Below, in pieces: positions 1-64,000 of a stretch of DNA of 64,000 nt. The position numbers were made by a program, and so were the translations under genes. The notes under the pieces are model-generated. The model searched no databases and had not been told where the DNA came from. It was given only the letters and a program-made list of their open reading frames with translations. The stretch's first letter is position 1. Each line of letters starts with the position of its first letter. This stretch comes from Saprospiraceae bacterium (GTDB taxonomy: Bacteria; Bacteroidota; Bacteroidia; Chitinophagales; Saprospiraceae): contig JANQWK010000030.1 of NCBI GenBank assembly GCA_030729925.1, positions 1 to 64,000 of the forward strand. Direction: 5' to 3'.

Positions 1-1
1 T

Positions 2-1942
2 ACCCAGAAAAGCATAGAAGCAGTGATGGAGGCTGCCCGCATAGAGGAGGTGGTCAGGGATTATGTAGATCTAAGGCGCAGAGGTACCAATCTGATTGGA
101 CTCTGCCCTTTCCATTCCGAAAAGACACCTTCATTTTCGGTTTCTCCTGCAAAGAATATCTTTAAGTGCTTTGGTTGTGGTAAGGGCGGAGATGCTGTTC
201 ATTTTTTGATGGAACACGATCATTTGTCTTTTGCGGATGCGATCCGGCAATTGGCCGAGCGTTTTCAGGTGCCGCTTGAAGAGACCAAGCCTTCCCCGGA
301 ATGGGCTGCCCAACAACAGGCAGAGGAGTCTCTTTTTGTGGTGAACCAATTTGCACGGGATTTTTTTGTGCGCCAGCTTTGGGACACAGATATGGGAAAG
401 AGCGTTGGGCTGAGTTATTTTCGATCCAGAGGTTTTTCAGAAGAAACCATTCGGAAGTTCCAGCTGGGGTTTGCGCCCGATAAATACGACCTACTTTATC
501 AAGATGCCCAAAAGGCTGGATTTTCTGCCGATCAGTTGCAGCAATTGGGGCTGGTTTCCGCCCAGGGACGAGATTTTTTCAGGGGCAGGGCTATGTTTGC
601 CATACACAACGGATCCGGGAAGGTCATTGGCTTCGGAGGGCGGATACTCAATGCTACAGCTCAGGCTCCCAAGTACATCAATACCCCGGAAACCGAAATT
701 TACCACAAGAGCGAGGTACTTTACGGCCTGTTTTTTGCCAAAAAGGCCATCCGTGCCATGGATACCTGTATCCTGGTGGAGGGTTATACCGATGTGGTTT
801 CTCTGCATCAAGCTGGTATTGAGCACGTAGTAGCTGCTTCAGGTACGGCCTTGACAAGCGATCAAATTCGGTTGATCAAGCGACATACCCGCAATGTGCT
901 GATGCTTTTTGATGGTGATCAGGCTGGTATCAAGGCAGCTATGCGAGGACTTCTGTTGCTGCTCGAGGAAGGAATGGCCGTCAAAATTGTATTGTTGCCT
1001 CCTTCAGAAGACCCCGACTCTTATGTCAAACAACTTGGCGCGGAGGGCTTCAAGTCATTTTTGGAAACAGCCGCCGAGGATTTTATTTTACATACCCTGA
1101 ATGCGGTTGACCAAGAGGCCGGAAAGGATCCTGTAAAAAAAGCAACCTTGGTTAAAGAGGTGTTGCATACGATAAGTTTGATTCCGGATGCGCTCCAACG
1201 GTCTATCTATATCAGAGAGGCTGCTGCCAAACTCGGATTAGAGGAACAATTGATTCACCTGGAAGTGAATAAGGCTATCCTTCAGGCTCGGAACAAAAGA
1301 CCAGTGGACAGGCAATCGCAGACACCTCCTGTACTGGATACGCCTGAAGATGTGGCCGCAACCCGACTTGCAGCACAGCAAGAAAAGGTTGCCGTTGTTA
1401 CGGATGAACACCAGGAAAGAGAGATAGTCCGGATTCTGATCAGTTTTGGAGACCGGATCTTCGACCCTGCCAGCAATTTGGTTCTGGGAGATTACCTCCT
1501 GGAAGAATTAGCGGATATCCTGGATACCTTCGAACACCCCGCCTATCGGGAGTTCGTGGAGTTTTACCGGGATTTGCGACAAACGACCACCGTTCCTACT
1601 GAGCGTTACTTTATAACCCATACCGACAGAAAAATAAGTCAACTGGCGATTGATCTGGTTAGCTCACCCTTTGAACTTAGCGAAAACTGGGAAAAAATGT
1701 GGGAAATATTTCTGCAGACCCAAAAACCCCCGGATGAAAATTTCATCAAAGATGCCTCCCAGGCATTGTTGCGCTTCAAACTGCGAAAAGTTATGGCCAG
1801 CTGCGCAGAAAATCAACGGAGGATCGAGCGGTATAACGAGGAAGGCGATTTCGAAAAGGTGGTTTTTCACCTTAAGGTGCAAAAAAAACTAATCAGCCTG
1901 CGCAATGAAATTGCCGGCGAATTGGGAACGGTTGTGCTGTAA
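2..1942 (+). CDS. dnaG: DNA primase DnaG, 5'-truncated by the window edge
   Basis: Makes the RNA primers for chromosome replication and works with the replicative helicase. The frame is open from base 2, and the residues before the first in-window start (GTG at 23) already match the conserved N-terminus, so the true start lies a few codons left of the window. Visible in order: a CHC2 zinc-binding domain (CPFH, then CFGC) just after the start; the primase catalytic core; a TOPRIM domain with the acidic motifs VEGYTD and DGDQAG near residues 250-300; and a C-terminal helical region of about 200 residues that would bind the helicase. Length is normal for a DnaG. It converges on the aldolase gene across a hairpin. 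Identification is secure; only the start is missing. Confidence 0.97.
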   Translation, partial: TQKSIEAVMEAARIEEVVRDYVDLRRRGTNLIGLCPFHSEKTPSFSVSPAKNIFKCFGCGKGGDAVHFLMEHDHLSFADAIRQLAERFQVPLEETKPSPEWAAQQQAEESLFVVNQFARDFFVRQLWDTDMGKSVGLSYFRSRGFSEETIRKFQLGFAPDKYDLLYQDAQKAGFSADQLQQLGLVSAQGRDFFRGRAMFAIHNGSGKVIGFGGRILNATAQAPKYINTPETEIYHKSEVLYGLFFAKKAIRAMDTCILVEGYTDVVSLHQAGIEHVVAASGTALTSDQIRLIKRHTRNVLMLFDGDQAGIKAAMRGLLLLLEEGMAVKIVLLPPSEDPDSYVKQLGAEGFKSFLETAAEDFILHTLNAVDQEAGKDPVKKATLVKEVLHTISLIPDALQRSIYIREAAAKLGLEEQLIHLEVNKAILQARNKRPVDRQSQTPPVLDTPEDVAATRLAAQQEKVAVVTDEHQEREIVRILISFGDRIFDPASNLVLGDYLLEELADILDTFEHPAYREFVEFYRDLRQTTTVPTERYFITHTDRKISQLAIDLVSSPFELSENWEKMWEIFLQTQKPPDENFIKDASQALLRFKLRKVMASCAENQRRIERYNEEGDFEKVVFHLKVQKKLISLRNEIAGELGTVVL

Positions 1943-1948
1943 AACAAA

Positions 1949-1974
1949 GCGCCGGAATGCTGACATCCCGGCGC
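1949..1974 (-). terminator. Hairpin terminator between dnaG and aldolase genes
   Basis: GCGCCGG (1949-1955) pairs with CCGGCGC (1968-1974); an inner ATG/CAT extends the stem past one mismatch to a CTGA loop. On the minus strand it is followed by TTTGTTTT, so it is a good intrinsic terminator for the aldolase transcript. On the plus strand the T-run is weak, so it may end dnaG only partly. Confidence 0.75.
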
Positions 1975-1984
1975 CTGTGCCATC

Positions 1985-3061
1985 TTATTTATTTCTGCCA
2001 ATGCAGTTGAGGTCTTCAAAAGCTTCGGTAAGCCGTTTTTGCACAGCTTTTTCAGATGCCCGCAACCACTGGCGTGGATCGTAATATTTTTTATTGGGCT
2101 TTTCTGCCCCATCCGGATTACCTATCTGCCCCTGCAAATAAGCCTGGTTCGTTTGGTAATAAGCGTGTAACCCATCCCAAAATGCCCATTGAATATCAGT
2201 GTCAATGTTCATTTTTACCGCGCCGTATCGGATGGCTTCCCGGATTTCTTCTCTGGAAGATCCTGATCCGCCGTGGAAAACAAAATTTACAGGATTTTCA
2301 CCGGTTCCAAATTTTGACTGGATATGATCCTGCGAATTTTTCAGAATGATTGGCTGCAAATGGACATTGCCCGGTTTATAGACTCCATGAACATTGCCAA
2401 ATGCAGCAGCAACCGTAAAGCGGTTACTCACGGCACTCAGATGTTCGTAGGCATAAGCTACTTCCTCCGGTTGTGTATATAAGCGAGAACTGTCCACCCC
2501 TGTATTGTCCACTCCGTCTTCTTCCCCTCCGGTGACACCAAGTTCAATTTCAAGGGTCATACCCAATGGCGCCATTCGCTTTAGAAAAGCCACAGAGGTC
2601 TCCATGTTTTCCTCTAAAGATTCTTCCGACAAATCCAACATGTGAGAGCTAAACAATGGGTAGCCCCGTTCTTCAAAAAACTGTTCCCCTGCATCCAGCA
2701 AGCCCTCCACCCAGGGAAGAATGTTTCTGGCACAGTGGTCGGTATGCAAAATAACACTTACGCCGTAAGCCTTAGCAAGTGTATGTACATGCATAGCACC
2801 TGAAATAGAACCCAGGATAGCAGCTTTTTGTCCGTCGTTGGGCAAACCCTTGCCAGCGAAAAAATGCGCGCCACCATTGGAAAACTGGATGACCACAGGT
2901 GAATTGACCGCTTTGGCCGTCTCTAACACCGCATTGATGGTATTGGTACCCGTTACATTAACCGCTGGGAGGGCAAAATCATGCTGGTTGGCATAATTAA
3001 GCAATTCAGTGACCTCATCGCCGTGCAATACGCCCGGACGGAATTTTGTAGCTGAAGACAT
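1985..3061 (-). CDS. fbaA: Class II fructose-bisphosphate aldolase
   Basis: Zinc-dependent cleavage and formation of fructose 1,6-bisphosphate from DHAP and glyceraldehyde 3-phosphate in glycolysis and gluconeogenesis, in the cytoplasm. The 358-residue protein has the class IIA pattern: TDHC at residues 107-110 (active-site Asp and zinc His), an acidic EIELGVTGGEEDG segment, AAFGNVHG with a zinc His, FHGGSGS phosphate binding, and a KMNIDTD strand near the C-terminus. Length fits the long E. coli-type class IIA enzymes. It is transcribed leftward, 59 bp downstream of trxB, and ends at a hairpin. Its ATG lacks a Shine-Dalgarno sequence, as usual in this window. Confidence 0.96.
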   Translation of the reverse strand: MSSATKFRPGVLHGDEVTELLNYANQHDFALPAVNVTGTNTINAVLETAKAVNSPVVIQFSNGGAHFFAGKGLPNDGQKAAILGSISGAMHVHTLAKAYGVSVILHTDHCARNILPWVEGLLDAGEQFFEERGYPLFSSHMLDLSEESLEENMETSVAFLKRMAPLGMTLEIELGVTGGEEDGVDNTGVDSSRLYTQPEEVAYAYEHLSAVSNRFTVAAAFGNVHGVYKPGNVHLQPIILKNSQDHIQSKFGTGENPVNFVFHGGSGSSREEIREAIRYGAVKMNIDTDIQWAFWDGLHAYYQTNQAYLQGQIGNPDGAEKPNKKYYDPRQWLRASEKAVQKRLTEAFEDLNCIGRNK

Positions 3062-3120
3062 ATTCCTTTACTTTTTGTGATACATTCGATTTGAACGCAA
3101 GGTAAGGATTTATATGTTAA

Positions 3121-4059
3121 TCAGATAAGACCTTTTTCGGTCAGATACCTTTCCGCATCCAGTGCTGCCATACATCCTGTACCCGCTGCAGTTACCGCTT
3201 GTCTATATACTTTATCCTGTGCATCCCCACTCGCAAAAACTCCCTCAATATTGGTTTTGGAAGTTCCCGGTTTGGTAATCAGATACCCCGTGTCATCCAT
3301 ATCGAGCCAACCTTTAAAGAGGTCTGTGTTCGGCTTATGACCAATTGCCACAAATAAACCTTTTACTGCAATAGTTGATTTTTCGCCGGTTTTATTGTTG
3401 ACGACCTCAATGCCTTCCACCACTTTATCACCAATGATTTCGGTGATTTCAGTATTCCAATGCATCTGAATTTTCTCGTTGTTGATCACCCTTTCCTGCA
3501 TGATTTTGGAAGCCCGCAGCTCATCCCTTCTTACCAGCATGTGTACTTTTGGACACAGTTTAGCGAGATAGGTGGCTTCCTCCGCAGCGGTGTCGCCGCC
3601 ACCCACAATAGCTACTTCCATTCCTCGGAAAAAGAAACCATCACAAACTGCACAGGCACTTACTCCGCCCCCAGTGGTCGCTAAGCGGTGCTCTGATTCA
3701 AGTCCAAGCCACTTGGCACTCGCGCCGGTGGAAATAATCACACTGTCTGCTTCGATTTCATGGCCGGATTCGGTCCAAAGTTTATGGACTGGTCCGGAAA
3801 AATCCACTTTTTCGATCATTTCATACCGAACATCAGTCCCAAAACGCTCGGCTTGTTTTCTGAAATCTTCCATCATCTCCGGGCCCATGATACCATCTGG
3901 ATAACCAGGGTAGTTTTCCACGTCAGTGGTGATCGTAAGCTGTCCTCCCGGTTGAGAACCCGTGTACAAAACAGGAGCTACGCCAGCACGGGCCGCATAC
4001 ACAGCAGCGGTATAACCTGCAGGTCCGGATCCGATGATGACACATTTTATTTTTTCCAT
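3121..4059 (-). CDS. trxB: Thioredoxin reductase (NADPH)
   Basis: FAD flavoprotein that passes electrons from NADPH to thioredoxin. An N-terminal FAD-binding GSGPAGYTAA starts at residue 10, the redox-active pair CAVC is at residues 136-139, the NADPH-binding GGGDTA follows at 153-158, and a C-terminal FAD motif (ASGDAQD) closes the fold. At 312 residues it is the low-molecular-weight bacterial type. A candidate promoter sits about 50 bp upstream, divergent from the subtilase gene. It may share some transcription with the aldolase gene downstream, but the 59 bp gap leaves that open. Confidence 0.96.
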   Translation of the reverse strand: MEKIKCVIIGSGPAGYTAAVYAARAGVAPVLYTGSQPGGQLTITTDVENYPGYPDGIMGPEMMEDFRKQAERFGTDVRYEMIEKVDFSGPVHKLWTESGHEIEADSVIISTGASAKWLGLESEHRLATTGGGVSACAVCDGFFFRGMEVAIVGGGDTAAEEATYLAKLCPKVHMLVRRDELRASKIMQERVINNEKIQMHWNTEITEIIGDKVVEGIEVVNNKTGEKSTIAVKGLFVAIGHKPNTDLFKGWLDMDDTGYLITKPGTSKTNIEGVFASGDAQDKVYRQAVTAAGTGCMAALDAERYLTEKGLI

Positions 4060-4109
4060 AATAAGAGGTGTTGTGGTGTGTTTAAGGATGAATAAGTTAA
4101 TTCGGGATG

Positions 4110-4141
4110 CAAAGGTGCAACCCGATTTTGTTTTTTACAGG
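4110..4141 (-). promoter_or_regulatory. Candidate Bacteroidota promoter for trxB
   Basis: On the minus strand CACCTTTG (4117 to 4110) is one mismatch from the TAnnTTTG -7 consensus, and CCTG lies 20 bp upstream (4138-4141) where TTTG is expected. The inferred start would give a leader of roughly 45 nt. Pattern match only. Confidence 0.4.
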
Positions 4142-4205
4142 GACTAAAATCACAAAAGATCTGGATTTGAACAAATTTTTGACAAATCCGGTTGTCTTTA
4201 CCTCA

Positions 4206-4236
4206 TTGAATTACTGGCGATAGTCCTATACCTTTG
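4206..4236 (+). promoter_or_regulatory. Bacteroidota-type promoter for the subtilase gene
   Basis: TACCTTTG (4229-4236) matches TAnnTTTG exactly, and TTG (4206-4208) lies 20 bp upstream. The predicted start is only about 10 nt before the ATG at 4253, so the leader would be nearly absent. Confidence 0.6.
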
Positions 4237-4252
4237 TTGAAAGTCACTTTTT

Positions 4253-5791
4253 ATGGTAACAGGTATCTTTCTTTTTTCAGTTGGAATTTCCATCCTCGCC
4301 CTATCCGTTTGGTTCAGGTTTGCCAAAACGGTATTGACAGCGGCTATCGCACAAAAGGTTCTCGGCCTGGCTTTGCTCTTCATGGGAGGCAGTAGCTTCT
4401 TTCTAGGTCTTCCATTCGAACAACAGGTTCAATATTTGTTGTTTGACCTGTTACTGATCGGACTATCCGGGGTGATCGGCGCACTTTTTGCCGCAAGGCC
4501 AAAAATTTTATCGAGCCTGGTGAGCGGGCTTATCTTATTGCTCTTTCCGCTACATAGGAACCTGTTATGGCCAAGCTATGCGCCATCCGGACTCGATCCT
4601 TCAGGAGAGCTATTGCTGTCGGTAAGCAATGGCAAGTTGTCTCCGAGTATCCAAAAAGTACTGGATAAGTGGGATGTACGTGCCATACCGGCGTTTTCGG
4701 TGGCTTCACCGGATATTACCAATTTGGATGATTATTGGGTGCTCGATGTTCCTGACCGACAAGCATCCAACATGGAAAGGATTATTGCAGCTGTTACAGG
4801 TCAGGCGGGAGTGGTTTGGCTCGAACCTAACGAAATCCTAACTTTAGACCACCAGGTGGCGCCACTTCGAAACCGCAATGCTCCTTCGTTGGTCAATGAT
4901 CCGGGAGTGGCACACCTTTGGGGCTTCGATCTGATGGAGATGGAAAAGTTCTACCAGCTGCTGGAGTCCGGCGAAGTGCAAGTGCGCCAAAAAGCCTTGA
5001 TTGCGATTTTGGATTCCGGGGTTGACGCGGACCACGAGGATATAAGTGATAATTACATGTCAACAAAAGCTGCGTATGACAAAGATCCCCTCGGACACGG
5101 TACGCATTGCGCAGGGATTGCAGGTGCTGTTTCCAACAATGGAAAAGGAATTGCTTCTTTTTCGCTGGATAATGAATTTGTACAGATTACCAGTATAAAA
5201 GTATTGGGCGCTAATGGCTCGGGTACCCAGAAAGGGATTATCGCCGGAATTATTGAGGCGGCTGACAGGGGAGCGGCGGTTATTTCGATGAGTCTGGGAG
5301 GAAGATCTACCCAAAGCAGACAGCAAGCTTATCAGGACGCGGTTAAGTATGCTTCGCAAAAAGGTGCCGTCGTGGTTGCTGCTGCCGGCAATTCCGGACA
5401 AAATGCTAAAGATTATGCGCCGGTAAATACACCCGGGGTTATTGGGGTAGCCGCGCTGGATACCCTGGGTAGAAAAGCGGGTTTTTCCAATACCGTTCAG
5501 GATATCCGGATGGCAGTAGCAGCTCCCGGAGTGCAAATTTACAGCACTATACCAGGCAATCAATACGCCAGTTTTAATGGCACCTCCATGGCTACTCCCC
5601 ATGTTGCAGGAGTCATTGGCTTGCTAAAGAGCATGAACCCCAACCTAAACACGCAGGAGGTGTTTGAACTTATCCATCAGACCGGAGCGGAGGTCGCGGA
5701 TGGTGATCTTACGGGTAGGGTTATGGTGCCTTATCGGGCAGTACAGGCCTTGTTGGAAAACAAGGTTATGGTTCCTCCGGCATCAGAATAA
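4253..5791 (+). CDS. Membrane-anchored subtilisin-family (S8) serine protease
   Basis: Probable cell-surface or periplasmic endopeptidase. The first about 105 residues hold three to four hydrophobic segments (about 3-20, 28-52, 60-80, 85-100) instead of a simple signal peptide. Then comes a region of about 95 residues that may be an I9-like prodomain, and the S8 domain from about 245. The catalytic triad is Asp254 (ILDSGVD), His282 (GHGTHC) and Ser445 (NGTSMATPHVAG), with oxyanion Asn380 (AAAGNSG), so the enzyme looks active. No C-terminal T9SS sorting domain is seen; the protein stops about 65 residues after the serine. The ATG follows a good promoter by 17 bp. The 3' end overlaps the convergent M16 gene by 26 bp. 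Substrate unknown. Confidence 0.88.
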   Translation: MVTGIFLFSVGISILALSVWFRFAKTVLTAAIAQKVLGLALLFMGGSSFFLGLPFEQQVQYLLFDLLLIGLSGVIGALFAARPKILSSLVSGLILLLFPLHRNLLWPSYAPSGLDPSGELLLSVSNGKLSPSIQKVLDKWDVRAIPAFSVASPDITNLDDYWVLDVPDRQASNMERIIAAVTGQAGVVWLEPNEILTLDHQVAPLRNRNAPSLVNDPGVAHLWGFDLMEMEKFYQLLESGEVQVRQKALIAILDSGVDADHEDISDNYMSTKAAYDKDPLGHGTHCAGIAGAVSNNGKGIASFSLDNEFVQITSIKVLGANGSGTQKGIIAGIIEAADRGAAVISMSLGGRSTQSRQQAYQDAVKYASQKGAVVVAAAGNSGQNAKDYAPVNTPGVIGVAALDTLGRKAGFSNTVQDIRMAVAAPGVQIYSTIPGNQYASFNGTSMATPHVAGVIGLLKSMNPNLNTQEVFELIHQTGAEVADGDLTGRVMVPYRAVQALLENKVMVPPASE

Positions 5792-8558
5792 AGCGGTGAT
5801 GGTTGGGTGTGCTAAAAATAAACCGGGAAGTGCTGGAAAGGTCTTCCCGGGTAAGTTCCCGGATATTGTTTTCCAGACTTTCAGGCCTGAACCCGTCCAA
5901 CGGGAGCCCATACTGGTACCTCAAGCTAATTTGCTGGAGCCAAAATTCGTTTTTCTCTAAGCCTTCTTTTCTTTCCTGGCGTTGGATCTCGAAGATGCTG
6001 TTCAGGGTTTGCATATCTGCCGACCCCGATTGAAGTTGGGCTATTTCCTGATGCACTGCAGCTATTAATTCTTCTACCCGCTCCGGTGAACAATCAAAAT
6101 TCAGGGTAACCCGGTATGTTTCCTTGGGAAGGGCAAACAGGCTACTGTTGAGATTGACTCCGTAAACCGCCCCCAGATCCTCCCGGAGGTTTTCGCGAAG
6201 CCGGGTATTCAGATAGGCAACCAAGGTATAAAACCGGTATCGTTCTTTGCTATTGCTGTACGGGAAATCGCCATGCCAGGTGAGATCTACCCTTGCACGC
6301 GGCGCCGAACCCCTCACGATAGTACTGTCTATCTTGCCTTCTGCCAGATCTGCCTTTACATCCAACCAGCTCTCGCGCCGACCCAGGCTGGGAAGATTCC
6401 CCAAATAACGGGGGAGGAGGGTTCTTGCTTGCACCGTGTCTATGTTGCCTACAAATAAGAAAGTGAAATCACTGGCATCTGCAAAACGCTCGCGGAAAAT
6501 TTGCCAGGAACCCTCAGCCGTCCATTGATCTACATCCGATTCCCGTAGCACGGCCTGTCTGCGCGGATGATCCTGATATTTGAGTCTGCGCATGACAGCT
6601 GCAAAATAATAGTAAGGATTGTCCAGCATATTTTTCAGGACGGTCTTTTGCCGGGATTTCATAGAGGCCAGAGCGGTTGCGTCTTTGCCGGGACTGGTAA
6701 AATACAGGTAAGTTAGTTGCAATAGAATTTCAAGGTCATCCGGTGAAGCGTATCCGCCAAAACCCTCGAATAGTTCTGAAATATAAGGACTAAGTCCCGC
6801 CTTTTTACCCCGGAGAAATTTATCCCGCGCTACGGCATCTATGCCGTCAAAGCCACTCATTTGGACCAGATTTGCCGCGTTACTCGCCAATTGGTAAAGA
6901 GCGTCGGGATATAAGGATGTTCCGCCCGGACTAAAGGCACTTACCAGGATTTCGTCGTTTTTAAAATTGGTAGGTTTTAGCAAAATGGTAACCCCATTTT
7001 GTAAGCGCCAGGTAATATGTCCTGTTTCCGGGTGGTACTGCTCTTCCATGATGTTCCCGTCTGGCAGTGGTATATCCAACAAGGAGGTTATTTGTCCGGG
7101 TTCTTCATAGGGTACTGGGGTCAGGGTGTCGTAAATAGCATGCCATTGGACCAGGGAACTGGAATCCGGCAATAAGTGAGCGACCTTTGAAGGGGCCGTG
7201 ATCACCATTTTTATACTTGCAGCGTTGAGCCAATCAGCGGCCAGTAACCGAATATCTTCCGGGGAAATATCGGCAAGTAAATCCTGATACAAGCCAAGGG
7301 TTTGTTCGGGCGATAAAACCGGGCTCCCCTTTAGAAAGTGTGCGGTCAATTGTGCAGCAAGTCTATTGGCAGGAAGTTTATCTGCTTCTTTTACCAATTC
7401 CCCGGCAGCTTGTAGGAGATCGTCTTTCTGGCGCTGCAATTCCTCTGGGAGGAATCCAAAAGCCAGCGCGTTATTGGTAAACTGCATCAGTAAGGTCAAG
7501 CCCTCTTGAAGTTGAGCGGGGTCTGCAGTAAGGCTGTATTGGTATTGGGATATATTGGCGAGATCATCTCCGAACCCCGCATAGGCAAAAGTAAAGGGTA
7601 CTTGATTTTGCTGGCTGTATGCGTAGAGTCGCTCATTGAGCATGCGGTTAAACAAATTCACCATGAGTTGTCTTCGGTAATCTGACAAGGTGCGCAAAGG
7701 TTGTTTGGGGCTGCGGTAAAGCACCTTCAGTTGGGTAGTGATAGCCTCTTCATCGGTGAAAATAGCGGCAGCTGTTTCCTGGGGTATAGGAACTTCATAG
7801 GTCTGAGCGGAGACAGGCGTTTTGGAAACAGGTATTTGGGAAAAGTATCGGCGAACCAAGTTTTCCATACTGTCCAGAGAAAGATCACCACTGATCACGA
7901 CGCCCATGGCATCTGGCTGATACCAGGATTGATAATAATCGCGAATGCGGGCAACCGAAACCGTGTCGAGCAAATCGGGATCCCCGATAGGGAGTCGGTC
8001 GGGGAAAAGAGATCCTGCATACAAAAAGGGAAAAACCTTGCGGGTAAGCCGCTCCTCGGGTCGCTGGCGAGATCGCCATTCTGCAATTACCACTCCCCGT
8101 TCCTTTTCCAGTTCCAACGAATCAAAAACAATCCCGGTAGCCCAGTCCACCAAAATTTGCATAGCCGTATCGAGCTGAGGGGGGATGTCTGTGCGTGCCT
8201 GCAACTGGTACACTGTTTCCTCAAAACCAGTGTAGGCATTCAGGTCGGCTCCGAACCTCGCTCCGGTAGATTCGATGTATCGGATGAGTTCATTTTGTTG
8301 AAATTGACGGGTTCCGTTGAAAGCCATGTGCTCCACCACGTGGGCCACTCCTTTCTGATCCTCTGCCTCCCGCAACGAACCCGTTTTGACAGCCAGTCGA
8401 AGTTCAATTTTGTCGGCAGGCTCCTGCGCATACTGTAAGAAATAACTCAAGCCATTATCAAGTCTGCCCGTTCTGATGGCGGGATCAAAAGGCAAATCTT
8501 GGGCAAAAAGCAAGGGTAACCAACATCCCCAGAGGAGTAGGACAAGGCTGCTGCGCAT
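5766..8558 (-). CDS. M16 (pitrilysin/insulinase-family) zinc metallopeptidase, secreted
   Basis: A 930-residue two-lobed M16 peptidase with a signal peptide (hydrophobic residues 4-19, cleavage near FAQ-D). The inverted zinc motif HVVEH is at residues 73-77, and a third ligand Glu is about 76 residues on, in the conserved EKERGVV stretch (Glu about 153), so the N-terminal lobe should be catalytic. The second half resembles the inactive lobe that closes over substrate. Family members degrade peptides in the periplasm; the substrate is not known here. It lies 27 bp downstream of ffh on the same strand and may be co-transcribed with it. The stop codon lies inside the end of the opposite-strand subtilase gene. 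Confidence 0.93.
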   Translation of the reverse strand: MRSSLVLLLWGCWLPLLFAQDLPFDPAIRTGRLDNGLSYFLQYAQEPADKIELRLAVKTGSLREAEDQKGVAHVVEHMAFNGTRQFQQNELIRYIESTGARFGADLNAYTGFEETVYQLQARTDIPPQLDTAMQILVDWATGIVFDSLELEKERGVVIAEWRSRQRPEERLTRKVFPFLYAGSLFPDRLPIGDPDLLDTVSVARIRDYYQSWYQPDAMGVVISGDLSLDSMENLVRRYFSQIPVSKTPVSAQTYEVPIPQETAAAIFTDEEAITTQLKVLYRSPKQPLRTLSDYRRQLMVNLFNRMLNERLYAYSQQNQVPFTFAYAGFGDDLANISQYQYSLTADPAQLQEGLTLLMQFTNNALAFGFLPEELQRQKDDLLQAAGELVKEADKLPANRLAAQLTAHFLKGSPVLSPEQTLGLYQDLLADISPEDIRLLAADWLNAASIKMVITAPSKVAHLLPDSSSLVQWHAIYDTLTPVPYEEPGQITSLLDIPLPDGNIMEEQYHPETGHITWRLQNGVTILLKPTNFKNDEILVSAFSPGGTSLYPDALYQLASNAANLVQMSGFDGIDAVARDKFLRGKKAGLSPYISELFEGFGGYASPDDLEILLQLTYLYFTSPGKDATALASMKSRQKTVLKNMLDNPYYYFAAVMRRLKYQDHPRRQAVLRESDVDQWTAEGSWQIFRERFADASDFTFLFVGNIDTVQARTLLPRYLGNLPSLGRRESWLDVKADLAEGKIDSTIVRGSAPRARVDLTWHGDFPYSNSKERYRFYTLVAYLNTRLRENLREDLGAVYGVNLNSSLFALPKETYRVTLNFDCSPERVEELIAAVHQEIAQLQSGSADMQTLNSIFEIQRQERKEGLEKNEFWLQQISLRYQYGLPLDGFRPESLENNIRELTREDLSSTSRFIFSTPNHHRFILMPEEP

Positions 8559-8585
8559 AGCAAGAAAGATAAAGTAAGTGATGAA

Positions 8586-9929
8586 TTATCTGCGTTTCAA
8601 CTTGAGCTTGCTCTTGGGTTTGCTATCGCTCATACCCGGCATTTTACTCATTTTGTGCATCATCTTCCTCATTTGATCAAACTGCTTCATGAAAGCGTTG
8701 ATTTCATTGAGATCGTGTCCACAACCTCCGGCAATGCGTTTTTTTCTGCGGATATCAATCAAGTCGGGATTGTTCCGCTCATCCGGTGTCATGGAAAAAA
8801 TAATGGCCTCGACCTTTTTGAAAGCATCATTGTTAATGTCCAGGTCTTTGGTAATCTTGCTCATTCCCGGAATCATCCCCATCAAACTCTTCAGGTCGCC
8901 CATCTTTTTGATCTGGTTGATCTGGGAAAGAAAATCGTTGAAATCAAACTTGTTTTTTCGGATTTTTTTCTCCAAACGCTGAGCCTCGGCTTCATCAAAC
9001 TGCTCCTGCGCTTTCTCTACAAAGGAAACAATGTCCCCCATGCCCAGGATTCGAGTAGCCAACCTGTCAGGATGGAAAACATCCAGGGTGTCCATTTTTT
9101 CCCCTGTGCTGACAAACTTAATGGGTTTGCCTACCGTATATTTGATGGAAAGGGCAGCACCCCCGCGGGTATCACCATCCAATTTGGTCAACACGACCCC
9201 GTTGTAGTCAATGACATCGTTGAAGGCTTTAGCGGTATTGACCGCATCCTGACCTGTCATGGAGTCCACCACAAATAAAGTCTCATTGGGCAGCACAGCC
9301 CCTTTGATCCGTGCAATTTCATCCATCATCTCGGTGTCCACAGACAAGCGCCCCGCTGTATCCACAATCACTACATCGAGATTGTGATCCTTGGCATGCT
9401 GTATCCCCTTGAGCGCAATTTCAACCGGATTTTTGCTGTCCAGGTCTTTGTAAACCGGTACACCAATCTGCTCGCCGATAACGCCCAACTGATTGATGGC
9501 CGCCGGACGGTAAACGTCACAAGCTACCAACAAAGGCGTTTTTTTCTGCTTCGTCTTGAGAAAATTGGCCAATTTTCCCGAGAAGGTCGTCTTACCCGAA
9601 CCTTGCAAGCCCGCAATCAAGACTACCGCTGGTTTGCCCTTGACATTAAAGTCAGCAGCCTCGCCACCCATCAGTTCCACCAGTTCGTCGCGGACAATTT
9701 TCACCATCAACTCGCCCGGCTTCACCGCCTTCAGGAGGTTCTCGGTACCTAGTGCTTTTTCCTTTACCTTATCCGTAAACTCTTTGGCAATTTTGTAGTT
9801 GACGTCCGCGGCCACCAGTGCCCGGCGAATTTCTTTAACAGATTCGGCGATATTGAGTTCCGTAAGCCGGTGCTCACCGGTAAGTACTTTAAAGGCCCCT
9901 TCTAACCGGTCACTAAGACTTTCAAACAT
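8586..9929 (-). CDS. ffh: Signal recognition particle GTPase Ffh (SRP54)
   Basis: Binds signal sequences of nascent inner-membrane proteins with 4.5S RNA and hands them to FtsY at the membrane. Domains in order: N-terminal helical bundle (1-about 90); GTPase G domain with P-loop GLQGSGKTT at 107-115, DTAGR and TKLDGD; and a methionine-rich M domain from about 300 with the RNA-binding GCGHDLNEIN-type helix region and a lysine-rich tail. The 447-residue length is typical. A strong TATATTTG box lies 47 bp upstream. The M16 peptidase follows after 27 bp. Confidence 0.98.
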   Translation of the reverse strand: MFESLSDRLEGAFKVLTGEHRLTELNIAESVKEIRRALVAADVNYKIAKEFTDKVKEKALGTENLLKAVKPGELMVKIVRDELVELMGGEAADFNVKGKPAVVLIAGLQGSGKTTFSGKLANFLKTKQKKTPLLVACDVYRPAAINQLGVIGEQIGVPVYKDLDSKNPVEIALKGIQHAKDHNLDVVIVDTAGRLSVDTEMMDEIARIKGAVLPNETLFVVDSMTGQDAVNTAKAFNDVIDYNGVVLTKLDGDTRGGAALSIKYTVGKPIKFVSTGEKMDTLDVFHPDRLATRILGMGDIVSFVEKAQEQFDEAEAQRLEKKIRKNKFDFNDFLSQINQIKKMGDLKSLMGMIPGMSKITKDLDINNDAFKKVEAIIFSMTPDERNNPDLIDIRRKKRIAGGCGHDLNEINAFMKQFDQMRKMMHKMSKMPGMSDSKPKSKLKLKRR

Positions 9930-9975
9930 GGTGCTTTTATTTGATGGATTTAAGTTGCTTGCAGTAAAATTTGTG

Positions 9976-10009
9976 CAAATATACGCAATTTAGTTTTTCC
10001 AGCGGCAAA
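9976..10009 (-). promoter_or_regulatory. Candidate promoter for ffh
   Basis: Minus-strand TATATTTG (9983 to 9976) fits TAnnTTTG exactly; a TTTG lies 22 bp upstream (10006-10009), slightly longer than the ideal spacing. The leader to the ffh ATG would be about 40 nt. Confidence 0.5.
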
Positions 10010-10083
10010 AGCTATAAAGACCCTGCAGTTGAAACAAACCACTATAATTTGTTTTACCTTCGCAGGGTAGTTTTTATGCTAAA

Positions 10084-10884
10084 ATGGCTGTGATGCATCT
10101 ACTTTTCAGAATTTCGCTAATGACTTTGGCACTGTTGGCATATATAGCCCTTTCCCACTATCTGCTGGTAGCACCTTGCTGCCAGGCTGTCGTTTTGCCC
10201 GAGGGGGTGCCACTTGGATTCACTTGGAACCAAACGGAGCCACTCATGGGGGCAAATGCGGAAGACTATGTCAAAAAACTCAGCACCGACCTCAGCTCCA
10301 ATCAAACCCTAGTGGTAACCGGCTTGTATTATGCCGCTGAAGAAATTCCTACCGGTTTCCCAAATGCAGGTTTCGCTCGTGCAGGAAGGATTGCTGCCCT
10401 GCTGCGCGAAAAAGTGACTCCCGATCGCATCGAACTAAGGGCCAGACTGGTAACAGAAAGTCCCGATACCCGCAATGTTCCCTTCCCTGGCTTTCTGGCG
10501 GAAGTACGGGATGCGGCAGGGTTGGCAACCCAAACGATTGAACAACTGGATGACCGGATTATCATTCGCTTTCCTTATGGCTCGGCCGAAAAGGATTACG
10601 ATCCCCAAGTGGATGGTTTTGTAGAGGAACTCGCTCGGAAAATCAAGGAAAGCGGTGATCAAATCCTGATTACAGGACATGCCGACAATACCGGCACACC
10701 TGCTTTTAACTTGGAACTTAGCCGGGCACGCGCGGAAGGTATATTTCAACTTTTTTTATCTCAAGGGGTACCCGCGGACCAATTGCTCGTTGAGGCCAAA
10801 GGTGATACCCAGCCCATTGCTACCAACGAAACCGACCGTGGCAGGTATAACAACCGAAGGGTTGAAGTACAATGGATAAAATAA
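10084..10884 (+). CDS. OmpA/MotB-type C-terminal domain protein
   Basis: Envelope protein of 266 residues. A hydrophobic stretch at about 6-28 serves as a signal peptide or anchor and ends in LLVAPCC, which could act as a lipobox. Residues about 50-160 contain a divergent OmpA-like half (NQTLVVTGLYYAAEE, then an arginine-rich ARAGRIAALLREK segment) and residues about 180-266 a clear OmpA peptidoglycan-binding domain (ITGHADNTG, NLELSRARA, GDTQPIATN, NNRRVEV). Two OmpA-like halves in tandem are therefore likely; the second holds the canonical Asp and Arg. ATG at 10096 is an alternative start. It is followed after 7 bp by a duplicated helical protein and then a lipoprotein, suggesting a small envelope operon. 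Confidence 0.85.
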   Translation: MAVMHLLFRISLMTLALLAYIALSHYLLVAPCCQAVVLPEGVPLGFTWNQTEPLMGANAEDYVKKLSTDLSSNQTLVVTGLYYAAEEIPTGFPNAGFARAGRIAALLREKVTPDRIELRARLVTESPDTRNVPFPGFLAEVRDAAGLATQTIEQLDDRIIIRFPYGSAEKDYDPQVDGFVEELARKIKESGDQILITGHADNTGTPAFNLELSRARAEGIFQLFLSQGVPADQLLVEAKGDTQPIATNETDRGRYNNRRVEVQWIK

Positions 10885-10891
10885 CCTGATT

Positions 10892-11749
10892 ATGGATAAT
10901 TCCCCATTTTTGTTCTTAAATGTGATGCAGGATCCTTGCCTGTGGCGCAGTATTGTGGCATCAACCGGAGCTTTTTTGCTGGGAGCGGGTCTTTTTTGGG
11001 TGCTCTTTGCTCAAACTTGGTTGCGTGAATGGAAACAGGCCAAGGCGAAAATCGCACAGTTGGAAGAGACCCTGGAAAACCTGAAGCGACAGAAAAGTGT
11101 CGGAGAGCGCCTGCCTTTCACAAAGCATTTGCCTGGCCGCAAAGCGGTAAAATCAGATCAACTTCCGTACGGCGGACTGTTCACCCCTTCGAATTTTCAA
11201 TTTATTGCTGGATTGGACGAACATTTCCTCAGGGCAATGAAATCCAAAGGTATAAACGAGTGGAAGGATCTTGCCAATATCCCTCTACAGGAACTGGAAG
11301 TTGTCCTGGAAACGGCAGGCTTGTCTTTTGATCGAAGCAAACTGGAATCCTGGCAGCAACAGGCAATCTGGGCAATTACAGATAATTGGCAGGCCTTAGA
11401 TGCTTTTCAGCGCAACTGGATTATACCATCAGGCGATGTTCGAACACCCCTCGAAAGGGCAGTGATGAACTTGCTGGGATTCCCCGATGACCCCCAAAAT
11501 CTTTGCATCTTTGCAGGGATTAATCCCGATATCCAAGGATTACTCCAACAAGCTGGCCTGCGTTCTTGGCAAGATCTCGCCGCCGCTGATACTTCCCGAC
11601 TTTTGGAGTTGTTGAACGGGGGAGAAGGATATCCTTTTTTACCGACTTGGTCCAAACAAGCCCAACTTGCCCTGGAAGGCAAATGGCTGGATTTAAATAA
11701 TTATCAAGATCAATTACAACAAAGTGCAGATCCTGATGTATCTCATTAA
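10892..11749 (+). CDS. Membrane-anchored protein with duplicated helix-hairpin-helix-like domain
   Basis: Function unknown. The 285-residue protein has one transmembrane helix (about 17-40), a charged coiled coil (about 41-72), and two copies of a domain of about 70 residues at 102-173 and 204-272. Each copy begins FIAGLD or IFAGIN, continues through a W-K/Q-D-L-A motif, and ends with a W-plus-glutamine helix and a ...W-(Q/L)-x-L-(D/N)-x-(F/Y)-Q close. The pattern resembles the helix-hairpin-helix domain of predicted FEN1-like 5' DNA nuclease proteins (COG3743), often found as membrane-tethered proteins in Bacteroidota; nuclease residues are not evident. It sits 7 bp after the OmpA-type gene. 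Assignment of the fold is inference. Confidence 0.7.
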   Translation: MDNSPFLFLNVMQDPCLWRSIVASTGAFLLGAGLFWVLFAQTWLREWKQAKAKIAQLEETLENLKRQKSVGERLPFTKHLPGRKAVKSDQLPYGGLFTPSNFQFIAGLDEHFLRAMKSKGINEWKDLANIPLQELEVVLETAGLSFDRSKLESWQQQAIWAITDNWQALDAFQRNWIIPSGDVRTPLERAVMNLLGFPDDPQNLCIFAGINPDIQGLLQQAGLRSWQDLAAADTSRLLELLNGGEGYPFLPTWSKQAQLALEGKWLDLNNYQDQLQQSADPDVSH

Positions 11750-11761
11750 AATTTGACCGCT

Positions 11762-12574
11762 ATGATACAACTACGTACCTTTTTTTTGGTGGTTATGGCC
11801 ACCTTATTGTTGCTGACACATTGTACTTCCAATGCTCCGACAGAAGACCAGGAAGCAAGCATTTTACCTTCCAATCCCCCTGCAAACGGATTTGATGAGA
11901 CCAACTCGGATCCTGAGGCAATTGCTATTGCAGATGCGGTTATGGAGGCAATGGGCGGGCGCAAAAATTGGGATGAGACCCATTTTATTCACTGGAATTT
12001 CTTTGGTAGAAGAACCCTGCTCTGGGACAAAAAAGGGCAACGGGTTCGCATTGATATCCCGGAAAGCAACTCGGTTTATTTGGTTGATCTTAGCACCGAA
12101 ACAGGAAAGATCATGGAAGGCGGGGTTATTCAGGAAGAACCAGACTCCCTGAAAAAATATACCGAAAGGGGAGTTTCTATATGGATCAACGATAGTTACT
12201 GGTTGGTAATGCCCATGAAACTAAAAGACAGCGGGGTTACCCTCAAATACCTGGGACAAGACACTACCTCCGGCGGATTGCAGGCAGACCTGCTGCAATT
12301 GACCTTTGAAAGCGTAGGCAGAACCCCTCAAAACAAATACCACGTTTTTGTTGACCAGGAATCCCGATTGGTCACCCAATGGGCTTATTTCCCCAATGCT
12401 ACCGATGAAACGCCCAGGTTTACTTCGCCTTGGCAGGATTACCAAACTTATGGTAAAATCCTGTTAAGTGGGGACAGGGGAAACAACAAACTCGGTGATA
12501 TTGGGGTCTATCAGCAGGTGCCTGATGCCGTTTTCGAAAATTTTGATCCCTACGACAAAAACCAATTCCAATAG
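11762..12574 (+). CDS. Hypothetical lipoprotein
   Basis: I do not recognise a named family. The protein of about 270 residues begins with a lipoprotein signal peptide, MIQLRTFF...LLLTHC, with the lipidated Cys near residue 21 followed by a low-complexity acidic linker. The mature part is predicted mostly beta (alternating polar and hydrophobic stretches, many Trp/Tyr) and resembles outer-membrane lipoprotein sorting-type folds in general look only: it holds an AIADAVMEAMGG helix, then strands mentioning a product of the type seen in DUF6503-like proteins. I chose ATG 11762 because the in-frame TTG at 11753 would only add three residues before the signal. It is 12 bp downstream of the helical-repeat gene and 4 bp upstream of the aminotransferase gene. 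Confidence 0.75.
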   Translation: MIQLRTFFLVVMATLLLLTHCTSNAPTEDQEASILPSNPPANGFDETNSDPEAIAIADAVMEAMGGRKNWDETHFIHWNFFGRRTLLWDKKGQRVRIDIPESNSVYLVDLSTETGKIMEGGVIQEEPDSLKKYTERGVSIWINDSYWLVMPMKLKDSGVTLKYLGQDTTSGGLQADLLQLTFESVGRTPQNKYHVFVDQESRLVTQWAYFPNATDETPRFTSPWQDYQTYGKILLSGDRGNNKLGDIGVYQQVPDAVFENFDPYDKNQFQ

Positions 12575-12578
12575 CCCC

Positions 12579-13781
12579 ATGCCAAAGGTGTCTCAAAGAT
12601 CCGCCAATATGCCGGATTCTCCATTCAGTGTGCTTATCCCTTTAGCTGAACAGGCTAAAGCCAATGGAATCCATGTGCATCACCTCAATATCGGACAGCC
12701 CGATATTCCTACCCCCCAACCGGCACTCGACAGCCTCAAAAACTTGCAAATGCCGGTAATTGGCTATGGACATGCTTTGGGAGATTTACCCTATCGGGAA
12801 AAATTGTGTGGCTATTATGAAAAATTCGGAGTGACCGGGCTGAAGCCGAAGGAGGTCGTCATCACCCAGGGTGCTTCAGAGGCGCTGCTGTTTGCGTTCC
12901 AGGCTTGCCTCAATCCAGGTGACAATATCTTAATCCCGGAACCCTTCTATGCCAATTACAATGGCTTTGCAGGAATGGGGGATATCCACGTCAAACCGGT
13001 AACGGGCTTTATCCAAGATGGCTTCGCACTGCCCGAAATCCAAGCTTTTGAACAGGCTATAGATGCCCATACCCGTGCACTCCTCATCAACAATCCCTCG
13101 AACCCCACCGGGACGGTTTACCCGGAACCGGTTTTACGAGAACTGGCAGCCCTGGTAAAAAAGTATGATCTTTTTTTGATTGTGGATGAAGTCTATCGGG
13201 AATTTTGCTTTGGAGAACAGCCCTTTTTTTCTGCATTGAGATTGGAAGGACTCGAAGATCATGTAGTTGTGATTGACTCTATATCCAAGCGCTACAGTGC
13301 CTGCGGCGCCCGAACAGGAGCGATCGTGAGTAAAAACCCGGATCTACTCCACAGCATTGGACAGTATTGCCAGCAGCGGATCAGTCCGGGCGTTTTTGGA
13401 CAGGTTGTAGGGGAGGCGCTGCTGGAAATGTCAGATGATTATCTCGATAGCGTGAAAGCAATGTATGAAGGGCGCCGAAATGTGGTGTATGAGCGCCTAC
13501 AGCAAATGCCGGGTGTGGTTTCGTATCTTCCCGGAGGTGCTTTTTATTGTTTTGTCGAACTTCCTGTGGACGATGCCTTCGAATTTTGTAGCTTTTTGCT
13601 CGAATCGTTCTCTTGGAAAAACCAGACCTTGATGCTGGCGCATGGGCAAGCTTTTTATGCAAGTCCCGGATTAGGCAAAAAACAGGCCCGCATTGCTTAT
13701 GTGCTCGATGAAGCGAACCTGCATGCCGCAATGGATTGCCTGGAACAGGCACTGGCAGTTTATCCAGGCAGAACCGCTTAA
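12579..13781 (+). CDS. PLP-dependent class I/II aminotransferase (aspartate aminotransferase-like)
   Basis: Cytoplasmic fold-type I transaminase of 400 residues. Substrate-binding N-terminal segment LNIGQPDIPTP, the PLP-ring Asn175 in NNPSNPTG, Asp203 and Tyr206 in IVDEVY, Schiff-base Lys237 in SISKRYSACGARTG, and the C-terminal substrate-carboxylate Arg in ARIAYVL are all present. The motifs fit the aspartate/aromatic aminotransferase I-gamma group; the exact amino acid cannot be read from sequence. ATG 12579 was chosen because a longer frame starting at 12468 would overlap the preceding lipoprotein gene and add residues not found in the family. Only 4 bp separate the genes, so they are probably co-transcribed. 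Confidence 0.93.
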   Translation: MPKVSQRSANMPDSPFSVLIPLAEQAKANGIHVHHLNIGQPDIPTPQPALDSLKNLQMPVIGYGHALGDLPYREKLCGYYEKFGVTGLKPKEVVITQGASEALLFAFQACLNPGDNILIPEPFYANYNGFAGMGDIHVKPVTGFIQDGFALPEIQAFEQAIDAHTRALLINNPSNPTGTVYPEPVLRELAALVKKYDLFLIVDEVYREFCFGEQPFFSALRLEGLEDHVVVIDSISKRYSACGARTGAIVSKNPDLLHSIGQYCQQRISPGVFGQVVGEALLEMSDDYLDSVKAMYEGRRNVVYERLQQMPGVVSYLPGGAFYCFVELPVDDAFEFCSFLLESFSWKNQTLMLAHGQAFYASPGLGKKQARIAYVLDEANLHAAMDCLEQALAVYPGRTA

Positions 13782-13798
13782 ACTTAGTACAAAATAGA

Positions 13799-13806
13799 TA
13801 CCTTTG
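13799..13806 (+). promoter_or_regulatory. Candidate -7 box for yidC
   Basis: TACCTTTG is a perfect TAnnTTTG match 50 bp before the yidC ATG. No clear TTTG lies 19-21 bp upstream, so only the -7 element is supported. Confidence 0.4.
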
Positions 13807-13856
13807 CCTGACTTTTTACTTAACCATTCCAACCGGATCTAAAAACAGGATTACCA

Positions 13857-15716
13857 ATGGATCGGAATACCATTATTGGTTTTACCCTCATTTTTGCCCT
13901 GCTCCTTGTATGGCAACAGTTTGTCGCGCCTTCAGCTGAGGAACTTGCGGCTCAACAACAGTTACAGGACTCCCTGGCAGCGACCCAGGTTCTTCCAGAA
14001 GAAACCATCGCAACTGCAGTTCTTCCGGGAGACTTGACTGCCGTGGAAGCGTTGGGTAGCGACTCTGCAACACTGGCAGCACTGGAGCCTGTGTTTGGCA
14101 CTTTTGCATCCGCTGCGCTGGGTAGAGATGAGAAAGTCGTACTGGAAAACGACTTGATGCGAGTGACGCTTGCGTCTAAAGGCGGTCGCATAGTGGAAGT
14201 ACTGCTCAAAAATCATCAAAAAATGCTCGTGGATAGTGCAGGAAACGAAAGCAAAATACCGCTGCTGCTCCTGGAGGATCCCAAAAATGTTTTCGACTAC
14301 CTGATCCCTATGAACGGGGTAGCCAATGGCGGCATACATACCCAGAGCTTATTTTTTACGGTCAACCAAACTTCAGATAAGGCTGTAAGGTTTGTGGCTA
14401 CCGGATCTAATGGGGCTACTATAGAACAGACCTACCAGCTAAGCCCCGATAATTATACCCTGGACTATGCCCTGAATACCGTGGGACTCGATGGCAATAA
14501 GGAGTTGACCTTGAATTGGATCAACTATCTGGATAAGTTAGAGGTTAACAACAAGGTAGAAAAAACCTACGGAACAGCTTTTTATAAGTTGGCCGAGGAA
14601 GGGGTGGACAACCTCTCCAAGACCAGCAGTGATGAGGTCAACTTCGAAGCACCTATCCAATGGGTGAGTCATTCCAATCAGTTTTTCAACAGTACCTTGT
14701 TTGCGAAATCCAATTTTCCCGCAGGGGAATCCAACGTAGAGGTCTTTAGCGACGATGATGTGGACCTGAAAAAATGCGCTACTACACTCAATGTGCCTTC
14801 CAACGCGAATTACGAGATGCAGTGGTACATCGGCCCCAATGAATTTAGTCGAATGCAGGCCATCGGCTCAAATTTTTCAGATGTGGTACCTTTTGGCAGT
14901 AGCATTCTTGGCACCATAAATCGTTGGGTGATTCGTCCGGTATTTACATTTTTATCCGGTTTGATCGGAAGCATGGGGGTCGTTATCTTGATGCTGACCT
15001 TCATCGTGAAAATGGTGTTGTATCCGCTGACTTATCGCATGTTGTACTCTCAATCTAAAATGGCTGCATTGAAGCCCCAGATTGAGCACATGAAGGTCAA
15101 ATTTAAGGATGATCAGCAACAGCAGCAGGTAGAAACTATGAAACTGTATCGGGAGTTTGGGGTTAACCCCCTGGGCGGCTGTCTGCCAATGTTGCTGCAG
15201 ATGCCGATCTGGATCGCTTTGTATCGGTTTTTTCCGGCGGCAATCGAATTCCGTCAGGCCTCTTTCTTATGGGCTACGGACCTTTCTTCTTACGACGTTT
15301 TTATGCGCCTACCCTTCGAAATTCCGCTTGGATTTGGATCGCATATCAGTTTGTTTACGGTACTATGGGCATTAACGACCCTGATCTACACGTATTACAA
15401 CACCAAAGACATGGACATGTCGGCAAATCCCGCCATGAAGTACATGCAGTACATTATGCCTATCTTTTTCCTGGGCTTCTTCAATAGCTATGCTTCAGGT
15501 TTGACCTGTTACTTGTTGTTCAGCAACGTGATCAATATCGGGCAAACCATCGTGACCAAGAGCTTTGTCATCAACCATGACAAGATCCGGGAAGAATTGG
15601 ATGCCTACAAAAAGAAACCAAAGAAAAAAGGCGGATTTCAGGAGCGCTTGGAGAGCGCACTCAAAGAACAGCAACGAATAGCTGCAGAGCGCGAAGCTAC
15701 CAAGCGCAAAAAATAA
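13857..15716 (+). CDS. yidC: Membrane protein insertase YidC
   Basis: Inserts and folds inner-membrane proteins, alone or with Sec. The 619-residue protein has an N-terminal membrane anchor (about 5-20), a Gln/Glu/Ala-rich linker, a large periplasmic beta domain (about 90-350), then the conserved five-helix core: WVIRPVFTFLSGLIG, GVVILMLTFIVKMVLYPL, NPLGGCLPMLLQMPIWIALY (conserved GCLPMLLQ motif) and two further helices. A lysine-rich tail (KKKPKKKGG and TKRKK) would bind the ribosome. The linker and tail are typical of Bacteroidota YidC. It is convergent with the LysM gene, 17 bp apart. In many genomes yidC sits with rnpA/rpmH; here it does not. Confidence 0.98.
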   Translation: MDRNTIIGFTLIFALLLVWQQFVAPSAEELAAQQQLQDSLAATQVLPEETIATAVLPGDLTAVEALGSDSATLAALEPVFGTFASAALGRDEKVVLENDLMRVTLASKGGRIVEVLLKNHQKMLVDSAGNESKIPLLLLEDPKNVFDYLIPMNGVANGGIHTQSLFFTVNQTSDKAVRFVATGSNGATIEQTYQLSPDNYTLDYALNTVGLDGNKELTLNWINYLDKLEVNNKVEKTYGTAFYKLAEEGVDNLSKTSSDEVNFEAPIQWVSHSNQFFNSTLFAKSNFPAGESNVEVFSDDDVDLKKCATTLNVPSNANYEMQWYIGPNEFSRMQAIGSNFSDVVPFGSSILGTINRWVIRPVFTFLSGLIGSMGVVILMLTFIVKMVLYPLTYRMLYSQSKMAALKPQIEHMKVKFKDDQQQQQVETMKLYREFGVNPLGGCLPMLLQMPIWIALYRFFPAAIEFRQASFLWATDLSSYDVFMRLPFEIPLGFGSHISLFTVLWALTTLIYTYYNTKDMDMSANPAMKYMQYIMPIFFLGFFNSYASGLTCYLLFSNVINIGQTIVTKSFVINHDKIREELDAYKKKPKKKGGFQERLESALKEQQRIAAEREATKRKK

Positions 15717-15733
15717 TCAGCTACAAGATGAAA

Positions 15734-17347
15734 TCAGGGTTCCAGGTAAATTTTTTGCGCTGGAACCACGATTTCATTTTTCTCCAATTGGTTAATGGCT
15801 CTTAATTCCTCAATCGTTATCTGGTATCTTCTGGCAATCCCAAACAGGGTTTCTCCTTCCAATACGATATGGAATTTACGAGTGCCAGCAGGACGGGTGT
15901 CATACGGCGTGGGCACACCTTTTGGAGTAACATCATAAAAGGTGGCCGTGTTGCGGTTAACCGGCGTGCTCACCTTCGAAGCATAAGGATCCACCCCCTT
16001 GGATTGAAAGTCAAACCTCGATTCAGGCATGTCGTAAGCGGTGGGAGGAACTTCAGCCGCTCCGGTGGGCGGACATACACAGTGACTGGTCTTTAACTGC
16101 TGACCAATTCTCACGAAAGCATCTTTAGACAAATTGTTAAATTCCCTGAATTTCCATTCGGTATAGCCATATTTGTATGCAATCGAAGCTACCGTTTCGC
16201 CCGCCACCACGGTGTGTAGCACGGCAGCATCTTGTCCGACAGGAAGACCTTTATTCGAAAAGGTGCCAGGTTGAGCGGGTGTTGTTCCAAAAACAATCAC
16301 ATCGTCCTCAATAATCCCCGGTTTTACCGAAGGACGCCCAATAGTAATATCGTAGGGAGCAGGTCCGTCTGCAGGAATAGCATCAGGAGGAAACAAACTT
16401 AATTTGTCCCCGGGAAAAATCAGAGCAGCATCTCTTAGGTTGTTCCACTTGACGAGGTCGTCCATGGGGATCTTATACCGCTGCGCTATCGCAAAAAGGT
16501 TTTCTCCTTGAGCCACAGTATGCGTCAACTGCTTGGCGGGAGTATCAATCCCTTTGGGGGTAAACATTTCTCCAGAAGGAGGGGTTTTGCTACCAGTCTC
16601 CGGAACTACAGGCTCCGCGGGAAGCACTCCGCAAAGTACCTTCAAGTATGTATCCGGGCTTTTACCATTTATGGCAATCAAGCGCTTTACCCGATTAAAA
16701 GCATCCTCCGCATTCTTCCCGCTACGCTCTTCCAAAATCCCAATTTCAGGCGAAAGGAGTATATCAATGTGCTGAGGCACACCCGGCACTTTCGAAAATT
16801 GTCGAAAAATGAACCCTCCGGAACAGTCATTTTCAATGCGGCCTTCAAAATAGACCTCCGCTTCCTGGTTGACAGTAGCGATATTTTCACCAATGATGCC
16901 ATCGAGCAGGTTGAACTCAAACCGATAGTACTGACTGGAATAGCCTATCACCCAGTCGCGGAGCCGGAAAAAAGAAGCCTGAACCACTGGAAAAACTGCA
17001 TAACTGCGCGCATCCTGCTTCCAAACCAAAAAATACCGGTCACTCCCTTTGCGGAGCGCATTGACCCAGGGTTCACCAAACTGACCATTGCCGCAGGAGA
17101 TGAAACCGGACGGCACATAATCCAGGGTATTGGCAGCAGCTCTACCCATCTCAAGGATGACTTTCTCTCCCTGACCAAGGTTGATGTGAACCACCATGCT
17201 TGTATCCGAATAACTGCCTGTCTCGTGTACATAAGACAACCGATCCATGCAGTTTCCGTCAAACAAGATGTAATAATCCCTTGCATTTAGGGGAAGGATA
17301 AACAGCCCTGTTAACAGGCTCAGGAGAGAGAGAGGCGCGAATTTCAT
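15734..17347 (-). CDS. Secreted protein with three LysM domains
   Basis: Exported peptidoglycan-associated protein of unknown exact role. A signal peptide covers residues 1-about 22 (cleavage near LNA-RD). Residues 23-250 form an uncharacterised beta-rich domain with four to five Cys. Three LysM peptidoglycan-binding repeats follow at 274-319, 377-420 and 492-536, each starting HT/HI-V-x-x-GE and ending in a G/P-Q/D-K/Q-L/I turn. Linkers carry a recurring P-K-G-(I/V)-x-TP motif. No catalytic peptidase domain (such as M23) is seen, so it is likely structural or an adaptor. It is transcribed leftward, convergent with yidC. A 260-residue open frame on the opposite strand is a shadow of this gene. 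Confidence 0.88.
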   Translation of the reverse strand: MKFAPLSLLSLLTGLFILPLNARDYYILFDGNCMDRLSYVHETGSYSDTSMVVHINLGQGEKVILEMGRAAANTLDYVPSGFISCGNGQFGEPWVNALRKGSDRYFLVWKQDARSYAVFPVVQASFFRLRDWVIGYSSQYYRFEFNLLDGIIGENIATVNQEAEVYFEGRIENDCSGGFIFRQFSKVPGVPQHIDILLSPEIGILEERSGKNAEDAFNRVKRLIAINGKSPDTYLKVLCGVLPAEPVVPETGSKTPPSGEMFTPKGIDTPAKQLTHTVAQGENLFAIAQRYKIPMDDLVKWNNLRDAALIFPGDKLSLFPPDAIPADGPAPYDITIGRPSVKPGIIEDDVIVFGTTPAQPGTFSNKGLPVGQDAAVLHTVVAGETVASIAYKYGYTEWKFREFNNLSKDAFVRIGQQLKTSHCVCPPTGAAEVPPTAYDMPESRFDFQSKGVDPYASKVSTPVNRNTATFYDVTPKGVPTPYDTRPAGTRKFHIVLEGETLFGIARRYQITIEELRAINQLEKNEIVVPAQKIYLEP

Positions 17348-17467
17348 GTCAGCTATTGTTTGAAATACCTAATTGACGTACAAAGTATAAAATGTGTACG
17401 CGCATAAAATACAAATTTAACATAAATTATTTTGTGCTGCATCCAAAATAAGTCCGCCGGAAAGGGT

Positions 17468-18160
17468 TCAACTCCCCATTTTGCCCGATTCGTCAGCCGT
17501 GATGATACCTTTGTTTAGGGCATACAACATCAGCTCCGAAACGGAATTCATCTGCAATTTTTTCATGATGTTTTTCCGATGGGTATATACCGTGTGGGTA
17601 CTCAGGTTTAGGTTGTTTCCTATTTCTTTGGCTATCAAGCCTTTGGAGATAAGCTGAACAATTTCTATTTCCCTTCCGGTAAGCGGTACCGCATCTACGG
17701 GTACCAGGGGTTTGGAAAATGACTTTTCCAGGATATAGTCCAAGATTTTTGTGCAAAAATATTTATCACCCTTGTGGGCCGCTTTGAGGGCATCAAAAAT
17801 TTCTTCCTGATCACAGGTTTTGGTGAGGTAGCTGTTGACCCCGTATTCCAAAGCAAGGTCTATGTTTTTTTTATCATTGTCCGAACTAATCACCAATATG
17901 TTCACTTCTGGAAAGGACTCCCTGATATGTCGTATCGTGTGAACACTGAAGTAATCCGGCTGGTTGTAATCCAAAATGACCAAATCTACCGTCGCATGGC
18001 TGAGTTGCTGCAACAATTCTGCTTCATCGCCAACTTCGGCCACGATCCGGTATTGGGGTTTTTCCAACAACAGCTGCTTCAGTCCCAAACGAGACAAATA
18101 ATGGGTATCTGCCAGACATATTGTGATTTCTTCTCGCACCTTGCTTCTCCTTTTACGCAA
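17468..18160 (-). CDS. LuxR/NarL-family response regulator
   Basis: Two-domain transcription regulator of 230 residues. The receiver domain (about 12-130) has phospho-acceptor Asp64 (VILDYNQPD) and conserved Lys114 (SYLTKTC). The acidic pair usually reading DD near the first strand is Asp18-Thr19 here, so one pocket acid is missing. The LuxR-type helix-turn-helix (about 160-222: LTGREIEIVQLISKG, AKEIGNNLNLSTHTVYTHRKNI) is intact. No histidine kinase is in the window, so it is an orphan by context. The ATG at 18160 adds a basic start (MRKRRSK); an internal GTG at residue 8 is an alternative. A TPMT-like gene lies 44 bp upstream. Confidence 0.9.
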   Translation of the reverse strand: MRKRRSKVREEITICLADTHYLSRLGLKQLLLEKPQYRIVAEVGDEAELLQQLSHATVDLVILDYNQPDYFSVHTIRHIRESFPEVNILVISSDNDKKNIDLALEYGVNSYLTKTCDQEEIFDALKAAHKGDKYFCTKILDYILEKSFSKPLVPVDAVPLTGREIEIVQLISKGLIAKEIGNNLNLSTHTVYTHRKNIMKKLQMNSVSELMLYALNKGIITADESGKMGS

Positions 18161-18204
18161 CCAAAAGTAAATTATTCCTGACTGGGTTGCAAGTTTATTT
18201 AGAC

Positions 18205-18795
18205 TTAATTCACATAAGGTTTTTCCAGCACAAAGAACAATTCGTTGCCGTTGCGGGGGCTGATGGAGTCTTCGGCTGGGATCATTTTGTGGATCGTGAA
18301 ATAGGGCGAAAAGATACTTTGGTAGGTTTGTGCATCTCCTCCGAAAGGAGGCCCGGGTTTTTCGAAGACTTTATTGAACAGCAATCCGGCCAAAAGCCCT
18401 CCGGGTTTCAGCAGTTCAAAACACTTTGCGGCATAGTCGGCTCTTTGCGCTGGGGCAATCGCACAAAAGAAAGTTTGTTCGAGGATTAAATCGAATTGAC
18501 CGTTGAGGTCAAAGAAGTTGCCAATCCTGTAATTTTCAGCAGGCATATCGGGTATTTTTCGCTGTACCTCTTCGAACGCTGCGCTGGCCCAATCGCAGAT
18601 GGCAATATTCCGGAAGCCTTGTTGCCACAAGAAGGCTGCTTCGTGGGCTTTACCTGCTCCGGGGATCAGGATAGCGATATCCTTATCGGATAGCTTGGTT
18701 ACGAAATTACAGATAGGAGGGGAGGGATACCCAATATCCCAGGGGGTATCTCCGGATTGGTATTTGTCTTGCCAAAAGGCAGCATTTAGATTCAT
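18205..18795 (-). CDS. TPMT-family SAM-dependent methyltransferase
   Basis: Class I methyltransferase of 196 residues. The N-terminus FWQDKYQSGDTPWDIG is the hallmark of the thiopurine S-methyltransferase family (W-x-x-K/R-Y-x-x-G-x-T-P-W-D). The SAM-binding glycine motif is ILIPGAGKAHEAAFL, followed by an acidic strand end (ICDWA) and FDLILEQTFFCAI, which is the family post-II motif. Bacterial relatives methylate small thiol, selenium or tellurium compounds; the substrate here is unknown. It lies 1 bp downstream of the DUF4230-like gene and 44 bp upstream of the response regulator, all leftward. Confidence 0.87.
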   Translation of the reverse strand: MNLNAAFWQDKYQSGDTPWDIGYPSPPICNFVTKLSDKDIAILIPGAGKAHEAAFLWQQGFRNIAICDWASAAFEEVQRKIPDMPAENYRIGNFFDLNGQFDLILEQTFFCAIAPAQRADYAAKCFELLKPGGLLAGLLFNKVFEKPGPPFGGDAQTYQSIFSPYFTIHKMIPAEDSISPRNGNELFFVLEKPYVN

Positions 18796-18796
18796 G

Positions 18797-20011
18797 TCAA
18801 TCGTTTAATAATTTCGAATCGGCACTTAGGTCAAGGGGCTGGCGGAAAGTAATTTTCAGGGTAAACCGCGAATCGAAAGCCTGTATAAGTGGTAGAAACA
18901 TGGTATTGAGCAGTTCTATGGCGTGTTGCTTGGCCTGATCCAGTACTGCATCGTCCTGAATTGCTTCTCTTCTAAACTCCTCTCTCAGCAAGTTGATATT
19001 GCGATTGAGGTCCAGGTTTTCCAGTTCTCGCATCCAGCCAATGTCCATTTTATCAATTTTGGGATAGACTTCATGAGAAAGGATAACCGGTTCTCCCAAA
19101 ACAATGTTCACTACTTTGGATTGTTCATTCAGGGTGAGTTCGAACTGCTGATCCAGTTTAAATCCTGCTTTGATAATGGACAAGGCCGATATCTCGATGG
19201 CCGTACTGGACACAGAAAAGCCCAGGAAGCGGGTCTGGAGCTGCTGGCTCAGGCCTTTTTTGTCCCTTTGCTCAAAGGTTGCCAGTTCTGCAATTACTCG
19301 GGATACCTTCTCTTCCAGCATTCCTTTGGAACGGCCAAAATCTTCGATCGCAGCGCGCTCCTCCAATTCTTTGATCATGGGCTGCAGCGCCTCCGTCAAG
19401 GCTATGCCGCAAGGATCTTCAGCCTTCGTTCCACGGGCATAAAACTTCCCGGCCTCCGTGTTTAATACCTCGCTCAACAATTGTTGGATCAAAAAACAGG
19501 TATATTTGGAAGCAATGATATGTATTTTTTCAACAGCGTTATCTGCGTGGTTTTCATACCAACTTTGATAAACGCTGGAGGTAGTGTCTATAGCTGCTAT
19601 AAAATCCCGGTAGTACCAGTCTTTGATCTGATTGTGAAAGTCGCTCCGATAGGTCACGAGCATGGCTTCTGTTTGCTCGGGTTGTAAACCCATGCGGCTG
19701 GCAACGTGTCGGATGAGTGCCGCATTCATCTGAAATACCAGTTTGTCAAAGGCCTCGGGGTATTTGCCTGGATTAGACAAAATAGCAATGGCCTCCCGCT
19801 CGTCGAGGTTGACCGCAAAATTTGCAGGGCGGTAATTGACTTGGAATTCTTTGGGCGCTCCTGATCCCCTGCCGCTTCCCGATTCATCGCCGGAAAAAAG
19901 GTTGAGCAATACAATTCCAACCAGCGATATAAAAAGCACGATCAGCAAAACTTTTATCAATAAAACTTTTTTACCTGAGAGATCGGATTCCGGTGCATTA
20001 ATTTCCGCCAT
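18797..20011 (-). CDS. Membrane-anchored DUF4230-like protein
   Basis: No assigned function. The 404-residue protein has a short acidic cytoplasmic N-terminus, one transmembrane helix (about 18-38), a Gly/Ser-rich linker, a helical middle region (about 60-250) and a C-terminal part (about 260-395) resembling DUF4230: IEISALSIIKAGFKLDQ, LNEQSKVVNIVLGEPVILS, then NINLLREEFRREAI and a long helix with QAKQHAIELLNTMF. DUF4230 proteins are usually near 200 residues, so the helical middle region is extra. It is divergent from folP with only 55 bp between starts. The TPMT-like gene follows after 1 bp. Confidence 0.7.
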   Translation of the reverse strand: MAEINAPESDLSGKKVLLIKVLLIVLFISLVGIVLLNLFSGDESGSGRGSGAPKEFQVNYRPANFAVNLDEREAIAILSNPGKYPEAFDKLVFQMNAALIRHVASRMGLQPEQTEAMLVTYRSDFHNQIKDWYYRDFIAAIDTTSSVYQSWYENHADNAVEKIHIIASKYTCFLIQQLLSEVLNTEAGKFYARGTKAEDPCGIALTEALQPMIKELEERAAIEDFGRSKGMLEEKVSRVIAELATFEQRDKKGLSQQLQTRFLGFSVSSTAIEISALSIIKAGFKLDQQFELTLNEQSKVVNIVLGEPVILSHEVYPKIDKMDIGWMRELENLDLNRNINLLREEFRREAIQDDAVLDQAKQHAIELLNTMFLPLIQAFDSRFTLKITFRQPLDLSADSKLLND

Positions 20012-20066
20012 ATTTGTATTTTCCTTTAGATTGAACAGGTAAATATAACAATTGAATGTTTCGTGT

Positions 20067-20918
20067 ATGCTCCATCCTCAAAAAACAATAAACTGCAAGG
20101 GGAGTTTGCTCCTCCTGGAAAAACCTGCCATCATGGGAGTCTTAAATCTTACTCCAGACTCTTTCTTTGATGGGGGCAAATATGCCGATTTGCAGTCGGT
20201 TTTGCGGCAAGCCGAAAAAATGATTCAGGAAGGGGCTGCTATATTGGATGTGGGTGGGGTTTCTACAAGACCCGGTGCAGCTTTGCCCAACCTTGCTACC
20301 GAACTCAGTCGCGTGATTCCGGTTGTAGAAGCACTCGCTTCCCGGTTTCCGGAGACCATCCTGTCCATAGATACTTTTCGGGCTGCCGTGGCCAGAGCGG
20401 CAGTTGAGGCAGGTGCAGGCATGGTCAATGATATTTCAGCAGGCAAACTGGACCCCGATCTGTACGCTACAGTGGCCGAAATCCAGGTGCCCTACGTATT
20501 GATGCACATGCAAAATACACCCGCGACCATGCAAATCAATCCCGAGTACGGGGATGTAGTGCTGGAAGTCACCGATTTTTTTATCCGAGAAATTGGAGTG
20601 CTTCGATCCCTGGGAGTCAAGGATATTATGCTGGATCCGGGATTTGGTTTTGGAAAACTCCCCGAACACAATTTCCGACTCCTTCAAATGCTGGATAGTT
20701 TTGCATTCCTGGAATTCCCGCTGCTCGCCGGCTTGTCGAGAAAGTCTATGGTTTACAAGACATTGGGCATTACGCCAGAGGAAGCCCTAAATGGCACAAC
20801 CGCACTAAATATGGTTGCCCTTCAACGAGGAGCCAAGCTCCTAAGGGTACACGATGTCAAAGAAGCCAGGGAGACCATCGCATTATTTGAACAATTGGAC
20901 AGGTTTGATTCATGGTAG
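20067..20918 (+). CDS. folP: Dihydropteroate synthase
   Basis: Condenses 6-hydroxymethyl-dihydropterin pyrophosphate with p-aminobenzoate in folate synthesis (the sulfonamide target). The motifs are complete: MGVLNLTPDSFFDGG with phosphate-binding Asn, ILDVGGVSTRPGA (the usual DVGGESTRPG with Val for Glu), SIDTFRAAVARAAVEAG, MVNDIS, MLDPGFGFGK, and LLAGLSRKSMV with the catalytic Lys/Arg region. ATG 20067 was preferred over the in-frame TTG 20052, which would add five non-conserved residues. The downstream membrane-protein gene starts inside its last codons, so the pair is probably translationally coupled. Confidence 0.96.
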   Translation: MLHPQKTINCKGSLLLLEKPAIMGVLNLTPDSFFDGGKYADLQSVLRQAEKMIQEGAAILDVGGVSTRPGAALPNLATELSRVIPVVEALASRFPETILSIDTFRAAVARAAVEAGAGMVNDISAGKLDPDLYATVAEIQVPYVLMHMQNTPATMQINPEYGDVVLEVTDFFIREIGVLRSLGVKDIMLDPGFGFGKLPEHNFRLLQMLDSFAFLEFPLLAGLSRKSMVYKTLGITPEEALNGTTALNMVALQRGAKLLRVHDVKEARETIALFEQLDRFDSW

Positions 20919-22327
20919 AAAAGTTGACAGCGCACAACCTTAAGCTGCTGAGCCTGCAATTTTTGCGTAGGTTTTATCGGGATTTTCCGCGCAGCGGAGC
21001 TATGGAAACTGTTCTGGATATGCGGGGAGAGGGTGGCATCATCGCCGATGGCTGGCTTTCTTTTTCCCGGCCAGATGGAACTTTGTTTGAAGTAACCGTG
21101 GAGACTACTACCGCTCAGATGGCTCAGGAACTTCGCTATGTCCCGCCGCTACGAAAAATTACCGGAGATGCTTTCGCCCTTTCTGCAGTGATGGTTACCT
21201 TGATTTTCTGGATGGCATATACCCGGCAGGACGTCTTCTTTTACCGATACTCCCAGGGCTACCTAGCCACTTTGATCTTTTCCGGAGTACTTGTCCTCAT
21301 GTTGGTGTATGTCGTTTTGTTTTGGCAATCGCGCAGGTACCGGTACATCTACGCGATTGAACAGTTTAAACAGTACCACGCCGACCAGCAGTGGATCGCC
21401 ATGGCCGCCGATGTGTTTCCGAACCCGGAGGACAAATACCTTACAGAACTAAAAAACCAATGCATGAAGTACGGAATAGGTTTGCTTTCCGTACAGGATT
21501 CCGGCATGGTACAATTGCTCATCAGTCCCGCACAAATGGCGGTATCTGCCAAAAAACGCAAAGTCCTTCGTTGGGTGCCATTACAGGATTTGGTTCAAAA
21601 GGTTCCCTTTAGCAAATGGGCAGGCATGCTTTCTCCCCGAAAGCTATCCACCTACCTCTCCGAAGGAACTCAGGTTCTGATGTTGCGCTTTGGCAACAAT
21701 ATCCGGGTCCAAATTTGGATAGGCCTGCTCGCTTTAAGTTCTGTTTTTGGCGTTTTCCTTTTCGAAAACCTTAAAAGCCCTATCACAAAGGTCAATGAAA
21801 AAGCTTATGCCCGGAAGCTGGAGTCTGCCATGGCTGATTTCAAACCCGAAGCCCGTGTCCTCGATTCCGTCGTGACCTCCTGGGTGCTTCCGGCTTATAC
21901 AGATATTCGACCCTATCTGGATGCCAGGGAAGACCGTATTCCGACCTGGTCCGTGCCTGCTTTTTTGCTGAAAGCACCTGACAAAGAATTACCCAATCTC
22001 GAAGCAGCGGATTTTTCTCAGTACAACTGCAATGTCTTCGCCCAACAAACCGATGTGCGCTATTTTCTGCAGCTCGACCGCTATTTTCCCCTGAATTTCG
22101 CCTTGGAGCAGGCAAAAAAACTAAACGACCTCAATATTGGTGTAAATTGCTATTGGCTAGGCTGTTTTTCCGAAAGGACATCCGATTTTTTTCTGGTAAC
22201 CCGGAAATCCTTCCCAACAAGGGAAGGTGCAGAAAAGGCACGCTTGGCTTTACAGCGAACCCTGTCCCGACAAAAGATAGGAATGGATATAGAAATACTT
22301 GAGATTATACCTTTTAAAAATAATTAA
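20912..22327 (+). CDS. Uncharacterised membrane protein coupled to folP
   Basis: I do not recognise a characterised family. The 471-residue protein starts with a soluble region (about 1-75: LQFLRRFYRDF, then an MRGEGGIIADGWLSF-type beta segment that recalls restriction-endonuclease-fold membrane proteins of the Mrr type, uncertain). Two transmembrane helices follow (about 86-103 and 113-136), then a cytoplasmic helical region of about 130 residues, a third helix (about 268-286), and a C-terminal extracytoplasmic region (about 290-471) with Cys/Trp residues (NCYWLGCF) and a final domain resembling SPOR-like folds (FFLVTRKSFPTREGAEKA). Its ATG overlaps the folP stop (7-bp overlap). Confidence 0.7.
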   Translation: MVEKLTAHNLKLLSLQFLRRFYRDFPRSGAMETVLDMRGEGGIIADGWLSFSRPDGTLFEVTVETTTAQMAQELRYVPPLRKITGDAFALSAVMVTLIFWMAYTRQDVFFYRYSQGYLATLIFSGVLVLMLVYVVLFWQSRRYRYIYAIEQFKQYHADQQWIAMAADVFPNPEDKYLTELKNQCMKYGIGLLSVQDSGMVQLLISPAQMAVSAKKRKVLRWVPLQDLVQKVPFSKWAGMLSPRKLSTYLSEGTQVLMLRFGNNIRVQIWIGLLALSSVFGVFLFENLKSPITKVNEKAYARKLESAMADFKPEARVLDSVVTSWVLPAYTDIRPYLDAREDRIPTWSVPAFLLKAPDKELPNLEAADFSQYNCNVFAQQTDVRYFLQLDRYFPLNFALEQAKKLNDLNIGVNCYWLGCFSERTSDFFLVTRKSFPTREGAEKARLALQRTLSRQKIGMDIEILEIIPFKNN

Positions 22328-22369
22328 ATCAAAGTTTTATATTTTTTAACTCAAGAAATACTTGAAGAT

Positions 22370-23650
22370 ATGAACGGGTTGGGAAAACTTTTTTTATGCT
22401 TGCTTTTTGCGCTATCGGCGCAGGCGCAAAAAACCTATTTGCATTGCGGTCAACTGATAGATTGTCGGAGCGGGGGCATCCAGCAGGAAATGACGATTGT
22501 CGTGGAAGGCAATGAGATTGTGGAAGTGCTTAAAGGATATGTTGGGTCTGCCAGCGAAGGGGCGATCATAGATTTGAGGGGTGCTACGGTGATGCCTGGG
22601 TTGACCGATATGCACGTTCATATCGAGGGAGAAACCGGTGCGGGGAGTTATGCGGAGCGTTTTCGACTTAATCCAGCGGATATTGCCCTACGGGCTACCC
22701 TGTACGCCGAAAAGACGCTGATGGCAGGGTTCACAACCGTCCGGGATATGGGCGGTACAGGAGTAAATGTTTCGCTCAGAGACGCCATTGACAGAGGGTA
22801 TGTCAAAGGGCCCCGGATTTTTACCGCGGAAAAGAGTTTGGCTTCTACGGGTGGACACGCAGATCCTTCCAACGGGGTTCGAAAGGAATTGATGGGAGAT
22901 CCGGGTCCGGCGGAAGGGGTAATTAACGGGGTAGAAGACGCCCGGAAAGCAGTGCGTCAGCGCTACAAAAACGGCGCAGATTGTATCAAAATTACTGCAA
23001 CGGGTGGAGTGACCAGCGTCAGTAAAAATGCTTCTGGCCCACATTTTACCGTGGAGGAAATCGAAGCGATTGTTGCAACTGCAAATGATTACAACTTTCA
23101 TGTGGCGGCTCATGCCCACGGACCGGAAGGAATGAAGCGAGCGGTACTTGCGGGGGTGACTACGATAGAACATGGCACCATGATGACCCCTGAGATCATG
23201 GATCTCATGATTGAAAAGGGAACTTATCTCGTTCCTACAATTTCAGCAGGAAAATATGCGATCTCAAAAGTCGAGACTCCGGGTTTTTACCCTCCCATCA
23301 TCATTCCAAAAATCCTGGAAGTGGTTCCTTTTGTGGATAAGACCTATCCGGAGGCCTTTAAAAGGGGGGTAAAAGTGGCTTTTGGAACCGATGCCGGAGT
23401 GGCACCTCATGGAGATAACGCCAAAGAATTTGAATATATGGTGGCAGCGGGCATGGATCCCATGCAAGCGATTCTGTCCGCAACGGTCGTTCCGGCCACT
23501 ATCCTACGGGTATCTGATAAAGCAGGAACCCTCGAAAAAGGCAAATGGGCGGATATTGTGGCGGTTCCCGGAAATCCGCTGGAGGACATTTCCGTGATGT
23601 CCAAAGTGAATTTCGTGATGAAAGGGGGAGTAGTGTATAAAGCCCCCTAA
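22370..23650 (+). CDS. Secreted amidohydrolase (M38/imidazolonepropionase-like)
   Basis: Binuclear-metal amidohydrolase of 426 residues with a signal peptide (hydrophobic 5-18, cleavage near AQA-Q). Metal and active-site motifs: HVHIEG (HxH), TTVRDMGGTG, KITATGGVTS (the carboxylated-Lys position), HVAAHAHG (metal His), TTIEHGT (metal His) and FGTDAGVAPHG (catalytic Asp). The set fits the Xaa-Pro dipeptidase/imidazolonepropionase-related subgroup that cleaves dipeptides or small amides in the periplasm. The natural substrate is not evident. It stands alone between the folP pair and tamB, 42 bp after the former. Confidence 0.92.
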   Translation: MNGLGKLFLCLLFALSAQAQKTYLHCGQLIDCRSGGIQQEMTIVVEGNEIVEVLKGYVGSASEGAIIDLRGATVMPGLTDMHVHIEGETGAGSYAERFRLNPADIALRATLYAEKTLMAGFTTVRDMGGTGVNVSLRDAIDRGYVKGPRIFTAEKSLASTGGHADPSNGVRKELMGDPGPAEGVINGVEDARKAVRQRYKNGADCIKITATGGVTSVSKNASGPHFTVEEIEAIVATANDYNFHVAAHAHGPEGMKRAVLAGVTTIEHGTMMTPEIMDLMIEKGTYLVPTISAGKYAISKVETPGFYPPIIIPKILEVVPFVDKTYPEAFKRGVKVAFGTDAGVAPHGDNAKEFEYMVAAGMDPMQAILSATVVPATILRVSDKAGTLEKGKWADIVAVPGNPLEDISVMSKVNFVMKGGVVYKAP

Positions 23651-23669
23651 GGGAAAACCTTTTTATCTG

Positions 23670-23677
23670 TAACTTTG
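23670..23677 (+). promoter_or_regulatory. Candidate -7 box for tamB
   Basis: TAACTTTG matches TAnnTTTG exactly and lies 20 bp before the tamB ATG. No upstream TTTG at the proper distance is visible. Confidence 0.35.
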
Positions 23678-23697
23678 CCCAAACAGACAGTAGCAGT

Positions 23698-26600
23698 ATG
23701 TCGGAACACAAGGATGAGCGATCTATGGCAGAACGGTTGAAGCAATGGATCCTGCAGCACAACAGCTTTCGCAGAGGGCTTGTCCTTGTTCGCAATACCG
23801 CATTGGTGCTCCTTTCCCTGCTGTTTGCCCTGTTTTTGCTGCTTCAGATTGACCCCATTCAGAATGCCGTCACGGATAGACTCACCGTTTTTTTTGGATC
23901 AAAACTCGAAACCCGCATCGAACTGGACTACGTTTCTATGCGGTTTTTCGACAAATTGGTGCTGCATGGTTTTTTTGTAGGAGGTTACCACCAGGATACC
24001 CTGTTGGATGCCGATAAACTGGTCTTGGATTTCAACCTCAACCCCTTTGCCTTGATGCGCCGCGGCTTAGCCGTTGAATCGGTTGAACTTTCCGGTATCC
24101 GGTTTTTCATGACCCGGCAAGCAGGGGATACGGTGTCGAATGTCCAGCAGGTGATCCAGCGCCTCGGAGGGAATGCAAAAAAGTCTCCCGAAAAGGATCC
24201 CTTCCGGTTTGACTTAAAAAAAATCCGTTTGTCGGATGTCTATTTCCGGCAAAGGGATATCCCTGCGGGAAAAGAACTGATCGCTGAGGTACCCTCCGGG
24301 AAACTCCTTTTCAATGGTTTTGATATGCAGAAAAGCCTTTCGCTGGAAACTTTTCTGCTCGAAAGTCCTTCCCTGCGTATTTACACGTATCCTGAGCTGG
24401 TACCTTCGGATTCGCTGCCCGCTGTTCAGGATAAGGCAATTCCGGAAAAGCCACCATTGCATTTTTTTGTCGAAGACTTCCGTATTCGCGATGCTGCTTT
24501 TGAGTTGCACAACTATCGGAAAGAGCCGGTTCGATTGGGGCCTGCAGACGAGCTCAATTACCGGCACCTCCAAATTGAAAGATTTTTTATAGATGTCCAA
24601 TGCTTTGCCTTTAGCCAAGATCTCGATTTTGAAGGAGAACTACGGCGCTTGTCGGGCTACGAAACAAGTGGATTTGAGCTGCTCAATCTCAGCGCGGCCA
24701 AGGCTCGTGTCAATAGTGAAACGGTAAGTTTAGAAAACTTCAAACTACTTACCCCTCAAAGCGAACTCGGGGACACCCTCATTTTTTCCTACAGGGAATA
24801 TCCCGATTTTACGTCCTTCGTGGACAGGGTCTTCCTGAACGGAAAAATCAATAACGCTAAGGTAGCTTTACAAGACATCATGGTCTTTGCACCGGGGCTC
24901 AAAAAAAACCCTTTCTTTAAAAATAACGCTGCGGAAGTGCTGCAACTTTCCGGCGAAATCGGAGGTCGGATCAACAACCTGCGGGTATCCGACCTGGCCA
25001 TCGGTTTTGAAGAAGGAACCAAACTTTCAGGTGATTTCAGATCCAGGGATATCACCAATCCCGATCTCGCCTTTTTCTCGTTGCGCTTGGATCGGCTCAA
25101 TACCAATATGCGAACCCTCCGGCAGTTGATTCCCAATTTCAATGCCCCACAAAATTTCAACAAACTGGGGAATTTGTCGTTCAATGGCTCCTTCGATGGC
25201 TTCTTTGGCGATTTTGTAGCCTATGGCTACCTTCGGACAGCATTGGGTAATGCCGAAATGGACATGTCGCTCAAAACTCCCGGGGCTCGAGAAAATTCTA
25301 CCTATTCAGGTAAAATTGCGCTCATCGGTTTCGATATGGGGCGCTGGCTGGACGACCCCGCTTTTGGTGGGGTGAATTTTACCGCAGCGGTAAAAAACGG
25401 AAAAGGATTTACAGGGCAAACGGTGGAGGCTACGTTGAATGCCGAAATTAAAGATTTGATTTACAAAGGGTACAGTTATGAAAATGCCAGTCTGGCTGGG
25501 GAACTGAACCGGAATTTTTTCAATGGCGACTTTCTGATCCGGGACGACAATATTGATTTTTCATTCAATGGCAAACTCGATTTTCGCGATAGCGTTTCCA
25601 GGTATGATTTTAATGCCGAAATACGCAAACTGGATCTGTTGCAATTGAATTTGTCAAAAAGAGACCTTACCCTGGCCGGCTTTATTGACCTCAACCTGCT
25701 GGATTCTACCCGCAACTTTCTGGAGGTAACAGGTCAGGTCAACGCTAGTAATTTGTTGGTCATCGAAGACCAAACCAAATATTATCAGATGGAGTCGCTC
25801 AAAGCTGGCTCCCGTTCTGAAGGCAATGGATCTCGTATCATTTGGCTGGAATCTGACCTTGCGTCAGGAGAGCTGAAAGGCGAATTTGACCTCCTTAAAC
25901 TCGGTCAGGGCTTGAGCGATTTTTTAGTGCGCAATCATCCCGGATTTGCAGCTCGTATCGGTCTGAAGCATTTCCCCAACGCTCCTCCCATAGATTTTTC
26001 TTTCGCGTTTCAATTCAAAGAAGCTGGTAACTTTCAGCGGTTGTTTTTGCCCGAGCTGGGCACACTCGATGGTGCAAGGGTGAGGGGAAGCTTGAATTCA
26101 TCTGCCGAAACCCTGGATTTTTTCCTGGATGCGGCACTCCTCAGTGTGGGTACGGTTCAAATGGAAGACCTTGCAGTGTCCACCCAACTTCGAAAAGCAG
26201 AAGGATTGCTGGATATTGCAGTCGCTACTACCCGCATCGGGGAAAAGACCACTATCCCCGCCTTTACGATGCTCAATGCCATTTATGGCGATACCTTGGA
26301 TTTTGGGCTTAATTACCAAAGCTCGGGGTTTAGCTACCTGGACAATCTCAACCTCAACGGGAAACTCTTTTTGCTGGACAGCACCTTGTACCAACTAAAT
26401 TTTGCCCAATCCAATCTCTTTATTCTGGAAAAACCCTGGGTGATTCAGGCCGATAATTCTATTGTGTTTGGGAATAATAGTTTGAAAATCAACAATTTTT
26501 TACTTCAGCACCAGGATCAGGAAATCCGGCTACAAAGTTACAAGTCCAAAGGCCTTCGCTTGCATTTGCGCAACCTGAACTTTTCGGTAATTGATGAGGT

Positions 26601-28617
26601 GTGGGATTACGATCCCTTGGATTTTAGTGGAAAATTTGACTTGGTGGCCTCGACGGAAAATATTTTTCGCCCGGTAAATTTAGAAGCGCAAATTCTTTCA
26701 GATAGCTTTTTCGTCAATGGGGATGACTGGGGTGCCCTGCGACTGGATGTCCAGGGACCTAATTTGAAGGAAAGTTTGTTTTCCTATCTCACCATTACCA
26801 GGGGGGAACGCCAATTGATCGCTGAAAGTACTTATAATCTGGCCGACCTCAAAGCTATTGACGTTGGCTTGCTGAAAGATTGGGAAAAGCGCAAATGGTA
26901 TGATATAGACCTGCGCATCAACCATTTTCCTTTTAGCATTGCCGAGTATTTTTTGGGCAATGGGATATCTAATACCGAGGGGTATTTTAATGCCGGCTTG
27001 GATGTGTCGGGGTTACCAGGCAACCCCAAAATTTCGGGGGCTATTGAGGTTAGGGATGCGGCGCTTACAGTTGACTTTCTCAAAACAAGGTATTTTATTG
27101 ACAGGGGATTGATTAGCGTGGACGACCGAATATTCGATGCAAGTTTGTCCAAAATCCGCGACCGCCTGGGCAATGTAGCGACCATTTATGGGGGGGTAAC
27201 CCATGAAAAGTTAAGAAATTTGAAACTGGATGCTACCTTGAGAACGGATCGGTTTTTGGCACTCGACACCAAGAAAGGCGACAACCCCAATTTTTACGGG
27301 CAGGCCATCGGGAAAGGGGAGGTGCGGTTCAAAGGGCCTTTCGACAAACCTGATATTGATGTGAATGCAGAGGTCATTGCAGGGTCTGGTCTGGTGATCC
27401 CCATTACTGCTGCCCGAGAAGTGTCTGAATTGAAATTCATCCGATTTGTGGATAAATCCAGGGAACGGAACCTCAGACAAACGCCCCAATCCGGGCAAAG
27501 GATTACTGCGCCTACAGGGGTGCAGCTGACCATGGAGTTGGCCATTGACCGAGCAGCCCAAATGCAGATCGTCTTTGACGAGCAGGCAGGTGATATCATC
27601 CAGGGGCAGGGAATTGGCAATGTACGCCTCATTTTGCCCAGAAACGGAGAATTCCAGATGTTTGGAGAATATACTATCGAACAGGGTAACTATTTGTTTA
27701 CCTTATATAATTTGGTCAATAAAAAGTTTGCGGTTCGGGATGGGGGGCGGATCCAGTGGTCGGGAGATCCCTATCGGGCAGAAATTAACCTGGAAGCGGA
27801 GTATAGCGACTTGAGTATTCCGGTTGCCAACTTGATCCAGGAGTACCTGGTCAATGTCAACCAGGATATTCAAAATGAAGCGTCAACACCTACTGATGTG
27901 CGACTGCTGATGAAACTCCAGGGGGAGCTGCTCAAACCGGTCATCAATTTTGATTTGATTTTTCCACAGTTATCGGGGCAATTGCAAAGTTATGTCGAAA
28001 ACAAACTTCGCATACTAAGGCAGGATCAGAATGAGCTGAACAAACAGGTATTCGGGCTGATCGTCATCGGCCAGTTTTTCCCCGATGAGTTTAATTTTTC
28101 AGGGAGCTCGAGCGATATCATCTACAATACCCTGAGTGAGTTCGTCTCTAACCAATTGTCCTTACTCCTGACCGCCTTTTTCTCTGAGGTCATTGAGGAT
28201 GGCGCCGTTTTATCGGGTATTGATATTGACATCACGTATAATCCTTCCCAACGGGCAAGGATAGAAGGCCAGGAGGTAAGCGTAGGAGATGAATTGGAGG
28301 TGAGGCTGAAACAAGACTTTTTCAATGACAGGTTATCGGTCATTGTCGGGGGCAATATTGACCTGGGCGGCAATGTGAGTCGGTTGCGATCGGGCAATAC
28401 GGGTTCGTTTGTAGGTAACGATCTGTCCATTGAATATGTCCTGAATGAAGACCGCAGCCTAAAGCTGCGGATCTACCAACGCCTGGAACCCGACATTGCG
28501 GGCGGAAGACGTTTGCAGATAGGCACAGGACTTAATTATCGGAAGGAGTTCAACTCTTTTAGCGAATTTTTCGCAAGTTTCAAGAAAGATATAGCGCAAA
28601 GTGAACCAAATCAATGA
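23698..28617 (+). CDS. tamB: Translocation and assembly module protein TamB (DUF490)
   Basis: Very long (1639 residues) inner-membrane-anchored, periplasm-spanning protein of the AsmA/TamB superfamily, implicated in lipid transport to, or barrel assembly in, the outer membrane. An N-terminal transmembrane helix (about 34-52) precedes a beta-rich body with many repeats of the alternating strand type (L-x-L-x-G). The C-terminal TamB/DUF490 domain shows the family marks IQGQGIGNVRLILPRNGEFQMFGEYTI-type sequence (shown only in part), FAVRDGGRIQWSGDP, DVRLLMKLQG and LSGIDIDITYNP, then ends in a barrel-interacting region. No tamA/BamA homologue is adjacent. The DUF2461 gene follows after 3 bp. Confidence 0.95.
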   Translation: MSEHKDERSMAERLKQWILQHNSFRRGLVLVRNTALVLLSLLFALFLLLQIDPIQNAVTDRLTVFFGSKLETRIELDYVSMRFFDKLVLHGFFVGGYHQDTLLDADKLVLDFNLNPFALMRRGLAVESVELSGIRFFMTRQAGDTVSNVQQVIQRLGGNAKKSPEKDPFRFDLKKIRLSDVYFRQRDIPAGKELIAEVPSGKLLFNGFDMQKSLSLETFLLESPSLRIYTYPELVPSDSLPAVQDKAIPEKPPLHFFVEDFRIRDAAFELHNYRKEPVRLGPADELNYRHLQIERFFIDVQCFAFSQDLDFEGELRRLSGYETSGFELLNLSAAKARVNSETVSLENFKLLTPQSELGDTLIFSYREYPDFTSFVDRVFLNGKINNAKVALQDIMVFAPGLKKNPFFKNNAAEVLQLSGEIGGRINNLRVSDLAIGFEEGTKLSGDFRSRDITNPDLAFFSLRLDRLNTNMRTLRQLIPNFNAPQNFNKLGNLSFNGSFDGFFGDFVAYGYLRTALGNAEMDMSLKTPGARENSTYSGKIALIGFDMGRWLDDPAFGGVNFTAAVKNGKGFTGQTVEATLNAEIKDLIYKGYSYENASLAGELNRNFFNGDFLIRDDNIDFSFNGKLDFRDSVSRYDFNAEIRKLDLLQLNLSKRDLTLAGFIDLNLLDSTRNFLEVTGQVNASNLLVIEDQTKYYQMESLKAGSRSEGNGSRIIWLESDLASGELKGEFDLLKLGQGLSDFLVRNHPGFAARIGLKHFPNAPPIDFSFAFQFKEAGNFQRLFLPELGTLDGARVRGSLNSSAETLDFFLDAALLSVGTVQMEDLAVSTQLRKAEGLLDIAVATTRIGEKTTIPAFTMLNAIYGDTLDFGLNYQSSGFSYLDNLNLNGKLFLLDSTLYQLNFAQSNLFILEKPWVIQADNSIVFGNNSLKINNFLLQHQDQEIRLQSYKSKGLRLHLRNLNFSVIDEVWDYDPLDFSGKFDLVASTENIFRPVNLEAQILSDSFFVNGDDWGALRLDVQGPNLKESLFSYLTITRGERQLIAESTYNLADLKAIDVGLLKDWEKRKWYDIDLRINHFPFSIAEYFLGNGISNTEGYFNAGLDVSGLPGNPKISGAIEVRDAALTVDFLKTRYFIDRGLISVDDRIFDASLSKIRDRLGNVATIYGGVTHEKLRNLKLDATLRTDRFLALDTKKGDNPNFYGQAIGKGEVRFKGPFDKPDIDVNAEVIAGSGLVIPITAAREVSELKFIRFVDKSRERNLRQTPQSGQRITAPTGVQLTMELAIDRAAQMQIVFDEQAGDIIQGQGIGNVRLILPRNGEFQMFGEYTIEQGNYLFTLYNLVNKKFAVRDGGRIQWSGDPYRAEINLEAEYSDLSIPVANLIQEYLVNVNQDIQNEASTPTDVRLLMKLQGELLKPVINFDLIFPQLSGQLQSYVENKLRILRQDQNELNKQVFGLIVIGQFFPDEFNFSGSSSDIIYNTLSEFVSNQLSLLLTAFFSEVIEDGAVLSGIDIDITYNPSQRARIEGQEVSVGDELEVRLKQDFFNDRLSVIVGGNIDLGGNVSRLRSGNTGSFVGNDLSIEYVLNEDRSLKLRIYQRLEPDIAGGRRLQIGTGLNYRKEFNSFSEFFASFKKDIAQSEPNQ

Positions 28618-28620
28618 ACT

Positions 28621-29286
28621 ATGACTTCTCTATACCCTGTTTTTTCCTTCTTGTCTGAATTGCAGTCAAACAACAACCGCGCTTGGTTTCATGCGAATAA
28701 AGCACGCTACGAAAACACGGTCAAATTGCCGTTTGAGGCATTTGTCACAACCCTGATAGAAGGACTACAAGTGCATGACCCCAGTATTCGCACTACAGCT
28801 AAAGAGGCTATTTTTCGCATCAACCGCGACACCCGTTTTTCCGCGGATAAAAGTCCGTATAAAACCAATGTGGGAGCCTTGATTTCAAGGTATGGGCGCA
28901 AAAACAAACTTTATCCGGGGTTTTATATCCACCTCGAACCCGGCAGTTTAATGGTTGGCGGTGGCGCTTATTTCCTGGATCGCCCAAATATAGAAAAGAT
29001 CCGGGAAGCCATCTTTACACAGCAGGAGGACTGGACTACGGTAACCCATGCACCCGATTTCCAGAGACTTTTTGGGGACATTTTAGGAGAACGAGCCAAA
29101 CGGATTCCCAAACACTTATCGGCCATTGCTCAGGAACACCCGGAAATTGCCAACAAACAGTTTTACTACTCCACACACTATCCGGCCACCGAGTGCAACA
29201 GACCGGATATTGCAGCAATGGTACTTGATCATTTCAAGGCAGCTGCCCCGGTAAATGCTTTTTTGGCGGCAGCCATGCAAGACTAA
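28621..29286 (+). CDS. DUF2461/TIGR02453-family protein
   Basis: Conserved cytoplasmic protein of 221 residues with unknown biochemical role. It shows the family pattern: FSFLSELQSNNNRAWFHANK at the N-terminus, then ARYENTV, FRINRDTRFSADKSPYKTNVG with an RD-x-RFS-K-D/S-K-x-PYK core, GFYIHLEPGSLMVGGGAYFL, and DRPNIEKIREAI. Length matches the family. It begins 3 bp after the tamB stop, and converges on aroC with 5 bp between stops. Confidence 0.92.
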   Translation: MTSLYPVFSFLSELQSNNNRAWFHANKARYENTVKLPFEAFVTTLIEGLQVHDPSIRTTAKEAIFRINRDTRFSADKSPYKTNVGALISRYGRKNKLYPGFYIHLEPGSLMVGGGAYFLDRPNIEKIREAIFTQQEDWTTVTHAPDFQRLFGDILGERAKRIPKHLSAIAQEHPEIANKQFYYSTHYPATECNRPDIAAMVLDHFKAAAPVNAFLAAAMQD

Positions 29287-29291
29287 AAACC

Positions 29292-30374
29292 TCAACTCAG
29301 ATGGGTAGTCTGTTGCTGCAGCAGATGATCCACCACCACCAGAGCTGCCATAGCTTCCACGATAGGAACTGCCCTGGGCAATACACAGGGATCGTGTCGT
29401 CCTTTTCCGCTCACCTCCACGGGTTCGCCGGCTGCATTCACGGACTCCTGCGCCTGAACAATCGTCGCAACGGGTTTAAATGCCACCCGGAAATCAATGT
29501 CCATGCCATTGCTGATTCCCCCTTGTATCCCTCCAGAATGATTGGTATAGGTCTTTATCACTCCTTGGTCGTTGTAAAACAAATCATTATGTTCAGATCC
29601 CCGCATGCTTACGCCTGCAAAACCAGAGCCATACTCGAACCCCTTTGCTGCGTTGATACTGAGCATCGCCTTACCAAGGTCAGCGTGCAATTTGTCGAAA
29701 ACAGGACTCCCAAGACCCGGTGGGCAGCCCTGGATTACAGCACTAACCACTCCTCCAATGGTATCGCCATCCTTTCGAACTTCCCGGATAAGCGCCTCCA
29801 TTGCTTCGGCCACCTCAGGATCGGGACACCTGACCGGATTACTTTCGGTGAGGGATAAATCCAAATCGGCAAAAGACTTGCCCAATGTGACCATACCCAC
29901 CTGGCTTACCCAAGCATTTACCTGGATCCCTTTTTGGCGAAGCACCAATTTGGCAATAGCTCCTGCTGCCACCCTTGCAGCAGTTTCCCTTGCGGAAGAG
30001 CGTCCTCCACCCTTATAATCGCGAATTCCGTATTTTGCCGTGTAGGTATAATCTGCATGAGAAGGCCTGAACCGATCCGCAATATGGCTGTAATCATCCG
30101 ATCGGGCATCTGCATTGAAGATGACCATCGCAATGGGGGTGCCGGTGGACTTTCCTTCAAAAATCCCGGAAAGAATATCCACCTGATCGGCTTCTTTGCG
30201 CTGGGTTACAATTTTTGACTGTCCGGGTCTGCGCCTGTCCAGCTCCGATTGAATGAAAGAAATATCCAGGGTTATACCCGCAGGACACCCATCCACCACC
30301 ACGCCGATAGCCTTTCCATGAGATTCCCCAAAGGTGCTGATAGAAAAAATCCTGCCGAAAGTATTTGCTGCCAT
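29292..30374 (-). CDS. aroC: Chorismate synthase
   Basis: FMN-dependent conversion of EPSP to chorismate, the last shikimate step. The 360-residue protein has [18 protein letters not shown] near the N-terminus, [37 protein letters not shown] and GSEHNDLFY, with the [14 protein letters not shown] and [18 protein letters not shown] signatures, all characteristic of the enzyme. The two signature His and the phosphate-binding Arg are present. It is divergent from mutS2, 141 bp between starts. Confidence 0.97.
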
Positions 30375-30515
30375 AGCTGAATTTTGAATTTGTTTGGCTA
30401 AAGTAACAAATACCCCAAAAAACTAAAAGGAATAAAGCAGCGGCCGAATGGAACTTCGACCCGGAAAATTTGTTTAATTCATTCTGATTGAAAAAAGCGT
30501 AAATCGAAAAAAACT

Positions 30516-32900
30516 ATGTTTTTTGAGCCAAAGGATCTGAAAGAAAAGTTAGAGTTCAATAAAGTCCTCGAACTGTTGCAGAAAGAATGTGTAGGTGAAC
30601 TGGGAAGAGATGCAGTTACTGAGATTGAACCGCAGATCGAGCTGGAAAAAATTTATCGGCTACTCAAAGAGGTGGATGAATTCAAAGCGACCTTCAAAGA
30701 AAAAATTTACATCCCGGTATCTCCTTACTTCGATATCACGGAAGATGCCAAATTGCTGGCCATAGATGGCTATGTGCTCAGCGAGGAAAGCCTGCAGCGC
30801 ATTGCCAGAAATCTTTGGGCCTACAAAAAGATCAACAATTTTTTCAAAGGCGACCGGATAGAAAGGTATCCCTTTTTATTTGACCTGGTCAGGGGACTTC
30901 CTTTCGAAGATTACCTGATTACGGATATTGAAAAAGTCATCAATGAAGAAGGCCAAATCAGGCCGGATGCTTCTCCGAACCTATTGGTGATCCGGCGCAG
31001 CATCAACAACAAGATCAAGGAGCTGGAGAAGGTTTTCCGGGTGGTCATCAACAAATACCGCAATCAGGGCTGGCTGTCAGACAATGTCGAGTCCTTCCGA
31101 AATGGCCGGCGGGTGCTCAGTGTTCCTTCTGAAAACAAGCGGAAGATCCGGGGTATCATTCACGACGAGTCCACTACAGGAAAAACAGCCTATATCGAGC
31201 CGGAGGAGGTCATCGAGATCAACAACGATATCTTTGACCTGGAAACAGAGGAGCGCAAAGAAATTTATCGGATCCTCAAGGCACTTAGCGAAAAACTACG
31301 GCCATTTACCCATATTTTCAAGATTTACCAAGCACTGCTCATTCAGTTTGATGTCATTCAGGCTAAAGCACGACTTGCAAAAATCATGGATGCTCACTTG
31401 CCGGTGGTTTTACCAAAGCCAGCTTACAAAATCATCAAAGGCCGCCACCCTTTGTTGTATGTCAAGAATAAGGCCTTGGACAAACGTACTGTTCCCTTTG
31501 ATCTGGAATTTAAGCACCAAAACCGCATTTTATTGCTCAGCGGTCCCAATGCGGGGGGGAAATCCATTACCCTGAAATCGGTAGGACTGATCCAGTTGAT
31601 GCTGCAAAGCGGTTTGCTGGTCCCCGTAGATGAAAACTCCGAAATCGGACTTTTTAATAAAATTTTTACGGATATTGGCGACCAGCAGTCTATTGAGGAT
31701 GACTTGAGTACCTACAGCTCCCGATTGCAGAACATGCATTCTTTTCTGCAACATGCAGATGAATATACCCTTGTGTTGATAGATGAATTTGGCTCAGGAA
31801 CAGACCCCAACATCGGGGGCTCCATCGCAGAGGCGATCCTGAAGGAACTCAACCACAAACAGGTATTCGGAGTGATCACGACCCACTATTCCAACCTGAA
31901 GATATTTGCCTTCAAAACAGGTGGCATTGTGAACGGATCCATGCACTTTGACAAGGATACCCTTTCCCCAACTTATGAGCTATACGTAGGGCGACCGGGA
32001 AGTTCTTATGCCTTTGAAATAGCCCAGAAAAGTGGCTTGGATGCAAAAATCATTGACTATGCAAAGCATAAAACAGGCAAAGACGAGAAAGCTGTTGACC
32101 AATTGTTGATTGATTTGCAGCGGGAAAAGCAGGAGTATGAAGAATTATTGGTCAACCTGAAAGACAAAGAGGACAAGCTGGACAAGCTCGTCAAGTCTTA
32201 TGAGTTCATGTTCCGAGAACTCGAAGGCAAACGCAAAAAATTGAAGTTAGAGATCAAGGAACAAGAGTGGATCCAAAAAACAGCCGATAACAAAATTTTG
32301 GAGAACTTGATCCGCGAGATCAAAGAGAAACAGGATATTGCGATGGCCAAGCGCTTGTCGCAGGAGGTAAAAGAGCAGCGACGCACCGTGGAGACAGAGA
32401 TTGCCACCCTCAGAGAAGAGGTACAAGGGGCAAAACCCGCACGCAAGCACGCAGAACTTAAAGAAGGAGATTTCGTGCGCATGTCAGCAGGAGGGAGCAT
32501 CGGCCAAATCGAAAAGCTCGACAAAAAGCAGGCTATTGTGGTATTGGGAGACCTCCGGGTAAACGCACGGGTACAGGATCTCGAACCTGCCAATGTTCCT
32601 TTGGACACCAACGACAGGAAGAGTATCAAAACAGATGTGGTCAACAACCAAGCCAATTTCGAGTCCAGCATTGACCTTAGGGGTATGCGCATCGAAGAAG
32701 CACTGCGCTTGTTGGAACAATACCTGGACAATGCCTTAATGAGTAGTGCCAATCACCTGAGGATCGTTCACGGAAAAGGAACCGGCGTCTTGCGCAATGC
32801 CGTCAAAAAGAAGTTGCGGGAATATCGGGTAAGCATGGAGGTTAGCCATCCTCCCCAAGAACAGGGAGGTGATGGCGTAACCTTAGTCACAATCTCTTGA
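30516..32900 (+). CDS. mutS2: Endonuclease MutS2
   Basis: MutS-family ATPase with a C-terminal nuclease domain, acting on branched DNA and, in other phyla, on collided ribosomes. Of 794 residues the N-terminal half carries the core and clamp domains (no mismatch-recognition domain I). The ATPase follows: Walker A GPNAGGKS at about residue 345, Walker B LVLIDEFGSGTDP, and the GSSYAFEIA signature. Then come a long charged coiled coil (about 525-640), a KOW-like linker, and the Smr domain at about 720-794 (IDLRGMRIEEAL, HGKGTGVLR). The architecture is complete. It is convergent with ndk, 7 bp between stops. Confidence 0.96.
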   Translation: MFFEPKDLKEKLEFNKVLELLQKECVGELGRDAVTEIEPQIELEKIYRLLKEVDEFKATFKEKIYIPVSPYFDITEDAKLLAIDGYVLSEESLQRIARNLWAYKKINNFFKGDRIERYPFLFDLVRGLPFEDYLITDIEKVINEEGQIRPDASPNLLVIRRSINNKIKELEKVFRVVINKYRNQGWLSDNVESFRNGRRVLSVPSENKRKIRGIIHDESTTGKTAYIEPEEVIEINNDIFDLETEERKEIYRILKALSEKLRPFTHIFKIYQALLIQFDVIQAKARLAKIMDAHLPVVLPKPAYKIIKGRHPLLYVKNKALDKRTVPFDLEFKHQNRILLLSGPNAGGKSITLKSVGLIQLMLQSGLLVPVDENSEIGLFNKIFTDIGDQQSIEDDLSTYSSRLQNMHSFLQHADEYTLVLIDEFGSGTDPNIGGSIAEAILKELNHKQVFGVITTHYSNLKIFAFKTGGIVNGSMHFDKDTLSPTYELYVGRPGSSYAFEIAQKSGLDAKIIDYAKHKTGKDEKAVDQLLIDLQREKQEYEELLVNLKDKEDKLDKLVKSYEFMFRELEGKRKKLKLEIKEQEWIQKTADNKILENLIREIKEKQDIAMAKRLSQEVKEQRRTVETEIATLREEVQGAKPARKHAELKEGDFVRMSAGGSIGQIEKLDKKQAIVVLGDLRVNARVQDLEPANVPLDTNDRKSIKTDVVNNQANFESSIDLRGMRIEEALRLLEQYLDNALMSSANHLRIVHGKGTGVLRNAVKKKLREYRVSMEVSHPPQEQGGDGVTLVTIS

Positions 32901-32907
32901 TCAGGAA

Positions 32908-33327
32908 TTAAAACCTTTCCAAGCCAGAAAAGTGAAAATCGCTCTCGATCTTTGCATTTTCGTCCGAGTCTGAACCGTGAACCGCATTTTCGCCGATGCT
33001 TTTTGCGAACAAAGCTCGGATGGTACCGGGTGCAGCTTTAGAAGGATCAGTAGCCCCGATGAGGGTACGGAAATCTTCTACCGCATTGTCTTTTTCGAGA
33101 ATAGCAGAAACAATAGCTCCTGAAGACATGAAATCTACCAGTTCTCCGTAGAATGGCCTTTCTTTGTGCACTGCATAAAACTCTCCCGCCTTTTCAGCTG
33201 AAAGTCGGGTAAGTTTCATGGCCACAATTCTGAAACCTGCCTCGTTAATTTTTGCTAAAATCGCGCCAATATGCCCGGCTGCAACAGCATCAGGCTTGAT
33301 CATAGTGAATGTTCTGTTTCCTGCCAT
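32908..33327 (-). CDS. ndk: Nucleoside diphosphate kinase
   Basis: Transfers the gamma phosphate from ATP to nucleoside diphosphates through a phospho-histidine. The 139-residue protein has the N-terminal [10 protein letters not shown], the substrate-binding [11 protein letters not shown] region, and active-site His117 in NAVHGSDS. The ATG at 33327 was chosen because the longer frame adds 22 residues of unrelated sequence that cover the promoter. A strong promoter is found 36-67 bp upstream. It is divergent from nrnA. Confidence 0.97.
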
Positions 33328-33362
33328 TGTTTTAATTATTCGAAGGTTGTTTAAATTTGTCG

Positions 33363-33394
33363 CAAAAGTAACAAAACAGAAGCAGTACCCCAAT
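33363..33394 (-). promoter_or_regulatory. Bacteroidota-type promoter for ndk
   Basis: Minus-strand TACTTTTG (33370 to 33363) matches TAnnTTTG, and ATTG lies exactly 20 bp upstream (33391-33394). The leader would be about 30 nt. This also supports the ndk start at 33327. Confidence 0.6.
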
Positions 33395-33460
33395 TCGCAA
33401 AAGCCATATTTTGGTTAAATTGCCGACAATAATCCTATTTGCAGGTTTTAAATCGAACGT

Positions 33461-34471
33461 ATGACGAGTTTATCCGAACTGAAAAATTTTTTGTCCCTTC
33501 CCAAAAATATTACCATAACGGCACATCGCAATCCGGATGGCGATGCGGTAGGTGCATCCTTGGCCTTGGCACATTACCTGAAAAAGCAAAACCATGACGT
33601 AAGTGTCGTCCTTCCCTCTGAATATCCCGAATCGCTATTTTGGATGAAGGGCATTCACGACATCCTGGTGTATGATACCGAAGAAAAACAAGCGCTTGAC
33701 AAAATCGAACGAGCGGAGTTGTTTTTTTGCCTCGATTTTAATTCGCTCGATCGAATTGACAAAGCAGGGGAGGCGATGCTGAAAAACAAAAACGCCAAAA
33801 TAGTAACGATTGATCACCACCTGTATCCGGAAGGGTTCTCCGATCTGCTAATTTCAGATCCACAGGCCAGTTCGACCTGTGAAATGATCTATACTTTCAT
33901 AACTGATCTGGGGGATGCCGATCTTATTGACCATACTATCGGAGATTGCTTGTACACCGGCATTCTTACAGATACAGGGTCTTTTAAATACAGTACCTCT
34001 TCCAGGTTGTTCCGGGTTGTGGCAGATCTCCTCGACCGAGGGGTTGACGATTACCATCTTCAAAACCTGATATTCAACAGTATGACCGAAAAGCAACTGC
34101 GTCTGCTTGGCCATTGTTTGAATAACCGAATGGAGATCATCCCCGAATACAGCACCGGAATCATCACCCTAACCAAAGAAGATTATGCCAACTTCGACAT
34201 CAAAAGGGGGGACACAGAGGGAATTATCAATAATCTGCTACGGTTAAAAGAAGTGGATGTGGCAGCTTTCATCATGGAACAACCTACTATCGTTAAGATA
34301 TCGCTTCGCTCAAAAGACGACATTTCGGTGCAGGAGCTGGCGCAAAAACATTTTCGCGGAGGCGGGCACAAAAACGCAGCAGGGGGCGCTTCCTTTCATA
34401 ATTTGACAGCCACCGTAAACAAATTCAAAGAAATATTACCTTTGTACTTTCAAAAAAAAACATTTCATTAA
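33461..34471 (+). CDS. nrnA: DHH-family phosphoesterase (NrnA-like oligoribonuclease/pAp phosphatase)
   Basis: Manganese-dependent hydrolase degrading short oligoribonucleotides and pAp. The 336-residue protein has the DHH domain motifs AHRNPDGDAVGAS (about 21-33), FCLDFNS (metal Asp), and TIDHH (about 112-116), followed by SSTCEMI and TDTGSFKYS. The DHHA1 domain ends in the substrate-binding FRGGGHKNAAGG. All catalytic residues are visible. The FKBP lipoprotein gene follows after 10 bp and may have its own -7 box inside the end of this gene. Confidence 0.93.
   Translation: MTSLSELKNFLSLPKNITITAHRNPDGDAVGASLALAHYLKKQNHDVSVVLPSEYPESLFWMKGIHDILVYDTEEKQALDKIERAELFFCLDFNSLDRIDKAGEAMLKNKNAKIVTIDHHLYPEGFSDLLISDPQASSTCEMIYTFITDLGDADLIDHTIGDCLYTGILTDTGSFKYSTSSRLFRVVADLLDRGVDDYHLQNLIFNSMTEKQLRLLGHCLNNRMEIIPEYSTGIITLTKEDYANFDIKRGDTEGIINNLLRLKEVDVAAFIMEQPTIVKISLRSKDDISVQELAQKHFRGGGHKNAAGGASFHNLTATVNKFKEILPLYFQKKTFH
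34437..34444 (+). promoter_or_regulatory. Candidate -7 box for the FKBP gene and prfB
   Basis: TACCTTTG (perfect TAnnTTTG) lies inside the last codons of nrnA, 38 bp before the FKBP ATG. No TTTG at -33 is seen, so it is a modest candidate. Confidence 0.35.
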
Positions 34472-34481
34472 ATTACACACA

Positions 34482-35402
34482 ATGTTGAAGAATTTCAAGC
34501 TGTTAGCTTTTGTTTTACCCCTTGCAATTTTTGCAGGATCTTGCTCTGGTGATAAGGGTGATCGAATTCCCGGTGCCGCAGTAAGCCCCAGCGGTTTTCA
34601 GTATGTACTTCATACCAATGTCGGTGGCACAAAGCCACAAATTTCGGATATCGTTTTTTTTAGTGCAGATATCCGCAACCGGGATTCTGTAGTGCTAACT
34701 ACCCGCAGCCAAGAAAACCTTCCCTACACACCGATAGTTGATCCGGCCATGACCGTCAATGATCCTTCACCCATTATGGAAGTGGTGATGAATATGGCTG
34801 TAGGAGACAGTGCAACCATCTACATTAGAATTGACACGGTTGCCAATATCCCTCCTGGTTTTGAGAACGAAAAATTCCTAATGTACGACCTCGTGGTGAG
34901 AGAAATTAAGACACAAACTCAGTTTGTAGAGGAACAACAAGCCCTGGAGGAGGAAATGATGGCTCGAATGGAAATGGTTAAGGAAAGGTACGAACCGGTT
35001 AATGCAGATTTGTCGGCAAGAGTGGATGCCTACAATGCCAAAAAATTGGATGATCAGATTACCGAAACCGTCTCAGGATTGAAATATATCATTCATGAAC
35101 AGGGTACAGGGCCAAAAGCAGAAGCCGGAGATTTTGTGTCTGTGCACTACCATGGTATGCTGACCAATAAAGAAGTATTTGATAGTTCTTTCAGACCCGG
35201 CCAGCCCATTAACTTCACCCTGGGCGCTGGTCAGGTTATCCTTGGATGGGATGAAGGATTGGCAGAATTAAATCAAGGTGGTCGGATGACGCTATTTATT
35301 CCAGCTGCACTTGGTTATGGTGCAGATGGTAGTGGCCCTATTCCTCCAAATGCAGAACTTGTTTTTTACGTAGAACTGGAAGAGGTTAAAAAACCAAATT
35401 AA
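34482..35402 (+). CDS. FKBP-type peptidyl-prolyl isomerase lipoprotein
   Basis: Envelope folding factor of 306 residues. The signal peptide ends at a lipobox (FAGSC, Cys about 21). Residues about 40-150 look like a divergent FKBP-like domain that contains the acidic charge but not the full active site; a helical linker (about 145-195) follows; and a canonical FKBP domain covers about 205-306 with GDFVSVHYHGMLTN, FDSSF, FTLGAGQVILGWDEGL, and LFIPAALGYGADGSGPIPPN. The Tyr, Asp, Trp and Tyr of the active pocket are present in the C-terminal domain. It lies 11 bp before the prfB ATG. Confidence 0.92.
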   Translation: MLKNFKLLAFVLPLAIFAGSCSGDKGDRIPGAAVSPSGFQYVLHTNVGGTKPQISDIVFFSADIRNRDSVVLTTRSQENLPYTPIVDPAMTVNDPSPIMEVVMNMAVGDSATIYIRIDTVANIPPGFENEKFLMYDLVVREIKTQTQFVEEQQALEEEMMARMEMVKERYEPVNADLSARVDAYNAKKLDDQITETVSGLKYIIHEQGTGPKAEAGDFVSVHYHGMLTNKEVFDSSFRPGQPINFTLGAGQVILGWDEGLAELNQGGRMTLFIPAALGYGADGSGPIPPNAELVFYVELEEVKKPN

Positions 35403-35413
35403 AATTTGTCACA

Positions 35414-36488
35414 ATGACTATTGAACAACTAAAAGATCTTCAGGAGAAGCTCCTGCTCTTAAGGAGGTATCTTTGACGTCGATAGACGGTTATTAGAGAT
35501 AGAAGAGCAAGAGCAATTGTCTTTGAATCCGGATTTTTGGAATGATCCGGAGCAGGCAGAAGCTATTTTACGAAAGCTGAAAGGCAACAAGCAGGTCGTA
35601 ACGCAATACAATCAGCTCAAAATGCTGACAGATGATGCCGAGGTCCTGCTGGAGTTTTTTAGAATGGATGAGGCCACCGAAGAAGAGGTGGACGAGAAAT
35701 ACGAAGAAGCACTCCTGGCACTGGAGGATGTACAGTTTCGAGCCACCCTCAATAAGGAGGAGGACGAACTGGGCTGTATCCTTGAAATCAATGCAGGTGC
35801 CGGTGGAACGGAAAGCTGTGATTGGTCTTCCATGCTCCTGCGCATGTATGTGATGTGGGCAGAGAAGAAAGGATTCAAGGTGTCAGAACTCAATCGTCAG
35901 GATGGCGATGTCGCTGGTATAAAGTCCGCTTCGTTAGAAATCAAGGGCGAATATGCCTACGGTCTGCTAAAAGGCGAAAATGGCGTACACCGCTTGGTTA
36001 GGGTCAGTCCATTTAATTCGCAAGGCAAACGAATGACTTCGTTTTCCTCTGTGTTTGTGCATCCGCTGATTGACGACCGCATTGAGGTGGACGTCAATCC
36101 GGCAGATCTGGATTGGGATACTTTCCGCTCCAGTGGGGCAGGGGGGCAGCACGTTAACAAAACAGAGTCTGCCGTTCGATTGCGCCACCTTCCCACAGGG
36201 ATTGTAGTGGAATGTCAGCAGGAAAGGTCCCAGCACATGAACCGCGATAAAGCCATTCAAATGTTGAAGTCGCGCTTGTACGAACTCGAAATTGAACGCA
36301 AACGCGCGGAAAAGGAGAAGGTCGAAGCGGGGAAGATGAAAAATGAATGGGGATCTCAAATCCGCAGCTACGTTTTGGACGATCGCAGGGTGAAGGATCA
36401 CCGTACTGACTTTCATACCAGCCAGACAGAAGCCGTACTCGACGGGGAACTCGATGGCTTCTTGAAAGCTTATTTAATGAGCCTTTAG
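35414..36488 (+). CDS. prfB: Peptide chain release factor 2 (RF2), read through a programmed +1 frameshift
   Basis: Terminates translation at UGA and UAA. The zero frame runs ATG 35414 to UGA 35474-35476 after 20 codons (ends RRYL-stop). Skipping T35474 resumes at GAC 35475 and continues to 36488, giving 357 residues. The slip site is CTT TGA C preceded by AAGGAGG (35461-35467) with a TAT spacer, the classic RF2 autoregulatory arrangement: low RF2 favours the shift. Downstream, the RF2-specific SPF tripeptide is at 198-200 and the catalytic GGQ at 243-245. A frame that ignores the shift would start at a TTG in the coding region (35517) and lack about 34 residues. Convergent with pfkA. Confidence 0.97.
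35461..35477 (+). promoter_or_regulatory. prfB programmed +1 frameshift signal
   Basis: AAGGAGG, a 3-nt TAT spacer, CTT slippery codon, UGA stop and C context. The internal Shine-Dalgarno sequence and spacing match the known RF2 element (E. coli has AGGGGG). In-frame read-out stops at codon 21; the +1 product is full-length RF2. Confidence 0.97.
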
Positions 36489-36495
36489 ACTAAAC

Positions 36496-36535
36496 AAAGC
36501 AGGCGTCCTTTTCCAGGACGCCTGCTTTCCTTTTT
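36496..36535. terminator. Bidirectional hairpin terminator between prfB and pfkA
   Basis: A perfect 14-bp stem, AAAGCAGGCGTCCT (36496-36509) with AGGACGCCTGCTTT (36515-36528), loop TTTCC, then CCTTTTT on the plus strand. On the minus strand GTTT and A/T-rich sequence follows, so it can serve both convergent genes. Confidence 0.9.
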
Positions 36536-37521
36536 CAGGTTGCCAATATTTCAGCCATGCGGATCAATTCGTCATTGACCGCCTTCGATTTGGTAATAGC
36601 ATCTTCAAAAGATGTACCTGTTATCTCGTTTTTAACAATTCCTACCATAATATTGCGCTCGCCCTTGAGCAACAATTCCACTGCAGAAAAGCCGAGGCGA
36701 GATGCGATAAGCCGGTCGAGCCGAGATGGCGAGCCGCCACGCTGCAAGTGTCCGATTATGGTAACTTTGATATCGTAGTAATCAAAGCGCTCATTGACCA
36801 AACGAGCAACCTCCTGAGCGCCACCTTCCATAAAGCCTTCCGCTACAATCACCACGCTGAACAGCTTCTTTTTTTTGGCACCCAAATTCAACCTGGTCAC
36901 CAACTCTTCAATATTCAATTTGTCCTCCGGAAGCAAAACAGCCTCCGCGCCGCCTCCAATGGCGGTACTCAACGCAATGTACCCGGCATTTCTCCCCATT
37001 ACCTCAATGAAAAACAAGCGGTTGTGAGAATCGGCTGTGTCGCGAATTCGATCCACAGCTTCTACCGCAGTATTTACTGCTGTATCGTACCCAATCGTGT
37101 AATCTGTGCCAAACAAATCGTTGTCAATCGTCCCAGGAATGCCGATGAAAGGGATTTGAGGATATTCTTCGCAAAAAATCTTAGCCCCGGTAAGGGTTCC
37201 ATCTCCTCCAATGGCAATACACGCATCTATGTCATAAGCCTGCAAAGCCTCATAAGCCGCCCGACGCCCCTCTGGTGTCTTAAACCGCTCACTCCGGGCA
37301 GTCTTTAGAATTGTTCCACCCCTGTGAATAATATTTGCCACATCTCTGGAATCGAGCCGGTGAAGATCTCCATTGATCATGCCTTCGTAGCCCCTGTTAA
37401 TTCCAAAAACGTGCAGATCGTAATAGTTGGCCGTCCTGACTACGGCTCGGATAGCAGCGTTCATACCAGGGGCATCTCCTCCCGAAGTAAAAACAGCAAT
37501 GCGCTTGATTGATTTTTCCAT
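36535..37521 (-). CDS. pfkA: ATP-dependent 6-phosphofructokinase
   Basis: Phosphorylates fructose 6-phosphate in glycolysis. The 328-residue enzyme has FTSGGDAPGMNAAIR (ATP site) at the N-terminus, GGDGTLTGAK, the catalytic GTIDNDLFGTD, MGRNAGYIAL, and a conserved REVE/AEGFMEGG region, with GHLQRGGSPSRLDR close to the C-terminus. Gly rather than Asp after the GGDGT motif (GGDGTLTGA) points to the ATP-dependent rather than the PPi-dependent group. ATG 37521 is used; a longer frame to 37572 adds 17 non-homologous residues. Confidence 0.97.
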   Translation of the reverse strand: MEKSIKRIAVFTSGGDAPGMNAAIRAVVRTANYYDLHVFGINRGYEGMINGDLHRLDSRDVANIIHRGGTILKTARSERFKTPEGRRAAYEALQAYDIDACIAIGGDGTLTGAKIFCEEYPQIPFIGIPGTIDNDLFGTDYTIGYDTAVNTAVEAVDRIRDTADSHNRLFFIEVMGRNAGYIALSTAIGGGAEAVLLPEDKLNIEELVTRLNLGAKKKKLFSVVIVAEGFMEGGAQEVARLVNERFDYYDIKVTIIGHLQRGGSPSRLDRLIASRLGFSAVELLLKGERNIMVGIVKNEITGTSFEDAITKSKAVNDELIRMAEILAT

Positions 37522-37569
37522 ACTCTTTTTTTGGTACCGAAACTTGCGGTTTGATCCGGCAGGGCGGGA

Positions 37570-37577
37570 CAAATATA
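37570..37577 (-). promoter_or_regulatory. Candidate -7 box for pfkA
   Basis: Minus-strand TATATTTG matches TAnnTTTG exactly, about 49 bp upstream of the pfkA ATG. The -33 element is unclear. Confidence 0.45.
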
Positions 37578-37642
37578 TTTTGTTTGTGTGTTAAAAAAAA
37601 CAATTCTGATTGAATTAATTAAAACAAAAAGTTTTGTCAAAC

Positions 37643-37674
37643 TTTGATATAAAAAACAAATTGTTTTATATTTG
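37643..37674 (+). promoter_or_regulatory. Bacteroidota-type promoter of the TRAP locus
   Basis: TTTG (37643-37646), exactly 20 bp, then TATATTTG (37667-37674): the best match to the TTTG-N20-TAnnTTTG consensus in this window. It precedes the 75-codon ORF and dctQM, and the sequence around is very A/T-rich. Confidence 0.7.
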
Positions 37675-37699
37675 TATCAGTTATCAAAAACAGTTTACC

Positions 37700-37927
37700 A
37701 TGCAAACAACAAGTTATAACCTATCCGCTGTACTTCCTGTTAATTTTTGGCCTCAGTTAAAAAACCATTTGATTGATCTCTTATTGATTTTACTACTGTA
37801 CTATGTTGTCAGTACGCGAACCATATCTGTAAGTCTAAGCGTTGACGGCCCTCAGGTAGGGTGGGTTCAAGACGCTGTCCAGCAGGGCGTACTAATCGAG
37901 TATGATGCTGTTAAAGAAGATTTATAG
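37700..37927 (+). CDS. Small ORF (75 aa) with one hydrophobic segment, upstream of dctQ
   Basis: Unrecognised. The protein would have a hydrophobic helix at about 24-38 (LIDLLLILLLYYVV) in 75 residues, followed by a beta-like stretch and an acidic C-terminus. It begins at ATG 37700, directly downstream of a strong promoter, and ends 67 bp before the dctQ ATG. It could be a real small membrane protein, a regulatory leader peptide, or noise. An in-frame TTG at 37634 lies before the promoter and cannot be the start if the promoter is real. Confidence 0.4.
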   Translation: MQTTSYNLSAVLPVNFWPQLKNHLIDLLLILLLYYVVSTRTISVSLSVDGPQVGWVQDAVQQGVLIEYDAVKEDL

Positions 37928-37994
37928 ATTGCTTGTTAATTTTTTTTATTTTGTTACCCGGAATAAATTCTGCAAATCAAAAATTTGCTATCGT

Positions 37995-38513
37995 ATGGAG
38001 CAATTCTGGATAAAGGTTGAAAAGAGGATTAGTGAGTGGAATGAATGGATAGGCAGGGCAGTCTCATGGCTTACTGCTATTTTGGTGTTGGTGGTGGGGG
38101 TAGATGTGGTCAGCAGGTACTTTTTCAACACTACCAAGAACTGGGTATTGGAGCTGGAGTGGTATTTGTTCTCTATTATTTTCTTACTGGGCGCAGGCTA
38201 TGCCTTGAAGCATGATAAACATGTGCGGGTTGATTTGTTTTACAGCAATTTCAATCCAAGGGATAAGGCTTGGGTCAATTTACTGGGTACGCTATTTTTA
38301 TTGGTTCCCTGGTGTTTGTTTGTAGTTTTTTCCACTTGGGGCTACGCTTATGAATCTTTTCTCATCCGGGAAACTTCTCCCAATCCCGGTGGGTTGCCTG
38401 CGCTATATCTCATCAAGGCGATGGTGCCAATAGGTGCATTGCTGTTGTTGCTGCAGGGGGTTGCGCAGCTCATCCAAACCATCCTTTTTCTCGTAAAAAA
38501 GCCTGGAGCATAA
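37995..38513 (+). CDS. dctQ: TRAP transporter small permease (DctQ family)
   Basis: Four-helix small membrane subunit of a tripartite ATP-independent periplasmic transporter, which works with DctM and a periplasmic binding protein. Of 172 residues, helices lie at about 16-36, 50-67, 91-111 and 131-155. The DctQ signature regions (VDVVSRYFFN, W-V-L-E-L-E-W-Y-L-F, KHDKHVRVDLFY) are clear. ATG 37995 was chosen over a longer frame from 37902 that would overlap the small ORF with no family support. The dctM gene follows after 3 bp. Confidence 0.9.
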   Translation: MEQFWIKVEKRISEWNEWIGRAVSWLTAILVLVVGVDVVSRYFFNTTKNWVLELEWYLFSIIFLLGAGYALKHDKHVRVDLFYSNFNPRDKAWVNLLGTLFLLVPWCLFVVFSTWGYAYESFLIRETSPNPGGLPALYLIKAMVPIGALLLLLQGVAQLIQTILFLVKKPGA

Positions 38514-38516
38514 ATT

Positions 38517-39815
38517 ATGGAGGTACTGGCGATTTTAATGTTTTTAAGCATTTTCGTGCTGATTCTTTACGGGTATCCGGTAGCGTTTACCCTGGGGGGG
38601 ATTTCGGTAATTTATGCGTTATTGTTTTTGGATTCGGGAACATTTGCCGCGTTTCCTCCCCGTGTGATGGGGGTGATGAACAACCAAGTATTGTTGGCGG
38701 TTCCGCTTTTCATTTTCATGGGAATCATGCTCGAGAAGTCGGGTTTGGCGGAGAGTTTGTTGGAAACCATGTCTATGCTGTTTGCGCGGATCAACGGGGG
38801 TCTGGCTATTTCAGTAGTGCTGGTAGGGGCATTGCTGGCAGCTTCTACCGGAATTGTGGGGGCTACCGTGATTACGATGGGTTTGATTAGTCTGCCTACG
38901 ATGTTGAAGCGGGGCTATCAACCGGCTTTAGCCAGTGGCACCATTGCTGCATCCGGGACTTTGGGTCAGATTATACCGCCTTCGGTGGTATTGGTCTTAT
39001 TGGGGAGTGTGTTAAATGTGTCTGTTGGGGATCTTTTTGCTGCGGCGGTTGTTCCTGGTCTTGTTCTTGTAGGTGCCTATTTGTTGTACATCATTGTGGT
39101 AGCGACTATTTTCCCGGCTATGGCTCCGCCTTTACCGAAGGAAGAAGTTCGGGAGTTCATGCGGGATAAAAAGGTCTTTTGGGGCAAAGTCTTTAAGGCT
39201 TTTCTGATGCCCTTAGTGCTGATTGTCTCCGTATTGGGATCTATTTTTATGGGAATTGCGAGTCCTACGGAGGCTGCAGCAGTAGGAGCCTTAGGTGCTT
39301 CGGGGTTGACTGTAGCCCAGGGAAAGTTCTCCATGCAGGTTTTGAAAGCGGTAGTCCGGGAGACGACTCATTTGACGACCATGGTTTTTATCATTTTGTT
39401 AGGAGCCACCACTTTTTCTTTTGTGTTTCGGGAAATGAACGGGGATCAATACCTAACAGGGTTGATTGCATCATCGGATTTGAGTCCTATGGGTTTTCTG
39501 TTCCTGGTCATGTTGATCGTTTTTATCGCTGGTTTTTTTATTGATTTTATAGAGATTATCTTCATCATCGTTCCTGTTGTGGCTCCAGTCTTTAGGGCAT
39601 TGGAAGTGGATCTGATCTGGATCGGAATTTTACTTGCGCTGAACTTGCAGACTTCTTTTCTGACTCCTCCCTTCGGGTTTTCGTTATTTTACCTCAAAGG
39701 GGTGGCACCGGATGAAGTAACCACTTCTCATCTGTACAAGGGTATTATCCCTTTTGTAGTGATTCAGTTGATTTTGCTGTTTGCAGTTGTCTTTTTCCCG
39801 GAGATATTGAGCTGA
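38517..39815 (+). CDS. dctM: TRAP transporter large permease (DctM family)
   Basis: Twelve-helix large permease subunit of 432 residues. Typical features: YGYPVAFTLGGISV at the N-terminus, NNQVLLAVPLFIFMGIMLEKSGLAE, GATVITMGLISLPTMLKRGY, ASGTLGQIIPPSVVLVLLG, then the second half with SPTEAAAVGALGA, FIDFIEIIFIIVPVVAPVF and LQTSFLTPPFGFSLFYLKGVAP. These are the family hallmarks of Na+-coupled carboxylate uptake. It is transcribed with dctQ, and ends 4 bp from the convergent dctP stop. Confidence 0.96.
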   Translation: MEVLAILMFLSIFVLILYGYPVAFTLGGISVIYALLFLDSGTFAAFPPRVMGVMNNQVLLAVPLFIFMGIMLEKSGLAESLLETMSMLFARINGGLAISVVLVGALLAASTGIVGATVITMGLISLPTMLKRGYQPALASGTIAASGTLGQIIPPSVVLVLLGSVLNVSVGDLFAAAVVPGLVLVGAYLLYIIVVATIFPAMAPPLPKEEVREFMRDKKVFWGKVFKAFLMPLVLIVSVLGSIFMGIASPTEAAAVGALGASGLTVAQGKFSMQVLKAVVRETTHLTTMVFIILLGATTFSFVFREMNGDQYLTGLIASSDLSPMGFLFLVMLIVFIAGFFIDFIEIIFIIVPVVAPVFRALEVDLIWIGILLALNLQTSFLTPPFGFSLFYLKGVAPDEVTTSHLYKGIIPFVVIQLILLFAVVFFPEILS

Positions 39816-39819
39816 TGTG

Positions 39820-40941
39820 TTACTCAATACTTTCAAAAAACAGTTTTTCGGTAATCCCGGAATAGGGGTTGATGAGTGCCTTGAATTTTTTGAATGAATC
39901 ATAGACTTTTCTGGATCGGGCATCTGAAGAAGCCAGTTCTTCCAACACTTCTTCTGAGTAAATCCTCAGCTGATCCAGGACTTCTTTTGGAAAGGATCTG
40001 ATCGCTACTCCTTCCTGTTTCATAATGGCTAGTTGCTCTGCATTTTTGGTTTCCATACCAGCAAAACACCAGTTTGTGGCTTGTGCTGCCGCCGCTTTGA
40101 GTATGGCTTTCAGGTCATTCGGAAGGGAATCATACAGGGTTTTGTTGACCGTAAACTCCAAGACACTTCCGGGTTCGTGCCACCCCGGAGTATAGTAATA
40201 TTTTGCGATTTGCTGGAATCCTGCCAAGTAGTCGTGATAAGGCCCCAGCCACTCGGTTGCGTCAATTACCCCCCTTTCCAGTCCTGTGTAGATTTCTCCA
40301 CCCGCCAGCAGCACAGGTGTTCCACCCGCTTTCTCAAGGACTTTTCCGCCAAGACCGGGAAGTCGCATTTTTAAACCCTTTAAATCATCCATAGATTTGA
40401 TTTCCCGGTTAAACCAGCCCCCCATCTGCATACCTGTGTTGCCTCCAATCATAGGTACCAGGTTGAAGTCCGCATAAATCTCCTCCCACAATTCCATTCC
40501 TCCTCCCCAAATGAGCCAGGAGTGCATCTGCTGCGCATTCATCCCAAACGGAACAGAGGTAAAAAATTGGGTTGCAGGAGATTTTCCTGCCCAATAGTAG
40601 GAGGCCCCGCATCCCATTTCAGCCCCACCTGAGCGCACTGTATCGAATACCTCCAGGGCAGGGACGAGTTCTCCACCACCATACACCTTGATTTCTATAC
40701 GCCCGCCCGACATTTCCCGGACAATATTTGCAAAATACGTACAGGCTTCACCCAGCACCGGAAAATTAGGCGGCCAAGTGGTTACCATTTTCCACTGATA
40801 TTTTTTTTCTGATATCCGGGTTTCCGGGCCATTGAGTGGTTCCTGAGCCCAATTCTCCCCAAGAAATGATCGAAGCCAGATGGGAAGCGTAAGGGTGCCT
40901 ATTCCAATTCCTTTGACAAAATCCTTTCTGCTAAATTTCAT
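39820..40941 (-). CDS. dctP: TRAP transporter substrate-binding protein (DctP family, TakP-like)
   Basis: Periplasmic receptor delivering ligand to DctQM. The 373-residue protein begins MKFSRKDFVKGIGIGTL, an S-R-K-x-F pattern like a Tat signal with RK instead of RR. The mature part carries WKMVTTWPPNFP, EIKVYGGGELVPALEVFDTVRSGG, GNTGMQMGGWF, LKGLKMRLPGLGGKVLEKAGG and GVIDATEWLGPYHDYLAGF, which resemble the alpha-keto-acid receptor TakP. The ligand is therefore likely a carboxylate, but cannot be fixed. It is encoded on the opposite strand to dctQM and converges on it, and it is divergent from the D-aminoacylase-like gene. Confidence 0.92.
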   Translation of the reverse strand: MKFSRKDFVKGIGIGTLTLPIWLRSFLGENWAQEPLNGPETRISEKKYQWKMVTTWPPNFPVLGEACTYFANIVREMSGGRIEIKVYGGGELVPALEVFDTVRSGGAEMGCGASYYWAGKSPATQFFTSVPFGMNAQQMHSWLIWGGGMELWEEIYADFNLVPMIGGNTGMQMGGWFNREIKSMDDLKGLKMRLPGLGGKVLEKAGGTPVLLAGGEIYTGLERGVIDATEWLGPYHDYLAGFQQIAKYYYTPGWHEPGSVLEFTVNKTLYDSLPNDLKAILKAAAAQATNWCFAGMETKNAEQLAIMKQEGVAIRSFPKEVLDQLRIYSEEVLEELASSDARSRKVYDSFKKFKALINPYSGITEKLFFESIE

Positions 40942-41053
40942 ATTTTTTGCTTGTATGGCGACAAATTAAGGCCTTTAAATTAAGGATTACCATTAATTTT
41001 AAGGAATTTAATTTTTTGCCTTGGCGCGTCAAGACTACGATAAAACCATATCT

Positions 41054-42742
41054 ATGAAAAACCAAATTTTCTTTTTTTACCTTGTTTTTGGCTTGTTCTT
41101 TTCAGGAATACTTTCCGCACAACAGCCAGATCCGTTTGATCTAATCATCACCAATGGAAGAATCATGGATGGTTCCGGCAACCCCTGGTTTTACGGGGAT
41201 ATCGCTATCCGGGGCGAACGCATTGTCGAAATAGGGGCATTATCCCATACGCATGCCCGAAAAACATTGGATGTCAAAGGAAGTATAGTGTGTCCGGGAT
41301 TTATTGATATCCATTCGCATGCCGACGATACTTATGGCAGAAACAATATCCGCTCAGATAATCCGATCTTGCGCGCTGCTCACAATATGGTTATGCAGGG
41401 GGTTACCACGCTGGTAGTAAATCACGACGGGAGAAGTCCCGATTCCATTGAGGAACAACGCAAGCAAATGGAAAGGGGAGGCGTCGGTCCGAATGTTGCG
41501 CTTATGGTAGGGCATAATTCCATTCGCCGAAGAGCAATGGGTGACGACTACCAACGGCTGGCGACTCCGCAAGAGATCGAAAAAATGAAAATGTTTATCG
41601 CAGAAGGCATGGAAGCAGGAGCTTATGGACTTTCTGCCGGACTGGAGTATGTTCCGGGAAGGTGGAGCAACACCGAAGAAGTGATCGAACTGGTTGCATC
41701 GGTTAAACCCTATGGTGGTGTCTATATCGTCCACGAGCGCTATTCCGGATCCGATCCTATGTGGTACCTTCCAAGTCGAGACGGACAAAGTCCCGGAAAT
41801 GCCATAGATAATATTTCAGAGGTAATTAAGGTGGCAGAATCAACCGGAGTTCCTTCCTGTGCAACCCATATTAAGGTTAAAGGTGCGGATCTTTGGGGAG
41901 CCAGTACGACCCTGGTTAATTTAGTGAACCGGGCTCGCGCCAGAGGTGTGGAAGTGTGGGCAGATCAATATCCCTATACCACTAGCGGCACCGATGGCAA
42001 TACCGTCCTTCTGCCGGATTGGGCACTCGAATTGGAGGGCAAAAACAAGCAGGAAGCGCTGCAATACCACCTAAGTCTTCCCGGGAATCGGGCGAAATTT
42101 GACCAGGATGTGCTTCGTGAAATCGAACGCAGGGGTGGTCCCGAGAATGTTGTGGTATTTGAACACCCTGTTGAGGCTTATGTAGGTAAGTCCCTTTCCA
42201 CAATTGCTCAGGAAACGAACCTGTCTATGATTGATGCAGCCATTCACCTCCAGATGAGCGGCGATCCGAAACGCGATGGTGGCGGAAGAATGCGGGGCTT
42301 TTCTATGTCAGAACAGGATATTGAGTTTTTGGCACAACAACCCTGGGTAATTACCGCATCTGACGCAGGTCTGGGTTTGCCCTTTTCACCTGTCCACGCC
42401 CGTTTCTACGGAACTTTTCCACGAAAAATCGCCCACTATGCCAAAACCAGAGGAGTGATTTCCATGGAACATGCTGTCCGATCGGCTACCAGCCTTCCGG
42501 CACAGTTTATGGGCTTTTCAGATAGAGGACTGCTCCGGGAAGGCAACGTGGCCGACATCCTGGTGTTTGATCCGGAAAAAATACAGGATAAGGCTACTTT
42601 TTTTGAACCCCACCAATATCCGGAGGGCATTGAACAGGTCATTGTCAATGGTACCTTCCTGGTGGAAAACGGCAAACTGGTGCAGGAAACTTTTCCGGGA
42701 AAAGTGTTGCACATCAGCGATAGCAGGCGCAACCCCAAATGA
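41054..42742 (+). CDS. Secreted D-aminoacylase-like amidohydrolase
   Basis: Amidohydrolase of 562 residues with a signal peptide (hydrophobic 5-20, cleavage near SAQ). It resembles N-acyl-D-amino-acid deacylases: FDLIITNGRIMDGSGNP, HSHADD (HxH at 87-89), GVTTLVV, GHNSIRRRAMG, GAYGLSAGLEY and the C-terminal SDAGLG...RFYGTFPRKI signature. The family usually has VVVGNCG with a zinc-ligand Cys where this protein reads VVNHDG (123-125), so the metal site differs. ATG 41054 is used; a TTG at 41021 would put 11 residues before the signal. It is divergent from dctP, hinting at release or uptake of related compounds (inference). Confidence 0.88.
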   Translation: MKNQIFFFYLVFGLFFSGILSAQQPDPFDLIITNGRIMDGSGNPWFYGDIAIRGERIVEIGALSHTHARKTLDVKGSIVCPGFIDIHSHADDTYGRNNIRSDNPILRAAHNMVMQGVTTLVVNHDGRSPDSIEEQRKQMERGGVGPNVALMVGHNSIRRRAMGDDYQRLATPQEIEKMKMFIAEGMEAGAYGLSAGLEYVPGRWSNTEEVIELVASVKPYGGVYIVHERYSGSDPMWYLPSRDGQSPGNAIDNISEVIKVAESTGVPSCATHIKVKGADLWGASTTLVNLVNRARARGVEVWADQYPYTTSGTDGNTVLLPDWALELEGKNKQEALQYHLSLPGNRAKFDQDVLREIERRGGPENVVVFEHPVEAYVGKSLSTIAQETNLSMIDAAIHLQMSGDPKRDGGGRMRGFSMSEQDIEFLAQQPWVITASDAGLGLPFSPVHARFYGTFPRKIAHYAKTRGVISMEHAVRSATSLPAQFMGFSDRGLLREGNVADILVFDPEKIQDKATFFEPHQYPEGIEQVIVNGTFLVENGKLVQETFPGKVLHISDSRRNPK

Positions 42743-42745
42743 TGG

Positions 42746-42773
42746 ATCAAGCATCAACCCTTTCCGGCTTGAT
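42746..42773 (+). terminator. Weak hairpin after the D-aminoacylase-like gene
   Basis: ATCAAGC (42746-42752) can pair with GCTTGAT (42767-42773), 14-nt loop, followed by ACTGTTTTTA. The 7-bp stem and interrupted T-run make this a weak candidate only. Confidence 0.3.
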
Positions 42774-42822
42774 ACTGTTTTTAGAATGACAACCATTTGA
42801 TAAACAATAAATCGAATCCGGT

Positions 42823-43299
42823 ATGAAAAATTTAAATGCAATAGGTCTGGACAGAGAAAAATCCGAGGTGCTAGCTGGCAAACTAAACGAACTACTAGCC
42901 AACTATTCGGTTTTTTACCAAAACACAAGAGGCTACCATTGGAATATCCGCGGACAGAAATTTTTCGAGCTGCACTTGAAATTCGAAGAGATCTACAATG
43001 ATCTTTTGCTCAAAATTGATGAAATCGCGGAGCGAATCCTTACCCTGGGCTACGCACCGCAGCATAGGTATTCTCACTACAACCAAATTTCAACGATTCA
43101 GGAAAGTGCAGAGGTGACAGATGGCATCAAAGCCGTACATAATATCGTGGGCTCTTTTCAAGTCACCATCCGCCTGCAACGGGAATTGCTCGAACTTTCC
43201 GGTGATGCCAACGATGAGGGTACCAATGCCCTGATGAGCGATTATATCCGCGAACAGGAAAAATTGGTTTGGATGTTCTCTGCTTTCCTGGATAATTGA
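42823..43299 (+). CDS. dps: Dps-family ferritin-like DNA-protection protein
   Basis: Iron-storing, DNA-protecting mini-ferritin. The 158-residue four-helix protein has the ferroxidase region residues N-T-R-G-Y-H-W-N-I-R-G (His at about 40), then FFELHLKFEEIYNDL with Asp/Glu ligands, and a helix that closes with KIDEIAERILTLG. Length is typical for Dps. The C-terminal half is less conserved. The next gene starts 4 bp later, so it may be co-transcribed. Confidence 0.93.
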   Translation: MKNLNAIGLDREKSEVLAGKLNELLANYSVFYQNTRGYHWNIRGQKFFELHLKFEEIYNDLLLKIDEIAERILTLGYAPQHRYSHYNQISTIQESAEVTDGIKAVHNIVGSFQVTIRLQRELLELSGDANDEGTNALMSDYIREQEKLVWMFSAFLDN

Positions 43300-43303
43300 T
43301 GAC

Positions 43304-43726
43304 ATGCACTCGAATATTGACTTGCTTTACTTTTATACGCTGAATCACTCCAATCCAGCCTTTTTGCATCAACATGCAGTGGATGCTTTTACCTTACAAC
43401 AGGCAAATACGGCAACTAAACCCTTAGCTGTCGTATTTGCATTGCTGGGCTTGTACTTGTACCTGGAAGAGGACTTTACTGGAAAGGCAGTACAACAAGT
43501 GCATATCAAACTTGCTCCCTACAAAGACAGACTGCCCGTTTATGTCATTCCCCAGCTCAACAGGGGCGGTTTTTCTTTAGAGGACGTGCTAAAGGCCACC
43601 CCGGGACCCGAAAGGGATGCGGCCTTACGAGAATGGTGCCTCGCTGTTTGGGATACCTGGAAAGCCAACAGGGATACCATCCGAAATTGGTTGCTGGAAC
43701 ACAAAATTATTGTCTCAGGAATTTGA
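43304..43726 (+). CDS. DUF5946-like hypothetical protein
   Basis: Function unknown. The 140-residue protein has HQHAVDAFTLQQANTATKPLAVVFALLGLYLYLE, a His/Asp-bearing helix, H-x-K-L-A, then GGFSLEDVLKATPG and a final W-C-L-A-V-W-D-T-W helix, matching the general DUF5946 pattern (HxYAVDAYxAQH, GLYL, WA-x-S-V-W-x-AW). Histidines may bind metal. It begins 4 bp after the dps stop, and so may be linked to oxidative stress by context only. Confidence 0.7.
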   Translation: MHSNIDLLYFYTLNHSNPAFLHQHAVDAFTLQQANTATKPLAVVFALLGLYLYLEEDFTGKAVQQVHIKLAPYKDRLPVYVIPQLNRGGFSLEDVLKATPGPERDAALREWCLAVWDTWKANRDTIRNWLLEHKIIVSGI

Positions 43727-43772
43727 TTCCCGGATTATTTGGTAATTTCATATCCATAAAATCCCTCATTCC

Positions 43773-44702
43773 ATGATAATGCTTTTCCTTGGACATCTTT
43801 TACTGCACGGGTGGCTATTGGGTTATGTTCCTTCTACCGGCGTGGATCTGGTCGTATTGGGCACAGTACAGGATGCAGGATCTCCACATATAGGTTGTCA
43901 AAAGGATTGCTGCAAGGATTTGTTTGCCAACCCCGATCCGACAAGAAAGGTAACCAGTCTGGGATTGCTGGATCATGCTGCAGACAAAAAATTCATTTTT
44001 GAGGCAAGTCCGGATTTGCCCGCTCAACTCGAGCTGCTTCGGAACAGCTACCCGGAAACCGGACACCTGCTTCCCAATGGCATTTTTCTCACCCACGCCC
44101 ATATTGGCCACTATACCGGTTTGATGTACCTGGGCAGAGAGGCCATCAATGCCCAAGGGGTAGAGGTGTTCTGTATGCCCCGCATGCAAGCGTATTTGCA
44201 AAGCAATGGCCCGTGGAGCCAGTTGCTCCAACTCGGAAATATCCACCCAAAAACCCTTTCTCCAGATACCCCCTTACCGCTAACAAAAAACATCTTAGTC
44301 CAGCCATTTAGGGTTCCGCACAGGGATGAGTACTCCGAAACCGTAGGCTACCTGATCGAAGGGCCAAGCAAAAAAGCGTTGTTTATTCCGGATATAGACA
44401 AGTGGGAAAAATGGGGTCGCGATATCCGGGAAGAAATAAAAAACGTGGATTATGCCTTGATTGACGCTACTTTTTTCGATGCTGCTGAGATCAACTACCG
44501 GGACATTGCAGAGATACCGCACCCCTTTGTTGTGGAAACCATGAACACTTTTGCCGAGTGGCCAACTTCTGAAAAAGCAAAAATCATTTTCATTCACCTC
44601 AACCATACCAATCCACTGCTGGATCCAACCAGTGAGGAAACTCGTTTCGTGCTCGAACAGGGATTTCAGGTTGCGCGCCTGGGACAGGTGATCAGACTTT
44701 AA
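43773..44702 (+). CDS. PqqB-like metallo-beta-lactamase-fold hydrolase
   Basis: Metallo-hydrolase of 309 residues. A hydrophobic N-terminus (about 2-18) may be a signal peptide. It continues like the PQQ-synthesis protein PqqB, with VVLGTVQDAGSPHIGCQKDCC, NPDPTRKVTSLGLL, FEASPDLPAQLELL, a THAHIGHYTGL metal motif, GVEVFCMPRM, VPHRDEYSETVGYLIEG, and FIPDIDKWEKWG. The motif HxHxGH has His/Gly where most MBL proteins have HxHxDH and where PqqB has no His pair, so it may bind metal. No pqqACDE genes are present. It is probably a stand-alone hydrolase; the substrate is unknown. Confidence 0.82.
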   Translation: MIMLFLGHLLLHGWLLGYVPSTGVDLVVLGTVQDAGSPHIGCQKDCCKDLFANPDPTRKVTSLGLLDHAADKKFIFEASPDLPAQLELLRNSYPETGHLLPNGIFLTHAHIGHYTGLMYLGREAINAQGVEVFCMPRMQAYLQSNGPWSQLLQLGNIHPKTLSPDTPLPLTKNILVQPFRVPHRDEYSETVGYLIEGPSKKALFIPDIDKWEKWGRDIREEIKNVDYALIDATFFDAAEINYRDIAEIPHPFVVETMNTFAEWPTSEKAKIIFIHLNHTNPLLDPTSEETRFVLEQGFQVARLGQVIRL

Positions 44703-44729
44703 CCTTATCTTTCAACCAAAATTATTTCC

Positions 44730-46400
44730 ATGCGATTGCTACATTTTCTCGTCATCCTGCTGATCGGTGCAGGTTTTTCCAGCTGCGAAGCACCTACCGA
44801 AGCCCCAACAACAAAACCTGCTGTTGTCAACAAACAACCCGCTACCTACGAAGAATTGCTCGCTCTCTTCAAAGAATGGCGGAGCTTCGAACGCCCACCC
44901 ATGCTGGAAGGTGCTCCTGATTATACAGCCGAAACCTTTGAAAAGCGGCAGGCGGATTTTGTAAGCCTACAGCAAAAGCTGCTGTCCATGGATATTTCTA
45001 ATTGGCCCACTCCTCAACAGGTAGATTGGCATGTTGTCCGCGCTGAAATGAACGGTTATGATTTCAACCACAGGATCCTGAAACCCTGGCAAAGGGATCC
45101 GGCTTACTATAAGTCGCTGTGGATGGACAGAAGTGATGTGCCTGCACACGAAGGCCCAACCCATCACGGTACTACGGAGATTTGGACTTATGATTTTCCC
45201 CTCGACCCGGATAGCAAGCAAAAACTGCTGTCCGAACTGTCTGTTATTCCCCCGCTGAATGAACAAGCAAAACGCAACCTTACCGGAAATGCCAAAGATC
45301 TCTGGATCACCGGTATTCGGGATATCAAACAGCAAGTGGAAGACCTTACTACCATAAAAACCTGGGAGAGCATCCAGGGAGATCCCGAGTTGGAGGCTAC
45401 AATTGATGCAGCAATTACTTCGACCCAGGATTTGGTGGGCTGGCTGGAATCAGAGGCACCTAAAAAAACCGGTCCTTCCGGTATTGGCAAGGAAAACTAT
45501 ACCTGGTACCAACAAAACGTGCACCTGGTTCCCCTTACCTGGGAAGATGAAGTGATGCTGCTGAAAAGAGAGATTGCCCGCGCCTGGTCGGCGCTAAAAC
45601 TGGAAGAACACCGCAACCGGAATTTGCCACAGCTCAAAGCAGCAGATTCGCCCGAAGCCTACAATCGCATGGCAGAAGCTTCCGCACAAAGCTTAATGCG
45701 GTTTCTCGAGGAACAAGATATTGTTACCGTGAAAGATTATTACGATCCTGCGCTTCGGGAACACCTTGGCGCTTTCGTTCCCGAAGAACGCCGCAATTTC
45801 TTCTGGATTACCGCCCACCTGGATCAACGGCCACTGTATTCTCACTTTTACCATTGGTTTGAGCTGGCCAGAATGGATACAGAGCCCCATCAAAGCGAGA
45901 TTCGCGCAGTTCCACTCTTGTACAATATCTTCGACTCCAGAAACGAGGGACTGGCTACTGCCGTGGAGGAAATGTTTATGGATGCAGGACTTTACGACGA
46001 TTCCCCCCGTTCGCGGGAAATTGTATATATCATGATCGCACAGCGTGCGGCCAGAGGACTCGGTTCGCTCTACGCGCATGCCAATGAAATGACCATGCAG
46101 GAAGCCGGAGGGATCCACTCTGATTACACTCCCAGAGGGTGGATGAAAACCGAAGAGGAACTGAAAATTTTCGAACAACACTTGTACCTGCGACAACCCG
46201 GCTATGGAACCAGTTATATCACCGGGAAATACCTGGCAGAAGAGGTTATGGCAGAATACGCGCGCATGCTGGAAGGGAAAGGGGAGGAGTTTGCCCTCAA
46301 AAATTATTTCGATGCGCTAAATGCGATTGGAAGTATTCCGACCACCTTGACCCAGTGGGAACTGACCGGGGTTAAAAGTCCTGTGTTGCGGGAAGATTAA
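44730..46400 (+). CDS. DUF885-like secreted lipoprotein (putative carboxypeptidase-like)
   Basis: Lipoprotein of 556 residues, lipobox GFSSC (Cys about 19). The body is helical and resembles DUF885 proteins ([76 protein letters not shown]). The usual metal motif HEAIPGHHLQ of that family is not found; the region instead has [31 protein letters not shown] helix occupies the place of the second motif. So the fold is likely shared, but catalysis by the usual metal site is not. It overlaps the convergent pseudouridine synthase gene by 4 bp. Confidence 0.75.
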
Positions 46401-46993
46401 ACAATCTTCAAGGCCCTGTAGATCTCTTTCCCCGAGCGCCGCTCAACCCTTCCGGGTACCTGGCTGCTCAGGGAAAGATCTTCGATGGACGCCCGAATGA
46501 GCCGAAGCACCGGGTAGCCAATGGCTGCCATCATTTTTCGAACCTGTCGGTTTTTTCCTTCCTGCAGCGAAATCTCCAGCCAGCTTACGGGGATGTTTTT
46601 GCGTTCTCGAATAGGGGGATCCCTGTCCGGGATGCCGGAAGGCTCCTGAATAATTTGTATCCGAGCAGGCAAACATGGATGATTTTTGCCCTGAATGGTA
46701 ACTGATATTCCTTTTTGTATCGGAAGCAAATCTTTTTCCTCAGGGATACCTTCCACCTGAACCCAGTATTTTCGCCAGTGCTTGTTTTTTGGACTCAACA
46801 ACTTGGCATTAAGCGATTTATCGTTGGTCAAAAGGAGTAAACCTTCACTATCAGCATCCAACCTTCCTACTGGATAGACATCCGGTGGAAAGCTGTGCAA
46901 GTCAGCAAGGGTACGGTGATCCGGGGCTTCCCTGGTAAACTGGGACAGATAACCGAAAGGCTTGTAAACCAAAAAGTAGGAGAAATCAGACAT
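46397..46993 (-). CDS. Pseudouridine synthase of the RsuA/RluE family
   Basis: Isomerises uridine in rRNA. The 198-residue protein has the family motifs [30 protein letters not shown] with catalytic Asp46, KKYW-like [11 protein letters not shown], and a C-terminal [24 protein letters not shown]. No S4 domain precedes the catalytic core, which fits RluE (23S rRNA U2457) or a compact RsuA relative; the exact site cannot be told. ATG 46993 was chosen because a longer frame to 47089 would run 96 bp into ychF; as it is, it overlaps the ychF stop by 8 bp (ATGTCTGA), so translational coupling is likely. Confidence 0.92.
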
Positions 46994-48083
46994 TGAAGCG
47001 GAAATGCATGACGTCTCCGTCACCGACGATGTATTCCTTACCCTCAACCCCCATCTTCCCGGCATCCTTGACCGCACTTTCCGATCCATAAGTCACGAAA
47101 TCATCATACCGGATGACTTCCGCCCGTATGAAGCCTTTTTCAAAGTCTGAATGGATCACACCCGCAGCTTGAGGAGCTTTTGTTCCCCGGGTAATTGTCC
47201 AGGCGCGAACCTCTTTTTCACCTGCGGTAAAATAAGTGATCAAGTTCAATAATTTGTAGCAGGAACGAATGAGTTTGTTGACTCCCGGCTCGTCCAAACC
47301 AATCGCTTCGAGGTATTCCATGCGCTCTTCTTTCGTATCCAGATCCGCAACCTCAGCTTCTATGCCGGCACACACAAGGATAATTTCGGCATGTTCGTCC
47401 GCAATTGCCTCCGCAAAAGCCTTTGTGTGCGCATTTCCGTGTTCAACAGACGCCTCATCCACATTACATACATAGACCACAGGTTTGGCTGTGAGCAACA
47501 TCATATCGTCCAAAAGCTCTTTTTCCTCACCTTCCAGCTCCAATGTTCTCACCAAAGCACCAGACTCAATATGCTTTTTGACTTTTTCTACACAAGCTAC
47601 TGCCCTCAGCGCGTCCTTTTCCCCACCCTTGGCCGCTTTTTTCTGCTTATCCAAGCGCTTTTCAACCGTTTCAAGATCTTTCAGCAACAACTCCGTATCA
47701 ATAATCTCCTTATCTCTGACCGGATTCACATCTCCGTCCACATGCACCACATTGTCATCGTCAAAACAACGCACGACATGCACAATAGCATCCACTTCTC
47801 TAATATTGGCCAAAAACTGGTTGCCCAAACCTTCCCCCTGCGATGCACCTTTAATCAAACCCGCAATGTCCAATATTTCGATGGTAGTAGGAATCGTCTT
47901 TTGTGGACTCACCAGACTTACCAGTTTGTCGAGACGGGGATCCGGAACCGTAATTACGCCAAGATTGGGATCTTTGGTCGCAAAAGGATAATTGGCTGCC
48001 AACGCCTTGGCAGAGGTAAGTGCGTTAAACAAAGTGGACTTTCCAACATTGGGAAGTCCCACAATTCCACATTTCAGGCCCAT
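46986..48083 (-). CDS. ychF: Redox-regulated ATPase YchF (Obg-family)
   Basis: Obg-related P-loop ATPase involved in translation and stress responses. The 365-residue protein has G1 GLPNVGKSTLF at residues 8-18, a G2 region NYPFATKDPNLG, G3 DIAGLIKGASQGEGLGNQ, and a C-terminal TGS domain with FTAGEKEVRAWT and QAAGVIHSDFEKGFIRAEV. It lacks the NKxD specificity motif and has NVDE instead, the mark of ATP use. The start is 74 bp from the divergent DUF479 gene. Confidence 0.97.
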   Translation of the reverse strand: MGLKCGIVGLPNVGKSTLFNALTSAKALAANYPFATKDPNLGVITVPDPRLDKLVSLVSPQKTIPTTIEILDIAGLIKGASQGEGLGNQFLANIREVDAIVHVVRCFDDDNVVHVDGDVNPVRDKEIIDTELLLKDLETVEKRLDKQKKAAKGGEKDALRAVACVEKVKKHIESGALVRTLELEGEEKELLDDMMLLTAKPVVYVCNVDEASVEHGNAHTKAFAEAIADEHAEIILVCAGIEAEVADLDTKEERMEYLEAIGLDEPGVNKLIRSCYKLLNLITYFTAGEKEVRAWTITRGTKAPQAAGVIHSDFEKGFIRAEVIRYDDFVTYGSESAVKDAGKMGVEGKEYIVGDGDVMHFRFNV

Positions 48084-48156
48084 GTAAAGGTTGTTTTTAG
48101 TTAAAAACGCGACAAAGATAGATTTTAATTTTAACTTTATTAGATCAAACTACTAC

Positions 48157-48753
48157 ATGAATTATTTGGCTCACGCTTGTTTGTCTTTTGGTAAACCTGC
48201 TTACCTGGTGGGAAACTTCCTGGGGGATTTTGTAAAAAATCGGGACTTGGCTTACCTCACTCCCGAAATTGTAGCAGGTGTCAGACTACATCGGAGCATA
48301 GATACTTTTACCGACAAGCATCCCTTAATTCTAGAGGCGAACAAACTTCTTTATCCCCTCCACCGAAAATATGCCGGAGTGTTGATGGACATTTTTTGCG
48401 ACCATCTGCTGGCCAAGGCGTGGAATGACTTTTGTCAAAAGCCTATGCGTAGCTATATCAATGAGGCCTATACTGCTTATCAAGACCACGAGTTTCTAAT
48501 GCAAGATCCCGTCAGACAGCGGATGCAAGCTATGGTCGCAGACGACTGGCTTTGGCACTATGGAGATATCCAAGGCATAGAGAAGACCCTATACTACCTG
48601 GCGCGAAGGGTAAGTCAGCCCACATGGCTGGAAGGTGCCGTAGATACCCTTCAACGCGAAGAACAAAGCATCAGTGACATGTTTGCCTCTTTTTTTCCAG
48701 ACCTCATCTTACACGCACAGGAGACTATCCTTCAAAATGAAGCGAAATCGTAA
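48157..48753 (+). CDS. DUF479/ACP phosphodiesterase-like protein
   Basis: HD-domain-like protein of 198 residues related to AcpH, which removes phosphopantetheine from acyl carrier protein. It shows MNYLAHACLSFGKPAYLVGNFLGDFVKN, GVRLHRSIDTFTDKHP and MDIFCDHLLAKAW, the three family motifs with the metal-binding His/Asp. ATG 48157 is preferred since residues encoded upstream (from 48091) are A/T-rich leader. Its last 29 bp overlap the convergent porT gene. Whether it has the ACP activity in this phylum is not established. Confidence 0.85.
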   Translation: MNYLAHACLSFGKPAYLVGNFLGDFVKNRDLAYLTPEIVAGVRLHRSIDTFTDKHPLILEANKLLYPLHRKYAGVLMDIFCDHLLAKAWNDFCQKPMRSYINEAYTAYQDHEFLMQDPVRQRMQAMVADDWLWHYGDIQGIEKTLYYLARRVSQPTWLEGAVDTLQREEQSISDMFASFFPDLILHAQETILQNEAKS

Positions 48754-49471
48754 AAGCCCGCGATAAGATTTTTTCCAGAATGGTGGATTCCTCCAGGTTG
48801 GGATTGTAAATCAGCGTGTTACCTAAGCTGTGGGAAATTTTTATTTCCGGGGAAAAGATAAAATAGGGGAAGAAAAATTGCATACCGGCACCATATTCCA
48901 GGGAAAACTCATTGGGGGCAATCCGAACTAAGGACGCTGCCTGGCGGGTTCTGGAATCCGAGGCCACATCAAAACCGTATTTTACCCCGAGCAGCACAAA
49001 CCAGCGCCGATCGTTGAACGGCTCCGATTTATACCTGACCTGGAAAGGCAACTCCACAAAAACAGATTCTACTTTTCGCTGGGTAAAATTCTGATCGCGT
49101 CGGTTAAGGCTGTACTCTATATTGCGCTCTGCAAAAGAGAGGGTAGGCAACAAGCGAAAGTCAAAATACTGCCCCACTTTGAGATTTGTCACAATCCCAA
49201 GATTGAATCCCGGGCCGCTTAAGCCCTCCACAATTTGGATCGAATCCCGCATCAGAAAGTCCTTGGAGCGGAAGGGCCTGAAGGTGGAGGTGTTATACCC
49301 CAGCGTAATGCCAAAGTAATAGGATTTGCGCTGAAAACCCTGAAAATTGTAGTTGTCCCCTCCCGCGCGCTGGGCATACAAATCAGGATAAAAAGCCCCG
49401 ACCGTAAGCAACAACAGGACTATTTTTCTGCGACATAAATGGAACAGATTCCCAAAGTTAATGGTATGCAT
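48725..49471 (-). CDS. porT: PorT-family outer-membrane beta-barrel protein (type IX secretion)
   Basis: A 248-residue barrel protein with a signal peptide (basic RRK, hydrophobic 16-26, cleavage near YAQ). The mature part shows SYYFGITLGYNTSTFRP, GFNLGIVTNLKVGQYFDFRLLPTLSF, FVELPFQVRYKSE and VLLGVKYGFDVASDS with the DSR motif, and closes FTISLHF. This matches PorT, a component needed for T9SS-dependent secretion. In Bacteroidota porT is often next to ubiE, as here. It overlaps ubiE by 52 bp on the same strand, so the two are transcribed together. No other T9SS genes are in the window. Confidence 0.88.
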   Translation of the reverse strand: MHTINFGNLFHLCRRKIVLLLLTVGAFYPDLYAQRAGGDNYNFQGFQRKSYYFGITLGYNTSTFRPFRSKDFLMRDSIQIVEGLSGPGFNLGIVTNLKVGQYFDFRLLPTLSFAERNIEYSLNRRDQNFTQRKVESVFVELPFQVRYKSEPFNDRRWFVLLGVKYGFDVASDSRTRQAASLVRIAPNEFSLEYGAGMQFFFPYFIFSPEIKISHSLGNTLIYNPNLEESTILEKILSRAFTISLHFEG

Positions 49472-50163
49472 TTGGTTGATTTAAATCCAACATTCGATAA
49501 GATGGCCGTAAAACGCTCACCGTCGGGAAAAGATTGTACGGACTCGTAAAGATATTGGTAGGCCTTGGGATCCCGCGAGGTAAACTTCCCGATAAAGGGC
49601 AGGATGTTTTTGAAGTAAAAATGATACAGCTGCTTGAACGGGAAAATGGTAGGTTTGGAAAACTCCAGGATAACGGCTTTTCCGCCGGGTTTGAGCACGC
49701 GTCTCATTTCTGTCAAACCCTTTTGTAGGTTTTCAAAATTTCTCACCCCAAATGCCACCGTGATTGCATCAAAATAGTCGTTTTCGAAGCGCAATTCTTC
49801 CGAGTCACCCTGCTCCAGCCGAATGATTTCACTGAGGTTTTGCTTGGCAATTTTTTGGCGACCAATCGCCAGCATATCCGCTGCGATATCCACTCCTGTA
49901 ATGGCGTGGGGATTGAGTTGTCGGTTAATTTCGAGCGCCAGATCCGCTGTTCCCGTTGCCACATCCAAAATAATTTGAGGCCGATCGCCTGTGCTTAACT
50001 GTTGAACCGCCTTTTTGCGCCACACGGTATCAATGCCCAAAGAGAGCACGCGGTTGAGCAAATCGTAGTAAGGCGCAATGTTGTTGAACATTTTCGACAC
50101 CTGCGATTTTTTACCGCTGGCGTCATTGTCATAAGGTTTAATTTCCATGCCTGTTTTTTTCAA
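49420..50163 (-). CDS. ubiE: Demethylmenaquinone methyltransferase
   Basis: SAM-dependent C-methylation of demethylmenaquinone, the last step of menaquinone synthesis (menG/ubiE). The 247-residue protein has the UbiE signature YDLLNRVLSLGIDTVWRKK, the SAM motif LDVATGTADLALEI, the post-I motif ITGVDIA, DAITVAFGVRNFEN and VLEFSKPTIFPFK, which together are diagnostic. It shares 52 bp with the following porT gene. Divergent from gyrA, 156 bp between starts. Confidence 0.96.
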   Translation of the reverse strand: MKKTGMEIKPYDNDASGKKSQVSKMFNNIAPYYDLLNRVLSLGIDTVWRKKAVQQLSTGDRPQIILDVATGTADLALEINRQLNPHAITGVDIAADMLAIGRQKIAKQNLSEIIRLEQGDSEELRFENDYFDAITVAFGVRNFENLQKGLTEMRRVLKPGGKAVILEFSKPTIFPFKQLYHFYFKNILPFIGKFTSRDPKAYQYLYESVQSFPDGERFTAILSNVGFKSTKCIPLTLGICSIYVAEK

Positions 50164-50264
50164 ACCCGAAAGATGCTAAATTTTATGGTACTCAAACAAA
50201 CAAATTGCGGGTGGGTTGTGTGCACGCGCAACATTAATTAGTAGGTCATAGCGGAAAAAATTAT

Positions 50265-50272
50265 TATTTTTG
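50265..50272 (+). promoter_or_regulatory. Candidate -7 box for gyrA
   Basis: TATTTTTG matches TAnnTTTG exactly and is 47 bp before the gyrA ATG. No clear TTTG 19-21 bp upstream. Confidence 0.45.
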
Positions 50273-50319
50273 CGTTTCGATCTAATCGGTACCCATAATT
50301 GTTAACTTAAATTTTTTGC

Positions 50320-52875
50320 ATGTCTATCAATCAGCGCATCGTCCCGATTAACATTGAGGAAGAAATGAAAACGGCCTACATTGACTATTCCATGTCGGTG
50401 ATTGTTTCCAGAGCACTTCCAGATGTAAGGGATGGATTGAAGCCCGTACACCGAAGGGTTTTGTATGGCATGCTCGAACTTGGCGTGCAATACAACAAAG
50501 CGCACAAAAAATCGGCCAGAATTGTAGGGGAGGTGCTGGGTAAATATCACCCCCACGGCGACTCTTCTGTTTATGATGCGATGGTTCGACTGGCACAAAA
50601 CTGGTCATTGCGGTATCCACTCATTGACGGCCAGGGCAACTTTGGATCCATGGACGGCGATAGTCCTGCCGCCATGCGATACACCGAGGCGCGTTTGCAA
50701 CGCATCAGCGAAGAGATGCTTGCTGATATTAATAAGGATACTGTTGATTTTGCACTGAATTTCGACGATTCGCTGGAAGAGCCCACCGTTCTGCCTGCCC
50801 GACTGCCCAATCTCCTGATCAATGGTGCTTCCGGTATTGCTGTAGGGATGGCGACCAACATGCTTCCTCATAACTTGACCGAGGTGGTGGATGGTATTGT
50901 TGCTACCTTGGCCAATCCGGAAATCACCCTGGAAGAATTGATGCAGTTTGTAAAGGCGCCCGATTTTCCCACCGGAGGAATTATTCTGGGAACGGCGGGT
51001 GTTAAAGAGGCTTATGCTACCGGTAGGGGAAAAGTCCTGGTTAGAGGTAAAGCAGAAATACAGACTGAAAAGAACGGCAAAGAAACGATTATCATTACCG
51101 AGATTCCCTATCAGGTCAACAAGGCCAACTTGGTCGCTAAAATAGCAGAGCTGGTCAATGAAAAGAAAATTGAGGGCATCAGTACCCTCAGGGATGAATC
51201 AGACCGACGGGGGCTTAGAATTGTCGTAGAGATTAAGCGGGATGCCATGGCCAACGTGGTGCTGAGCCACTTGTATAAATATACCCCACTTCAAACCTCC
51301 TACGGGATTAACAATGTGGCGTTGCTGCGGGGGAGACCCGTTATCCTCAGCCTCAGAGAGATGATAGATGAGTTTATCCGCTTCCGACTGGAGGTGATTG
51401 TCCGAAGAACCCGCTTTGATCTCAATAAAGCGCTGAGCCGGGCACATATCTTGGTGGGTTTGTTGATTGCCCTGGATTATATTGACAGGATTATTGACCT
51501 CATTCGGGGATCCGCTACACCAGATCTCGCCAAGGAAGGATTGATGAAGGGGGATTTTGTGGACGACAAAACCGCTTTCTGGGCAAAATTTGGAACGCTG
51601 ATTGAATCCGCTGCTACCAATGAATTATTTGTCGAAGCAGGGAACTTTCTGTCTGAAGCTCAGGCAAAAGCCATCCTTGAACTTCGTTTGCAGCGACTTA
51701 CAGGGTTGGAGCGCGATAAAATCAAAGCCGAATACGACGAATTACTTAAAAATATCGCTCATCTGAAGGCGATCCTGGAAAGTGAAGAGCTGCAAAAAGA
51801 AGTGGTCAGAGATGAACTTTCCGACATCAAAGAAAGATACGGCGATGCCCGAAGGACTGAGGTGTCTTATGCGGAAGGAGATATCAGTATCGAGGATATG
51901 ATCGGCGATGAGGAGGTGGTGATTACCATTTCTCATTTGGGTTACGTGAAGCGAACTCCCATGACCGAATATCGGACACAGAGCAGGGGAGGAAGGGGCT
52001 CCAGAGGAGCTAAAACACGTGATGAAGATTTCGTGGAACACATGTTTATTGCCAGTAACCATAACTATTTGCTCCTTTTTACCGAACAGGGCAAATGCCA
52101 TTGGCTACGGGTGTATGAAATCCCCGAAGCCACCAAAACAAGCAGCGGCAGGGTTATCCAAAATATCCTGAATATTTCGCCTGAGGATAAAGTTAGGGCC
52201 TATATCATCATCAAAAACCTTACAGATACTGAATTTGTCAATAATAACTTTATTGTTCTCGCTACGCGAAAAGGAGTGATCAAAAAGACATCTGTGGAGG
52301 CTTTTTCCAGACCGCGGTCAGGAGGGATCAATGCGATCACCATCAACGAGGGGGATCGGCTGCTGGAAGCCAGGTTAACGGACGGGAAGCAAGAAATACT
52401 CATGGCTGTAAATTCAGGTTTCGCCATCCGATTCCCGGAATCAGCCGTGCGCCCTATGGGCAGGTCTGCCGCAGGAGTTAGGGGCGTTACCCTCCAAAAC
52501 GAGGAGGATTTTGTGGTGGGTATGATTGCGGTGGATGCCTCCAACGAGCATTCTTCCGTGTTGGTCGTTTCTGAAAACGGCAACGGCAAGCGTTCGCCGG
52601 TAGAGGATTACCGACTGACCAACAGGGGCGGCAAGGGTGTAAAAACCATGCAGGTAACGGCAAAAACGGGGCAATTGATCGCAATCAAATCGGTTACGGA
52701 CACAGACGATTTGATGATTACCACCCGGTCGGGCATTATGATCCGCATGGCAGTTAATGAATTGCGAGTGATGGGTCGAGCGACACAGGGGGTTAGGGTA
52801 ATCAGACTGGATGAGGGAGATCAAATCTCGGATGTAGCTGTGGTCAAACAGCAGGACGAAAAAGATGAGGAATAA
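50320..52875 (+). CDS. gyrA: DNA gyrase subunit A
   Basis: Breakage-reunion subunit introducing negative supercoils. The 851-residue protein has the winged-helix/tower domains with catalytic Tyr121 ([10 protein letters not shown]), the QRDR region [14 protein letters not shown] with Ser82 and Asp86 (equivalents of E. coli Ser83 and Asp87, both wild type), and a C-terminal six-bladed beta-pinwheel. The GyrA box reads [10 protein letters not shown], near the canonical QRRGGKG. An acidic tail (QQDEKDEE) ends the protein. The length is typical for GyrA rather than ParC. Confidence 0.96.
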
Positions 52876-52964
52876 TTGACAAAATTTTAACCTTTTGTAA
52901 GCTACATTTAAGTATAATTGTTCGTTTAAATTCAAATCCGCTAATTCTAAGAAAAATAAGTATC

Positions 52965-54302
52965 ATGAAAAAAATTTTGTTTGCAATCTTTTCTTTGTTG
53001 TTTGCTACTGGACTAACTTTTGGTCAGGACGCTAAAAAAGCTGAAAAGGATGCGGAAAAGGCACTGAGCGCTTTTAATCTGGATCAGGCTAAGTCTGAAA
53101 AATTGACCGAAGCAATTGAGGCCAGTGATATTGCAATCCAGGATGCAGAGATTGGCGCTTTGTCCAAAACCTGGATTACCCGTGGTCAAATCTACAATGC
53201 AGCTTTGGTTAGAAATGCAGTCATCAAGCAATTGGAGCCAGGCGCATCTTTTGAATTCAAAGGGTTGGCTACTGCTGCCGTGAAATCTGTTGAGGCCTTC
53301 AAAAAAGGTCTTTCTTTGGCTCAAAAAAAGTTTGAGACCAAAGATGCGCTTACAGGTTTGGCAGAAGTTCAGCCTTATTTGACCAACAGTGGTGTTGGCG
53401 CCTTCGAGGAGCAGAACTTTGGTCTAGCCTATATGCATTTCAAAACAGGTTTGGAGGTACACAATTTATTGATTGATAACGGAGCGGTTTCCAATGTTGC
53501 AACCGATGACGATTATGATTATCTGGTGTACTTGAGCGGTTTGGCTGCCATGAGCGCCAACATGATGGCTGAAGCTGAAGAGCACTACGGCGCGCTTTAT
53601 GCTAAAAAATACGACAATGCAATCGTATATGAGGCGATGTACAAGATTTATACTGAAAAAGAAGGGGTAGAAGCTGCTTACCGATTCCTACAAGAAGGTC
53701 GTGCTGCCTACCCGGATGATGTATCATTGTTGTTTGCTGAAATCAACCACTACCTGAAGATCGAGGCACTCGATAAGCTGATTGCCAATTTGCAGGAAGC
53801 GATCTCTAAAGAACCCGGCAACATTAGCTTGTACACGACTACCGGTAGTGTTTTCGACAACCTTTACCAACGCACATACAAAGAAGAAGGAGGCGACCGC
53901 GTAAAGGGCGATGAGTATTTCAACCAGGCGCTCAGCTACTACAACCAAGCGCTTGAAATTGATCCAACATACACAGATGCCATCTACAGCATCGGGGTAT
54001 TGTACTACAACCATGCAGCTTTCCTTGCACAGGAATTGAATGTACTGGCTGATGATATGTCTAAAGAAGGTTTGAAAAAATACGACCAGAAAAAAGAAGA
54101 GTTGTTGGCGCAATTCGACAAAGCTTTGCCTTGGTTTGTGAAGGCAGAACAATCAGATCCTAATGACCTGAACGTTTTGATTGCACTAAAAGAGATTTAC
54201 GCAAAAAAAGATGACCTGGAGTTGTCCACGGAGTTTAAAAACAGGTTGGAGACCGTTCAGGGTGGTGAAACCGTGACGTCTTACTTCAAGGGTAGAAATT
54301 AA
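52965..54302 (+). CDS. Secreted TPR-repeat protein
   Basis: Unassigned function. The 445-residue protein has a signal peptide (MKKILFAIFSLLFATGLTFG), then helical repeats that look like TPR units at about 45-85, 120-160, 215-260, 300-345 and 360-430. Motifs include EQNFGLAYMHFKTGLEV, EAYRFLQEGRAAYPDDV, and YYNQALEIDPTYTDAIYSIGVLYYNHA. It ends at a strong terminator and its codon use looks favourable, suggesting abundant expression. Such proteins act in Bacteroidota as envelope scaffolds; I would not say more. Confidence 0.85.
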   Translation: MKKILFAIFSLLFATGLTFGQDAKKAEKDAEKALSAFNLDQAKSEKLTEAIEASDIAIQDAEIGALSKTWITRGQIYNAALVRNAVIKQLEPGASFEFKGLATAAVKSVEAFKKGLSLAQKKFETKDALTGLAEVQPYLTNSGVGAFEEQNFGLAYMHFKTGLEVHNLLIDNGAVSNVATDDDYDYLVYLSGLAAMSANMMAEAEEHYGALYAKKYDNAIVYEAMYKIYTEKEGVEAAYRFLQEGRAAYPDDVSLLFAEINHYLKIEALDKLIANLQEAISKEPGNISLYTTTGSVFDNLYQRTYKEEGGDRVKGDEYFNQALSYYNQALEIDPTYTDAIYSIGVLYYNHAAFLAQELNVLADDMSKEGLKKYDQKKEELLAQFDKALPWFVKAEQSDPNDLNVLIALKEIYAKKDDLELSTEFKNRLETVQGGETVTSYFKGRN

Positions 54303-54329
54303 CCAAAGCATTACCGGTTTTTTATCCGG

Positions 54330-54364
54330 AAGCCGCAACTATAGGATTAGTTGCGGCTTTTTTT
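54330..54364 (+). terminator. Intrinsic terminator of the TPR gene
   Basis: A perfect 12-bp stem, AAGCCGCAACTA (54330-54341) with TAGTTGCGGCTT (54348-54359), loop TAGGAT, running into a T-tract. It lies 28 bp after the TPR stop codon. Confidence 0.93.
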
Positions 54365-54374
54365 ATTTATGTGT

Positions 54375-54382
54375 TATTTTTG
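54375..54382 (+). promoter_or_regulatory. Candidate promoter (-7 box) for the hydroxyacyl-CoA dehydrogenase gene
   Basis: TATTTTTG matches TAnnTTTG, 31 bp before the ATG. A TTG lies 21 bp upstream, inside the stem of the preceding terminator; overlap of promoter and terminator is common in dense genomes. Confidence 0.45.
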
Positions 54383-54412
54383 TGAGCCAAGTTTAACCAA
54401 AAAACTAACTAC

Positions 54413-55303
54413 ATGAAAAACATTGCTGTTATAGGAGCAGGTACCATGGGAAATGGAATTGCCCATGTTTTTGCCATGCGTGGCTATATGGTCAATCTGA
54501 TAGATGTTTCGCCACAAGCGCTGGAAAGGGGAGTGGCTACTATTCGAAAAAATCTCGAGCGGATGCTGACTAAAGGATTGATCGAGGGGGCTGCGGTAGA
54601 ACAAACTTTGGCCCATCTCCAAACCGGAACGAGTATAGCGGCGGGGGTAGTCAATGCTGACCTTGTTGTAGAGGCGGCTACCGAAAATCAGGGCTTAAAG
54701 TTGGATCTGTTCCGACAGATAGACGACGCGGCTCCTGAAAATGCTATTCTGGCCACAAATACTTCTTCGATTTCCATCACCGCTATTGCAGCTGTGACCA
54801 GACGACCCAGCCAGGTGATTGGGATGCATTTTATGAATCCGGTACCCGTGATGAAACTGGTAGAAGTCATCCGCGGATACCAAACGAGCAATGAGGTCAC
54901 GCAAACCATCATGGATCTCGCGGAAAATTTGGGAAAAATTCCGGTAGAAGTCAATGATTACCCGGGGTTTGTAGCCAATCGCATCCTGATGCCCATGATC
55001 AACGAAGCAATTTTCACCCTTTATGAAGGCGTGGCGGGTGTTTCTGAAATTGATACGGTCATGAAATTGGGAATGGCGCATCCTATGGGGCCACTGCAAT
55101 TGGCCGATTTTATAGGGTTGGATGTGTGTCATTCTATTCTTAAGGTGCTCCATGAGGGCTTCGGCCAACCCAAATATGCCCCTTGTCCGCTATTGGTCAA
55201 CATGGTGACTGCCGGAAAATTAGGCGTGAAAACAGGCGAAGGATTTTATACTTATTCAGGAAGCACCAAAGAGCTGTTTGTTGCCCAGCGTTTTCTTAAC
55301 TAA
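54413..55303 (+). CDS. 3-hydroxyacyl-CoA (3-hydroxybutyryl-CoA) dehydrogenase
   Basis: NAD(P)-dependent oxidation of 3-hydroxyacyl-CoA, in beta-oxidation or butyryl-CoA metabolism. The 296-residue protein has the Rossmann motif VIGAGTMGNGIAHV (residues 5-18), an ATNTSSISIT catalytic Ser/Asn region, IGMHFMNPVPVMKLVEVI with catalytic His, NDYPGFVANRILMPMINEA with the catalytic Asn/Glu dyad, and the C-terminal MGLMGPL-like GMAHPMGPLQLADFIGLD and GKLGVKTGEGFYTY. The hbd/paaH subtype is not resolved. DUF1684 lipoprotein gene is 12 bp downstream. Confidence 0.94.
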   Translation: MKNIAVIGAGTMGNGIAHVFAMRGYMVNLIDVSPQALERGVATIRKNLERMLTKGLIEGAAVEQTLAHLQTGTSIAAGVVNADLVVEAATENQGLKLDLFRQIDDAAPENAILATNTSSISITAIAAVTRRPSQVIGMHFMNPVPVMKLVEVIRGYQTSNEVTQTIMDLAENLGKIPVEVNDYPGFVANRILMPMINEAIFTLYEGVAGVSEIDTVMKLGMAHPMGPLQLADFIGLDVCHSILKVLHEGFGQPKYAPCPLLVNMVTAGKLGVKTGEGFYTYSGSTKELFVAQRFLN

Positions 55304-55315
55304 AAAATTGGAACT

Positions 55316-56218
55316 ATGAAGCCTGCCATCCTTCTGGTATTCCTGATGCTTGGATTGTTACATTGCAACCGCCATGAGTCTTCAAACGAATATGTGCATG
55401 CGATCAAACGATGGCAGGAGAAACGCAATCAAGAGTTGCGTGATACTACCGGATGGTTGGCCCTGGAAGGCTTGTACTGGCTTAAGGAGGGCCGACATCC
55501 TTTTGGTTCCTCCTCCGACCAAACCTACGTTTTTCCGAAGGATTTCCCAGCTTATGCCGGTTTCTTTGAACTGAATGCCTCTGGTGAAATGACAATATCC
55601 CTAAAGGATCCAAGCTTTGAAGTGATGGTCAATGAACAACTCATTACCACAACGACCCGACTTGAGCCGGATTATCCCGGACCGCCAACTCTGATGAGGC
55701 ACTATAAATGGTTGTTTTATCCCATTTCGAGATCCGAGGGAAAGGCAATCCGGCTGATCAATACCCAAAGTCAAAAACTAAAACAGTTCAGCGGGATGGA
55801 ATTTTTCCCCATTGACCCTGATTGGAAAATTCCAGCTCGCTTTGAAGCCTTTGATACCCTCAAAACCCTTGCCGTGCCTACTGTATTGGGCAGCATGCGA
55901 GCGGAACCCTGGCCGGGAAACCTGGTGTTTTCCTACCAGGGAACTACCTACAAACTTGCCCCTACTTCTAATCCCGCTGATAAAGAATGGTTTATTGTTT
56001 TTTCAGACCAATCCAATGGCAATACAACCTATGGCGGAGGGCGTTTTTTGTATGTACAACAACCAGATTCCAGTGGCAACACTATTTTAGACTTTAACCA
56101 GGCATATAGTCCTCCCTGCTTATTTTCTATTCACGCCACCTGCCCGCTTCCCCCGGCAGTGAATCGCTTGCCCTTTGAAATTCCTGCCGGAGAAAAAGCA
56201 GATCTCGAAAATCATTAA
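55316..56218 (+). CDS. DUF1684 lipoprotein
   Basis: Lipoprotein of 300 residues: lipobox LGLLHC with lipid-Cys about 18. The DUF1684 pattern is clear: RQELRDTTGWLALEGLYWLKEGRHPFGSS (shown in part), an F-x-P/D-RLE-x-D-like motif, RHYKWLFYPISRSEG, and the characteristic TYGGGRFLYVQQP...DFNQAYSPPCLF end. Related DUF1684 proteins have no agreed activity. It follows the dehydrogenase gene by 12 bp and precedes the amine oxidase gene by 13 bp, which suggests one transcription unit. Confidence 0.87.
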   Translation: MKPAILLVFLMLGLLHCNRHESSNEYVHAIKRWQEKRNQELRDTTGWLALEGLYWLKEGRHPFGSSSDQTYVFPKDFPAYAGFFELNASGEMTISLKDPSFEVMVNEQLITTTTRLEPDYPGPPTLMRHYKWLFYPISRSEGKAIRLINTQSQKLKQFSGMEFFPIDPDWKIPARFEAFDTLKTLAVPTVLGSMRAEPWPGNLVFSYQGTTYKLAPTSNPADKEWFIVFSDQSNGNTTYGGGRFLYVQQPDSSGNTILDFNQAYSPPCLFSIHATCPLPPAVNRLPFEIPAGEKADLENH

Positions 56219-56231
56219 AAATCAGATATTT

Positions 56232-57278
56232 ATGCAACCCATTATAGTTGGTGCCGGATTAACCGGCTTAACACTGGCTTGGTATTGGAAACAAATAGGA
56301 GTCCGTGCACTGGTTATTGAGGCAAGGGAAAGGGTAGGGGGGCGTATCCATACCGTAAGGCAGCCGGGACAAGCTGCTGGTGTGGAAATGGGAGCTACCT
56401 GGCTTGGCTTGAAACATACCGCCTTAACAGCGCTGCTGCAGTCGTTGAACCTTTCGATCGTGGAGCAATTTCTCGGCGATACTGCCATCTACGAACCCAT
56501 TTCAACCAGCCCACCACAATTGGTTCAGCTACCCCACAATTCTGAACCCAGTTATCGCATTGCAGGCGGAACCGACACCCTCATCAAGGCCCTGGTTGAG
56601 CACCTGGAACCTGAGCAAATTGTTTTAGGTCAGCCCGTGCGGCAAATAATCCTGGAAAACGATCAAATTCTTGTGCAAACAAATGAAAACCAATATATTG
56701 GAAACATGGTTGTCTGTACAATACCACCTAATTTATGGCTCCGGAATATCGCATTTAGTCCGAAATTGCCTTTGCCGCTGGAGGAAATAGCCGCTCAGAC
56801 GCATACCTGGATGGGGGAATCCATCAAAGTCGGTTTGACTTACCAGCAGCCCTTTTGGAAAAAACCGCATGCAGGAGCTACTGTTTTCAGCAATGTAGGA
56901 CCTATATCGGAATTATATGACCATAGTGCCCCGGAGCATCGTTTTTTTGCCCTAAAGGGGTTTCTCAACGGTGCCTATCAAATCGCTACGCAGCAGGAAA
57001 GAAAGGACATTGCACTTCAACAACTGCGCAAATACTACGGGAAACAGGTCGAAATGTTTGACGAATACCTGGATACCGTTTGGGCAGCAGAACCGTTTAC
57101 TTACGCAGCTTACCAGCATCCCGTGCTACCGCATCAAAACAACGGCAACCCCATATTCCGTCAACCGTATTGGAATGGAAAACTCTTTTTTGGAGGATCC
57201 GAAACAGCTGATCTTTTTCCGGGATATATGGACGGTGCTGTTAGGTCAGCAAAATTTTTATTTGATCTAATTCGCTGA
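56232..57278 (+). CDS. FAD-dependent amine oxidase/protoporphyrinogen-oxidase-like flavoprotein
   Basis: Flavin amine-oxidase fold of 348 residues. The FAD-binding GAGLTGLTLAWYWKQIG (residues 7-23) is followed by EARERVGGRIHTV (28-40), the GG-R-I-x-T signature, then an FAD pocket (GIYEM-type) and the C-terminal GSETADLFPGYMDGAVRSA. Substrate unclear. ATG 56232 was chosen because the longer frame to 56175 overlaps the preceding gene and adds residues not in the fold. It is convergent with the LpxL-like gene, 61 bp between stops. Confidence 0.9.
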   Translation: MQPIIVGAGLTGLTLAWYWKQIGVRALVIEARERVGGRIHTVRQPGQAAGVEMGATWLGLKHTALTALLQSLNLSIVEQFLGDTAIYEPISTSPPQLVQLPHNSEPSYRIAGGTDTLIKALVEHLEPEQIVLGQPVRQIILENDQILVQTNENQYIGNMVVCTIPPNLWLRNIAFSPKLPLPLEEIAAQTHTWMGESIKVGLTYQQPFWKKPHAGATVFSNVGPISELYDHSAPEHRFFALKGFLNGAYQIATQQERKDIALQQLRKYYGKQVEMFDEYLDTVWAAEPFTYAAYQHPVLPHQNNGNPIFRQPYWNGKLFFGGSETADLFPGYMDGAVRSAKFLFDLIR

Positions 57279-57339
57279 TTATAAGGGCTTTTAAGGTAAA
57301 ATACTGTTTATCCCATAATTTATATTATGTTAAATAGCA

Positions 57340-58224
57340 TTATCCATTTACGAGCTGCATATCTTCCGGACGCTGGCGTTTCCATCGTTTATGCGTCCAA
57401 AGCCAGTATTCCGGCTGTTGAAGGATGTCTTTTTCGAGGATTTGGGTATGTCGGAGGGTAATTTCGCCGTAGGCGCTTTCCTGAGGGTTCTCGGTAATCA
57501 GTTCGAACCACATCTCATATTTTCCTCGGGAAATTTTCCGAATATGTCCAAAAACGACAACGTGGTTGTATTCTTTGGCGATTTTTTCGGTACCGAACAT
57601 AACGGCGGTTTCCCGTCCCAAAAAAGTAGTCCAAAATGCCTTCCTGGCGTCATGAGGCGATTGGTCGGTTCCCATCAACAAGGCGAAAGGCCCACCTTCC
57701 CCGCTGGACAGGAAGGATTTGGTGTCCTGCTTAGGAACCAGTATCATGCCGTATTTTCCCCGAGAAGCTTTGATTTTTTGTTCGAAGAACTTGTTTTTCA
57801 GGGGGTGATAAATCCCGGCAGGAATTCCATCTATTTGTAAGCCCAGACTCAGTGCTGCAAATTCCCAGTTGTTGTAATGGCCGGCTGTAATGATGATGTC
57901 CCTCCCCTGCCGGGTGTACGCATCGAGTAATTCCCGGTTGACCACCCTGCATCCGGCTATTGCCTCCTCGGCACTCATGCTAAACATTTTGAGGCTTTCA
58001 GCAATCAGATCAAAAAAATGGCGATAAAATTTGTCCATGATCTGGCGGAGTTCTTTTTCCTCCCTATCGGGAAAAGACTTGATCAGGTTATCCCAAACCA
58101 CTTTTTTCCTGTACCCTACCCATTTGTACAAGATCCAGTATAAAACATTGGAGACTCCATATAGCCAGGGCATAGGTAGCCTGGAAAGCGGCAAAATAAT
58201 GAGATAATACAACAGCTGTGCCAT
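57340..58224 (-). CDS. LpxL/HtrB-type lysophospholipid/lipid A acyltransferase
   Basis: Integral membrane-associated acyltransferase, adding a secondary acyl chain to lipid A or a related lipid. The 294-residue protein has an N-terminal helix (about 5-32), the catalytic H-X4-E motif GHYNNWE (His116, Glu121), GIYHPLKN and the later motif MGTDQSPHDA. ATG 58224 was chosen because the longer frame to 58266 would translate the stem of the pdhB terminator (as MGWLFLF). It is transcribed leftward, following pdhB but separated from it by that terminator. Confidence 0.88.
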   Translation of the reverse strand: MAQLLYYLIILPLSRLPMPWLYGVSNVLYWILYKWVGYRKKVVWDNLIKSFPDREEKELRQIMDKFYRHFFDLIAESLKMFSMSAEEAIAGCRVVNRELLDAYTRQGRDIIITAGHYNNWEFAALSLGLQIDGIPAGIYHPLKNKFFEQKIKASRGKYGMILVPKQDTKSFLSSGEGGPFALLMGTDQSPHDARKAFWTTFLGRETAVMFGTEKIAKEYNHVVVFGHIRKISRGKYEMWFELITENPQESAYGEITLRHTQILEKDILQQPEYWLWTHKRWKRQRPEDMQLVNG

Positions 58225-58252
58225 GCAGAGCATATTTTGGTCGCTGAATAGA

Positions 58253-58282
58253 AAAAGCCAGCCCATAGTGAGACTGGCTTTT
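58253..58282 (-). terminator. Intrinsic terminator of pdhB
   Basis: AAAAGCCAG (58253-58261) pairs with CTGGCTTTT (58274-58282); on the minus strand the T-run follows the stem (TTTTTC). It lies 36 bp after the pdhB stop and upstream of the LpxL-like gene. Confidence 0.75.
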
Positions 58283-58317
58283 CTACAATTAACTAATATC
58301 CTTAATCTTTACAGCCA

Positions 58318-59304
58318 TTAGGCTTTCATGTATCGCACTTCCTTTACAGCCTTCACAATGCGTGCTGCATCAGGCATATAAGCATCTACCAAAGTTGACG
58401 CATAAGGCAAAGAAGTATCTGCTGCATTGACGCGAGTTACAGGCGCATCCAGATAATCAAATGCATACTTCTGCACCACATAAGCAATTTCAGAAGAAAC
58501 ACCAGCAAATGGCCAAGATTCGTCAATTACCACAATGCGATTGGTTTTTTTGACCGAATTGACAATCGTCTGATGATCCAAAGGCCGAATTGTACGCAAA
58601 TCAATTACCTCGGCAGAAATTCCCTCTTTCGCCAGTTCATCTGCGGCCTCTAATGCCGGGAAAATCATTTTATTAAAGGTAACAAGCGTCACATCCGTTC
58701 CTTCACGTCTTACCGCTGCCTTTCCGATTGGAACCAGGTACTCCCCTTCCGGCACTTCGTCCTGATAGCCATACAGGAGTTCCGATTCCATCACACAAAC
58801 AGGGTTTTCATCCCGAATGGCAGACTTCAACAAGCCTTTTGCATCCGCAGGATGAACGCAGGAAATCACTTTCAGACCTGGCACATTTGCCATCCAGCTC
58901 TCGAAAGTCTGAGAATGCTGTTGAGCAAGTTGACCCGCTGCTCCTGAAGGCCCTCTGAAAACGATCGGACAGGAGAAATTACCGGCAGACTGCGAAAGAG
59001 TTTTGGCTGCATTGTTAACGATCTGGTCGAAAGCCAAAATCGCAAAATTCCAGGTCATAAATTCGACAATGGGACGTAATCCATTCATGGCAGCCCCTAC
59101 CCCGATACCCGTAAATCCTAGTTCCGCAATCGGCGTATCAATCACCCTTTTGGGGCCAAATTCATCTAACATTCCCTTACTGACCTTGTATGCTCCGTTA
59201 TAGGCTGCCACTTCTTCACCCATCAGAAACACGGTTTCGTCTCTTCTCATTTCTTCGACCATCGCCTCTCTGAGGGCATCGCGCAAAGCTAATTTTCTGG
59301 ACAT
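58318..59304 (-). CDS. pdhB: Pyruvate dehydrogenase E1 component, beta subunit
   Basis: Beta subunit of the heterotetrameric thiamine-diphosphate-dependent E1 of the pyruvate dehydrogenase complex. The 328-residue protein begins RDALREAMVEEMRRDETVFLMGEEVA, and shows FGPKRVIDTPIAELGFTGIGVGAAM, VEFMTWNFAILAFDQIVNNAAK, GLKVISCVHPADAKGLLKSAI and LVPIGKAAVRREGTDVTLVTF, with a C-terminal RVNAADTSLPYA. The E1-alpha gene is not nearby. The gene ends at its own terminator, so it is a single-gene unit. Branched-chain or acetoin E1-beta is possible but less likely. Confidence 0.92.
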   Translation of the reverse strand: MSRKLALRDALREAMVEEMRRDETVFLMGEEVAAYNGAYKVSKGMLDEFGPKRVIDTPIAELGFTGIGVGAAMNGLRPIVEFMTWNFAILAFDQIVNNAAKTLSQSAGNFSCPIVFRGPSGAAGQLAQQHSQTFESWMANVPGLKVISCVHPADAKGLLKSAIRDENPVCVMESELLYGYQDEVPEGEYLVPIGKAAVRREGTDVTLVTFNKMIFPALEAADELAKEGISAEVIDLRTIRPLDHQTIVNSVKKTNRIVVIDESWPFAGVSSEIAYVVQKYAFDYLDAPVTRVNAADTSLPYASTLVDAYMPDAARIVKAVKEVRYMKA

Positions 59305-59549
59305 GTCGGTATTGAGTTTGGTTTAATTATCTTCAAATCTGAGCGTAAAAATAGCAAAGAGATTGTATTTAACGAGTGTTGCGTTTTTTTTCTTGGCAAA
59401 TAAGTTACATGACTAAAACAATCGCCTCTCCCAAGGGTTCGTAGTAAATGACCACTGAAACGCCAACTTGCCGAATTAATTTGTAATTTTGCTCAGCTAA
59501 AAAAACAATTCGGAGCGTTCAAACCGCGTTATCAAAAAAAATAATAACC

Positions 59550-59705
59550 ATGCTCAAGAAAAGATCCCGGGGTTGGATCCCTGCCCTTTTGTCCTTGCTT
59601 GTTTTGCTTTTTGGTACTTCCTGTAACAGGGGATATGGATGCCCTACTAATTTTTCGATGTCGGACCTTTTTGCCATTTTTCAGCAAATAAGTCAGTTGT
59701 TTTAG
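59550..59705 (+). CDS. Small lipoprotein (51 aa) before mnmD
   Basis: A short frame easily missed by length cut-offs. It encodes M-L-K-K-R-S-R-G, a hydrophobic core (LSLLVLLFGTS) and a lipobox Cys at about residue 25, so a mature peptide of about 27 residues holding NRGYGCPTNFSMSDL. A basic start, hydrophobic stretch and G-T-S-C lipobox are all normal. It stops 29 bp before mnmD, and is preceded by a TAATTTTG box at about 59485. I cannot name a family. It is likely real because of the complete lipoprotein design. Confidence 0.6.
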   Translation: MLKKRSRGWIPALLSLLVLLFGTSCNRGYGCPTNFSMSDLFAIFQQISQLF

Positions 59706-59734
59706 TTTACCGCCCCCGCTCATAAATCAGGTCT

Positions 59735-60415
59735 GTGGAAGGAGATATCCGCACTATCATTGAAACCAGCGACGGATCGCATACGATACTGTCCGATAGG
59801 TTTCAAGTCAGTTATCACTCCAAGTACGGAGCTATTCAGGAAAGCAACCACGTTTTTCTTGCCAACGGCCTACATCCCGTAGCCATTAAGCAACACCACA
59901 TTTCCATTCTTGAGATGGGCTTTGGTACAGGCCTGAACGCCCTGCTGAGTTTTCGGGAAGCCTGGCTAAATCATTGGACGGTCGTGTATCATGCGGTAGA
60001 GGCTTATCCGATTTCTCTGGAGCAGGCGCAGCAACTCAACTATCATGAGTGGCTGAATGACTTGGATGATCCAGCGCTGTTGGTTCATTTCCACCAGCAA
60101 GATTGGGATACCGATGTTACGTATAACGACATTTTTACGTTGAAGAAAATTGCTTCCAAGTTCGAATCGCTTCAGCTGCCGAAAGAAAGTTATGACCTCG
60201 TATATTACGACGCCTTTGCGCCCAGCGCCCAGCCCGAATTGTGGGAGGCTAATGTGTTGAAAATCATGTACGAGGCGCTAAAACAAGGAGGAATGTTGGT
60301 AACATACTGTGCCAAAGGCTCGGTAAAACGCACGCTAAAGTCACTCGGCTTTTTGATTGAGGAATTGCCCGGCCCACCGGGAAAACGGGAAATGACCCGG
60401 GCAATTAAGCCTTAA
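59735..60415 (+). CDS. mnmD: tRNA (5-methylaminomethyl-2-thiouridine34) methyltransferase MnmD domain protein
   Basis: SAM-dependent methylase for the wobble uridine of some tRNAs (the methyltransferase half of MnmC, free-standing as in many Bacteroidota). The 226-residue protein has EMGFGTGLNALLSF (SAM motif I), an acidic post-I region (YHAVEAYPIS), the MnmD-specific DLVYYDAFAPSAQPELWE, and the end TYCAKGSVKRTLKSLGF. The start codon is GTG at 59735 with no upstream alternative. It converges on the HNH-AP2 gene with no gap (stop-to-stop). Confidence 0.92.
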   Translation: MEGDIRTIIETSDGSHTILSDRFQVSYHSKYGAIQESNHVFLANGLHPVAIKQHHISILEMGFGTGLNALLSFREAWLNHWTVVYHAVEAYPISLEQAQQLNYHEWLNDLDDPALLVHFHQQDWDTDVTYNDIFTLKKIASKFESLQLPKESYDLVYYDAFAPSAQPELWEANVLKIMYEALKQGGMLVTYCAKGSVKRTLKSLGFLIEELPGPPGKREMTRAIKP

Positions 60416-60964
60416 TCAGGATTTGTCTTTTCTCAGTTTGATCATATTGATCTTACCGTTTTCTCCATACAGTTCTCTTGACTTTTTGTTGTAAGCCAGC
60501 GCTGCTTCTTCAGGTGTAGAAAACATTCCGATGTGAACAGACTTTCTATTAATTGAAATCACAGCTCTGTATCGGTTGTTTTCCTGATAAACACCGGTGT
60601 AACCTGCTTTGCTGCTCGTTTTTCGCTTTCGGCTGGCCACTGCTCTTGACCGATAGACGATGTTTTCGAGCCGACAATCCAGCTTGTTCCCGTTTTTTGT
60701 TCCGACTAAGTTTTTTTGAGGTGTCTTTTCCTTCACCATGAATTTTTCTGCTACCAGCTTATGCAGATAGATTGTCTCTGTTTTGTAAGTGCCATCCGCC
60801 TTTTTCCAGTTTTTCTGAAAGACAGCACAACCACTGCTATGCTTTCGCAGGTTGTCAATAAAGCCCATCCGCACCAGATAAGGGTCACTGGTGAGGTACT
60901 CGTAAACTTTATCATCCAACAACACCATGTCATCAGAATTTTTAAGTTTAACTTTGTACAACAC
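60416..60964 (-). CDS. HNH-like plus AP2-domain protein
   Basis: Probable DNA-binding protein of 182 residues. The N-terminal about 110 residues follow the HNH-homing-endonuclease plan: VLLDDKVYEYL, IYLHKLVAEKF with His68 (first His of HNH), and KNGNKLDCRLENI (91-102), where the family has VDHINGN with the catalytic His; here it reads LVGTKNGN, so that His is missing. The AP2 domain covers 119-167 (GYTGVYQENNRYRAVISI, IGMFSTPEEAALAYN). The start is GTG 60964 (TTG 60961 and ATG 60928 are alternatives). It is flanked by mnmD and ribD. Homing nuclease gone over to a regulator is the likeliest reading. Confidence 0.78.
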   Translation of the reverse strand: MLYKVKLKNSDDMVLLDDKVYEYLTSDPYLVRMGFIDNLRKHSSGCAVFQKNWKKADGTYKTETIYLHKLVAEKFMVKEKTPQKNLVGTKNGNKLDCRLENIVYRSRAVASRKRKTSSKAGYTGVYQENNRYRAVISINRKSVHIGMFSTPEEAALAYNKKSRELYGENGKINMIKLRKDKS

Positions 60965-61056
60965 GATTTTTTGTATTTAGATTGTTACAAAAAATGCGCG
61001 TTTTGGGGAGGCGTCCGTGGGTAAATAAATCTGGGAATAATTAATGTGAGGCAGTA

Positions 61057-61064
61057 CAAAAGTA
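61057..61064 (-). promoter_or_regulatory. Candidate -7 box for the HNH-AP2 gene
   Basis: Minus-strand TACTTTTG matches TAnnTTTG, 93 bp upstream of the GTG start, giving a longer leader than others here. No clear -33 element. Confidence 0.35.
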
Positions 61065-61110
61065 AACAATTCGAATCAAATTAGTAATTTTTTTATGTTA
61101 ATTTCCATCC

Positions 61111-62166
61111 ATGAACTCAAATCAATTTAGCCACGAAGTTTTTATGCAAAGGTGTTTTGATCTTGCACGGATGGGGCGTACGGGAGTATCGCCAAATCCT
61201 ATGGTGGGAGCTGTTCTGGTGCACCAAAACAAGATCATTGGGGAGGGATATCATGAACAGTTTGGAGGGGATCATGCCGAGGTACGCGCAGTAGCAAGTG
61301 TAGCTCCGGAGAAGAGACACCTGATTCCAGACGCTACTTTGTATGTTTCGCTGGAACCCTGCTGTTTTTATGGAAAAACGCCAGCGTGTACAGATTTGAT
61401 TCGAGCACAGCGCATCAAACGCGTGGTTGTTTCGGCACTCGACCCGACCCCTGAGGTGAATGGGCAGGGAGTAGTCCAACTAAAGGCCTCCGGAGTAGAG
61501 GTAATTACAGGGGTTCTGGAGGCAGCGGGAAAATCATTGATAGCAAGACGAGGAAAGTTTGTCAATACGCAAATGCCCTGGATCACGCTGAAGTTTGCCC
61601 AAACGCAAAGTGGTTTGTTTTCCCCCTTGCCCAAAAGCAGGATGATGATTTCAACCCCACTGACCCAAAGGTGGGTGCACAAAATGCGGGCAGAAGCGGA
61701 TGCCATTATGGTGGGTATGGACACGGTATTGGTGGACGATCCTGCATTGACGACCCGTTTTTATCCAGGCAATTCTCCCCTTCGTGTTGTCATCGGGGAT
61801 GTTAGTCGCCTTAGAGCCGATTTGCAAATTTTGAATCGGGATGCCAAAACGCTGATTTACCATACGGGTAAGGAAATCACTGAGTCCCTGGAAACCGGAC
61901 ACGCCCGCGTCGTTGCGCTCGAAACCTTTAGTCTGAAATCGGTATTTCAGGATCTTGCTGCCCAAAACATTGGCAATTTGCTAATTGAAGGAGGCAGCCG
62001 CTTGTTGCAGTCGGTTTTGGCTACCACATACTGGGACGAAGCCATTATTATCCGGGGAGCTGGTTTTTTTCCGGAGGGAACTCCTGCTCCGGTTGTCCCT
62101 GGAACGCTTACGAACCGTAAGCGTTGTGGGGAAGATGAAGTGCTGACTTTTGCGCGTAAGTGTTAA
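61111..62166 (+). CDS. ribD: Bifunctional riboflavin biosynthesis deaminase/reductase RibD
   Basis: Deaminates and then reduces the pyrimidine intermediate of riboflavin synthesis. The 351-residue protein has an N-terminal deaminase domain with zinc ligands His55 (HAE, with catalytic Glu57), Cys84 and Cys93 (PCCFYGKTPAC), and a C-terminal reductase domain with MRAEADAIMVGMDTVLVDDPALTTR (only part shown) and LLIEGGSRLLQS. Both domains are complete. It is separated from the downstream thioredoxin-fold gene by about 97 bp with a hairpin. Confidence 0.95.
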   Translation: MNSNQFSHEVFMQRCFDLARMGRTGVSPNPMVGAVLVHQNKIIGEGYHEQFGGDHAEVRAVASVAPEKRHLIPDATLYVSLEPCCFYGKTPACTDLIRAQRIKRVVVSALDPTPEVNGQGVVQLKASGVEVITGVLEAAGKSLIARRGKFVNTQMPWITLKFAQTQSGLFSPLPKSRMMISTPLTQRWVHKMRAEADAIMVGMDTVLVDDPALTTRFYPGNSPLRVVIGDVSRLRADLQILNRDAKTLIYHTGKEITESLETGHARVVALETFSLKSVFQDLAAQNIGNLLIEGGSRLLQSVLATTYWDEAIIIRGAGFFPEGTPAPVVPGTLTNRKRCGEDEVLTFARKC

Positions 62167-62179
62167 ACTATCATTAAAG

Positions 62180-62201
62180 TTCATCCCCTGCACGGGATGA
62201 A
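62180..62201. repeat. Inverted repeat/hairpin between ribD and the thioredoxin-fold gene
   Basis: TTCATCCC (62180-62187) and GGGATGAA (62194-62201) form a perfect 8-bp stem with a 6-nt loop (CTGCAC). The T-run (ATTTTTG) begins about 7 nt after the stem, so it is a doubtful terminator for ribD. Confidence 0.4.
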
Positions 62202-62263
62202 TAGCCCGATTTTTGTTTCTAAGTTTTAACTTTAAATTCATAGGAATGATAAACCCCGTTGAA

Positions 62264-62836
62264 ATGAGGTTAACAAGTATAATTTTTTGCATGTTGTTGT
62301 GGGGATACAGCCCGCTCAAAAGCCAAACAGCTGCCCCGGAAAGCGCCCCAAATCGTCAACAAACCATCAACTGGCTCACCTGGGAGGAAGCCATGGCTTT
62401 GTACGAAACAGAACAAAAGAAACTGATGGTCAGCATTTACACCAATTGGTGCAACTGGTGCAAAAAAATGGATGCAGCTACTTTGGGTGAACCTCAGATC
62501 GCAGCGCTGGTCAATGATTATTTTTATCCGGTAAAATTGGATGCGCAATGTCTGGAAGATTTGACCTTCAAAGGCAAAATCTACAAGAATCGCAATGAAG
62601 GATCAAACAGCTACCACGATCTGGCTATGGAACTCCTATTGGAGCGAAGAAGCTTCCCTACTATTGTTTTTTTAGACGAACGCCTGCAATATATCCAGGC
62701 TATCGTTGGCTATAAAACTGCATCAGAATTCGAGACGATTGCCAGTTACTTTGGCCATAATAACTACAAAAGAACGCCCTGGTCCGCTTACGCCAAGAAT
62801 TTTAAGTCGGTGCTAAGTTTGGAAAAAAACAGATAG
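62264..62836 (+). CDS. Thioredoxin-fold periplasmic protein
   Basis: Probable periplasmic thiol-disulfide protein of 190 residues. From ATG 62264 the signal peptide (MRLTSIIFCMLLWGYSPLKS, cleavage near KSQ) is followed by a thioredoxin domain with the redox motif WCNWC (Cys63, Cys66), a cis-Pro region SFPTIVFLDE, and the last strand IQAIVGYKTASEFETI. It belongs to the group with DUF255/thioredoxin-like domains in Bacteroidota. ATG 62246 is an alternative start (six residues longer). The WCxWC site differs from WCGPC, so it may be a reductase of heme or copper pathways; the target is not evident. Confidence 0.82.
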   Translation: MRLTSIIFCMLLWGYSPLKSQTAAPESAPNRQQTINWLTWEEAMALYETEQKKLMVSIYTNWCNWCKKMDAATLGEPQIAALVNDYFYPVKLDAQCLEDLTFKGKIYKNRNEGSNSYHDLAMELLLERRSFPTIVFLDERLQYIQAIVGYKTASEFETIASYFGHNNYKRTPWSAYAKNFKSVLSLEKNR

Positions 62837-62839
62837 CCT

Positions 62840-64000
62840 TTACCTGCGGCGCTTGCGGGTAGTTCCTCCTACGCCCAATACACCAAGTAGCCCTCTGGTC
62901 AATTCTCTCGCCACTACCCTTCCTATTTGTCGGGTGGTAGGATTATTCAAAATCTTATCAAAGGTATTAGCTGTTGATGCTTGTTTTTGCCCCGCAGCTT
63001 TTTCTTGCTGTGCCTGCATCTTTTCCTGATGTTCTTTCTCCCTTGCTGCCTCAATCTTTTGCTGGAGAATTTCGTGAGCGCTATCTCTGTCTATGGTACG
63101 GTCGTATTTGTCTATCAAGTCTGAGTGGCGCAAGATTTTTTGTATTTCTGCCGGCAAAAGGACATCCATACGCGATTGGGGTGCACGAAGATAGGCATGT
63201 ACCAAAGGAGTAGGAATACCTTTTTCATTGAGAACCGTCACCAATGCCTCCCCTATCCCCATTTGGGTCAGTAACTGATCCACTTCGTAAAATGCTGATT
63301 CCGGGAAGTTTTCCGCTGCCAACTTGATCGCTTTTCTATCTTTAGCCGTGAAAGCTCTGAGCGAATGTTGTATTTTGAGTCCTAACTGCCCCAATATATC
63401 AGCGGGGACATCTGCCGGGTTTTGGGTAACAAAAAACACCCCTACCCCTTTTGAGCGGATCAATTTGACAATCACCTCAAGCTGATCCAGCAATACCTTT
63501 GGCGCTTCCTCGAAAATCAAATGGGCTTCATCAATAAAAAGAACCAATTTGGGCTGATCCTGGTCGCCCTCCTCGGGAAAAGTGGCATAAATTTCAGCAA
63601 GCAACTGCAGCATAAAGGTGCTAAACAATCGGGGTTTGTCCTGGATATCGGTCAACCTCAGTACATTGACCATCCCTTTTCCATATTCGTCTATCCTGCA
63701 CAGGTCGTCCACATCAAATGAAGGCTCCCCAAAAAAAGTATCTGCTCCCTGCTGCTCCAATTCTACCACTTTTCGCATGATCGCGCCTACAGAGCTGGAT
63801 GCGATGGAACCATATTGTGCCTCGATTTCATCCTTACCCTCGTTACTCAGGTACTGCAAGGTCTTCCTGAAATCTTTCAAATCCAAAAGCGGAATATCCA
63901 GATCGTCACAATATTTAAACACCACAGCGGTTATCCCCGCTTGTATATCGTTTAATCCCAGTATTTTAGAAAACAAAACCGGGCCAAACTCGGCGACAGT
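62840..64000 (-). CDS. HerA/DUF853-family ATPase, 3' end (upstream part outside the window)
   Basis: C-terminal part of a HerA-helicase-like P-loop ATPase (E. coli YjgR family), with the frame open to the window edge at 64000. Visible are TVAEFGPVLFSKILGLND-type start of the partial frame, an YGSIASSSVGAIMRKVVELEQQGADTFFGEP-type segment, the Walker B LVLFIDEAHLIFEEAP, and LIRSKGVGVFFVTQNPADVPADILGQLG, near identical in plan to YjgR. The Walker A lies upstream and is not seen. A charged, Gln-rich coiled coil and a basic end (TRKRRR) follow the ATPase core. It ends 3 bp from the convergent thioredoxin-fold gene. Confidence 0.93.
   Translation of the reverse strand, partial: TVAEFGPVLFSKILGLNDIQAGITAVVFKYCDDLDIPLLDLKDFRKTLQYLSNEGKDEIEAQYGSIASSSVGAIMRKVVELEQQGADTFFGEPSFDVDDLCRIDEYGKGMVNVLRLTDIQDKPRLFSTFMLQLLAEIYATFPEEGDQDQPKLVLFIDEAHLIFEEAPKVLLDQLEVIVKLIRSKGVGVFFVTQNPADVPADILGQLGLKIQHSLRAFTAKDRKAIKLAAENFPESAFYEVDQLLTQMGIGEALVTVLNEKGIPTPLVHAYLRAPQSRMDVLLPAEIQKILRHSDLIDKYDRTIDRDSAHEILQQKIEAAREKEHQEKMQAQQEKAAGQKQASTANTFDKILNNPTTRQIGRVVARELTRGLLGVLGVGGTTRKRRR

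Follow-up and report, generated by a model that had tools for sequence, protein, structure and literature searches.

A chromosomal HNH-AP2 protein of Saprospiraceae with a lost nuclease site, probably a domesticated homing endonuclease

The window (the whole 64,000-nucleotide stretch of Saprospiraceae DNA that was analysed) encodes a 182-aa HNH-AP2 protein that is best explained as a domesticated homing endonuclease, now a chromosomal DNA-binding protein that probably acts as a regulator. We assign this reading, in which the binding and the regulation are what we infer, a probability of roughly 60%. The gene lies on the minus strand at 60416..60964 and was recognized from a PHROGs match and its orthologues. 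It begins with a GTG codon (60962..60964), a start common to most orthologues, and ends with a stop codon at 60416-60418. The N-terminal part (residues 1-75, 60740..60964), delimited from the predicted model and conservation, carries the invariant H42 and H68 and overlaps a degenerate HNH (beta-beta-alpha) region at residues 67-115 (60620..60766), assigned from the alignment, the model, and fold matches. A predicted AP2 domain, based on the model and on fold and profile matches, occupies residues 120-176 (60437..60607). Two plus-strand neighbors are given for context: the divergent ribD (61111..62166; Pfam RibD_C and dCMP_cyt_deam_1), with a start-to-start spacing of 146 bp, and a convergent mnmD-like gene (59735..60415; Pfam Methyltransf_30; start uncertain), whose stop codon abuts that of the HNH-AP2 gene. 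The gene is present in a single copy in the host genome and is free-standing, with housekeeping genes on either side; it lies between mnmD and ribD and outside any intron, intein, or phage, as an earlier note on this DNA had stated. Across 58318-63976, the gene order PDH beta, mnmD, ribD, thioredoxin-like, and HerA-like ATPase was observed, and it recurs in many of 80 related loci. An Rfam scan of 50000-64000 gave one match, below threshold and distant from the HNH-AP2 gene.

To the earlier note, the HNH motif had lost its second histidine, with LVGTKNGN in place of the usual DHxNGN. The replacement was borne out by an alignment with phage and plasmid proteins, where V-D-H-x-N-G-N of the intact rows corresponded to V-G-T-K-N-G-N within residues 86-93 of the window protein (60686..60709, minus strand). 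The comparison set consisted of 11 rows (7 phage proteins, 3 plasmid proteins, and 1 viral-contig ORF), with Asp in 9/11 and His in 10/11 at the "DH" columns; the exceptions were two plasmid proteins, one from Nostoc (R-H) and one from Listeria, the latter not aligning in that region. I-HmuI numbering was transferred by aligning the phage Stahl enzyme to 1u3e with phmmer, whereby the DH columns correspond to D74-H75 and N96 to A110 of the window protein. The catalytic residues of I-HmuI are named in a passage of PMC12724721 as D74, H75, and N96; their equivalents in the window protein are G88, T89, and A110, and the Asn of "DNR" is also replaced (C97). The second His is thus indeed gone (T89), but the loss is larger than the note had described. 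The only such site remaining is N101, the equivalent of I-HmuI N87, and the Asp, His, and Asn that an active I-HmuI-like HNH homing endonuclease requires are all missing.

The alignment of the HNH motif across orthologues, proposed in the earlier note as a check, gave the same picture. Among 129 distinct family sequences, the catalytic Asp and the N96 equivalent were found in none and the catalytic His in 1, and "DH" occurred in 0/129. Four residues (H42, H68, N101, and R112) were invariant in 129/129, and C97 was present in 105/105 sequences of the host-family group and 15/24 from other families. These 129 sequences were obtained from 185 rows, some of which are the same gene under two locus ids, by merging identical cores (residues 38-150), and hence identical orthologues as well; rows with a profile score of <100 bits (e.g., L147, L177, and L120) and L149, a copy of L001, were left out of both sets. 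The note had taken H68 as the retained first His of the HNH motif. Its equivalent (in HKL) was found in 10/11 comparison rows, beside the catalytic "DH"; H68 is therefore a scaffold His and uninformative on catalysis. Judged from these alignments, the nuclease site of the HNH-AP2 protein is lost.

Several divergent sequences were seen alongside. In L161 (genome G789, family f51; 1501-2019), the His is kept without the Asp (VVHLNGDRLDDR); this sequence, the earliest to branch within the dead clade, could be an intermediate. A 202-aa ORF, L177 (genome G743, family f68), is HNH-AP2-like with a degenerate HNH site (VVIRRNFSVLDFRKSNL) and lies outside the main dead clade, possibly representing a separate inactivation. 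The 272-aa ORF L089 (genome G091) is HNH-like and also has the His without the Asp (VAHLNHNKLDNR), and weak HNH-only matches of similar extent were found in further Bacteroidota genomes.

At the domain level, the window protein matched phrog_99 (HNH endonucleases) in PHROGs with an E value of 4.5e-23 over residues 61-175. In Pfam, HNH_3 was sub-threshold (E, 0.0026) and AP2 gave no match at E values up to 1, while nothing near any cut-off was obtained when four family members were searched against NCBIfam. A structural model built from 66 rows had a mean pLDDT of 87.6, with strands at 86-89 and 102-105 and a helix at 107-112 in the HNH region; it superseded a 27-row model that had a pLDDT of <50 at 84-122 and matched 1u3e only weakly (Z, 2.3). 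With VIA-align, the model matched the AP2 domain of TEM1 (7et4_J; Z, 9.4 over 56 residues), WRI1 (Z, 8.6 over 60 residues), AtERF1 (1gcc; Z, 7.7 over 57 residues), and I-HmuI (1u3e; Z, 6.2 over 88 residues, model 18-115); Z values of <8 are modest alone, and the sequence was in agreement, with profile matches to WRI1 (E, 9.6e-10) and 1u3e (E, 0.014). The predicted model therefore has both the beta-beta-alpha HNH fold and an AP2 fold, in keeping with the note's statement that the latter is retained. AP2-like subunits of the Toxoplasma mitoribosome (9hqv_Yn, 9g6k_Lk, and 9i05_Xz) were also among the fold matches, placing AP2 folds in a ribosomal setting. The residues at what we take to be the DNA-contact positions of AtERF1 differ in the HNH-AP2 family, and position 123 is Thr in 93/105 host-family sequences and Arg in 22/24 others; site preference may therefore differ between lineages.

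A match was found in 204/398 genomes of the host family (E ≤ 0.001; two of them weak, in G494 and G586), in 145/275 of the high-quality genomes, and in 67/112 genera. The closest relatives were named Saprospiraceae, Phaeodactylibacter, Lewinella, and similar, and cultured carriers included Phaeodactylibacter xiamenensis KD52 (L008) and Flavilitoribacter nigricans (L044). Copy number was mostly one, with two or three in some genomes. Two or three family copies each were seen in G402 (contig C6), G735, and G696, with two tandem copies ∼250 bp apart in G402. In 22 host-family genomes without a hit, 18 of them of high quality, a search with the A1 profile found none, and the same profile matched the host genome and G037 as a control. 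With no match in 194/398 family genomes, the gene must be dispensable or replaced in many. In a class sample, 39/295 genomes matched, and in 27 of these the match covered 168 or more of the 176 positions; those 27 belong to seven other families (f51, f53, f59, f77, f86, f90, and f93), and the dead site is common to eight families of the class. In a phylum sample, 31/345 matched, full length in only four, all from the host family.

In a 66-row tree, for which no root was inferred and which contains several long phage branches, with the Listeria plasmid sequence left out, the 54 dead rows formed one side of a branch with support of 100/98, and the 35 host-family rows formed one side of another (100/92). 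Relatives in phages (692 and 507 records for two queries) and plasmids (22 records) were all <60% identical, full-length phage matches were 27 to 30% identical among the matches listed, and the sole relative from a viral-contig scan had 30% identity and an intact DH. According to the earlier note, orthologues with an intact HNH motif scattered next to phages or introns would have spoken against its interpretation; these were looked for, and what was found was a dead motif throughout and conserved housekeeping neighbors. The family thus occupies a conserved chromosomal locus, with one distant relative on a viral contig, rather than showing the sporadic, mobile distribution of homing endonucleases. 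No report on this HNH-AP2 family was recognized in a full-text search of open-licence papers.

GTG was the start codon in 69/76 orthologues, compared with 2/61 for ribD and none for the thioredoxin-like (51), HerA (32), mnmD (31), and PDH beta (27) genes; among smaller control clusters, c6 had 2 GTG of 26 and c10 had 1 GTG and 3 TTG of 6. The start finder favors ATG, and therefore its bias runs against this result. In a separate count, GTG was found in 84/112 host-family rows and ATG in 20/23 rows, all 23 but one from other families. A C immediately preceded the start in 75% of the 76 orthologues and in at most 44% of the members of any of seven control clusters. The motif acAacnAAAAntnAGAGAGC, ending exactly at the start, was found at 36/99 loci, with a log-likelihood of 221 versus 63 to 93 in four shuffles; in the window, the aligned 20-nt leader stretch (60965..60984, minus strand) matches it only in part. 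The leader motif is presumably regulatory.

Upstream of the leader, no operator was established, the only signals being A/T tracts. TAnnTTTG occurred in 18/99 upstream regions (shuffled mean, 10.3; maximum, 21), TAnnTTYG in 26/99 (mean, 13.3; maximum, 22), and TTG-N17-23-TAnnTTYG in 9/99 (mean, 1.8; maximum, 5); the block shuffles used for the leader and operator tests do not fully keep A/T runs. A promoter reading of these boxes is plausible but weak. The promoter-like box that the earlier note had assigned to the gene can be seen as a −7-like TACTTTTG on the minus strand at 61057..61064, 100 nt ahead of the start codon, but with no TTG 17 to 23 bp upstream it remains a weak candidate.

The surroundings of the gene bear on what the protein might do. 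Orthologues were sought at the same locus, as the earlier note had suggested, and besides the matches across the host family, tblastn placed a divergent ribD with its start within 1 kb at 60/80 loci, including beside family members of 45 to 66% identity, and a convergent mnmD downstream at 32/80. Because these loci are the 80 most similar out of 226, identity medians lean high. In an ORF-based count, 4/80 loci had no called ORF, 2 were at a contig edge, and ribD was upstream in 55/74. Such constancy would suit a divergently transcribed regulator dedicated to ribD and riboflavin synthesis, which we nevertheless regard as improbable. No ribD was found there at 20/80 loci. In f53, f59, and f90, a folD-like gene lay directly upstream on the same strand at 5/5 loci (2 to 28 bp away in four, with overlapping ORFs in the fifth), and in f93 a dnaX-like gene lay 63 to 278 bp upstream at 4/4 loci, one of each having been checked with Pfam; these differing neighbors weaken a specific ribD link. 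ribD was still present in 14/15 genomes without the HNH-AP2 protein, and the thioredoxin-like gene still followed it in 6/14 gene-less genomes with a full ribD, so that ribD needs no HNH-AP2 partner. The thioredoxin-like and HerA genes are also fixed in place, and therefore gene order appears to be conserved generally at the locus. A homing gene that died recently and now drifts, serving no function, would account for the loss of all three catalytic residues and the patchy presence, but it can be virtually dismissed. The dead site is shared across families, the median identity to the window protein was 78.6% over the 80 similarity-chosen loci, and selection results ruled drift out, with a median dN/dS of 0.009 and a maximum of 0.031 in 13 close pairs. 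By comparison, median identities to the window were 43% for ribD (61 loci), 43% for the thioredoxin-like gene (54), 54% for mnmD (33), 69% for HerA (33), and 86% for PDH beta (29). The HNH-AP2 protein was better conserved than ribD at 61/61 loci, the thioredoxin-like protein at 54/54, mnmD at 33/33, and HerA at 33/33, but it was less conserved than PDH beta, being ahead at just 3/29. As read from gene order and the tree, the gene is inherited vertically, and the combination seen in WhiA-kind proteins, namely lost catalytic residues, vertical inheritance, and purifying selection, was found here.

The main rival is an RNA-binding or ribosome-associated protein with the conserved leader as its own mRNA target, which we consider unlikely though far from negligible. 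The leader conservation reaches the start codon, a natural place for translation control, and the mitoribosome subunits 9hqv_Yn (Z, 5.0) and 9g6k_Lk (Z, 4.5) share the fold. Those Z values are modest, however, the fold is matched best by DNA-binding AP2 domains and by I-HmuI, and no RNA structure beyond chance was detected in the leader (−40 to −1, 99 loci; mean z, 0.02). Much less probable again is that nuclease activity persists through a rearranged active site, built for example on H42, H68, or C97: the invariance of the two His residues and of C97 within the host-family group is what such a site would predict, but C97 is far from fixed in other families, H68 is present in intact enzymes too, and the catalytic positions lack Asp, lack Asn at 110, and have His at 89 in a single sequence.

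Returning to a domesticated DNA-binding protein, descent from HNH-AP2 homing-type endonucleases is supported by sequence comparison. The free-standing phage enzymes of phrog_99, such as that of Bacillus phage Stahl, have the same full-length layout (N-terminal part, HKL/HRL, NGN, and AP2); relative to them the window protein, 27 to 30% identical to the full-length matches listed, lacks the catalytic D, H, and N and occupies a conserved chromosomal locus. With I-HmuI (1u3e) it shares the beta-beta-alpha scaffold and the N87 equivalent, differing in G88, T89, and A110, in the added AP2 domain, and in lying outside any intron. A free-standing HNH-AP2 homing endonuclease would have been captured by Bacteroidia or an ancestor and, stripped of the catalytic Asp, His, and Asn, would have become a chromosomal DNA-binding protein. 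DNA would most likely be contacted by the AP2 sheet, by the unreactive HNH scaffold, and by a basic linker (RSRAVASRKRKTSSK); the role would most likely be that of a transcription regulator or a small nucleoid protein with its own level tightly set. What we infer is that the protein binds DNA, regulates, and controls its own level at the leader or start codon. The earlier note's proposal of a homing enzyme turned chromosomal regulator is accordingly kept in its descent, dead site, and conserved locus, with binding and regulation as its probable remainder.

Domesticated homing endonucleases are already a known kind. WhiA (DUF199) is described in a section of PMC3781837 as a bacterial transcription regulator derived from a degenerate homing endonuclease. 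It is of the LAGLIDADG type, and its DNA binding has moved to an HTH absent from homing endonucleases, whereas the window protein is of the HNH type with its AP2 domain kept. The plant AP2/ERF factors share the predicted AP2 fold with the window protein, which is bacterial, still has the HNH scaffold attached, and differs at the contact positions assumed for AtERF1. An HNH-AP2 homing endonuclease origin has been proposed for those plant factors (Magnani 2004, as told in part of PMC3794426). A broader picture, tentative and given somewhat below even odds, is that, across several Bacteroidia families, one ancient event made a phage-type HNH-AP2 endonuclease into a conserved DNA-binding regulator, which retains the dead scaffold and sets its level by way of the conserved GTG start and leader, in parallel to the proposed plant AP2 origin. 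The regulator reading is weakened by the neighbors, which differ between families, and by the ATG start outside the host family. Because cultured carriers exist, it is testable. In contrast to WhiA, where DNA binding passed to a new domain, very strong purifying selection here acts on a protein that retains both its AP2 domain and its dead HNH scaffold. Should it prove to be a regulator, a large and little-studied lineage would have a conserved regulator that also offers a present-day bacterial counterpart to the route proposed for plant AP2/ERF factors.
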